From the IMG/VR virus record IMGVR_UViG_3300045935_000011, positions 1 through 31,848 of that record: a DNA stretch of 31,848 nt. The stretch is one strand, 5' to 3'. Position 1 is the stretch's first letter; each line of letters starts with the position of its first letter. This document shows, piece after piece, positions 1 to 31,848 of this stretch. The notes under the pieces were generated by a model. The model ran no database searches and was not told the origin of the DNA. It worked only from the letters and a program-made list of their open reading frames with translations. Position numbers and translations under genes: made by a program. The DNA comes from a virus.

Positions 1-323
1 AAACGCGATACAAACACATTCCACATCGTTGATACTCTTTGATCTCCTCTACAGATTACATGAGAATTTACTGCACCGCGTTCGTCAAATACCCGATTCC
101 ACCAAGACATGACGGTGACATTCAATGCCGGTAAATAAGTTACGCGGCCTTCGCCGACACGTTCAGGATATGGGAGGAACAAACGCGATCCATCAAGTTG
201 CGCTTCAGTAGGTATTCCGCCGCGTTCGCAGTCTCTTACTTGGCTTTTGTCGGGCAAGAACATATAGTGTCCCGACTGATCCCAACAGCCGAAAAAAGCA
301 AAATCAATAGGATGGCTGTCCAT
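1..323 (-). CDS. Partial hypothetical phage protein, 3' end beyond window
   Basis: An open frame runs leftward from an ATG at 323 to the window edge with no stop, giving 107 visible residues. The ATG shares its A with the TGA of the holin-like gene upstream (TGATG), a typical coupled arrangement. The protein is soluble in appearance, rich in Trp, Arg and Gly, and begins MDSHPIDFAFFGCWDQSGHY; a segment near residue 75 reads NVTVMSWWNRVFDERG. I do not recognise the family. Its place directly after holin-like genes would allow a lysis or late accessory role, but nothing in the visible part resembles a lysozyme, amidase or peptidase active site. Confidence is high that it is coding and low for any function. 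Confidence 0.7.
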   Translation of the reverse strand, partial: MDSHPIDFAFFGCWDQSGHYMFLPDKSQVRDCERGGIPTEAQLDGSRLFLPYPERVGEGRVTYLPALNVTVMSWWNRVFDERGAVNSHVICRGDQRVSTMWNVFVSR

Positions 324-679
324 CAAGTGTGTTCAGAGAGCGGATTGGGGAGCGCATCAACTGGAGGAAGCTTGGGGGCGATGACTTTAATCAGCGCCGG
401 CACTTCCGAGGCTGCCACGAGCGGAGTAGGTCCGAACGTTCCGTCCGCGATGGTTTGCCCGACTCGCACAGCAATAACCTCGCGCTGCGCCGCCTTGCGC
501 TCTGCAAGGATTTTTTCCAGCACACCAATAAGCGCCGGTATAACCACCATAAGCGATCCGACCAAAGCCGAGGCGGTCTCAGAGCTGAGCAGGTTTTTCC
601 CGGCCAGCCATGCGCCAATCGCTATCAACATGGAGCGCACTGCGGACCACAAGGAACGGCGTATCTCGTCATCCATCAA
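323..679 (-). CDS. Putative holin-like small membrane protein
   Basis: A 118-residue protein. An N-terminal hydrophobic stretch (about residues 13-28, around SMLIAIGAWLAG) is followed by a second (about 38-53, SALVGSLMVVIPALIGVL) and then a charged helix EKILAERKAAQRE. Two hydrophobic helices close to the N terminus with a polar tail is the layout of several small phage holins, in particular the Pam3-gp28-type group, which this resembles in general form. Its start overlaps the end of the 103-residue membrane/coiled-coil gene by four bases (676-679) and its stop overlaps the next start, so it sits inside a coupled cluster of small membrane proteins at the end of the late operon, where lysis genes are expected. 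The role is inferred from topology and position. Confidence 0.6.
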   Translation of the reverse strand: MMDDEIRRSLWSAVRSMLIAIGAWLAGKNLLSSETASALVGSLMVVIPALIGVLEKILAERKAAQREVIAVRVGQTIADGTFGPTPLVAASEVPALIKVIAPKLPPVDALPNPLSEHT

Positions 680-987
680 CGCGCCCGCCTCGCCGCCGCC
701 AGATCGTCCCGAAGTTCCTTTACCGTTTCAATTAGAAATTTGTGCTCAGCGGAAAATCCGACGATAGCGCTTTTAAGATCGTTGGCATTGTCTTTGGCCT
801 TGTCCATTTGTTCCTTCAACACGAGCACCTGGGCGGCCTGCGCATCCTGCGATTTCTTGATGTCTGCAATAGCGTCGATCTTCCCGAAAACCCCGGTAAC
901 GCCAGCCACCACAAAGCCCAAAATCGTCGTCGTCATCGCCATAACGGCGGTGCGTACAATTTCCCCGCGGAGCCCAGGCATGTCCAT
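676..987 (-). CDS. Small membrane-anchored coiled-coil protein (possible lysis accessory)
   Basis: A 103-residue protein with one transmembrane segment (about residues 11-33, RTAVMAMTTTILGFVVAGVT) and then a long charged helix (about 40-100) with heptad-like spacing, ending in DDLAAARRAR. This single-anchor plus coiled-coil shape is common among small proteins coded beside phage holins and among i-spanin-like proteins, but no outer-membrane lipoprotein partner is visible in the window. A second ATG at 981 (MPGLRGE) could be used; no strong Shine-Dalgarno precedes either. It begins two bases after the stop of the 35-residue gene and overlaps the holin-like gene by ATGA. The function is unproven. 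Confidence 0.6.
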   Translation of the reverse strand: MDMPGLRGEIVRTAVMAMTTTILGFVVAGVTGVFGKIDAIADIKKSQDAQAAQVLVLKEQMDKAKDNANDLKSAIVGFSAEHKFLIETVKELRDDLAAARRAR

Positions 988-988
988 G

Positions 989-1096
989 CTATTGCGCGTA
1001 GTGCAAACGCAGAAACCAGACTAATGCCGTAAATATCAGCGTGACGACAAGGGCGAACCAATCGCGCGGCGAGGTATAGAGGAAGCGGCGCGGCAT
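989..1096 (-). CDS. 35-residue single-pass membrane peptide
   Basis: A short gene fills the gap between the fibre gene and the 103-residue gene. Its ATG (1094-1096) overlaps the TGA of the fibre gene as TGATG, and it ends in TAG at 989-991, just before the next ATG. The product starts MPRRFLYTSPRDWFALV, then continues as a hydrophobic helix (residues 13-29) and ends in RLHYAQ. The positive N terminus followed by one helix fits a small inner-membrane peptide, perhaps a lysis modulator given the neighbours. The tight stop-start overlaps on both sides are the main reason to believe it is real. No homologue is recognised. Confidence 0.55.
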   Translation of the reverse strand: MPRRFLYTSPRDWFALVVTLIFTALVWFLRLHYAQ

Positions 1097-1950
1097 CAAA
1101 ATGCTGAGCACTGGAAAAGCAGCACATTTGCAACGCCGAATGGCTGATTGCCACCGCCTATTACCGAGTTCGTGACCGTCAGCGAAGTAGTGCTCATGCT
1201 TGTCATGCGCAGCATGTGCGCAGTGCTTGTGTCAGTCAAATTTAGAACGTGGCACGCCCATCCGCCAGAGGCGGCCGGCATGGTGATTACACCGGTTGAA
1301 TCCAGGCCGCCTGTGCCAACAGTGACTTTGAATGCCGCCGTATTGTTGCAAGGCGAGCACGTTGGACCGGTTCCGAAGCCGCTCGCAATCGTCGGATTCG
1401 TCGAACTGATTATCAGGTTCCCTGCATCATCGTTGAAAGATGTAGCAGTAAGACTGCCTACGACATCAGCGCCACTGCCAAATGACCCCCTGCCGCTAGC
1501 TTGTAAAACGGTGAAACCGGTGCCGGTAGTAGCACTTAGAATCTGAAAGTTATCGGCAAAGCCTGATCGATTGTATAGGGTCCATTTAGTAACACCGGCA
1601 TTCTGCAAAACATAGCCAGTTTGATCCGCTGTGCTATTAGAAATAAAAGCATTACCAGAGGCGGTGGAAGTAACGGCACCGGTGGCAGTAACAGTGGTGA
1701 AGCTACCGGCAAGCGTGCCGCCAGTGATTTGCGCGGTTGTGGCGAGCGTGCCGCTGGTCGGAAGGGTGATCGCAGTCGGCGCGGTGATCGTCAAGGTGGT
1801 CAGGAAGTTTCCGACCGTAGTAATTGGCCCGGCCACGGTGATGATGCTCGCATTCGGATTTGCTTTGCCCGTGCCGCCGCTGAACGGACTGACGGGCGCA
1901 CCGACCGCGACAGAGGCGAAAAGAGCGAGCGCGGCGAGAATCATTCTCAT
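1096..1950 (-). CDS. Fibre-like protein with N-terminal signal-peptide-like segment
   Basis: A 284-residue protein, preceded by AAGGATTGCC before the ATG at 1950. The first 18 residues (MRMILAALALFASVAVGA) look like a Sec signal peptide with an A-x-A type end. The rest is Thr/Ser/Gly-rich beta material with the phrases GGTGKANPNASI and ITLPTSGTLATT, which are characteristic of phage tail-fibre repeats. Two CxxC-like cysteines (around TCSPCNN) and further cysteines near the C terminus (WACHV, LFQCSAF) could form disulfides if exported. It follows the fibre-adaptor gene by eight bases, so it probably contributes to the host-recognition apparatus. The export-like N terminus is odd for a virion protein; it may instead be a cleaved or hydrophobic assembly segment. 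Confidence 0.6.
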   Translation of the reverse strand: MRMILAALALFASVAVGAPVSPFSGGTGKANPNASIITVAGPITTVGNFLTTLTITAPTAITLPTSGTLATTAQITGGTLAGSFTTVTATGAVTSTASGNAFISNSTADQTGYVLQNAGVTKWTLYNRSGFADNFQILSATTGTGFTVLQASGRGSFGSGADVVGSLTATSFNDDAGNLIISSTNPTIASGFGTGPTCSPCNNTAAFKVTVGTGGLDSTGVITMPAASGGWACHVLNLTDTSTAHMLRMTSMSTTSLTVTNSVIGGGNQPFGVANVLLFQCSAF

Positions 1951-1958
1951 GGCAATCC

Positions 1959-2795
1959 TTAGAAGCGGTAAAAAGCACTCAGCAAGTCGCCAGTTTGAGG
2001 CGTGCTCGCTGCTAGAAATGTGATGATATTGCCGACGAGATTGAAATCGACGCCCACAAAAAAGGGCGGCCCATCGCGGTGGAAAATGCGCAGACTTGCG
2101 GCTGGACTCGGCGTATGAGCAAGCGAGAATACCACATTGCCGACTGCTCCAACGCCGTTAATCACGCCTACCGGCACTTCCCCATCGGCAAATCTCGGGA
2201 ATGCGGGCAGCGACGTATTGATAACCGATATGAATCCGTAGGCAACTGAGGATAGGCCCACATCAAGCACGCCTGCGTCGTTGACTACCGTTACCGTAGT
2301 CACGCCAGCGCCAAACACGCTCCCGACGATGGTGCTGTAAATCGTGCCGCCCGCGTTCGTCGTCTTGACCCTGCGCTGCAATTGGAAAATGGAGGTCTGA
2401 TCGCCCGGAACCGTGAACGACGTGGCCGAAGCGAAGGTAGGCGTCAGGCCAGAATCGACCCATTCGGATGCGACCACGTTCGAGGAGGGGGCGCCTGGGA
2501 CGTTATCGATAGTAAAGATAGGTGAGGTCGGTGGATCGGTGTCGCCGGCGGGGGCATAAATTATTTTGTAGGTCTGCGTGGCTGAGAACCAAAGGTCATT
2601 TGGCGTCTGCCCTAGCGCATTCAATACGATTGGATTTGGATTTGGCACTGTACCGGTGGAGTCGGCGAATGTCGTCAATTTCGTTCCGACACTTCCCCCC
2701 ACGTAAAAAAAAAGTAAATTCCCAACAGCGGGCAAGCCGTTGGCAAGTTCAAACTGAGGGCGAACACCTAGAGGGCTTGGATTTACGGAAGGCAT
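1959..2795 (-). CDS. Tail fibre/tailspike adaptor (virion-binding N-terminal domain)
   Basis: A 278-residue protein with a good ribosome site (CGGAG, ten bases before the ATG). The first 105 residues follow the pattern of the podovirus head-binding or adaptor domain: PQFELANGLPAVGNLLFFYV, then a T-Y/F-x-D-S-T-G stretch (TTFADSTGT), PNPNPIVLNALGQ and YKIIYAP leading to IFTIDNVPG. In related phages this domain plugs a receptor-binding protein into the tail. The remaining 170 residues are beta-rich (FTVPGDQTSIFQLQRRVKTT, YGFISVINTS) and may form a trimeric receptor-binding or carrier part. No polysaccharide-lyase or glycosidase motif is visible. It lies between the ejection genes and the second fibre gene. 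Confidence 0.7.
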   Translation of the reverse strand: MPSVNPSPLGVRPQFELANGLPAVGNLLFFYVGGSVGTKLTTFADSTGTVPNPNPIVLNALGQTPNDLWFSATQTYKIIYAPAGDTDPPTSPIFTIDNVPGAPSSNVVASEWVDSGLTPTFASATSFTVPGDQTSIFQLQRRVKTTNAGGTIYSTIVGSVFGAGVTTVTVVNDAGVLDVGLSSVAYGFISVINTSLPAFPRFADGEVPVGVINGVGAVGNVVFSLAHTPSPAASLRIFHRDGPPFFVGVDFNLVGNIITFLAASTPQTGDLLSAFYRF

Positions 2796-2812
2796 CGTGT
2801 TATTCTCCGTTT

Positions 2813-2953
2813 ATGTCGTTTGCGCTGGCATTGTTTCTCAGACCGTTCGCGCTATTCTTCATCCTGGCGTGCGTGCTCTTGCCTGTCCGCTACGCCGTTA
2901 TCAAGTGGTTTCCCGAAGGGCGCATCAAGCGTCTACTGCTGCTGCGCGTGTAG
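2813..2953 (+). CDS. 46-residue membrane peptide on the opposite strand
   Basis: A rightward ATG at 2813 opens a frame ending at a TAG at 2951-2953. It fills the only sizeable gap in the tail module (2796-2932) and overlaps the 3' end of the leftward ejection gene by 21 bases. The product starts MSFALALFLRPFALFFILAC, has one transmembrane helix (about residues 7-27) and a basic amphipathic tail with WFPEGRIKRLLLLRV. From memory, small phage proteins with a hydrophobic N terminus and a W-x-P-E/D-G-x-x-K-R-L-L tail exist, which favours coding. The leftward strand of the gap holds nothing longer than about 20 codons. No clear Shine-Dalgarno is seen, so the call is tentative. Confidence 0.45.
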   Translation: MSFALALFLRPFALFFILACVLLPVRYAVIKWFPEGRIKRLLLLRV

Positions 2954-4858
2954 GAGCGCAGTCAGCGCCGGACTCATTGCCGCCCCGCCGCGCGCAATCA
3001 ATGCGAGGAATCTTTCGTTTCCGGGTTGCTGCGCCATCGTCATCAATGCGCCAGCTTTTGCCGGGTCGCGCATCAACGCTGCAAGCTGCGCCGACATTTC
3101 CATATTCGCGCGTCCGTATAGCGCATCGGCGCCGCGCGCGGCAATGTTTCCGCCTACCTGCGCTGCGCCAAGATTGCGCAGCCACGTCGGCACGCCAGCG
3201 GCATCGATGAAGTTGGAATAGGCGAGCTTCTTGACCGTATCCGAGCCCGCGGTTCCGGCCGAGTTCGTTGCAGTCACGGAGCGCTGCAAATCCTGTTTCA
3301 CCGCATTCAGCCGGTTCAGTTGCGCATTCGTCAGCGTGCCCTCAAGCGTCGCCTTGTTGAACCCGGTCGCGCTTGCCGCCGTTTTGTCCGTCAGATTGTT
3401 GATGAACTTGCCGGGCTCCAGCGTTCCGGTGACTTTGTTCGTTCCGCGGTCAAGTAGCGCCTGCGCGACTTCCATCTGGTTTATCGGCTTGCTCATGAGC
3501 GCGAATGTCGCGTTCGCTTTCGCATAGGCCGGGCTCAAGTCCTCGATCGTGGACATCAGATCGCCCTTGAACTGCGCAACGGCACGCTCGGTCTCTTTGC
3601 CGATGCCGGTCTGCTTGGCGCCAGATAGGATGTCGTCCACGCCTTTTTTGATCCAATGCAGGCCGTTGATGGAGCCCACCGGCCCCATCGCTTCGCCGTT
3701 GACGCGCGCGAGTTCCTTCGCCTTTTCCAGCACGCCCGCTGGCATCCGTTCCAGCAGATTCTCAATCTGAGGTTGCATGGCGATCGCCATTTGCTTGTCC
3801 ACGCCTTGCGCGCGGGCTGCGGCGTAGAGCCGATCCGCCATTACCGAGCGCTGCAATTCGGCCGCTTCCCGGTTTCCAGACGTGCCGGCAATGGCCTCAA
3901 CCTCGGCAATCCGGGCTGCATTCTGCGCTTTACGCTGCGCCCCGATCTCAACCGCAGCTGTTGGCTCTATTGCCGTTGCCGTGCGCTCTAGCGAGGCAAT
4001 GCCAGCATTACCGGACGCTTGCCCGACCGTAGGCATGGAGCCCGGCACAATCTCCCCTGCGACGGTCCTGGCAGCCTGCCCAGGCGCGGGAGGTCCGACG
4101 TAGGGCGCTCCAGCGGCACTCAGGCGCGCGGCAGCTTCGGGCGCATCGGCGCCGGCCACCCGGTTCAGCAAGCGGCCCATGATCGCCTCTCGCCCTTTGG
4201 CGTACAACGGTTCAGCCGCAGCCGAGGCAGCCTTGAAGGCCCCAACAGCGGCCGGCGCAGCAGCCGAGGCGCCGGCCCCGAGGCCAATATTGGTCAGCGT
4301 CTCGCCCGTACTGGTTGAAGGCTGCGCCGCGCCCATGCCTGCCCCGACGGCACCAGCGCCGGCAATCGTGCGCGGGGCGAGCAACGCGCCGCCGGCAAGT
4401 TCTGCCACTGGCGCAGCCAGCGCCCGCCCGGCGACTTTGAGCGCCCCGCCGGGCAGCAGCATCATGCCGACATTTCCGGCCACGTCCCCCGTAAATCCTC
4501 CGACCGTATTCATCAGCGGCGCATCGCGCGCGCGCGTCTCGGCGACTTGCTGGCGCATTTCCTCAACTCGGGAAAGAGGCTGCCCAGTAATCAATCCGCC
4601 CAATGTTTGCTTGCGCGGCGAGAGCAGATCAGCCGCGCCGGCGCCAATCTGCGCAAGCCCGGTGCCGGTATCGGAAATTGCCTTTCCGACTCCGATCAGC
4701 AAATTCCGGCCGAATGAATTGCCCTCAGTCGGATCGTCGGTTTGCGCCGGCTCAGCCTTTGCCGCCTGATATGCCTTCGCCACTGTGTCAAACTCAGGCG
4801 TGCCCTTTTTTGCCTGATTCTGGACGATCCAAGCAGCGTACTCGTCAGCCGTTGCCAT
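2933..4858 (-). CDS. Probable internal virion / DNA-ejection protein (641 aa)
   Basis: A 641-residue Ala-rich protein. Its N terminus (MATADEYAAWIVQNQAKKGT, then PEFDTVAKAYQAA) carries the Y-A-x-W-I/L-x-x-N-x-x-K-K-G-T-P-E-F motif repeatedly seen at the start of phage ejection proteins. Residues about 50-225 are Gly/Ala-rich and contain several hydrophobic segments (GGFTGDVAGNVGMMLLPGGA, GAGAVGAGMGAAQ) that could span a membrane. Residues about 300-560 are helical and charged. In P22-type and T7-type phages such proteins leave the capsid and form a conduit for DNA. It is the third of three large genes in a row and its ATG overlaps the TAA of the previous gene as TAATG. The specific P22 counterpart (gp16 or gp20) cannot be assigned by eye. 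Confidence 0.6.
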   Translation of the reverse strand: MATADEYAAWIVQNQAKKGTPEFDTVAKAYQAAKAEPAQTDDPTEGNSFGRNLLIGVGKAISDTGTGLAQIGAGAADLLSPRKQTLGGLITGQPLSRVEEMRQQVAETRARDAPLMNTVGGFTGDVAGNVGMMLLPGGALKVAGRALAAPVAELAGGALLAPRTIAGAGAVGAGMGAAQPSTSTGETLTNIGLGAGASAAAPAAVGAFKAASAAAEPLYAKGREAIMGRLLNRVAGADAPEAAARLSAAGAPYVGPPAPGQAARTVAGEIVPGSMPTVGQASGNAGIASLERTATAIEPTAAVEIGAQRKAQNAARIAEVEAIAGTSGNREAAELQRSVMADRLYAAARAQGVDKQMAIAMQPQIENLLERMPAGVLEKAKELARVNGEAMGPVGSINGLHWIKKGVDDILSGAKQTGIGKETERAVAQFKGDLMSTIEDLSPAYAKANATFALMSKPINQMEVAQALLDRGTNKVTGTLEPGKFINNLTDKTAASATGFNKATLEGTLTNAQLNRLNAVKQDLQRSVTATNSAGTAGSDTVKKLAYSNFIDAAGVPTWLRNLGAAQVGGNIAARGADALYGRANMEMSAQLAALMRDPAKAGALMTMAQQPGNERFLALIARGGAAMSPALTALLHAQQQ

Positions 4859-6297
4859 TATTGGCCCCCGAGGATTGCATCGGCCTGCGAGCGGATATTG
4901 GCGGACGCGGCAGCCGCGTTGCTATGCCCCTCCAGCAGCGCCCGCGCGTTGGGCGAAAGGAAGATATTGCGGAAATCCTGCTTGCCGCCGGCCGCTGTGT
5001 ATTGACCTTCCAATCCTTGCAATTGCCCAACCATTTGACCCTTGTAGGTTTCGATGACGCCTTTGAGCAATTTCGGACTGTTTGCCTTGTCGAGGACCGA
5101 TTGGGCTTTGTCCCTATCCCCGCCGGTGCCCCCGGCGCCGATAATGGCCTTGACGATCTCATCCCCGACGATTTGTTTGGCAGCGTCGAAGTTCGTCGGC
5201 GCCGTGGAGGTGCCGAGTTGCGTCTTGACGAAGTTTCCGATCTTATTGACCAACTTCACGTCCCCTGTCCCCATGGCATCGATCAGTCCGCCGAGCTGGT
5301 CAAGGTGCGTCAGCGCGACGTTGAACGATTTGACCTGTTGACCTTGCTTGCCGGTGCCGAAGTCCTTTTCCGTCTTCTGGCGCGTGGCAAATGCCGTCGG
5401 GTCATACGCCTTGCCTTGCTCCATACCTAGCTGCGCCACGCGCCCCATGATCGCCTGCCCCGCCGGGCGCGCAAGAGCAAAGCCGCCGAGCGGGGGCAGA
5501 TCGCCTTTGTAGATTGCTTGCGCCGTGCTTTCCACTACCGCCGGATCGCCCTCGGTCGCCTGATTGTGGCGTACCGTTTCCGCAAGGTGCGCGCGACCGA
5601 GCGCGTTGCTCTGGATTTCGCCAGGTGTCGCCGTGCGCGGCGTGCTGCTCAGCACCGTGGGCGCACCGCCAAGCCCAGGCGTCGCTGTCAATTGCTCCGT
5701 TCCGCCGAGATTCTGGCTTGTGATGTGCGGCTTGTTCAGTTCCGCGTATTTCGCCCCGCCGAGCGTGATGTGCTGCACCCATTGGCCAAAGGTCTGCGGA
5801 TCGTTCGGAATGCGCGCAAGATGATCCTCGCGCGTGCCGTTCATGGCGAGCAGCGGGGCGAGCAGCGGGTGGTCAAAACCTGCGTTGATTAATTGCGCCG
5901 CCTCTTGCGGATTACTCACGCTGCCCCATGCATCCCGATATTGCTTGTCCGCCGCGGCGAGCGCTTCCTGCTTAATCTTCGGCAGTTCGGCCTTATTCTT
6001 TTCAATAATTGACGCGTTCAAGTCTGCGGCTTGTTTGCTTTTCTGGTATTCCAGACCGCGCGTAATGTCTATCCCCATTACATCCTGCGGGCTCGCATTA
6101 GGATTTGTGGTAAGCAACGCCTGAATGCGCCGCTCGGCATCGGCCTTGCGCGTTGCCTCATTGATCTGCAAGCCCTGCAAATCCTGCTGCCCGAGCAGCG
6201 TCTTAATGGTCAGCGCCTTCGAATACTGCTCTACCGGGTCCGGAAGTTGCAGTTTCGGCTGCTGTACCGACAAAGGGATGGAACTGTCGAGGCCCAT
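4858..6297 (-). CDS. Probable internal virion / ejection-associated protein (479 aa)
   Basis: A 479-residue, mainly helical protein. I place the start at the ATG at 6297 (MGLDSSIPLSVQQPKLQLPD), one base after the TGA-containing end of the previous gene; a longer reading from 6360 would run 59 bases into that gene. A stretch at about residues 320-455 (QGQQVKSFNVALTHLDQLG, then VNKIGNFVKTQLG, FDAAKQIVGDEIVKAI and GGDRDKAQ) recalls a conserved region seen in virion-associated phage proteins with a SFNVAxxHL core. No enzymatic motif is visible. Its location between two other Ala-rich ejection candidates supports an injected or internal capsid role, which is inference. Confidence 0.55.
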   Translation of the reverse strand: MGLDSSIPLSVQQPKLQLPDPVEQYSKALTIKTLLGQQDLQGLQINEATRKADAERRIQALLTTNPNASPQDVMGIDITRGLEYQKSKQAADLNASIIEKNKAELPKIKQEALAAADKQYRDAWGSVSNPQEAAQLINAGFDHPLLAPLLAMNGTREDHLARIPNDPQTFGQWVQHITLGGAKYAELNKPHITSQNLGGTEQLTATPGLGGAPTVLSSTPRTATPGEIQSNALGRAHLAETVRHNQATEGDPAVVESTAQAIYKGDLPPLGGFALARPAGQAIMGRVAQLGMEQGKAYDPTAFATRQKTEKDFGTGKQGQQVKSFNVALTHLDQLGGLIDAMGTGDVKLVNKIGNFVKTQLGTSTAPTNFDAAKQIVGDEIVKAIIGAGGTGGDRDKAQSVLDKANSPKLLKGVIETYKGQMVGQLQGLEGQYTAAGGKQDFRNIFLSPNARALLEGHSNAAAASANIRSQADAILGGQ

Positions 6298-6301
6298 ATC
6301 G

Positions 6302-8077
6302 TCACCCGTTCGCAAAAATCTGATTCTGCCGGCCCGCCAAGAGCGCCTGCAACGTGGCATTGCTGCTGAAATTGTTCGCCAGCGAGTTGATGTTGCCGGC
6401 GGCCCCGGTCAGAGCATTCGCCCCGCCGACGATGCCAGCCGCCCGCGCGTTGCCCGCGTCTGCAATCGAGCCGGTGATATTGTTCGTCGCGTTCTGGCCG
6501 GCAGTCGCAACCTGATTTACCGCTGTCTGCCCGGTCCCCGAGACCCCGCTCAGCCGATTGAACGTGTTCCCCTGCGTCGTCTGGAACCGGTTGAAGGCGT
6601 CGTTTGCCTTGGTCGAGCCGTAATCGTTCCCGAACTGCGTCAGCGCCTTCAATGTGGCGCCTGAGTCGTAATTCCCGCCGGCAATCGCCCGCGCGTTGAT
6701 GGCCTTGGTCCCTTGGTCCAAGCCGAACTGGAGCCCGGAGTTGTAGACCGGATCCGCGTTCAAGTCAGCCGACGAGAAAGGCTTGACCAGCGAGCCCGCG
6801 TCCGAGCCGGTATAGCCTGGCGCCGTGCCGAGCAACTGGGATAGCCGCTGATTCGCCGCTGTGCCCGTAGCGAGGAAAGGCGCGTTATTGGCCTGCGTCA
6901 CGTCGAACTGCCGGCGCTGTTCGGCGATCGCCGCCTGCGCAGCCTGTTCCTGCGCCTGAGCCGCTTTGCTGCTGGCATTGCTTGCGTTGGCGCCGGCCAG
7001 CAGCGAGGCAATGGCGCCTGTGGCCGGGATGCCGAGCGTCAGGAAGTCGCCCGCCGTGCCAGTTCCAGCCAGGATGCGATTCAGGGCGCCGCCTGCGCCG
7101 GTCGCTGCTCCGGCAGCAGTAGTGGCGGCCCCGGTCGCGCCTGCGCCGCCAGCCGCACCCCCGACAGCAGCACCAGCAGCCCCTGCGCCGCCAGCGAGCA
7201 ACGCTTGGGCCGCTGGCGAGATCGCGGAACCAGCCACCCCCGCCGTGCCGAGTGACCCAGGAATGAGAGATTGCCCCGCCGCGTTCCCGACCGCAGCCTC
7301 TAGCGCCCCGCCGAGCGAGGTCGAGCCTGGGATGACCGAAAAACCGCCGGCTGCGCCTTGCGCCGCTGTGGCGCCGGCGCCCGTGGTCAAACCGGAAGGC
7401 ACAAAGCCCGTCGCCGATCCAAGCGCGTCACCGCCTGCTGCTCCTACGGCTTCCCCTGCTCCGCCAGCGCCTGCGCCAGCCGCACCCGCCCCGAACGCGC
7501 CCAACGCGGCCCCGCCAAGCGCCGGCAACCCTACGCCTATTCCGATGGCCTTGATCGCCTCCATCAACCCCGACTTGGCGCCGGAAGGCTGCTGGTAATC
7601 GAGCGCCTGCTGGCCTTGCTGCGCCAGTTGCGCGCCTTGCGGGGTCGCGACAAACTGTTGGTAGCCTTGTTGAAGCTCTGGGGAAGCCTGACTCAGCAGC
7701 CTGAAAATAGTGGCAGGCGTATTCCCCGCCGAAACGCTACCGCCGCTACGCTGGTATTGCTGCGTGGTGAGCGCGTTGATCTTGGCGAGCGTCGCGGCAT
7801 CTGGGACGTAGTCCGGCCCCATTTGGGACCGGATCATCTGAGCTAATTGGGCAATCCTGGGATCATTGGTCGGCGCGTTCTTTGCCGGGTCGTACCCGCT
7901 TACGCTCCCATCGACGCCGTAGGCATATCCAGGCTGATACCCTATGCCGTAGATGCTCTTGCTCAAGGCATCAATCAGCGGATCGTCAGCGGGCGCCGCA
8001 GCATCCGGCCGAATCAACCCGCCCATCGTCGCCGAGGGTTGCGGATTGGTCAGTGCGCTGATTGTGTTTGCAGCCAT
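6302..8077 (-). CDS. DNA transfer/ejection protein, Gly/Ala-rich (591 aa)
   Basis: A 591-residue protein, preceded by AGGGACACATC before the ATG at 8077. Residues about 170-370 are extremely Gly/Ala-rich (for example AALGAFGAGAAGAGAGGAGE) and include several likely membrane-inserting stretches. The C-terminal 220 residues show the layout of the phage DNA-transfer protein family: a charged coiled helix (SKAAQAQEQAAQAAIAEQRR) followed by F-x-x-x-x-A-N-x-A-P-F-L-x-T-G (FDVTQANNAPFLATG), then a repeat-like region about residues mapping to VYNSGLQFGLDQGTKAINAR and ARAIAGGNYDSGATLKALTQ. Such proteins are carried in the capsid and pass into the host envelope with the genome. The gene is followed four bases later by the next ejection candidate. 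Confidence 0.65.
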   Translation of the reverse strand: MAANTISALTNPQPSATMGGLIRPDAAAPADDPLIDALSKSIYGIGYQPGYAYGVDGSVSGYDPAKNAPTNDPRIAQLAQMIRSQMGPDYVPDAATLAKINALTTQQYQRSGGSVSAGNTPATIFRLLSQASPELQQGYQQFVATPQGAQLAQQGQQALDYQQPSGAKSGLMEAIKAIGIGVGLPALGGAALGAFGAGAAGAGAGGAGEAVGAAGGDALGSATGFVPSGLTTGAGATAAQGAAGGFSVIPGSTSLGGALEAAVGNAAGQSLIPGSLGTAGVAGSAISPAAQALLAGGAGAAGAAVGGAAGGAGATGAATTAAGAATGAGGALNRILAGTGTAGDFLTLGIPATGAIASLLAGANASNASSKAAQAQEQAAQAAIAEQRRQFDVTQANNAPFLATGTAANQRLSQLLGTAPGYTGSDAGSLVKPFSSADLNADPVYNSGLQFGLDQGTKAINARAIAGGNYDSGATLKALTQFGNDYGSTKANDAFNRFQTTQGNTFNRLSGVSGTGQTAVNQVATAGQNATNNITGSIADAGNARAAGIVGGANALTGAAGNINSLANNFSSNATLQALLAGRQNQIFANG

Positions 8078-8086
8078 GATGTGTCC

Positions 8087-8359
8087 CTATGCCGGGATGC
8101 CGTCCGCCGTAACCCAGACCGTAGGCGTCAGCGATGCTATCCAAATCGGTTTGCCGATCGTTACGTCCATGAAAAAACGCCCGACCCAAAGCAGCTTGAC
8201 CGGGCGCTGCGCCGTAGTCCCACTCTGCACCATGGCATTGCAGATCAAAAATACCGCGCCGAACCAATTGCGCCACGATGGATTGACCGCGAGCATGGAA
8301 CCGTCATCATCCAATCGATCGACTGGAGTTTCGGGGGGCGCGTTGATTAGCGCGGCCAT
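8087..8359 (-). CDS. Small tail/virion protein (90 aa)
   Basis: A 90-residue protein starting at the ATG at 8359, which overlaps the TGA of the gp10-like gene as ATGA; longer in-frame readings enter that gene and were not used. The C-terminal half contains PVKLLWVGRFFMDVTIGKPI followed by a Trp-containing P-T-V-W-V-T-A-D-G ending. This G-R-x-F-x-D-x-T-x-G-K-P-I-W pattern is a common short module in phage virion proteins and fibre-associated genes. Residues 34-44 are hydrophobic (GAVFLICNAMV). Its position between tail hub and ejection genes suggests a small tail or ejection accessory; the precise function is unknown. Confidence 0.55.
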   Translation of the reverse strand: MAALINAPPETPVDRLDDDGSMLAVNPSWRNWFGAVFLICNAMVQSGTTAQRPVKLLWVGRFFMDVTIGKPIWIASLTPTVWVTADGIPA

Positions 8360-9780
8360 CAGTCGCTTTCCGGGTTGAGCGTCGCGCTGACGACGACGAA
8401 CGGCACAGGGTCCGTGCATGTAATCTTGAAAACAAAACTGCGCGCCGTCCCAAGCCTGCGCCACTCCACGCGCGTGCGAAACTGCCCGATCGCGCCCATC
8501 GTCTTCCACATCTGCGCACCCCAGGTCTTGCCGTTGTCACGCGATACGGATAGGCCAATCTGCGGATTCGACCCTTGCCCCGTTGCCGTGCCGCTGCCGA
8601 CTTCCATATCGATTCGCAAACAATCGGCTTGCAGGTACTCCAAGCCTGGATTCGCCACGGTCTCGCTGACGATCTCGCGCTCGATTGACGCGCCGTTGTC
8701 GGTGAGTGCGTTGCAATCCAGGCGGTGCAGACGCCCGGTTGAGAAATCGCCAACGATCTGCTGGCCAAGCAGCGTGAAGCCGAATTCGGCCAGATGCCGC
8801 GCAATGCCGAAGCTCTTGACCTTCGACCATTGCCCAGGATTCTGCGAGCCGTCATACAGCCACGATGCCGGCACGCTCGGGAAATTGATCTGGTACATCG
8901 GGTGCCCGTTGCACATGTAGGAAAGTGCGCTCGCATCCGTCGTCACGGCGTACTGGTTGATGACGAAATCCATGTCTTGAGACGAGATTTTTTCTGGCAG
9001 ATAGCCGTTCATCTTCCCGATCATCACTTGGCCCATTCTGTTTTGGACCAACATGCAGAATGTGTTGTCGAAGCGCGCAATGCTGTAGCGCGCGGCAAGC
9101 CCCCACTCGTTCGCCGTGCCCTGCAACTGCGAGAACGGGAAATCCGCGGTGCCCGAGTTGCCCCAGAATTCCGTGACGAGATAGCCCGGCAGAATCAATT
9201 GCCCATTGCTCGCATAGGCGCGCACGATTTGATCCGGGCTCACTTCGGCGTTCGCAAAGTTGAGCGCATCCCACGAAAGGCCATCGTCAATGTCAGAGAC
9301 CTGGAAGCGGCTGGAGTCCTGAATGCTGACGACGAAGCGGCGCCCCAGGTAGGTGACGGTTGCAGGATTCGCCGGGAAATCAGGGTCCGTAATCTGCGCG
9401 AAAATGTGCGTCACGGTGTCGTAGATGTAGCCCGCGGTGCCATCCACGATCATGACCTGCGCCGTGTTATGCGACATGCCGACGCGGCCCTGAGTCGTCA
9501 GCAGCATACCGCGCACCGTCGCCACGCCGATATTGTTCACTTCGTACAGGTTGCCGAGGTGTACGACAAAGCACACGTCCAATTCCTCGAACGCGATGCC
9601 TCCGCGAACGGGCGTAGGGCCGAAGTCAACGAATAGGCGCAGGCCTGGCGTCGAGAACGCAACGAGAATGCTCTTTTCGCCTGCGGGACGACTTTCGATC
9701 GCCATGTTTTGAAGGCTGTTCGCAGTCACGAAACTGGAACGCGCGAGTTGGCCGAGGCCCAGGAGAGAAATGCGCGGCAT
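8359..9780 (-). CDS. P22 gp10-like packaged-DNA stabilisation / tail hub protein
   Basis: A 473-residue protein matching the size of P22 gp10 (about 470 residues), which sits under gp4 at the tail vertex, helps hold packaged DNA and attaches the tail. It begins MPRISLLGLGQLARSSFVTA and is beta-rich. Features of the family that I recognise are the middle region with Y-L-G-R-R-F-V-V-S, LSWDALNFANAEVSPDQIVR and EFWGNSG, and the C-terminal L-S-V-S-R-D-N-G-K-T-W-G phrase typical of beta-propeller-like hub proteins. The order gp4-like, then this gene, agrees with P22. Its ATG overlaps the TAA of the ART-like gene (TAATG), suggesting coupled translation with an unexpected neighbour. Confidence 0.8.
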   Translation of the reverse strand: MPRISLLGLGQLARSSFVTANSLQNMAIESRPAGEKSILVAFSTPGLRLFVDFGPTPVRGGIAFEELDVCFVVHLGNLYEVNNIGVATVRGMLLTTQGRVGMSHNTAQVMIVDGTAGYIYDTVTHIFAQITDPDFPANPATVTYLGRRFVVSIQDSSRFQVSDIDDGLSWDALNFANAEVSPDQIVRAYASNGQLILPGYLVTEFWGNSGTADFPFSQLQGTANEWGLAARYSIARFDNTFCMLVQNRMGQVMIGKMNGYLPEKISSQDMDFVINQYAVTTDASALSYMCNGHPMYQINFPSVPASWLYDGSQNPGQWSKVKSFGIARHLAEFGFTLLGQQIVGDFSTGRLHRLDCNALTDNGASIEREIVSETVANPGLEYLQADCLRIDMEVGSGTATGQGSNPQIGLSVSRDNGKTWGAQMWKTMGAIGQFRTRVEWRRLGTARSFVFKITCTDPVPFVVVSATLNPESD

Positions 9781-10334
9781 TACAGCAGCACATCCCCGGT
9801 AGCGTAGACACTTGCGCCGTCGCGCAGAGCGCTGCCGATGTCTGCGTTATCTACTGATTCTGGATCAACTACAAGGCGTTTCTTTGGTATCTTTACCTCA
9901 ATAACTTCGGAACCGAATTCCTCCGCAACTTTCTTGTTTGGCGTTAATGAAACCCCTCTGATATTGCCGAAATAGTCACCGCTTTTGATTGTGCCAGATT
10001 GGCGAATCGAATCCGCCGCGTCTTTGCTTGTACCGTGGTACAGCGTTACTAAATCTTTCCCGATCCCTGAAACTATTGCCCGCGTCGCAGTCATTCCAGC
10101 AAATCCCAGGTTCTGAATCTTCTGATTGTACTCAGGATCAACAGGTACGCCGCGCTGCGCAAGACTGCCCCCAGGATTTGCGCCAGTCGGACACACATCG
10201 CGCACGCCACCCGCCAGAGCATCATAAACTCGGTTTCCCATGTCCCGATAAAACTGCGGATCGCGTGCCGCACCCATTAATGATTCAAACGTGCTCGGCG
10301 CCTTCTGCCGTTGCGCTTGCAGGATTTCATCCAT
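9780..10334 (-). CDS. Virion-region protein with ADP-ribosyltransferase-like C-terminal domain
   Basis: A 184-residue protein from the ATG at 10334 (a GTG at 10343 is also possible). The N-terminal half is helical (DEILQAQRQKAPSTFESLMG, then a RDPQFYRDMGNRVYDAL stretch) and unrecognised. The C-terminal half from about residue 94 resembles the ADP-ribosyltransferase fold of phage polyvalent-type ARTs: VTLYHGTS (His100) for the first catalytic position, a G-x-x-x-S-G-D-Y-F-G turn, GVSLTPNKKVAEEFGS for the second-strand region, IEVKIPKKRLVVDPE, and a final ASVYATGDVLL. The usual catalytic Glu is not evident; the Asp in GDVLL occupies the expected area and the usual strand-two Tyr is replaced in SLTP. 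It lies between gp4-like and gp10-like genes, so the product could be virion-borne. Activity is uncertain. Confidence 0.6.
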   Translation of the reverse strand: MDEILQAQRQKAPSTFESLMGAARDPQFYRDMGNRVYDALAGGVRDVCPTGANPGGSLAQRGVPVDPEYNQKIQNLGFAGMTATRAIVSGIGKDLVTLYHGTSKDAADSIRQSGTIKSGDYFGNIRGVSLTPNKKVAEEFGSEVIEVKIPKKRLVVDPESVDNADIGSALRDGASVYATGDVLL

Positions 10335-10346
10335 AGTCGGCACGGT

Positions 10347-11072
10347 TCACCCGCTGAATCCGTTTGGTCCCCACCAACCGCGCCGCCCGCCGAGCCCGGC
10401 AATCGCCGCATCCAATTGCAGCACTCTTGGTCGTCTATTGGCTCTTTTTACTATGCCTAGCGATTCGCGTGCGCCTTCGACTACATCTGGAAAGTTGGAC
10501 AGGCGCTTCCCAAATAGCGGCGCGAGACGCAGCGCGAGGTTATAAACGAAGGCGTCGCTGTATCCTGGGGGAAACGATACAGTGGTGCCAACTGCGGCGA
10601 TTTGCGTCAGCAGCCGATCAATCGAAAACGTAATCGGAACGATGGCGGACGGCACGGGCCACAGCGTGATCGAAGCGGCCGGGAAATCGTTGATGAATAA
10701 ATACCGCAGCGGGAACTGGCCGGGCTGATCCTTCACGCCGACCATGTTGTATTCAGCCTGACTCCAAGGCAGGCAGGCGAACGTGGCGCCGTTGATGACA
10801 GTGTACGCGGGCTCCCAGATACGCTGCGGACGATCTGCGTTCCACGTGGAACCGGGGCCGATGGGATACGTCGCTAGATTGGCGACGCTGTTGAAGGTCT
10901 GATTGACCGCGCCGTAGACCGCGAGATTTTGCGCGCTCCAGGAATCGAGGAGCTGATTGAACTTGCGGAGGCAGTCGGACGTCTCGTCAAAAGTGAGCGT
11001 CTGATCTGTGCCGAGGGAGGAAGTCAGTCCGAGCGCATCCTCGATGTATTGCAGGGCGGTTGCGCTCGGCAT
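10347..11072 (-). CDS. P22 gp4-like tail accessory / head completion protein
   Basis: A 241-residue protein from the ATG at 11072 (a TTG at 11078 gives two more residues). The family of P22 gp4-type proteins binds the portal and starts tail assembly. The sequence shows TALQYIEDALGL near the start, then LTFDETSDCLRKFNQLLDSW, the region ATYPIGPGSTW, ITLWPVPSAI, and the conserved SFPPGYSDAFVYNLALRLAP near residues 185-205. This arrangement, with a helical N terminus, a beta middle and the P-x-G-Y-x-x-A-x-x-x-N-L-A-x-x-L motif, is typical of podovirus head-tail adaptors. Position between coat-proximal genes and the gp10-like gene agrees with the P22 order. Confidence 0.75.
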   Translation of the reverse strand: MPSATALQYIEDALGLTSSLGTDQTLTFDETSDCLRKFNQLLDSWSAQNLAVYGAVNQTFNSVANLATYPIGPGSTWNADRPQRIWEPAYTVINGATFACLPWSQAEYNMVGVKDQPGQFPLRYLFINDFPAASITLWPVPSAIVPITFSIDRLLTQIAAVGTTVSFPPGYSDAFVYNLALRLAPLFGKRLSNFPDVVEGARESLGIVKRANRRPRVLQLDAAIAGLGGRRGWWGPNGFSG

Positions 11073-11091
11073 TTGCAATCATGGCGCGAGA

Positions 11092-11475
11092 TTACACGCC
11101 ACCCGGCGCTGGAAACAAGATCCAATCGATCGCGGTTGCCGCGGTCGCATTTGCCGTGCCAAAGATCGTGAACGATCCCGCCGCGCACACGATGCGCTCC
11201 ACGCGCAACAGCGTGCCGTCTGCCGCCGCCTGCGAAACGTAGGCGCATACCTTGCTGCTCACTGTACATTGTGGATTCGTGACAACGACGGACGCTGCGC
11301 CAATGGCGACGGTGACAGTCCCGCTGTTGTACGTCGTCGATACCGCTCCAGATGTCGCGGGCCCCGCGTTCGTGACTGCAAGCCCTTGCGCAATGAGTGC
11401 GGCTTCCGTGTCTGCCGGCAGTTCGACGATGGTCCCCGAGGCATAGCCGCCATACGCACGATTCAAAAGCACCAT
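11092..11475 (-). CDS. Small virion protein sharing an N-terminal module with its upstream neighbour
   Basis: A 127-residue protein with a strong ribosome site (AAGGAATCACATC before the ATG at 11475). Residues 1-33 (VLLNRAYGGYASGTIVELPA and on to ALIAQGLA) have the same pattern as residues 3-36 of the next upstream gene: L-L-x-x-Y-x-G-Y-A-x-G-T-I, a gap, then L/I-x-x-Q/K-x-I/L-A. This module occurs in many small phage structural proteins. The remainder is Thr/Ala/Val-rich beta sequence with three cysteines (PQCTVSSKVCAYV, IVCAAGS), which could be a decoration or fibre-like domain. The gene lies between coat and gp4-like genes. The virion role is inferred. Confidence 0.6.
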   Translation of the reverse strand: MVLLNRAYGGYASGTIVELPADTEAALIAQGLAVTNAGPATSGAVSTTYNSGTVTVAIGAASVVVTNPQCTVSSKVCAYVSQAAADGTLLRVERIVCAAGSFTIFGTANATAATAIDWILFPAPGGV

Positions 11476-11505
11476 GATGTGATTCCTTTTCCTTTTCGTT
11501 GGCGA

Positions 11506-11949
11506 TTACGTATGGTTCTCAGCTTTTTCCGCTGCGACTCGATCCTTTTCGGCCTTCACATCGGCCGCGTGCGCCGCGACAGGATCAATGGTGATCGTCG
11601 CAATTGAGCCCGGATTGTGATGCTTGTCGTCGATCACGGCGTCGATCCATGCGACGAGATCGGTCAGATGCGCGCCGATTGCATCGATGTCGCTTTTCGA
11701 TCCGCGCGCGAGTTGGTTGCGCAGTGAGACGACGTGCGCACGCAACGCGCCGAGTGATTCGGGAACAGTGAGCGGCTTCGGCGGCGGTAGCGGAACGGCC
11801 TTGCGCTCAGGCGTCGGCATACCTGGAGGCTGCGGCGGCGCGACGGAGGCGATTTGCTTTCCGACCAACTCTTCCTCTTTCGCCGGGAGCAGCGTGAGTA
11901 TCGTTCCCGCTGCGTAGCCGTCGTACTCCTTCAAGAGCTTGATTGTCAT
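11506..11949 (-). CDS. Small phage protein with proline-rich linker, paralogous N terminus
   Basis: A 147-residue protein with AAGGAACAAGAA before the ATG at 11949. It starts with the K-L-L-K-E-Y-D-G-Y-A-A-G-T-I module shared with the following gene. Residues 36-64 form a proline-rich linker (PPQPPGMPTPERKAVPLPPP). Residues about 65-115 form a helical segment (SLGALRAHVVSLRNQLARGS and on to DLVAWIDAVIDD), and the C terminus is charged and Ala/Lys-rich. It lies just downstream of coat in the late transcript, separated from it by the opposite-strand HNH gene. A head or decoration accessory is plausible; no enzyme motif is present. Confidence 0.55.
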   Translation of the reverse strand: MTIKLLKEYDGYAAGTILTLLPAKEEELVGKQIASVAPPQPPGMPTPERKAVPLPPPKPLTVPESLGALRAHVVSLRNQLARGSKSDIDAIGAHLTDLVAWIDAVIDDKHHNPGSIATITIDPVAAHAADVKAEKDRVAAEKAENHT

Positions 11950-12056
11950 TTCTTGTTCCTTTTCTGATACAGTGACTATGCCGCAAGCGGGGCCGCAGAC
12001 GCTTCAAACGTCATGCGACCCCTACCAATCTGCAACCTTGAATGGAGGTTAGCGTC

Positions 12057-12548
12057 ATGGGTGATCGCAATGTTACCGCCGAACGGCTGCGTGAGCTTTT
12101 CAATTACGATCCGAAAACTGGAATTTTGACTAGGCGGTTTACTCGTGGTAGCCGCATCGCTGGTTCTGTAGTCGGAAACGTCGCAAAAGACGGCCGCGTT
12201 CAACTCAGTGTTGACAACAATCATTGCCGCGCGCATCGCATCATCTGGCTCATGGTGACAGGATCGCTGCCACTTCATGATGTTGATCACGTAGACGGCA
12301 ACCCTAGCAACAATCGTTGGGACAATCTGCGCGATGTTCCGCATAAAATAAACCTGCAAAATAGACAGGGCGCGACGAAAGCAAACCCGCTGAAACTTCT
12401 TGGCGTGCAACCAAATCACAATCGCTTCATGGCAAACATCAAGATTGACGGCAAGCGCGTTTATCTTGGAACCTACAAAACGCCACAAGAAGCCCATGCT
12501 GTGTACCTAGAAGCAAAACGCAAATATCACGAAGGAAACACGCTTTAA
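12057..12548 (+). CDS. HNH homing endonuclease with AP2-like DNA-binding domain
   Basis: A 163-residue protein read rightward, against the late genes. The ATG at 12057 is preceded by GGAGG with eight bases of spacing, better than the upstream in-frame ATG at 12042. The central HNH nuclease core shows RAHRIIWLMVTG, then H-D-V-D-H-V-D-G-N-P-S-N-N-R-W-D-N-L-R (the DH...N...H/N motif). The C-terminal region GVQPNHNRFMANIKIDGKR with YLGTYKTPQEAHAVYLEAKR matches the AP2-like domain often joined to phage HNH enzymes. Such genes are free-standing selfish elements that cut alleles lacking them. Its stop overlaps the coat stop (12545-12548), so it sits tightly against an essential gene. Codon use looks slightly more AT-rich than its neighbours. 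Confidence 0.9.
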   Translation: MGDRNVTAERLRELFNYDPKTGILTRRFTRGSRIAGSVVGNVAKDGRVQLSVDNNHCRAHRIIWLMVTGSLPLHDVDHVDGNPSNNRWDNLRDVPHKINLQNRQGATKANPLKLLGVQPNHNRFMANIKIDGKRVYLGTYKTPQEAHAVYLEAKRKYHEGNTL

Positions 12549-13759
12549 GGAATCGTCAGGTATTTTACGGACAATTCGCTATAAGTAGATGCAAAACCAA
12601 AAAGCACATCTATCCGCATGTTGGCGATATCCTGCGCGCCGTCGTAATACTCAATCACGCGCAATCGGAAGCCCTCATCCGAAACCTGCTTCGTGGACAT
12701 CACGCCATTGGCCGGCGGTTCCCAGAGCGGGACCATTGCCAGCGTGAACGCATCCTGATGGAACCCGATATTCGTCGAATACGCCGTACTGGCGGCCCCG
12801 AGAATCACGAACGGCTGCGCCGTAGTCGGTGAAGCCGTGACATTTTGGAACGGTCCAGAGGTCACGATTGCCGGACTGATCGGCAGCGATACCGCGCCCT
12901 GCGCCACGTCCGCCGTAATCACGAAATTGGCGAGCGCACCCGTTGACGTGCGCGACTGTGGGTTGACCGCGAAAACGCCTGGCAGCGTGATCGTGGTGCC
13001 GCGCGTGATCGTGCCTGCGCCAGTCGCCGCAACGGTGATCGTCGATCCGACCTGATTCGCGCCGTTGATGTTCGATGCCGTGCCCGCGCCGTTCGTATGC
13101 ACGTCCACGTTCTGGTCCATCGCGGGATGGATGCCGAAGCTGTCCTGCATGTAACCGGTGCGGTATTGGCCTGAGATTTTCTCGGCCATGTTGAATAGGC
13201 CCGCGAAGCCTTGAATCATGGCGCCGTTGAGCGCCGGATTCATCACGATATTGCGGTTGCCGTCTTTGACAGGCGCCGCCATTTCGTCAAGCCGTTGATT
13301 GATCGACGTGAGCGCGTTGATTGCGAGCGCCTGCGTCGTCGGCAGTGCGCCGGTCGGATTCAGCGTGTTGAATGTCGAGAAGTGCGCGAGTTGCAAGCCC
13401 TGCCGGTCGATTTCGTTCGCAACCGGCGCCATCGCAGCGCGCACTTTTTTCTCGAACTGCGTGAGCGACAGCGTGCGCTCAAACGAGTTGAAGAAAATAT
13501 CGCAGCCGCCCTGCGAGACCGTCAGCGGAATTGTCGTTTCCACCGTGGTCTGTGGCGCTGCGACTCTGCCCGCGCGGTAGGTGTAGCGAGGCGGACGCTT
13601 GATGTTGATCGTCGCCCCTGGCGCGTAGCCGCGACTCATGTTCGATGCATATTCGTCCTCATAGTCGCGGTTGACCGCAGCGGCAAAGGACAGCATGTTT
13701 TTCAGGACGGCGAGCGCCTCTTTCGCCACCAGAGACGATGTGACAAGAACGTTGGACAT
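12545..13759 (-). CDS. Major capsid protein, P22 coat (gp5) family
   Basis: A 404-residue protein; P22 gp5 is 430 residues. It has a strong ribosome site (GGAAGGA, eight bases before the ATG at 13759). The N-terminal SSLVAKEALAVLKNMLSFAA followed by V-N-R-D-Y-E-D-E-Y and then the G-A-T-I-N-I-K-R-P-P-R-Y phrase is highly characteristic of the P22_CoatProtein family (HK97 fold with an inserted domain). Later conserved segments include VSQGGCDIFFNSFERTLSL, IVMNPALNGAMIQGFAGLFN and the C-terminal LRVIEYYDGAQDIANMRIDV. It forms the icosahedral shell and assembles around the scaffold encoded immediately upstream. It converges with the rightward HNH gene at its 3' end. Confidence 0.9.
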   Translation of the reverse strand: MSNVLVTSSLVAKEALAVLKNMLSFAAAVNRDYEDEYASNMSRGYAPGATINIKRPPRYTYRAGRVAAPQTTVETTIPLTVSQGGCDIFFNSFERTLSLTQFEKKVRAAMAPVANEIDRQGLQLAHFSTFNTLNPTGALPTTQALAINALTSINQRLDEMAAPVKDGNRNIVMNPALNGAMIQGFAGLFNMAEKISGQYRTGYMQDSFGIHPAMDQNVDVHTNGAGTASNINGANQVGSTITVAATGAGTITRGTTITLPGVFAVNPQSRTSTGALANFVITADVAQGAVSLPISPAIVTSGPFQNVTASPTTAQPFVILGAASTAYSTNIGFHQDAFTLAMVPLWEPPANGVMSTKQVSDEGFRLRVIEYYDGAQDIANMRIDVLFGFASTYSELSVKYLTIP

Positions 13760-13811
13760 CTTGCGATTCCTTCCAGCGACGCCTAGCGGCGGTAGCCTTA
13801 CTCACGTTTTA

Positions 13812-13844
13812 GCGCGGAGGTCGCATCCCTGCGATGCCCCGCGC
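13812..13844. promoter_or_regulatory. Hairpin between scaffold and coat genes
   Basis: The 92-base gap between scaffold and coat contains an interrupted stem: outer arms GCGCGG (13812-13817) and CCGCGC (13839-13844), inner arms TCGCA (13821-13825) and TGCGA (13830-13834) with a TCCC loop. There is no U-run on the coat-reading strand, so a simple intrinsic terminator is unlikely. It could be an RNA processing or stability element that raises coat expression over scaffold, or a partial terminator. This is the only structure seen in the gap besides the coat ribosome site. Confidence 0.35.
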
Positions 13845-13851
13845 CCCTATT

Positions 13852-14730
13852 TCATCTTCGCGCCCATCGCGCGCCTTGCTTCGCGCGTAGCGCTTCGTAC
13901 TCTTTCTGGCTCATATCCCCGGAGAGTTCTCGGGAGATGCTGCGCCCGCCGTTTAACGGCGAGGGCGGCGCCGGTGCGTTGGTTCCTTTCTTCCCGGCCG
14001 GGCTCGCTAGGCTGGTTTCCAGTTTGCCGAGTTCGGCCACTTGCCGCAGCGGAGAGAGGTCCGTAATCCGCTCGGCCACGTCAGGGTTTTTCGCAAGATG
14101 GTGCAAGAGCGCCGGTCCTACTTCGGATTCCACGATCGCCCTTCGCGCGGCGCCGGAGAGGTCGGGCAGCCCTTCCTCAACGTACGCGGAGACGACGCTC
14201 GCATAATCCTTCGTTGCGGCCTGAAACGCGGCTTCCCGCGCTTGCCAGTCGGCGGCGAGCTTTTGCGTGCTCGCTACCTCGCGGCCCTGCTGTTCGGCTT
14301 GCTGGCGTGCCTGGCGTTCGCTCTGGAGACTTTGATTCGCCACCTGCGCCGCGTCGTACCGCGTGACGGCGCGCAAGTAGGTTTCGTAGTCCTCGAACTG
14401 TTCGCGCTTCGGTTCGCCTATTTCCTGCGCCGGCCGAGACTGCGCTTCGAGCCGCTGGTTCTGCTCTCGGAGTAGCCTGACTTCGGTTTCGGCTGCGACA
14501 CGGGCGGTGCGTTGCCGGTCTAGCCTACGCTGGAATGCGGACTGCTTCCGAGCTTCCTGCTGCTCGGTAGTCTCTGCTGCGTTTTCGGCTGATGCGTCCG
14601 CAGCCGCGGGTGCGCCGGCAGGGTCTTCGGCGCCGGGGGCCGGTAGGCTGGATGCGTCGGGTACAGCGGCTCCAGCGCCGCTATCCTGCGCCGAATTCGT
14701 GCCAGTTGTCAATCCCGGTGCATTTTCCAT
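13852..14730 (-). CDS. Capsid scaffolding protein
   Basis: A 292-residue acidic, highly helical protein located directly upstream of coat, where P22-type phages place the scaffold (P22 gp8 is 303 residues). AGGAGG lies five bases before the ATG at 14730; an ATG one codon earlier is too close to it. The first 60 residues are a disordered Ala/Pro/Asp/Glu segment. From about residue 60 the protein becomes coiled coil (EARKQSAFQRRLDRQRTARV, then long Gln/Arg/Glu helices). The C terminus ends in a short basic helix (YEALRAKQGARWARR), which matches the known use of a positively charged C-terminal helix-turn-helix by P22 scaffold to bind coat. It is expected to leave the procapsid before packaging. 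Confidence 0.8.
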   Translation of the reverse strand: MENAPGLTTGTNSAQDSGAGAAVPDASSLPAPGAEDPAGAPAAADASAENAAETTEQQEARKQSAFQRRLDRQRTARVAAETEVRLLREQNQRLEAQSRPAQEIGEPKREQFEDYETYLRAVTRYDAAQVANQSLQSERQARQQAEQQGREVASTQKLAADWQAREAAFQAATKDYASVVSAYVEEGLPDLSGAARRAIVESEVGPALLHHLAKNPDVAERITDLSPLRQVAELGKLETSLASPAGKKGTNAPAPPSPLNGGRSISRELSGDMSQKEYEALRAKQGARWARR

Positions 14731-14739
14731 CATTTCCTC

Positions 14740-14943
14740 CTACGTCAAATTCAGCGGCGTGAGCACCAGCGCTGCGTTCGCCTCGTTGATCGTGATTTGT
14801 CTGTGAAGGGCTTCAAACTGATCCCTTGCGTACTGCGTGACTTCCGCGAGCGTCGCGTCGCGTCCGAGATTCAGCGCCTTGCCAACGTCGTGTTGCACGC
14901 TTGCGGCTTGGCCTGCACTGGCCGTCAAAGTTATCGTGGGCAT
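14740..14943 (-). CDS. Small hypothetical phage protein (67 aa)
   Basis: A 67-residue protein with GGAG seven bases before the ATG at 14943. It begins with a beta strand (MPTITLTASAGQAASVQHDV), then a helix with the phrase ATLAEVTQYARDQFEALHRQ and a short C-terminal strand (LVLTPLNLT). No family is recognised. Small genes of this sort are common next to scaffold and portal genes. It ends nine bases before the scaffold start and reads in the same direction, so it is probably co-expressed with the head genes. Confidence 0.5.
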   Translation of the reverse strand: MPTITLTASAGQAASVQHDVGKALNLGRDATLAEVTQYARDQFEALHRQITINEANAALVLTPLNLT

Positions 14944-15001
14944 CGTGATCTCCTTATCGTAAATGGTTGAGTGAGGCTGCGCTCGCCCGCTTCGCGCTCG
15001 G

Positions 15002-16234
15002 TCATGCTGTTAGTGCCTGAAGTTGCACACTGGTTACTTGCAATAACCGCAGTTGCACATTGCGAATGGTGCCGCTCCATTGGCTCGCACCCGCGCTGTG
15101 TCCGATCTCAATACTCGCACCTGATCCCATCGTCCCGTCGAATGCGCCCGTGGCTGGCGCAGCACCGTCGCCTGTCATCATTTGTCCACCTGCGCCCCAA
15201 GACGATGCACGTTTTCGCATCGCAGTGCTCATATCGGTAAGCCCCACTTTTTGAAAGCTCGCACTTCCATCGCCTTCTGCGATTGAGGTTGAAGGAGTAG
15301 CACCTAAGCCAAATATGACTCGCCCGGCAGCTCCGGTAGCAATGGCGAAACGATTTCCTTGCGCCACCGTCCAGTTGGTGGATAGTTCCGAGTACGCAGT
15401 ACCTTGCGTGAAGTCGATAGTGCCAGCCGTCGCAAAGATCATCACGTCGGCTGCACGAGCGGCCCCTGAGCTCGCCATTGGACCGGAGGCGAACTCTGCT
15501 GCATTGAGCGGCTCGAACTGGTTGAAGTCCACATCGATCTGGTCGCCGCTCGTTGCCATCTGAAAACCGTAGGCGACGTTAAGCTCATTGTCGTTCAACT
15601 GCGGTCGCGTGAAGATCACACTGGAGAGGCTCGCAGTAATGTCCGTCGTTGCCGTCCCCTGTTTGAGCAGAACCGCGCCAGCGCCGGTCCTGCGCCTCAC
15701 GAACGCGCTATTGGTGCGCGAGCTTGCCGCAGCGACCAGCGTTTGCAGGATAGTTCCGTTTGGGGCGGTGCAGGTCAGCGTGGTGCAGGAGTTCGGGACG
15801 CCGTCGATACCCGTTGCGGTGAGTGTTGGCGTGATTCCAACTGCAACCCAACTCGCATCCGTCATATCCCGAATGGCGCGAGTAGTCGGGATAAGCTGCA
15901 CGCCCGCAGGTTCGCTCCAGTAGCCACCGTACGCTCCAACTGCGGTATCACGGCCAAGGTAGGTCGAGCGGGCAATTCCCGTTGCAACCTGCGCCCACAG
16001 GCCGCTGGCGAGCTTCGTCCAGGCGACCGAGGCGCGGGTGAATGTCGGCGTTGCAGAGCCTAGAGCAATTACCGGAATGGTATTGACGATGCCATTGCCG
16101 AGATCATCTAAAAGCAGCAAGAACGACGGCGAACCAGCGCCGCCAGCGCCGCCAGCTTCAGAATCGCTCAGCCGCGTGAATATCTCGCCACGGCGATCCG
16201 ATGCAATGAATTCCTTTGGAAAACCAGCGCGCAT
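15002..16234 (-). CDS. Lectin-like virion/decoration protein (410 aa)
   Basis: A 410-residue beta-rich protein whose ATG overlaps the TAA of the previous gene (TAATG). The region from about residue 60 reads TPTFTRASVAWTKLASGLWA, then GGYWSEPAGVQLIPTTRAIR and DMTDASWVAVGITPTLTATG; this F-T-R-A-S ... G-Y-x-x-E-P-A-x-x-x-x ... W pattern is shared by phage virion proteins with lectin-like or carbohydrate-binding sandwich folds. A second half around TSIAEGDGSASFQKVGLTDM and WSGTIRNVQLRLLQVTSVQL suggests a concanavalin-like domain. It is unusual to find this between portal and scaffold rather than with the fibres. A capsid decoration that binds glycans is a reasonable inference; a receptor fibre is the alternative. 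Confidence 0.55.
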   Translation of the reverse strand: MRAGFPKEFIASDRRGEIFTRLSDSEAGGAGGAGSPSFLLLLDDLGNGIVNTIPVIALGSATPTFTRASVAWTKLASGLWAQVATGIARSTYLGRDTAVGAYGGYWSEPAGVQLIPTTRAIRDMTDASWVAVGITPTLTATGIDGVPNSCTTLTCTAPNGTILQTLVAAASSRTNSAFVRRRTGAGAVLLKQGTATTDITASLSSVIFTRPQLNDNELNVAYGFQMATSGDQIDVDFNQFEPLNAAEFASGPMASSGAARAADVMIFATAGTIDFTQGTAYSELSTNWTVAQGNRFAIATGAAGRVIFGLGATPSTSIAEGDGSASFQKVGLTDMSTAMRKRASSWGAGGQMMTGDGAAPATGAFDGTMGSGASIEIGHSAGASQWSGTIRNVQLRLLQVTSVQLQALTA

Positions 16235-16539
16235 TACGAATACCAGGCCGCCGTGAGCAGTCCGCCTGCGATCGAAATAACGCTCAAAGTTTGAACGCCG
16301 TACAGCTCATATCCGATAGGGTTCAACTCGCTCGCGGTGCCGTCGGTTACGTCAGCAGGCACGGTTGCGACCGCGTTCTTGACGGCGGCAAAGTCCGACG
16401 TAGCCGAGAGAATCACGCAATTGGCGCCGGCAGGCGGTGTCAGCGTTTCGGCGACACCTGCGGCAAGCGAGCGCGAAGTGATAAAGTCTGACGGCGGACG
16501 CAGGATGTACTGGCGCAGAAAGTTAGGCAGTTTGACCAT
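16234..16539 (-). CDS. Small virion-associated protein (101 aa)
   Basis: A 101-residue protein that begins MVKLPNFLRQYILRPPSDF and continues as beta sequence: SLAAGVAETLTPPAGANCVI, then AVATVPADVTDGTASELNPI and a C-terminal GVQTLSVISIAGGLLTAAWY. The phrase P-A-D-V-T-D-G-T-A-S-E-L-N-P followed by L-S-V-I-S-I-A and a final A-A-W/F-Y is a pattern I have seen in small phage proteins next to decoration or fibre genes. It is directly coupled to the lectin-like 410-residue gene downstream, so the two products may work together on the virion surface. The biochemical role is unknown. Confidence 0.55.
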   Translation of the reverse strand: MVKLPNFLRQYILRPPSDFITSRSLAAGVAETLTPPAGANCVILSATSDFAAVKNAVATVPADVTDGTASELNPIGYELYGVQTLSVISIAGGLLTAAWYS

Positions 16540-16554
16540 TGGAGTTCCTTTCGG

Positions 16555-16845
16555 TTACGGCTCTGATACCAGCTTGCGTCCGTTATTCACATCATCGGCA
16601 ATAACCACCCCTGGAACAAAACACAGCGCCTCGGCCACGTTATCGCCCTGCTGCGTTGTTACCTGCACCACGCAACCGCCTGGGACTTGCATCGCTTTGC
16701 AGCTTTTCATCCAGCCTTCGGCCTGACTGCTCGCCTTGCAAAGCAATCGGAACATATCGCCGTTGCCGACAACCTTTACATCGGGCACATTCACCCGAGT
16801 TCCGCTTATATCGCTGTTGTGCAGAGTCTTCGCGCTATCCGGCAT
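16555..16845 (-). CDS. Small hypothetical protein (96 aa)
   Basis: A 96-residue protein with GGAGG five bases before the ATG at 16845. The sequence is mixed beta/alpha: TRVNVPDVKVVGNGDMFRLL, then CKASSQAEGWMKSCKAMQVP and GCVVQVTTQQGDNVAEALCF. It contains four cysteines but no spaced zinc motif. It resembles no family that I recognise with certainty; the phrase on a Gln/Gly-rich beta turn suggests a small structural protein. It lies 31 bases after the portal stop and 15 bases before the next gene, within the head operon. Confidence 0.5.
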   Translation of the reverse strand: MPDSAKTLHNSDISGTRVNVPDVKVVGNGDMFRLLCKASSQAEGWMKSCKAMQVPGGCVVQVTTQQGDNVAEALCFVPGVVIADDVNNGRKLVSEP

Positions 16846-16876
16846 GATTGCCTCCTTTCAGATTGCCGTGATTCCG

Positions 16877-19255
16877 TCACGGCGCGGTATTTGCGCCCGG
16901 CTTAGCGCCATTCGGTTTCGCCTTTGCCGCCTTGTCCGCAACAGCGAGCTTTGACCCGGCCGTAATCTCAGCCACGCGGATTCTGGTGTGCGCTTCGAGC
17001 GCTGCTTTCCAAGCTTCAAACGCTTCACCTTTCTCGCCATTCAGCCCCTCTGCGGCGGCGTTCGCGGCATCAATCTCGATTTGCTGCTGCTGCTGGAGCA
17101 ACGTCACTTGCGCCGTCATGTGCGCGGTCTCGGCCTCCTGCGCGGCCTTGCGCGCATTGTGCGGTACGGCGATCGCCTCAGCCTGCGCCCGCAGCAAGTC
17201 CGCCTGCGCCGTCATGGTCTTCGCCTTCGCTTCTTCCATTGCCGCGGCGAGCTTCATGCGCTCGGCCTCTTGACGCTGCGGTTCAAGCTGCTGCTCATTC
17301 AAGACCTGCTGTTGTTTCATCGCGTTCAACTGCTGGCCTGCGATATCGGCCTTCTTTAGCGTCTCCTGCGCCTGTTGCAATTGCTCTTGCATCTGGGCGA
17401 TCATCTGCCCGGCTTGCGCGGCTGGAATCGGCCCCTGCGGCGTCTGGATCACGGGTTCGTCGGGCTCGCCCTTCTGCGGCCCGCGGATCTGCGGCGGGAT
17501 CGTCTTGGCGATGCGCTCGGCCATTTCGTCGGCGCCGGGCCAGTCTTGATTCTTCACGTACAGATCGCCTATCACGTTCCACAAGCCCGGATTCTTCGCC
17601 ATGTTCTCGGCCATGCCGTCAGCGGCTTCCTGGCGCAGCGTGCTGTAGCTCGGCCCGCTCGATACCGTCGTGTCGTACTCCCCGCCCGTCATGTCGTTCA
17701 AGATTCGCGTGATCGCTTGCCCGGTCTCGTCCTGCTCAACCTGCGGCGTGTTGATCGGCGCGTGCCCAATCGTACCGTCCTCATTCATGATCTTCGCTGC
17801 GCCTTGCCAGTCGTAATAGTACGGGATCATGTAGTTGAGGCAGCGCGCGGCTTGCCTGATCGCCCTCATCAATCCATCCATGTAATGAAATGACGCCATT
17901 TCCCCCTGGCTCTGCTGGCGCTGCTCCTGGATGCCGGATTTCGCCGTGCCTGCCGCACCAAGTCGCCCCTGGAATGTGCCTGTAAAAACTCCGGTTGTTT
18001 GTTTTACATTGTCGCCAGCGTGCATAGCGAGCGCGAGGAACCCGACTGGAATATCCGCCATCGGCTGGCGCTGCGGCGCTGGAACAATATGCCCGTCAAC
18101 CGTGGTCGGCTTGTAGAGCACGTACGGCAGAATTGAGCTCGCCACGGCGCCCCATTCGTCCTCGTGGCCTTCCTCTTGCCCTTCTGCCATCACCCACGGC
18201 GATTTGCTGCGCGCGGACACTTCCTCCGTTGCCACGGTCATGAACACGTTATAGCTTTGCGCCGGCCCCTTCGCATTGCGAATCATCCCGCTGCGCGTGA
18301 CTTTGCCTTCGATGTCGATTTCGTCGCCGTAGACTGGGAATACCGGAATCCACTTGCACTTGATCTCGGTCTTTTCCAGAATATCGACGGCAGTGATTTT
18401 GTGCCACATCACACGGCAGCGCGTGCCCGGCCGCTCTTTCTCGATCGTCACGCCCGGCGGCAACTCAAGCAAGTCGTCCTTAAAGCCGCTCTCGCCATTC
18501 GATAGCAGCACCACCGTCGCGGCCGTCTTTTCGATCCGGTAGTATTCGCAGATCAGCACATTGTCCATGCTGCCCCATGCGCTGTAGCCGGATGCGCCGT
18601 TAAATAGCGACGCATCGCATGCTTTTGCTTTCGGAAACTGCCGCTTGAATTCCTTGCGATCGATCAGCGACTCGATGAAGCACCATTGCATGCCGCTGCC
18701 GTCTGGTTCCGTATTCAGCGGATCGATCTTCACGCTGAGCGCATTGCGGATGCGCTTGAAGCACAGCTTTTGATTGAAGGTTTTGTCGTCATAGTATTCC
18801 GGCACAAGGCGAAAATATCCGAAGCCAATTCCGGCCGCGCTGTTGACTGCGGTGTCATACGCTGCATCAGCATTCGATTCGTACTCAATGTGCCGGATCA
18901 TCCCTTGGCGCACCTTCGCGGTGTCGTCATCGGCTGAGTCGCCGACAGGATGTACCTTGATCGACGGCGTATTCTGCCGCTGATCGTTCGTGACTTGATG
19001 CAGGTACGTGGGCAGCGAATTGACCGTAATCATCGGCCGGCGCGCGATCGTGCGCTGCTGCACCGCGATGGGATCCCACTGATTCGTTCCGCCCTTCAAG
19101 AAAAGCAGATCGTCGCGCGCGTCTACGCGGTTCTCGCTTTCGGCTGCTTCGGCGATGGCGTAGCGTTCGCGCGCCTCAACGAGAATTTCATCGTCCGACT
19201 GCTCGCCTGCATCCGGCAAATCTTCGGCGTCGGGTTCGTTTGTACTATAGGCCAT
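16877..19255 (-). CDS. Portal protein, P22 family
   Basis: A 792-residue protein; P22 gp1 is 725. The N terminus is acidic, followed by ARERYAIAEAAESENRVDAR and DDLLFLKGGTNQWDPIAVQQ, then MITVNSLPTYLHQVTNDQRQ, the classical start of the P22_portal family. Later come a body with DPLNTEPDGSGMQWCFIESL and RTKTGIQ-type residues (GTAKSGIQEQRQQSQGEMAS). The last 200 residues are a Gln/Glu/Ala-rich coiled coil (about residues 615-780), matching the long barrel that crowns P22-type portals inside the capsid. It forms the dodecameric DNA channel. Its start overlaps the end of the GNAT-like gene by eleven bases. Confidence 0.85.
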   Translation of the reverse strand: MAYSTNEPDAEDLPDAGEQSDDEILVEARERYAIAEAAESENRVDARDDLLFLKGGTNQWDPIAVQQRTIARRPMITVNSLPTYLHQVTNDQRQNTPSIKVHPVGDSADDDTAKVRQGMIRHIEYESNADAAYDTAVNSAAGIGFGYFRLVPEYYDDKTFNQKLCFKRIRNALSVKIDPLNTEPDGSGMQWCFIESLIDRKEFKRQFPKAKACDASLFNGASGYSAWGSMDNVLICEYYRIEKTAATVVLLSNGESGFKDDLLELPPGVTIEKERPGTRCRVMWHKITAVDILEKTEIKCKWIPVFPVYGDEIDIEGKVTRSGMIRNAKGPAQSYNVFMTVATEEVSARSKSPWVMAEGQEEGHEDEWGAVASSILPYVLYKPTTVDGHIVPAPQRQPMADIPVGFLALAMHAGDNVKQTTGVFTGTFQGRLGAAGTAKSGIQEQRQQSQGEMASFHYMDGLMRAIRQAARCLNYMIPYYYDWQGAAKIMNEDGTIGHAPINTPQVEQDETGQAITRILNDMTGGEYDTTVSSGPSYSTLRQEAADGMAENMAKNPGLWNVIGDLYVKNQDWPGADEMAERIAKTIPPQIRGPQKGEPDEPVIQTPQGPIPAAQAGQMIAQMQEQLQQAQETLKKADIAGQQLNAMKQQQVLNEQQLEPQRQEAERMKLAAAMEEAKAKTMTAQADLLRAQAEAIAVPHNARKAAQEAETAHMTAQVTLLQQQQQIEIDAANAAAEGLNGEKGEAFEAWKAALEAHTRIRVAEITAGSKLAVADKAAKAKPNGAKPGANTAP

Positions 19256-19586
19256 GCGCGATTCTCACTACACGCTCGGGCTGCCGCGCGAGCAGCACGC
19301 ATGGTTGCTGCTGAATCGGAACAAAGCGGAATTTAGCGTAGAACTTGAGCAACTGAACCATGCTCAGGCCGTCCGCAAAGGGCTCAGGCTTTACGATCAG
19401 CGCGAGCTCCGCTTCGTCGGCCTCGCGGCAAGTTTTCCACAAGAGCGCGGTTGCTTCGCCGCGGCCTTGGTCGGTTGATTGCACCGCCACGAGCTCGCGC
19501 GTGCGCTCCCAGAATTCAACCGGCAGGCTCGTGGGTATCGCCACGCGCAGCGATGCGGACTTGTGGGTACGCTTTCCAGGTTCCAT
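19245..19586 (-). CDS. Short GNAT-like acetyltransferase-related protein
   Basis: A 113-residue protein from the ATG at 19586, two bases beyond the terminase stop; longer readings would run into terminase. Residues 34-50 (VAVQSTDQGRGEATALLWKT) carry a Q-x-G-R-G-x-A acetyl-CoA loop and residues 79-100 (LLKFYAKFRFVPIQQQPCVL) carry the F-Y-x-K-x-x-F motif of the GNAT C-terminal half. The usual GNAT is about 145-170 residues, so the N-terminal strands appear shortened, and the loop glycine before R is preceded by unusual residues. Homologues with this truncated form are known in phage packaging operons. The substrate is unknown; it could be inactive. Coupled to terminase and portal, it may modify a virion or host protein. 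Confidence 0.6.
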   Translation of the reverse strand: MEPGKRTHKSASLRVAIPTSLPVEFWERTRELVAVQSTDQGRGEATALLWKTCREADEAELALIVKPEPFADGLSMVQLLKFYAKFRFVPIQQQPCVLLARQPERVVRIAHGL

Positions 19587-19588
19587 CG

Positions 19589-20938
19589 CTACGCCATCCA
19601 CCCGCCGCCAAGCACGGCGCGCTGCTCGAGCGGCTTTTTCTCGCGGCGCGGCGCGACTACGCCGGGGAATAGTTCCGTGAGCATCCATATCAGCGCGTCG
19701 CCCCTGTTCGGACTGCGATCGCCCAGGTAGCCAACCGTGCTGAATCCGCTCAGTTCGTCCTCAAGCTCGCGGAAATATCCGACATGCCGGCACTTTCCGG
19801 TTTCGTAGAGCGCGGATATCGGCTCGGCCCGCACCACCTTACCCCGCGTCGCCGTGACCGCCTTGTAGGGCAACCTGCGCGATCCCTGCGCGCGGCGCGC
19901 GGTCTGGATTGTCGCCTCGACCATCGCGCCGCCGTAGTTCACTTCGCCGACAATCATATCCCCCGCATGCCGGTCGAATGCGTCCACGGCAACTTTGCCC
20001 CAGGTCGCAGGCCCCGCCTTGACAGTGCAGTCCTCCAGCACATAGGCATTTCCATCCGTGCCGAGGGCGCCCACAACAATCCCGATTGCATCGTTGTCAG
20101 CATTGTCCGCGTCGCCCGAACCGGACGGATCAACCCCGACCACTACGCGCACGAAGTCCGGCAGATCGCCGTCGAGCACGCGCCATTTCTCGATCGTCTC
20201 CTCGGAGAACAATTGATTCGGCGTCGCGTCTGCGAATTCGCCTGCAAGGAAACGCTTTTTCAGCCGCGGCGAGAGCGCGTTGAGCGTCGCCATATATTCC
20301 GCAGGCAGATTTTCCGCGTTGTCCTGCGGGTTCATTTGCATGCAGGCGTAATCGTCCGGATGCGAGAGGGGCAGGCGCGTATCTGGGTTGATTTTCTGGA
20401 TGAATAACTTGTACGCCCAATGCGCCTTGCTTGGCGGATTGCAATCGTACAAGGCCCTGGGCTTGAGCATTGTCGGCGCCCTGTTCGTCATGTGCTGTTC
20501 CACAAGTTGCGCCAAGCGCGTCGTCGCGGTCTCGCGCGCTGCGAATGGAATTTGCGAGCACTCGTTGAAGAACAGCGTCGCGTGGTCCTGCCCCAAAATT
20601 TTGTCCACGCGATCTTTGTCATCCAATCCACCAAACCAGATTTGGGACTTGCCGATCTGCGCTATCAGGTTCCCGCCGACGTGATACGGCACGTCCGGGT
20701 AAGCGAGCGCCATCACACGCGGGAATGTTTGCTGCACCACGCTCGATACGCAATGCGACAAGCGGAAACGCAGCACCGCATGAGTTGATCCCGGCGCCTT
20801 CAACGCGCGCATGACGATGTTGCGCATCAAGAGAAAAGTTTTTGCACTGCGGCTGCCTCCGTATAACAGGATGTGCGTCGCGTCGCCGGCGCAGATTGCT
20901 TGCGCCTGTTCCTGTTTCGTGGTGAGCGCAAAAGCCAT
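19589..20938 (-). CDS. Terminase large subunit
   Basis: A 449-residue packaging motor and nuclease. I use the ATG at 20938, which overlaps the TGA of the small subunit as ATGA, rather than the TTG one codon earlier. The ATPase half has a Walker A loop GGSRSAKT (residues 27-34), followed by LLMRNIVMRALK, and a Walker B strand with catalytic Glu in TLFFNECSQ (Glu126). The RNase H-like nuclease half has VVVGVDPSGSG (Asp270), an acidic residue in GDMIVGEVNYGG, and NRGDALIWML near the C terminus. These are the expected catalytic sites. It cuts and pumps concatemeric DNA through the portal. I cannot decide by eye between headful and other packaging strategies. Confidence 0.85.
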   Translation of the reverse strand: MAFALTTKQEQAQAICAGDATHILLYGGSRSAKTFLLMRNIVMRALKAPGSTHAVLRFRLSHCVSSVVQQTFPRVMALAYPDVPYHVGGNLIAQIGKSQIWFGGLDDKDRVDKILGQDHATLFFNECSQIPFAARETATTRLAQLVEQHMTNRAPTMLKPRALYDCNPPSKAHWAYKLFIQKINPDTRLPLSHPDDYACMQMNPQDNAENLPAEYMATLNALSPRLKKRFLAGEFADATPNQLFSEETIEKWRVLDGDLPDFVRVVVGVDPSGSGDADNADNDAIGIVVGALGTDGNAYVLEDCTVKAGPATWGKVAVDAFDRHAGDMIVGEVNYGGAMVEATIQTARRAQGSRRLPYKAVTATRGKVVRAEPISALYETGKCRHVGYFRELEDELSGFSTVGYLGDRSPNRGDALIWMLTELFPGVVAPRREKKPLEQRAVLGGGWMA

Positions 20939-21219
20939 CAAAGCGTCTCGTCGCGCGCCGTGGCGTTTATCACCACCTGGAACAATCCGCCATCCGCCCC
21001 GGTGATCGCCTGCGGCACCTTCCCGTCCAGCCGCTCAGCAAGCATCTGCGTCGCCCACGGTACGCCGGCCGAGGCGAGAATCAGAAGTTTGTCCGCGGCT
21101 TGGCGGACCCGTTCGCCATCATCCTGCGCGATGCACCGATACAGCGCCTCAAGGAAAATTGCGCCACGCTTGCGATCGTTGTTGTTTTTATTACCGGCTG
21201 GAGCGCCGCGCTTCGCCAT
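20938..21219 (-). CDS. Probable terminase small subunit
   Basis: A 93-residue basic protein coded immediately before the large subunit with a four-base overlap. It begins MAKRGAPAGNKNNNDRKRGA, a flexible basic tail, and continues as a helical core: IFLEALYRCIAQDDGERVRQ, then AADKLLILASAGVPWATQML and AERLDGKVPQ. The last phrase, with A/D-R-L-D-G-K-x-x-Q, is widespread in small phage proteins called terminase small subunit or DUF5681-like. It would recognise the packaging site and load the motor. No strong Shine-Dalgarno is present; instead a palindrome lies ten bases upstream of the ATG. Confidence 0.65.
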   Translation of the reverse strand: MAKRGAPAGNKNNNDRKRGAIFLEALYRCIAQDDGERVRQAADKLLILASAGVPWATQMLAERLDGKVPQAITGADGGLFQVVINATARDETL

Positions 21220-21228
21220 TTGCTCTAA

Positions 21229-21246
21229 CTTTCAAGGACTTGAAAG
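21229..21246. promoter_or_regulatory. Operator-like palindrome upstream of small terminase
   Basis: The 18-base sequence CTTTCAAGGACTTGAAAG is a perfect 8-bp inverted repeat around a GA centre. It lies ten bases before the small-terminase ATG and 160 bases before the divergent Cys-rich gene. Its size and symmetry fit the binding site of a dimeric repressor or activator controlling the late operon. It could also form a short RNA stem over the ribosome-binding region of the small terminase. A poor promoter-like pair on the leftward strand (TTGCAA, 17 bases, TAATGT) lies just upstream. Confidence 0.4.
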
Positions 21247-21343
21247 AGCGCACATTACGCCTACATGGCGGCAATTGCAATAAACGCATGTTTGTGCTGA
21301 CAGATGCTATGCTCATATCGCTGGTCCGTGGAGACGGCGCGAA

Positions 21344-21371
21344 GGTCCTGGCGCCTGATATCGCCAGGGCC
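21344..21371 (+). promoter_or_regulatory. Leader hairpin before the Cys-rich gene
   Basis: A strong stem-loop lies 36 bases before the ATG at 21407: arms GGTCCTGGCG (21344-21353) and CGCCAGGGCC (21362-21371) pair with one G-U, leaving an 8-base loop. It is not followed by a U-run. It lies in the apparent 5' leader, upstream of the AGGAG ribosome site, so it may stabilise or regulate the message. Confidence 0.35.
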
Positions 21372-21406
21372 GCCAGTACTCACTCAACTGCTATCAGGAG
21401 CACATC

Positions 21407-21796
21407 ATGTCGAACGGAAATCTTGAAAAAGCACGCGCACGTCAAGCCCAACTGCGTGCCGATGGCTTGGAAACACCAAGGGTCACGCTTCAGCGCGCAA
21501 AGGCGGTCCGACTCTATTTCCGCCAGCACCACGGCGTAGACGAGAACTCAGGCATGGAAGGTGTCCAACTTCTGCGCGATGACGCCAACCGCGACTTCAA
21601 ACTCGCGCAGGACCGCGCGAAACAGGTAGGCTGGCCCGCAGTCGTCGCCGAAACCTGCTGGAAGTGCGAGTGCGGCGACGATGACCCAGGCGCCGGGCAA
21701 CGCATCGCCGATTGCAAGGCCCCACACTGCGCTATCCACCCGGTTCGCCCAAAAACGGCGATCCACCGCCCGCCGACTTTGCCCGAGCCGTACTAA
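21407..21796 (+). CDS. Cys-rich (probable zinc-binding) phage protein
   Basis: A 129-residue protein read rightward with AGGAG well placed before the ATG at 21407. The N-terminal two thirds are helical and basic (NLEKARARQAQLRADGLETP, then VTLQRAKAVRLYFRQHHGV). The C-terminal third holds CWKCECGDDDPGAGQRIADC and then KAPHCAIHPVRP. The order C-x-x-C ... I-x-x-C-x-x-x-x-C-x-I/L-x-P-x-R-P is a conserved motif in small phage proteins that probably bind zinc. It diverges from small terminase and converges on the RuvC-like gene, with a strong hairpin after its stop. It is an isolated rightward gene between the late and replication operons, so a regulatory or packaging-related role is possible but unproven. 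Confidence 0.7.
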   Translation: MSNGNLEKARARQAQLRADGLETPRVTLQRAKAVRLYFRQHHGVDENSGMEGVQLLRDDANRDFKLAQDRAKQVGWPAVVAETCWKCECGDDDPGAGQRIADCKAPHCAIHPVRPKTAIHRPPTLPEPY

Positions 21797-21850
21797 ACCC
21801 GCGATAAGCGTCCAAATTCCTTGCTAAATCGACGTTTCCAAGACCTTACC

Positions 21851-21884
21851 CCCTTCCGGCATACATCCGGGTATGCCGGAAGGG
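21851..21884. terminator. Perfect 14-bp hairpin between converging genes
   Basis: The arms CCCTTCCGGCATAC (21851-21864) and GTATGCCGGAAGGG (21871-21884) are exactly complementary, with loop ATCCGG. It lies 55 bases after the stop of the rightward Cys-rich gene and 146 bases after the stop of the leftward RuvC-like gene. Neither side has a long U-run, so it is not a textbook intrinsic terminator, yet the location between convergent operons strongly suggests a two-way transcription barrier. The remaining part of the 21797-22029 gap shows no coding potential, only short AGCTTA repeats near 21924-21942. Confidence 0.6.
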
Positions 21885-22029
21885 TTGACCCCAGAAACAG
21901 CACCATTTTGCCGCCCACACCCTTAGCTTAGGCGTAGCTTATCCCCTAGTCTAGCCTATTCGTAACTCCAAACCTAAGTCTGCCGCTTCAAATCCGTTCG
22001 CAGCAGCTCGCCGACGAGGGTGAAGTCGG

Positions 22030-22545
22030 TCAAACCGGCAGTTCCAGTATTTTCGCCTGCGGCATGGCGAGCGCAGGATTCGCTGGCTTACCCTCGGCTG
22101 TCAAGGCCACAGCGAGCGCCGACCATCGATCAGCTTTGATCCCGAACAAAGGCCCAGGCGAGCGTTTCAAACCGATAGCCGCAGGCTGCCCGCCGTATCG
22201 GTCGATAATCGCGGCGCGAATGTTCGAGTCCCCGGCTTTGGCTGAACCGCAATGGAATATCTTCACCTGCCGCCGGTAGATCAGCACCACCTTGCCGCCA
22301 CGATTCTGCCATGCCTCGGCAAAGCGCCCTATCCACTTCGCCGTCTCGAATGTCTCGCGCCCGACTGCCATCCCGCGCGCCTCAATGTCCTCGATCGCAA
22401 GCAAGTCGTGAACAGCATCGCAATAGCTGCGCAACCGCACAAGCAAACCATCATTCGGCAGCTTATCGTGCATGCCGATAACGCCGTCAGACTCCAGCGC
22501 AATGATTGCGCTCTCCGTCGTACCGGGATCCAGGCCCAAAATCAT
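22030..22545 (-). CDS. RuvC-like Holliday-junction resolvase/nuclease
   Basis: A 171-residue protein from the ATG at 22545, with GGAAGG upstream; longer readings overlap two other genes and lack family features. The first strand MILGLDPGTTESAIIALESD is the RuvC-type RNase H signature with catalytic Asp6. A central acidic pair in LLAIEDIEARGMAVG (Glu53/Glu55) and a C-terminal KADRWSALAVALTAEGKPAN (Asp139 region, in place of the usual H-x-x-D-A) complete the fold. RuvC-like enzymes cut branched recombination or replication intermediates before packaging. It is the last gene of the replication operon, coupled to the zinc-ribbon gene by ATGA. I am sure of the superfamily but not of the exact substrate. 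Confidence 0.75.
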   Translation of the reverse strand: MILGLDPGTTESAIIALESDGVIGMHDKLPNDGLLVRLRSYCDAVHDLLAIEDIEARGMAVGRETFETAKWIGRFAEAWQNRGGKVVLIYRRQVKIFHCGSAKAGDSNIRAAIIDRYGGQPAAIGLKRSPGPLFGIKADRWSALAVALTAEGKPANPALAMPQAKILELPV

Positions 22546-22733
22546 GCCGCCGCCTTCCGCGGTCGCCCAACCTTGCGCCCGGCCTGCGTCTTTCCCACGC
22601 GCACCCGATGCTCGCGGACGATTCTGGCCATGCAATCCCGGCAGTACGGCATGCGCCCATCCTTCGTGCTCCTGTTGTCGCCGAACGCGCGGCCGGGCAG
22701 TTTGGCTTGGCAGCCTGGGCACCACTTTTTCAC
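22542..22733 (-). CDS. Small zinc-ribbon protein (63 aa)
   Basis: A 63-residue protein with a GTG start at 22733 that overlaps the TGA of the helicase-methyltransferase gene (GTGA); its own stop overlaps the RuvC-like ATG. It reads KKWCPGCQAKLPGRAFGDNR, then STKDGRMPYCRDCMARIVRE and ends with a basic RVGRPRK-type tail. The C-P-x-C ... F-x-x-N-x-S-x-x-D-G-x-x-x-Y-C-x-x-C pattern is a standard four-Cys zinc ribbon, often seen in phage replication clusters and in the N termini of HNH proteins. No nuclease residues follow, so a DNA- or protein-binding adapter is the likeliest role. Confidence 0.7.
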   Translation of the reverse strand: MKKWCPGCQAKLPGRAFGDNRSTKDGRMPYCRDCMARIVREHRVRVGKTQAGRKVGRPRKAAA

Positions 22734-25354
22734 GCCGCTTCCTCGGCGCCTGGGTCATGCGTTTCCAAGCACGCGAACAAGTCAGGCGTCGCCATTTCGC
22801 GCGCAGCCATTTCGCAGTACGCAACCGCGTCGATGAAGTAGCGCGCACTCAGCTCGATCCCGATGCCGCGGCGCTTCAGCTTGATCGCGCGGAATACTAC
22901 TGTACCTAATCCGCTGAATGGATCAAGAACAGTTTCACCCTCCATGCTCCATTGCGCAATCGCGCGATCGGCCAAATCGAATTGCATAGGGCACAGATGC
23001 ATTTCTCGCCCCGCCGCCGACTGAGCGCCATTCAGTGTGAGCATGCGCGTGATGTCCGTCCACACATCCGGATGCCACGACTGCGGCTGCAACAACATGA
23101 ACGTGACCGGCAGCGTGCCTTTCGCTTCCATCGCCTCGCCGAGTTTTACATGATGCTCGAAGTCGTACACGTCGCGCAGCGAGAAATCGCGGAACAGTTT
23201 GAAAATCTGCGCGTGGTCCAGTTGCTCAAGCTCCGAGGGCATCAACAGCCGGTTGCCGGAACTGCGCGTGAAGCCGTGCGCGTCGATCTGCCAGCGCGAA
23301 CGCGAATAGCCAGTGCCTTGCTTCATCGGCTTGTTTCGATCGAAAGGAATCACGTTGCCTTCGGCATCCAAACTCAGCGGCTTAGGCTTCACTACCGGCA
23401 CATCGGCGTAGCTGTTCATGCGGTCCGTCGGCGGCTTGCGAAAGAGCAGCAGATATTCCGGCATCCCGACGCCCATCTTCGTGCCATCCTTGCATTGTTC
23501 CGACCAGCCGAGGCGATACGTTTGATTATTTTCGCGCACCACGTCGGTGACGATCGTTTTCATCCCCATGTAGCCGAAGCCGTGCTTGACGAAGTTCGCA
23601 ATCGTCGCGCAGTGGAACGGATACACGGTCTGGAACCCAATGCCGGTCATGCCGCTCGGCACGATGCGATCCTTGACGTGAATCGCAGCGAGGCGCCCAG
23701 GCTGCAGGACGCGCAACAATTCAGGCGTCAGGTAATCCATCTGCTCGAAAAATTGCGCGTTGTTGTCAGAGTGCCCGAAGTCGGCGTAGTTCGGCGAGTA
23801 CTCGTACTGCGTGCTGAACGGGATTGATGTAAGAATCAACCCCACGCTGTTATCAGCGTGCCGCTTCATTTCGACGACGGAATCATTGTTGATAAGCGTG
23901 AACCCGTCGCCAGCAACCTCAACCCGCTCCACGCCGATTGCCCGCGTCAACGAGTGCGCCATCGCCAGTTTGTTCAAGCCATATTCCTTGATGATCTCGC
24001 TCATTTTTTCCACCATGTGATTGTGCTGCGTCCATTTTCGCTCGAGCGTGCGCCGGATGTCGCGTTCGGCTTCTGAGTAAATCAGGTCGATGCGCACCGC
24101 ATGAGTTTGCAGGAACCTTTGAATCCGGTAACAGGCCTGGATGAAGTCGGCGAACTTGAAACCGACACCGAGGAATATCGCTTGATGGCAATGCCGCTGC
24201 CAGTTGACGCCCGAGCCTAACATCACCGGCTTGCCCGCTATTTCTCGAAACTCACCGTCAGAAAATCCGATGATGGATTTTTCCTTATGCTCATCGGTGT
24301 CCGCGCCGCGCACCGTGACGATGCCGGGAATCGCGTGTGCGATCGCATCGCGTTCAACCTCCAAATCGTGCCAGATGATGCGATGCGCGCCTGGATGCAG
24401 CGCGCGAACTTCCATCATCTTCGCAATGCGCTGCGGCAGGCTATCGCGTTTCTCGCGCGCAGAGTCGGATACGCCGATGGCGGAATTTTTGAAGAGGCGC
24501 CCCTGGCCCGCACGGTCAGGTAGCGCCGTGCTGTGGTCAGTCGGCACCTCGTGCCAGTGCACATCGAGCGGCGGCAGCGTGTAGCCCGCATCGTCGCAAC
24601 CGAGATCCGATGGCTTTTGCACGAACAGCGCCCATGATCCGATCCACAACCAGAATTCGCGCTCCTTGTGCGCGTGAATCGTCAACTTGTCCGCCTTCGT
24701 GCTGTCACGCTTGAAGAATCGCGTCTTTGCCGCCGACACATCCATGATGCCGAGGAAGGCCGAGTACGCCAGGAGCTCGATATACTCGTTGGGACTCGGC
24801 GTCGCAGTGGCCACGAAGCGATACTTCACGCCGCCGCTGCGCGTGCGCTCATTCAGCGTCTTACGATCGCCAGCAAAGAGCGCCATGAATTCGCGGAACG
24901 TCTTCGTGCCGCCGAACCCGCGCAGGATGCCGGCTTCATCCAGACTCGCCACGTCGAACACGGTCGGATTGAGCTTCCCATCGCGCACCGATTCGTAGTT
25001 CGTGATGTAGAGGCCGTCAGCGTCCACTTCGTCTGTGCGCCGAATGAACTTGATCTCAAGCCCGATCATGGCCGCGTCGCGTTTGAATTCGTGCCGCACG
25101 CCGAGCGGCGCCACGATCAAGCCTTTGCCGCCGCCGAGTTTGGCGAGAATCAGGCGCAGGATTTCAAGTTGCACCACGGATTTGCCAAGGCCGAACGCGG
25201 CGAAGATCGCCCGGCATCCACCACGCACCGCCCATTGCACCATGAGGCGTTGATGCGGTTTCAGAATTGGATTGATCTCCGAATCCTCGATCGAGAATCC
25301 AGAGTCTTGCGCCATCGTCACCTTGGCGCGCAGAAATTCGGCGTAGACGTCCAT
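22730..25354 (-). CDS. SF2 helicase-DNA (N6/N4) methyltransferase fusion
   Basis: An 874-residue two-domain protein. I choose the ATG at 25354 (MDVYAEFLRAKVTMAQDSGF) because this Y-x-x-F-L-x-x-K start fits the family; an ATG at 25315 with AAGG is the alternative. Residues 30-440 form a Snf2/SF2-like ATPase: FAAFGLGKSVVQLE (motif I, 51-64), ASLDEAGIL (II, 137-144), VATATPSPNEY (III, 181-191) and QACYRIQRF (VI, 406-414). Residues 480-874 form a methyltransferase with the catalytic motif first, LILTSIPFSTQYEYSP (509-516 core TSIPF, a variant of TSPPY), and the AdoMet loop last, LDPFSGLGTVVFRAIKLKRR (from 811). This is the beta-class order. It probably modifies phage DNA, with the ATPase acting in tracking or remodelling. 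The first P of the catalytic tetrad is Ile. Confidence 0.85.
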   Translation of the reverse strand: MDVYAEFLRAKVTMAQDSGFSIEDSEINPILKPHQRLMVQWAVRGGCRAIFAAFGLGKSVVQLEILRLILAKLGGGKGLIVAPLGVRHEFKRDAAMIGLEIKFIRRTDEVDADGLYITNYESVRDGKLNPTVFDVASLDEAGILRGFGGTKTFREFMALFAGDRKTLNERTRSGGVKYRFVATATPSPNEYIELLAYSAFLGIMDVSAAKTRFFKRDSTKADKLTIHAHKEREFWLWIGSWALFVQKPSDLGCDDAGYTLPPLDVHWHEVPTDHSTALPDRAGQGRLFKNSAIGVSDSAREKRDSLPQRIAKMMEVRALHPGAHRIIWHDLEVERDAIAHAIPGIVTVRGADTDEHKEKSIIGFSDGEFREIAGKPVMLGSGVNWQRHCHQAIFLGVGFKFADFIQACYRIQRFLQTHAVRIDLIYSEAERDIRRTLERKWTQHNHMVEKMSEIIKEYGLNKLAMAHSLTRAIGVERVEVAGDGFTLINNDSVVEMKRHADNSVGLILTSIPFSTQYEYSPNYADFGHSDNNAQFFEQMDYLTPELLRVLQPGRLAAIHVKDRIVPSGMTGIGFQTVYPFHCATIANFVKHGFGYMGMKTIVTDVVRENNQTYRLGWSEQCKDGTKMGVGMPEYLLLFRKPPTDRMNSYADVPVVKPKPLSLDAEGNVIPFDRNKPMKQGTGYSRSRWQIDAHGFTRSSGNRLLMPSELEQLDHAQIFKLFRDFSLRDVYDFEHHVKLGEAMEAKGTLPVTFMLLQPQSWHPDVWTDITRMLTLNGAQSAAGREMHLCPMQFDLADRAIAQWSMEGETVLDPFSGLGTVVFRAIKLKRRGIGIELSARYFIDAVAYCEMAAREMATPDLFACLETHDPGAEEAA

Positions 25355-25361
25355 GCTCCGA

Positions 25362-25389
25362 TATTTACACATTGGCCACAGAGCGTCAA
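25362..25389 (-). promoter_or_regulatory. Possible promoter for the helicase-methyltransferase operon
   Basis: On the leftward strand TTGACG (25384-25389) is followed after 16 bases by TAAATA (25362-25367). The -35 box matches the sigma-70 consensus at five of six positions; the -10 box is weaker. The start of transcription would fall close to the ATG at 25354, implying a very short leader or use of the inner ATG at 25315. It is the only promoter-like pair I found on this strand near the gene start. Confidence 0.3.
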
Positions 25390-25685
25390 CCCGTTTTACT
25401 AATTTATTTCTGTGCCGTCTGCAGTGTGCCGGCCGATTTGGTCCCCCGCCGGTCAAGGCATGTGGCAATCTGCCCCCACCCGGCACCGGCAAAGTGATCC
25501 CAGGATGCCGCCCAGAGCTGCGCTATGCCGCCTAGGACCCCCGATCGACCCTTCGGGCACCCTACGCACCGTCCGGCGCTTCGGACCACTTGACGATGCA
25601 GTAAATGACCGGCCGGTTAGTTAAATCCTACGCTACCCTGTTTTGCTTCGCCGCCTCCGGTGTCGATATACCGACAAAGCGCAGG

Positions 25686-26330
25686 TGCACACATCTGCAC
25701 AGGGTTATAACCCCCTGTGCAGTGCTGTGCATGATTTCCTCGACGCACAAAAACGCACTTGTGCACGATTTGTGCATTTCTGTGCACGGTCAAATTAACC
25801 ACCAGAAACCGGCTTCATTTCCAGCGAGTTTTGCGGCCTCAATTTGATCCTGCGCGCGGGTAAATGCCATACGCCTAGCGTTGTGCATGCGGCTTGCTTC
25901 TTTCTCTTTAATATCTGTTTTTATTGGTCTTTTACGGAAGTAAGCGTCCTGCCATTGTTCGACACGGACGGCCCGACACGCGGGGAGGATTGACGTTGCC
26001 GGAATGTTCTCGCCAGACTCCGCGATTGTGGCCTTGAGAACATCGAAAACGACTTGTGCACTGGCGTTGATTTGGCGTTTGTGCGAGTTGTGCTTTGAGA
26101 CTGAGGCGAGGTTGTGCTGCACAAGGCAAGTTGTGCACTTTTCGCCGTCCGAATCTACCCCGATTTCCACGACTTCTAGATCGAACGGGAACACGTCCTC
26201 ACTTGTTCCGTCGCGCACTTTCATGACCGTCGCGACCTTGCCGACAACGGAAATGACGCAATCTGCGGCGGCCTGGAGGGTCGAACTGCCGCGCGGCCTG
26301 TCGGTCACTTCGTTCCCTGTATGGTGCACA
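25686..26330. repeat. TGTGCA/TGCACA repeat array (12 copies)
   Basis: Copies start at 25686, 25696, 25716, 25726, 25760, 25771, 25781, 25882, 26055, 26118, 26132 and 26325. Those at 25686, 25696, 26118 and 26325 read TGCACA and the rest read TGTGCA. Written in one direction, eleven of twelve are preceded by a pyrimidine, giving YTGTGCA. The first seven lie within 101 bases with steps of 10, 20, 10, 34, 11 and 10, so most face the same side of the helix. By chance about 0.3 copies are expected in this length. The last five lie within the 3' two fifths of the RepA-type gene. This is typical of iterons or of a cooperative operator array. Confidence 0.75.
25695..25722. repeat. Inverted repeat inside the TGTGCA array
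   Basis: CTGCACAGGG (25695-25704) and CCCTGTGCAG (25713-25722) are perfect inverted arms around TTATAACC; the core GGGTTATAACCC (25702-25713) is itself a palindrome. Each arm contains one copy of the array motif, so the two sites face each other. It could be a dimer binding site, a DNA-unwinding hairpin or, less likely, a terminator for the RepA-type transcript. Confidence 0.6.
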
Positions 26331-26974
26331 ACAACCGTCCCGGCGCCCAATTCGTCCCTGATTTCGTCCGCGGCGCGAATGGCGCGGGTCATATCCTCGG
26401 CCTTGTTTTCGTCCCCGCCCGGCATTGAACGGCTGAGCGTGTCGAACACCACGAGCGCAGTGGACATCCCCACTTCCTTGGAAATATCGCGCAATTCCTC
26501 AATTAAGTTGCCCACTTCCTCCAGATTCATGAGGTTTGTTCCGCGGGTCAGGATGACAAGCGGGGTTCTGGCGGCGAGTTCGCCAACATGGCGCGATCGC
26601 CACGCAATGAAACGATTTATGACGCCCGCGCCGGCCTCGGCGGCGACATAGACCACCAGGCCGGGCTTGACGCGCCGGCCGCGCCACGGCGCCCCGGTTG
26701 CAATGCTGTACACCATGTCAATGGTGAAAAACGTCTTTCCGTCCCCGGATGGACCATAAATGACATGGAACGCGGCACGCTCAATCAATCCCTTAATGAG
26801 GTAATCCCGGTCCAGATTGAGTACGGCATCGTCCACCCAGACGCGATATGGGTGCTTGTCCTCGCCGTTGCCGCCGAGGTCCTTGCGTTTGCGCTGCCAG
26901 CGATTGAGAGCTTCCTCGTCCCGATCTGGCCCCGGCGCTGGTTCATCGCTCATAGGCGGCCTGGGCGATACCAT
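25790..26974 (-). CDS. RepA-type hexameric replicative helicase (AAA_25 ATPase)
   Basis: A 394-residue ATPase. An SD (GGAG, seven bases) favours the ATG at 26974; an ATG at 26953 (MSDEPAPGPD) would reduce the overlap with the zinc-finger gene. The RecA-like core has Walker A GPSGDGKTFF (74-83), an AEAGAGVINRF motif (112-122), Walker B STALVVFDTLSRSMPGGDEN (171-190) and a VVVHHTGN sensor loop (214-221), then RGSSTLQAAADCVISV. These are features of the RSF1010 RepA/AAA_25 group of ring helicases, also found in phages. The C-terminal 120 residues look helical and winged-helix-like. It probably unwinds DNA at the nearby repeat-rich region. Its 3' coding part carries five TGTGCA-type motifs. Confidence 0.75.
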   Translation of the reverse strand: MVSPRPPMSDEPAPGPDRDEEALNRWQRKRKDLGGNGEDKHPYRVWVDDAVLNLDRDYLIKGLIERAAFHVIYGPSGDGKTFFTIDMVYSIATGAPWRGRRVKPGLVVYVAAEAGAGVINRFIAWRSRHVGELAARTPLVILTRGTNLMNLEEVGNLIEELRDISKEVGMSTALVVFDTLSRSMPGGDENKAEDMTRAIRAADEIRDELGAGTVVVHHTGNEVTDRPRGSSTLQAAADCVISVVGKVATVMKVRDGTSEDVFPFDLEVVEIGVDSDGEKCTTCLVQHNLASVSKHNSHKRQINASAQVVFDVLKATIAESGENIPATSILPACRAVRVEQWQDAYFRKRPIKTDIKEKEASRMHNARRMAFTRAQDQIEAAKLAGNEAGFWWLI

Positions 26975-27365
26975 TCAGGCGCTCCACGGCCTTGAACAGC
27001 CTTTCATAGTCGGACTCGGTAACGCTGCGCTGTTTGTGTATGTCGGCTGCAATGACCGCGGCGACACCGATCTCCCGCCGGGCAATGTCGAACACGTCGG
27101 ACGGAAAAAACGGCGGCCTTCGGCCTGGGTAGTTGACTGGCAGCCGGTCAGGGAATAAATCCTCAAAAGTCAGATCGACGGCATCCAACACGGCCTGCAC
27201 CTCGCAGCCGGCGAAACAGTGCGCCAGCACCAATCCATTTCCGGCGTAGGTGACTTTCAGGCTTGGAGATTTGTCCTTGTGCGCCGGGCAACGCGCCATC
27301 CACGTGTCGCGCCCAGTGTTGCGCACACCCTGCAATCGTGAAAGCAGTAAATCGACATTTGCCAT
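26943..27365 (-). CDS. Stand-alone CHC2-type primase zinc-finger protein
   Basis: A 140-residue protein with AGGAAGG before the ATG at 27365. The N-terminal half is the zinc-binding domain of DnaG-like primases: DTWMARCPAHKDKSPSLKV gives Cys26 and His29, and GLVLAHCFAGCEVQAVLDAV gives Cys50 and Cys54, followed by the usual L-x-L-x-x-x-D-L-F-P ending. The remaining 70 residues are helical (VFDIARREIGVAAVIAADIH) and contain no TOPRIM or catalytic primase core. It is the neighbour of a ring helicase, which suggests a phage primosome in which the zinc finger is a separate subunit. The catalytic primase may be a host or another phage protein outside this window. Confidence 0.8.
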   Translation of the reverse strand: MANVDLLLSRLQGVRNTGRDTWMARCPAHKDKSPSLKVTYAGNGLVLAHCFAGCEVQAVLDAVDLTFEDLFPDRLPVNYPGRRPPFFPSDVFDIARREIGVAAVIAADIHKQRSVTESDYERLFKAVERLNGIAQAAYER

Positions 27366-27395
27366 GGGAACCTTCCTACCAAGGAAGGGGCGAGT

Positions 27396-27420
27396 CCCGC
27401 GGCGTGGTAGGCGCCGCGGG
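27396..27420. promoter_or_regulatory. GC-rich hairpin in the leader of the primase zinc-finger gene
   Basis: The arms CCCGCGGCG (27396-27404) and CGCCGCGGG (27412-27420) form a 9-bp perfect stem with a TGGTAGG loop. A smaller stem CCTTCC/GGAAGG (27371-27376 and 27383-27388) overlaps the ribosome site of the gene. Together they fill much of the 27366-27499 gap. Either translation control or a partial terminator after the upstream small gene is possible. Confidence 0.4.
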
Positions 27421-27499
27421 GCGGGTCTCGTCCTGTTCTAGGGCCGGCCAGCCCTACGCTTCTATCCTAGACCATGCCGAGGTGGTTTTCAAGCCAGAA

Positions 27500-27679
27500 T
27501 CAAGCCCCTGGCGTCAGCCTTGCCGCGAGCTCGTCCATCGCCCGGCGCAGCTCGTCCTGAGTGTAGTTAGGGTGTAATCGCACCCAGGCTGCCCGCTCGC
27601 GCTCGAACCGTTTCATCCGCGCGATCCCGCGCATCACCGCCGAGTGGTCCGGTCCTGGCTTTCTGCGGCTGACGATCAT
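27500..27679 (-). CDS. Very small basic protein with a DnaA-C-like DHS-V signature
   Basis: A 59-residue protein from the ATG at 27679, with GAGG five bases upstream. A GTG at 27841 would extend it to 113 residues, but the added part is only a low-complexity Gly/Ala/Arg/Pro stretch typical of GC-rich non-coding sequence. The sequence MIVSRRKPGPDHSAVMRGIA continues with a basic helix and LHPNYTQDELRRAMDELA. The G-x-D-H-S-A-V-M-x-G-I-x-R-M phrase recalls the recognition helix of the DnaA C-terminal DNA-binding domain (G-R-D-H-S-T-V-x-x-A/G-x-x-K/R-I). The rest of that domain is missing. It lies just upstream of the primase zinc-finger gene; a DNA-binding replication role is speculative. Confidence 0.45.
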   Translation of the reverse strand: MIVSRRKPGPDHSAVMRGIARMKRFERERAAWVRLHPNYTQDELRRAMDELAARLTPGA

Positions 27680-27949
27680 GCGCGCCTCGATGTGGGCGGC
27701 CGGGGCGGACGCCACGCCCGACCCCGGCCTGGCTCTACTCGCGCAGGATAGGATACCGCGCGCTTCAAGCGTTCTGTTCGCCCCCAGCGCAACCCGCGCG
27801 CCGGGGGCTGTCTCAGCCGCGCGTGGCCCCGGTTGCCGCACGCGCCGAGCATCTCGGGTCGGCCCCGGAACGCATGCGCGGCATAGGAAAGCGAGCCGGG
27901 GCCTCGCCGGCGGCAGGAGGGAACTTACCGCGGCCGGTTGGCGGCCAGT
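27680..27949. other. GC-rich intergenic region with spaced GGCCCCGG motifs
   Basis: A 270-base stretch of noticeably higher GC than its surroundings. GGCCCCGG occurs at 27825-27832 and 27861-27868, and its reverse CCGGGGCC at 27896-27903, so the three are about 35 bases apart; the last two can pair into an 8-bp stem with a 27-base loop. The leftward GTG-start extension of the small basic gene covers half of it but has no protein-like character. The other half holds no gene that I can support. It may be a structured leader of the small gene. Confidence 0.35.
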
Positions 27950-28762
27950 TTAGCACTGCGGCTTGAACACTCTTGCCAGATATCGCGCAAGCGGAAAGGG
28001 AATTTTTGCGATTACCGCGGAGGCGGCTTTGCGGGCGCTGCTCTTGCTGCCGAACGCAGCCGGGCCTTTGTCTCCGAGCATCTTGTCGCGCGGCGTGCCG
28101 TCAAACCATGCCGCGCCAGATTGCGAGAATTTCACGCCTTCAACCGGATAATCCTTCAGCCGCGCAATCTCCCGGTCCGACCAGCGATCGGGCGAGTTGT
28201 TTCCGGGCAGCTTGATCCCATCGGCCACGACAGCCTGCTTGCCTGCAATGCGAGTGAAGTCCTGCCCGCGCAATTCCCGGTTGCTCCAGTTCATGCCGTG
28301 CGATTTAAACTTCTTCGCCATAGGCATAAGCGCCGGCACGTCGCCCCAAAGGTGGAAACTGCCGTAATTCCAACGCGACCGCCCTACCCACTTCTGCGCT
28401 CCGCGCACGTTCTCAACCACCATCGGAACACGATGCCCCGCCGCAGCGCACGCCTCCCGCTGAATGCGAAAGCACGCATCAAACAGTGCATTGTCCGGCG
28501 GCGGCAGCGCCTTGGCGCGCGACCACGGCATGGCGCGGTAGCTGTACGCTTGGCACGGCGGGCTTGCGACGATCAGGTCGGCGTCCTTGAACTGCGCACC
28601 GCGCAAGGTTAGAACATCCTGCAAGACGAGTTGCGCAGGATAGCCGCCAGTCCCGTAATCGTGCCGCTCGATGTCGAAACCGATCACGTCGTAGCCTTCG
28701 GCAAGAAGTCCGTCAGTCCAGCCGCCGAGGCCGCAGAAAAGGTCGATAGCCAACGGCGCCAT
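27950..28762 (-). CDS. C5 cytosine DNA methyltransferase
   Basis: A 270-residue enzyme with AGGGTGAA before the ATG at 28762. Motif I is LAIDLFCGLGGWTDGLL (residues 4-20), motif II-III GFDIERHDYGTGGYPAQLVL, and motif IV DLIVASPPCQAYSYRAMPW with catalytic Cys70. Motif VI is VVENVRG (115-121). The rest (FGSFHLWGDVP-like strand, then PLARYLARVFK) closes the AdoMet fold. The usual length is 330-420 residues, and no long target-recognition segment or clear Q-x-R-x-R motif VIII is visible between about 130 and 240. It transfers methyl groups to cytosine C5, probably protecting phage DNA from host restriction. Its partner restriction enzyme is absent, so it is an orphan methylase. Confidence 0.85.
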   Translation of the reverse strand: MAPLAIDLFCGLGGWTDGLLAEGYDVIGFDIERHDYGTGGYPAQLVLQDVLTLRGAQFKDADLIVASPPCQAYSYRAMPWSRAKALPPPDNALFDACFRIQREACAAAGHRVPMVVENVRGAQKWVGRSRWNYGSFHLWGDVPALMPMAKKFKSHGMNWSNRELRGQDFTRIAGKQAVVADGIKLPGNNSPDRWSDREIARLKDYPVEGVKFSQSGAAWFDGTPRDKMLGDKGPAAFGSKSSARKAASAVIAKIPFPLARYLARVFKPQC

Positions 28763-28780
28763 TTCACCCTGCCCTACCCC

Positions 28781-29095
28781 TTACTCCAGCCGGAAAAGCC
28801 GCCGCACGGCCTCAGGAGGCGTGCCCGTGGGCATCCGTTGCCGGTATTCCGTCGCCCGCATCGTCGGCAGCGGCTTGGAACTTGGCCCGATCTCGTAGCT
28901 GTAAATCCGGCCGTTGCGATCGGAGCGCCCGGCATAGACCTGATGCACGAGGCCCTCGTTCCGCAGATCGCAAAGCCAGCTCCTGAGCGTGCGCTCGTGC
29001 GGCCCGCCCAATTCCGCGCCGAGCTGATCGAGAGTCAGCGGGCCCAGGCGGCGCAGAATCGGCGGGATCAGAGATTTCAATTCGGCGGTGTCCAA
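28781..29095 (-). CDS. Winged-helix DNA-binding protein
   Basis: About 104 residues, read from a TTG at 29095 or from a TTG at 29080 that overlaps the TGA of the VWA gene (TTGA). No ATG or GTG is available upstream without deep overlap with VWA, so the start is uncertain. The core ELKSLIPPILRRLGPLTLDQ, then LGAELGGPHERTLRSWLCDL and RNEGLVHQVYAGRSDRNGRI, is a typical helix-turn-helix plus wing (D-Q-L-A/G-x-x-L-G-x-x-x-R-T-L-x-x-W-L-x-x-L-x-x-x-G-L-V). Such small phage proteins can act as transcription regulators or as replication accessory DNA binders. It lies between VWA and the C5 methyltransferase, all in one reading direction. Confidence 0.6.
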   Translation of the reverse strand: MDTAELKSLIPPILRRLGPLTLDQLGAELGGPHERTLRSWLCDLRNEGLVHQVYAGRSDRNGRIYSYEIGPSSKPLPTMRATEYRQRMPTGTPPEAVRRLFRLE

Positions 29096-29787
29096 GCCTG
29101 CGTCGGTTTCGGTTCCCTCAACGGTTGCGTGGCAGCAGGTACAGCCTCCTTTTGGCCCGCCAGCGTCAACGTACCGTCTTCCCCAATGTTCCCGCCAAGG
29201 TCTTGTGCAACAGTTTGGCCGCTCGCGCGCATCACGCCCACAGTACCGGACGCTTTCGCGTACATCTGCATGATGCCTCTTGTTGAGTTGACATATCCAG
29301 CCGTATTCGCGCCATGTATCCCCATCGTTCCAGCTTCGGCGAACGCGTCCACGTTCGCGCCCAGGTAGATAAACGCCCACTTGCCTGAGTCTTGCCGTGC
29401 CTTGACCATTTCCTGAATCTTGGTCTTCGTGTATTCGTGCGACGCGTTTTCCTCGCCGTCGGTCACGATCACCACGATGGCGCGCTCTGGTTGCTCGCTC
29501 TTCCAATCGTCGTCAAGCTGCGTAACGGTCGTGCCAATCGCATCCAGCAATGGCGTTCCACCGCGCGGCTTGTAGTCTGCCGCGGTCAACGGTTTGCACT
29601 CTGCCAATGCTTGCATGGGGCGAAAGCGCTCCGTCGCCTCGGTGTCGAATCGAACCAAGGAAATACTGGCCGGGTCGGGCAATTTCTTTTGCTCGTCAAG
29701 AAACGAATTGACCCCTCCGATTACATCATTCTCGCGTCCGGCCATCGATCCGCTGCGATCCAGAATCATACAGATCATGCTTTTCAT
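29077..29787 (-). CDS. von Willebrand factor A (VWA) domain protein
   Basis: A 236-residue protein with AAGGAG six bases before the ATG at 29787. The VWA metal-ion site is complete: MICMILDRSGSMAGREND gives D10-x-S12-x-S14, YKPRGGTPLLDAIG gives Thr78, and VIVTDGEENASHEY gives Asp110. The next strand KWAFIYLGANVDAFAEAGTM is typical of the bacterial and phage cytosolic VWA group, and the tail from residue 190 is flexible and Pro/Gln-rich. VWA domains bind partner proteins through a divalent metal, often AAA ATPases. No MoxR-type partner is coded nearby. It is embedded in the early operon with small zinc proteins and methylase. Its role in the phage is unknown. Confidence 0.8.
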   Translation of the reverse strand: MKSMICMILDRSGSMAGRENDVIGGVNSFLDEQKKLPDPASISLVRFDTEATERFRPMQALAECKPLTAADYKPRGGTPLLDAIGTTVTQLDDDWKSEQPERAIVVIVTDGEENASHEYTKTKIQEMVKARQDSGKWAFIYLGANVDAFAEAGTMGIHGANTAGYVNSTRGIMQMYAKASGTVGVMRASGQTVAQDLGGNIGEDGTLTLAGQKEAVPAATQPLREPKPTQAWTPPN

Positions 29788-29920
29788 TGCTGACTCCTTG
29801 CACAAATAAACTAGCAACCTGATACGCGGTTGCAACCGTAGTGCCGTAGAGTAGGCACAAATCCTTTACGAATTCTGCAATTTCCTTTTCCGTAGGGCGC
29901 GGCGGGATGTCGTTTTTCAC
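29726..29920 (-). CDS. 64-residue protein overlapping the VWA start
   Basis: A frame starting at a GTG (29920) that overlaps the TGA of the Cys-rich gene as GTGA, with GGAG upstream. It runs 62 bases into the VWA gene in another frame. The first 45 residues look genuine (KNDIPPRPTEKEIAEFVKDL, then CLLYGTTVATAYQVASLFVQ), with a helical profile; the final part after GVSNEKHDLYDSG lies in the overlap and is less protein-like. I recognise no family. The coupled start is the best evidence. Confidence 0.5.
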   Translation of the reverse strand: MKNDIPPRPTEKEIAEFVKDLCLLYGTTVATAYQVASLFVQGVSNEKHDLYDSGSQRIDGRTRE

Positions 29921-30123
29921 CCGCGACGCTCCGGTTTTGGTTTCCAGCGCATCGGTATGAAGTGGCACTCGTAGAACGGGGAGCAAAACTCATAGGGCCG
30001 CATCAAATCGCAGTGCAGCCAGCCCGCAGCGTGCAGGACGCCGCTCGCGTCGTCAGCCGGGCGGGCCATCGAGCAAGTGCCGCACCGCTCGGGCGGCAGT
30101 TCAGGCGTGGTCGGGTTGGTCAT
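29917..30123 (-). CDS. Small Cys-rich protein (68 aa), probable zinc binder
   Basis: A 68-residue protein starting at the ATG at 30123, which overlaps the TGA of the upstream gene (ATGA). It reads TTPELPPERCGTCSMARPAD, then GWLHCDLMRPYEFCSPFYEC and ends HFIPMRWKPKPERRG. The spacing C-x-x-C ... C ... C-x-x-x-x-x-C-x-F-x-P resembles small phage zinc proteins with a W-x-x-C and C-x-F-x-P ending. It precedes the 64-residue gene with a GTGA overlap. No catalytic motif is visible, so a structural or regulatory zinc protein is likely. Confidence 0.6.
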   Translation of the reverse strand: MTNPTTPELPPERCGTCSMARPADDASGVLHAAGWLHCDLMRPYEFCSPFYECHFIPMRWKPKPERRG

Positions 30124-30317
30124 TCCTCGTCCCCAAAACACTGCACGCCAAAAAAATCAGCCGCGCACCGATCGCAGAAAGCCGCGCCGATCCTGCCGCC
30201 TTGCTGAAATAATCGCAACGGACAGCCGTCCTCAGGCAGCGCCGCGTTGCAGTACGAACAGGTGTCCTCGGTGAACTCGCACCACCGAATCCGCGCCGGA
30301 TCGCCAGTGAAATTCAT
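30120..30317 (-). CDS. Small Cys-rich protein (65 aa), probable zinc binder
   Basis: A 65-residue protein starting at the ATG at 30317, again in ATGA overlap with the gene before. It reads MNFTGDPARIRWCEFTEDTC, then SYCNAALPEDGCPLRLFQQG and ends AAFCDRCAADFFGVQCFGDEE. Two CxxC pairs (TCSYC and FCDRC) plus further cysteines fit a compact zinc ribbon. A longer frame to 30566 crosses the HTH gene and was rejected. It is the second gene of the leftward early operon. Confidence 0.6.
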   Translation of the reverse strand: MNFTGDPARIRWCEFTEDTCSYCNAALPEDGCPLRLFQQGGRIGAAFCDRCAADFFGVQCFGDEE

Positions 30318-30505
30318 GCCGGTTTCGGCCCGCGCTTGAATAGCTGCGGGTATTTGGCTGAATTCGGCACGAACCAATCGCGCCCGACCTTTATCGCACC
30401 CTTGATGCGCCCCTTGCGGCAGAGCACGCGCACCCAGATTTGCGACACACTCCACTGAGCCGCAGCCTGCGCTGTAGATTGCATTTTTGTTGGGTCCATG
30501 CGCAT
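30314..30505 (-). CDS. Excisionase/MerR-type helix-turn-helix DNA-binding protein
   Basis: A 63-residue basic protein starting at the ATG at 30505 (a second ATG is at 30499). The pattern MQSTAQAAAQWSVSQIWVRV, then LCRKGRIKGAIKVGRDWFVP, is the HTH_17-type winged helix of excisionase and MerR-like proteins (S-T-x-x-A-A-x-x-x-x-V-S-x-x-x-V-x-x-L-C-R-x-G-R-I-x-G-A-x-K-V-G-R-x-W-x-I/V-P). It is the first gene of the leftward early operon, adjacent to a divergent promoter region, so it may regulate that region. No integrase is visible, so an excision role cannot be claimed. Confidence 0.7.
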   Translation of the reverse strand: MRMDPTKMQSTAQAAAQWSVSQIWVRVLCRKGRIKGAIKVGRDWFVPNSAKYPQLFKRGPKPA

Positions 30506-30612
30506 AATCTAATCTAATACCGCAGCGGATGCAAATATATCTTGCAATTTGTATCGCAGCGTGCAATAGTTAATCCCAGGCGATGGAATTTTAACGCACA
30601 CGGAGAATGGAA
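30506..30612. promoter_or_regulatory. Divergent intergenic region of the early operons
   Basis: This AT-rich 107-base gap separates leftward and rightward early genes and must hold promoters for both. Leftward, TTGCAT and TAGATT are separated by 17 bases just before the ATG of the HTH gene, which would leave almost no leader. Two direct GCAA/TTGCAA words (near 30533 and 30541) and GTGCAA (near 30562) occur in it. Rightward, CGGAG lies seven bases before the ATG at 30613. The boxes are weak matches; the divergent layout is the main support. Confidence 0.4.
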
Positions 30613-31194
30613 ATGATCGAAGCGAACATTATCAATGAACAATTCGCGCAAACCATGGCGGCACGCACGGATGAGCGGTGCGGATTTTGCTACCCGCGCG
30701 AACATGGCCTGAACGGGGAAGTTAGACGCGAATGGTCGCCGACTTGGAATATGTTTATAAACTTCTGCCGCAAGCATTCGCCCGCACAAAATATGCATGC
30801 ACCAAGTTGCGCGTCGCTGCGCACACCGCATCGGGAACATTGGCCGAGGGAACGGTGCGACTGCGGTCTGATTTTAACGCGAGAGAGGGAGGGATGGAAA
30901 ATGAGTCACACGCCTGGACAGTGGGAAGCCGAGCACGAGCAGTGCGATCCAAAACCGTCTCCAGATGATCCAGGTTTCTTTGCCATTAATGCGCCGATTC
31001 TCAGGTACGGCCCCGTTGCAGACACGATGAATCGCGATCATTGTATCAGCCCAGATGAAGATCGAGCCAACGCTATGCTGATTGCCGCCGCGCCTGATCT
31101 GCTGGAGTGCCTGCAATGGCTGGATCGTAAAGGCGGACTCGGACTAGATGTGCATGACGAGATTAGCCGTGTAATCGAAAAGGCGACGAAATGA
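30613..31194 (+). CDS. Cys-rich N-terminal segment joined in frame to the HTPGxW protein (alternative long gene)
   Basis: With CGGAG seven bases before the ATG at 30613, an open frame of 193 residues runs to 31194. The first 96 residues contain C-G-F-C, and later CRKHSP, PSCASL and RCDCGL, spaced like a possible zinc protein, and the phrase WSPTWNMFINFC. They are not of a family I recognise. The last 97 residues are the HTPGxW protein described separately. Either this is a genuine fusion, or the first segment is a small gene whose stop was lost, with the second part made from its own start. I list both readings; only one need be correct. Confidence 0.4.
   Translation: MIEANIINEQFAQTMAARTDERCGFCYPREHGLNGEVRREWSPTWNMFINFCRKHSPAQNMHAPSCASLRTPHREHWPRERCDCGLILTREREGWKMSHTPGQWEAEHEQCDPKPSPDDPGFFAINAPILRYGPVADTMNRDHCISPDEDRANAMLIAAAPDLLECLQWLDRKGGLGLDVHDEISRVIEKATK
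30901..31194 (+). CDS. HTPGxW family phage protein (97 aa)
   Basis: Using the inner ATG at 30901, with GAGGGAGGG upstream, the product starts MSHTPGQWEAEHEQCDPKPS and ends with ANAMLIAAAPDLLECLQWLD plus a short helix. The start H-T-P-G-x-W and the later D-x-A-N-A-x-L-I-A-A-A-P-D-L-L-E motif are the two hallmarks of a very common small phage/prophage family of unknown function, which always begins at this HTPG segment. This favours the inner start. The stop overlaps the next gene as ATGA. Confidence 0.65.
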   Translation: MSHTPGQWEAEHEQCDPKPSPDDPGFFAINAPILRYGPVADTMNRDHCISPDEDRANAMLIAAAPDLLECLQWLDRKGGLGLDVHDEISRVIEKATK

Positions 31195-31397
31195 CTGAGC
31201 ACGATGCCGTCCCTATTGCCACGTCCGAGCTCGCCGAACTGCGCAGAGACGCAGAGAGATTCGCGTGGTGCCTGATAATTTTGACTGGCGCTGATTGCGA
31301 GGAAGCGAACGATAAAACGATGTTTATCGCCCACGCGCTTTTGAGCGGATTGGACGGCAGAGAGGCAATCGACGCGGCAATGCAGGCGAATAAGTGA
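31191..31397 (+). CDS. Small hypothetical phage protein (68 aa)
   Basis: A 68-residue protein whose ATG overlaps the TGA of the HTPGxW gene. It reads PIATSELAELRRDAERFAWC followed by a helical, slightly acidic C-terminal part (NDKTMFIAHALLSGLDGREA). The E-L-R-R-D-A-x-R-F/Y-x-W start is frequent in small early phage proteins next to HTPGxW genes. The function is unknown. It belongs to the rightward early operon. Confidence 0.6.
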   Translation: MTEHDAVPIATSELAELRRDAERFAWCLIILTGADCEEANDKTMFIAHALLSGLDGREAIDAAMQANK

Positions 31398-31428
31398 GAG
31401 TCAGGGAGGATTTTCTAGGAGGATGACC

Positions 31429-31593
31429 ATGCAATTTCGCCTCAGACTGGTAAAGCAAATCGAGCGCCCGGTTGATCCCCTGCCCCGCGCGGTGACGATG
31501 GAGGAAAAACGCGCGAGGGCGATTGCTTATTTGCGCGCGAGAGGGAAATATATTCTTGATCGGGGCTCCAAACCTCCGCGATGGAAAGCGTAA
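31429..31593 (+). CDS. Small basic protein (54 aa)
   Basis: A short gene with an excellent ribosome site: AGGAGG at 31417-31422, six bases before the ATG at 31429. An ATG at 31423 touches the ribosome site and is less likely. The product is basic: MQFRLRLVKQIERPVDPLPR, then a helix rich in Arg/Ala (KRARAIAYLRARGKYILD) and a GSKPPRWKA tail. The R-A-x-A-I-x-Y-L-R-A-R-G-K-Y-I-L phrase is a short repeat-like DNA- or RNA-binding type pattern seen in small phage proteins. The function is not known. Confidence 0.6.
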   Translation: MQFRLRLVKQIERPVDPLPRAVTMEEKRARAIAYLRARGKYILDRGSKPPRWKA

Positions 31594-31650
31594 CTGTGGG
31601 ACAACCGATTAAAAATTTAACCGGAAAACGATTTTTAGGGAGGGCCAGAA

Positions 31651-31848
31651 ATGAGGGAATGGCTTATTTGGTCGAATGAACATAACGCATGGTGGGGGCC
31701 GGAATGTTGCGGTTACCCGAGAGACATTGCCAGCGCCGGCAAGTACACACTGGGGCAAGCGATTAGCATTTGCACGAGTCGCGCTTGGATGCGGGGACAA
31801 GTGCCGCCGGAGACGATGATCCACGAATCGTGCATCCCGCACGTGTTT
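31651..31848 (+). CDS. Partial WLIWSNEH-family phage protein, runs off the right edge
   Basis: An open frame of 66 codons starts at the ATG at 31651 (preceded by GGGAGGG) and has no stop before the window end. The start MREWLIWSNEHNAWWGPECC is the conserved opening of a small phage protein family (W-L-I-W-S-N-E-H-x-x-W-W-x-P), followed by GYPRDIASAGKYTLGQAISI, which matches the later G-Y-x-x-x-I-x-x-A-G-x-Y-x-x-x-x-A-x-x-I part. The C-terminal residues PPETMIHESC agree with the usual P-x-E-x-M-x-x-E/P ending, so nearly the whole protein is present. The family has no known function. Confidence 0.7.
   Translation, partial: MREWLIWSNEHNAWWGPECCGYPRDIASAGKYTLGQAISICTSRAWMRGQVPPETMIHESCIPHVF

Follow-up and report, generated by a model that had tools for sequence, protein, structure and literature searches.

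In a 31,848-bp virus record from IMG/VR, analyzed over its full length and called the window below, a cluster of TGTGCA repeats lies directly behind the gene of a RepA-type ring helicase. We read these repeats as an iteron array that forms a replication origin, with the neighboring helicase itself as the initiator, and give this reading a probability of roughly three in four. In relatives, the array keeps its place and spacing and changes its word, the word covaries with the third helix of the helicase C-terminal domain, and the motor is RepA-like. More broadly, we lean toward the existence of an undescribed, widespread class of self-initiating RecA-fold helicases in tailed phages and in plasmid and prophage relatives, in which a winged helix would read the array behind its own gene and a few helix residues would set the word. 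For many phages, little has been described of how RecA-fold ring helicases reach their origins, and such origins have rarely been mapped.

The TGTGCA array and its neighbors in the window

An earlier note on this DNA had described 12 TGTGCA/TGCACA sites between 25686 and 26330, and an exact-word count found all of them exactly as placed (Table 1). Seven lie within 101 bp of the noncoding stretch that separates the helicase stop (25790) from the following gene, whose start was taken as the ATG near 25354, giving an inferred gap of ~435 bp. The steps between neighboring core sites are 10, 20, 10, 34, 11, and 10 bp, all but one of them close to a multiple of the helical turn, in agreement with the phasing that had been claimed. 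The inverted repeat was also recovered, with sites 25696(-) and 25716(+) facing one another around GGGTTATAACCC at 25702..25713, and the remaining five sites do reach into the 3' end of the helicase gene.

The TGTGCA cluster is the largest among all 6-mers of the window at both 645 bp and 101 bp. The counts of 12 per 645 bp and 7 per 101 bp were never attained in 200 simulated windows (first-order Markov), in which the maxima were 11 and 5, respectively. In the whole window, the word was found 20 times against 17.9 expected. TGTGCA is therefore clustered without global enrichment, and the equal frequency elsewhere that the earlier note had named as a refutation was not seen. A role of the word as a phage-wide signal was ruled out, with no enrichment outside the array. 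GC skew across the window gave no useful signal for the array. An intrinsic terminator at the central hairpin was not favored, as the palindromes, inspected by eye, are followed by no consistent T-run.

Table 1. Features of the window around the repeat array
Feature	Position	Strand	Basis or remark
Core array, seven TGTGCA sites, putative origin	25686..25786	.	Same place in relatives
TGTGCA/TGCACA sites, first seven	25686(-), 25696(-), 25716(+), 25726(+), 25760(+), 25771(+), 25781(+)		Word count
TGTGCA/TGCACA sites, last five	25882(+), 26055(+), 26118(-), 26132(+), 26325(-)		Word count
Inverted repeat, two facing sites around GGGTTATAACCC, putative melting/assembly center	25695..25722	.	Relatives also have central palindromes
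Five TGTGCA sites within the 3' part of the helicase gene (last 540 bp)	25882..26330	.	
RepA-type (RecA-fold, AAA_25) ring helicase, 387 aa	25790..26953	-	Pfam AAA_25 1.7e-35; predicted structure most similar to RSF1010 RepA
Predicted winged helix at the helicase C-terminus, residues ~297-387, candidate array binder	25793..26065	-	AlphaFold2 model
Third (recognition) helix, residues 350-373, codons	25835..25906	-	M362, A363, T365, and R366 covary most with the word
Short protein with CHC2/DnaG-type primase zinc finger, overlaps helicase start	26943..27365	-	
Helicase/N4-N6 methylase fusion, next gene downstream of the array	22730..25354	-	

The zinc-finger protein matched phrog_6088 (DNA primase, 7e-14) and Pfam Zn_ribbon_DnaG at 3.3e-5, just below the cut-off, and the neighbors of the helicase that were scanned with Pfam showed no TOPRIM domain. 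The methylase fusion joins a phage helicase-like part to an N4/N6 DNA methylase; its relatives in Pseudomonas phages (e.g., phi297) share ~69% of the DNA sequence. In the phage early region, the gene at 29077..29835 encodes a VWA-domain protein of phrog_7371, a family that leaves its function unassigned.

Repeat arrays behind helicase genes in relatives

As the earlier note had expected of close relatives, the array is kept at the same place, with a different word. In the nearest relative, an IMG/VR phage (L002) with a helicase 69% identical to that of the window, nine TGCGCA sites follow the helicase stop and four lie inside the gene, and TGTGCA is absent from the array region. Three of the in-gene sites have close counterparts, near -348, -334, and -271 from the stop in the window and near -353, -334, and -276 in L002. 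One shared in-gene site, when aligned, reads AAG-TGC-ACA in the window versus ATG-CGC-ACA in L002, and the word has thus changed together with the encoded amino acids.

Distant relatives with 23-34% helicase identity, which are phages or plasmid-prophages of Alpha-, Beta-, and Gammaproteobacteria, carry arrays of other words straight after the helicase stop. The words across the window and its relatives, which often end in ACA, include TGTGCA, TGCGCA, GCGTGACA, GGGACA, CAGACA, CATACA, and GGAACA, among others. Among members of the Rhizobium phage 16-3 clade, whose helicases share 55-100% identity, the word switches among GCGTGACA, CGGGACA, CCAGACA, CCATACA, CCGGACA, and ATGGACA. Most array carriers found are tailed phages or prophages, and many of the relatives' helicases are about 660-780 aa long with an N-terminal primase part.

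We then counted repeats behind dereplicated RSF1010-RepA-like helicase genes. At least six copies of some 6-mer were present within 250 bp downstream of the stop codon in 66 of 100 such loci, compared with 1 of 560 control ORF ends; the Fisher p of about 5e-64 is nominal because related loci are not fully independent, and the effect size is what matters. Among the 172 helicase loci with enough downstream sequence, the interval at the helicase stop held the strongest 6-mer cluster of the locus in 131, and in six complete phage or plasmid-prophage records the array was the top repeat cluster of the entire element. The spacing mode over relatives was 9-10 bp for sites in the same orientation and about 20 bp for sites in opposite orientation, indicating that helical phasing is a property of the family. 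The place, the ~9-10-bp spacing, and the two-sided layout recur, as do central palindromes. A conserved array sequence was rejected, since blastn with the array region gave no relevant phage match. The conserved features are thus place, spacing, and layout, not sequence. Among the six complete relatives, the GC skew minimum lay near the array in only one, Caenibius p1, at a distance of 831 bp.

The earlier note had proposed a phage replication origin beside a RepA-type helicase, with the array bound by a separate, undescribed initiator. The first part gains strong comparative evidence from the counts of 131/172 and 66/100 loci, and to judge from these sequences the array very probably serves as the phage replication origin. 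The same comparison bears on two other roles. Operators that regulate transcription of the helicase operon or the gene that follows could look alike, since phased repeat clusters can be repressor sites and the array in the window lies upstream of a co-oriented gene. However, the array stays at the helicase 3' end even though different genes follow it from locus to locus, and the next annotated gene is in the opposite orientation in 16-3 and in a Xanthobacter plasmid. The array also reaches into the helicase gene, and 10-19 copies are common among array loci. An operator function is therefore quite improbable. We put still less weight on a site for partition (parS), packaging (cos/pac), or recombination. 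Such sites can likewise be repeat arrays next to phage genes, but the annotated cos of phage 16-3 is about 3.5 kb off, the ParA gene is about 7-11 kb off in the M. currus and FF17 plasmids, and the array is linked to the helicase.

Several other elements were observed in or beside arrays. Of 70 array loci, 30 had a strand-specific hairpin with a C-TTTA-G loop (e.g., CACCCCTTTAGGGGTG) within the array or next to it, and only 3 had CTAAAG; among 552 control windows, the numbers were 17 and 33, respectively. This orientation bias suggests a single-strand signal. The hairpin is real in relatives, though absent from the window, and for this reason does not form part of the core claim. In Escherichia phage SECphi18 (L188, Dhillonvirus), seven GCGGGACA repeats at 2975-3085 follow the helicase-primase gene (stop 2816), and a small annotated ORF (gp06) overlaps them; they are surrounded by ATTGGTTGCC/A repeats in both orientations, and the C-terminus of this helicase-primase is unlike a winged helix. 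Genes of more distant AAA ATPases whose C-terminus is of another, HTH-like kind (L062, L068, L070, and L074) are also followed by 6-mer arrays, of GGAAAC, AGTTGC, CGCAAC, and GTTGCA. The circular plasmid pKp_Goe_795-4 (L183, 16,971 bp) carries the same helicase-array module with the word TGCGGCA, together with genes for an integrase, capsid, head-tail adaptor, tape measure, and terminase; it could be either a small prophage or a satellite that forms its own capsids.

The helicase C-terminal domain and the repeat word

The best structural matches of the modeled helicase motor were RSF1010 RepA structures 1nlf and 1g8y (E 3e-10), and by this model the protein is a RecA-fold, RSF1010 RepA-like and putatively hexameric helicase. 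Its last ~90 residues form a domain separate from the motor (AlphaFold2 mean pLDDT, 85), with the predicted order helix-strand-helix-helix-strand-strand, which is a winged-helix topology. Pfam and PDB sequence searches assigned this domain to no Pfam family and no PDB entry, and its structural match to solved winged helices (CAP, PrfA, and ORC) was weak, with a best E of 0.25. Presence of a recognizable C-terminal domain predicted array presence as a nonsignificant trend only (Fisher p = 0.09). The domain was present without a detected array in 22 dereplicated loci, and array loci L016, L026, and L151 have another C-terminus. Among helicases without a detected array, those of L014, L025, L163, L164, and L169 end in acidic tails (ETFDDIPFD, FAAEDFDPMDM, ...DYEKF) that recall the SSB tip; such tails might provide these array-less helicases with another recruitment route.

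We compared the repeat word with the domain sequence in 84 array loci. Word similarity correlated with C-terminal-domain identity, given ATPase identity, with a small partial r of 0.126 (p = 0.0005 over pairs of loci), a value unmatched in 2,000 permutations. By contrast, the correlation with ATPase identity, given the C-terminal domain, was -0.01. In pairs with an 80-100% identical ATPase domain, C-terminal identity was 62% for the same word versus 38% for different words. The most strongly covarying columns all belong to the third helix (Table 1), and this helix, its boundaries having been fixed after the per-column result was viewed, remains predictive of the word when the remainder of the domain is controlled for, and likewise for the wing. 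The word is in step with a C-terminal helix, and the helicase thus probably recognizes its own start site.

Could this covariation reflect physical linkage only, with gene end and array swapped together and the domain playing no part in reading the word? The coding sequence of the domain directly adjoins the array, so that linked exchange contributes to the covariation, and the partial correlations are modest. However, the third helix is a better predictor of the word than the rest of the domain and than the wing, although the codons of the wing are closer to the array. The per-column differences are largest at helix positions, and the third-helix signal persists among pairs with ATPase identity below 40% (p = 0.003). 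These results argue that the covariation is not mere linkage, and we consider an account by linkage alone unlikely.

The covariation also weighs on the earlier note's separate initiator. A small protein of the RepC or lambda-O kind, or a small HTH protein, could bind the array and hand over the helicase as in RSF1010, which has a separate RepC (PMC4234260). Small HTH proteins are encoded in the window (HTH_17, 30314..30505) and upstream of the helicase in several relatives, and some array loci have no recognizable C-terminal domain. Against such an initiator stand the covariation of the word with the helicase third helix and the variation of annotated helicase neighbors between loci; no RepC (PF06504) match was found in the window record or the L002 record, and control genomes were equally silent. 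The HTH_17 protein, ~4 kb from the array, is the weaker candidate, and the DnaA-C-like protein suggested as another possible binder has no counterpart among the ten window proteins scanned with Pfam. The winged helix of the helicase is the best candidate reader, and the proposal of a separate initiator, which we regard as improbable, is probably wrong.

With the helicase as its own initiator, the process that we infer comprises binding, ring loading, melting, and origin activity. The C-terminal winged helix would bind repeats about one helical turn apart, lining up several helicase subunits along the duplex to either side of the AT/palindromic center. Rings would assemble at this center, the duplex would then open there, and the CHC2-type primase would be recruited after opening. 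The repeat word, to judge from its variants, may consist of about four variable bases, commonly followed by ACA, and be set by a few residues of one helix, in which case origin specificity could change quickly between close relatives. With the reader encoded next to its site, the two can shift their specificity jointly. If this is true, origin specificity could be read from protein sequence, and in phages that have this type of helicase the origin could often be located from sequence alone, with the helicase as initiator. The many natural word switches would also provide ready-made data for studying DNA recognition by winged helices.

Comparison with known initiator helicases

SaPI-type Rep is an AAA+/SF3-D5-like helicase. 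Its C-terminal domain binds iterons directly downstream of its own gene (PMC7581432), and SaPI/PICI origins have two iteron sets around an AT-rich segment, with allelic origin words (PMC7581432, PMC6092414). This layout is also that of Gram-negative PICIs, in which replication function was tested, as for EcCICFT073, and the authors described it as shared by no other known bacterial replicon (PMC6092414). In the present system, too, repeats lie directly 3' of the helicase gene and the words are allelic. The candidate reader is the C-terminal domain, for which a winged helix was predicted and covariation with the word observed. Unlike the AAA+/SF3-type proteins, the window helicase has the RecA fold of AAA_25, and the carriers found are mostly tailed phages or prophages.

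P4 alpha is a primase-helicase whose C-terminal winged helix binds origin iterons (PMC4234260). The window helicase likewise has a predicted winged helix, and many of its relatives have an N-terminal primase part. P4 alpha, however, combines an SF3 helicase with a fused TOPRIM primase, whereas the window motor is of the RecA fold and the zinc finger is on a separate protein. SCCmec Cch2, a self-loading helicase candidate, has a C-terminal domain that binds short direct repeats just downstream of its gene (PMC7581432); unlike the window helicase, it belongs to a different helicase family, with only three iterons and no word switching described. In pRN1, ORF904 has a C-terminal winged helix and acts at a structure that immediately follows its gene (PMC4234260), but it is an archaeal SF3 protein with a stem-loop origin without iterons.

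RSF1010 provides the closest solved structures of the motor and has an iteron origin. The earlier note's comparison with this plasmid holds for the helicase fold and not for the three-protein layout: RSF1010 has a separate RepC and a RepA without such a C-terminal domain, whereas here a helicase-fused domain is the candidate reader. The RSF1010 primase RepB' acts at ssi hairpins, and the neighboring primase-like protein of the window is of the CHC2/DnaG type.

In the open literature searched, we found no description of RecA-fold phage helicases with downstream iterons. The present system is set apart from SaPI Rep, P4 alpha, and SCCmec Cch2 because its helicase type differs. If our reading is true, the layout of an initiator helicase with downstream iterons arose in a motor family unrelated to the AAA+ satellite helicases. 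An initiator helicase with downstream iterons is known from these systems; new here would be its combination with a RecA-fold, RSF1010-RepA-like motor and a switching word.
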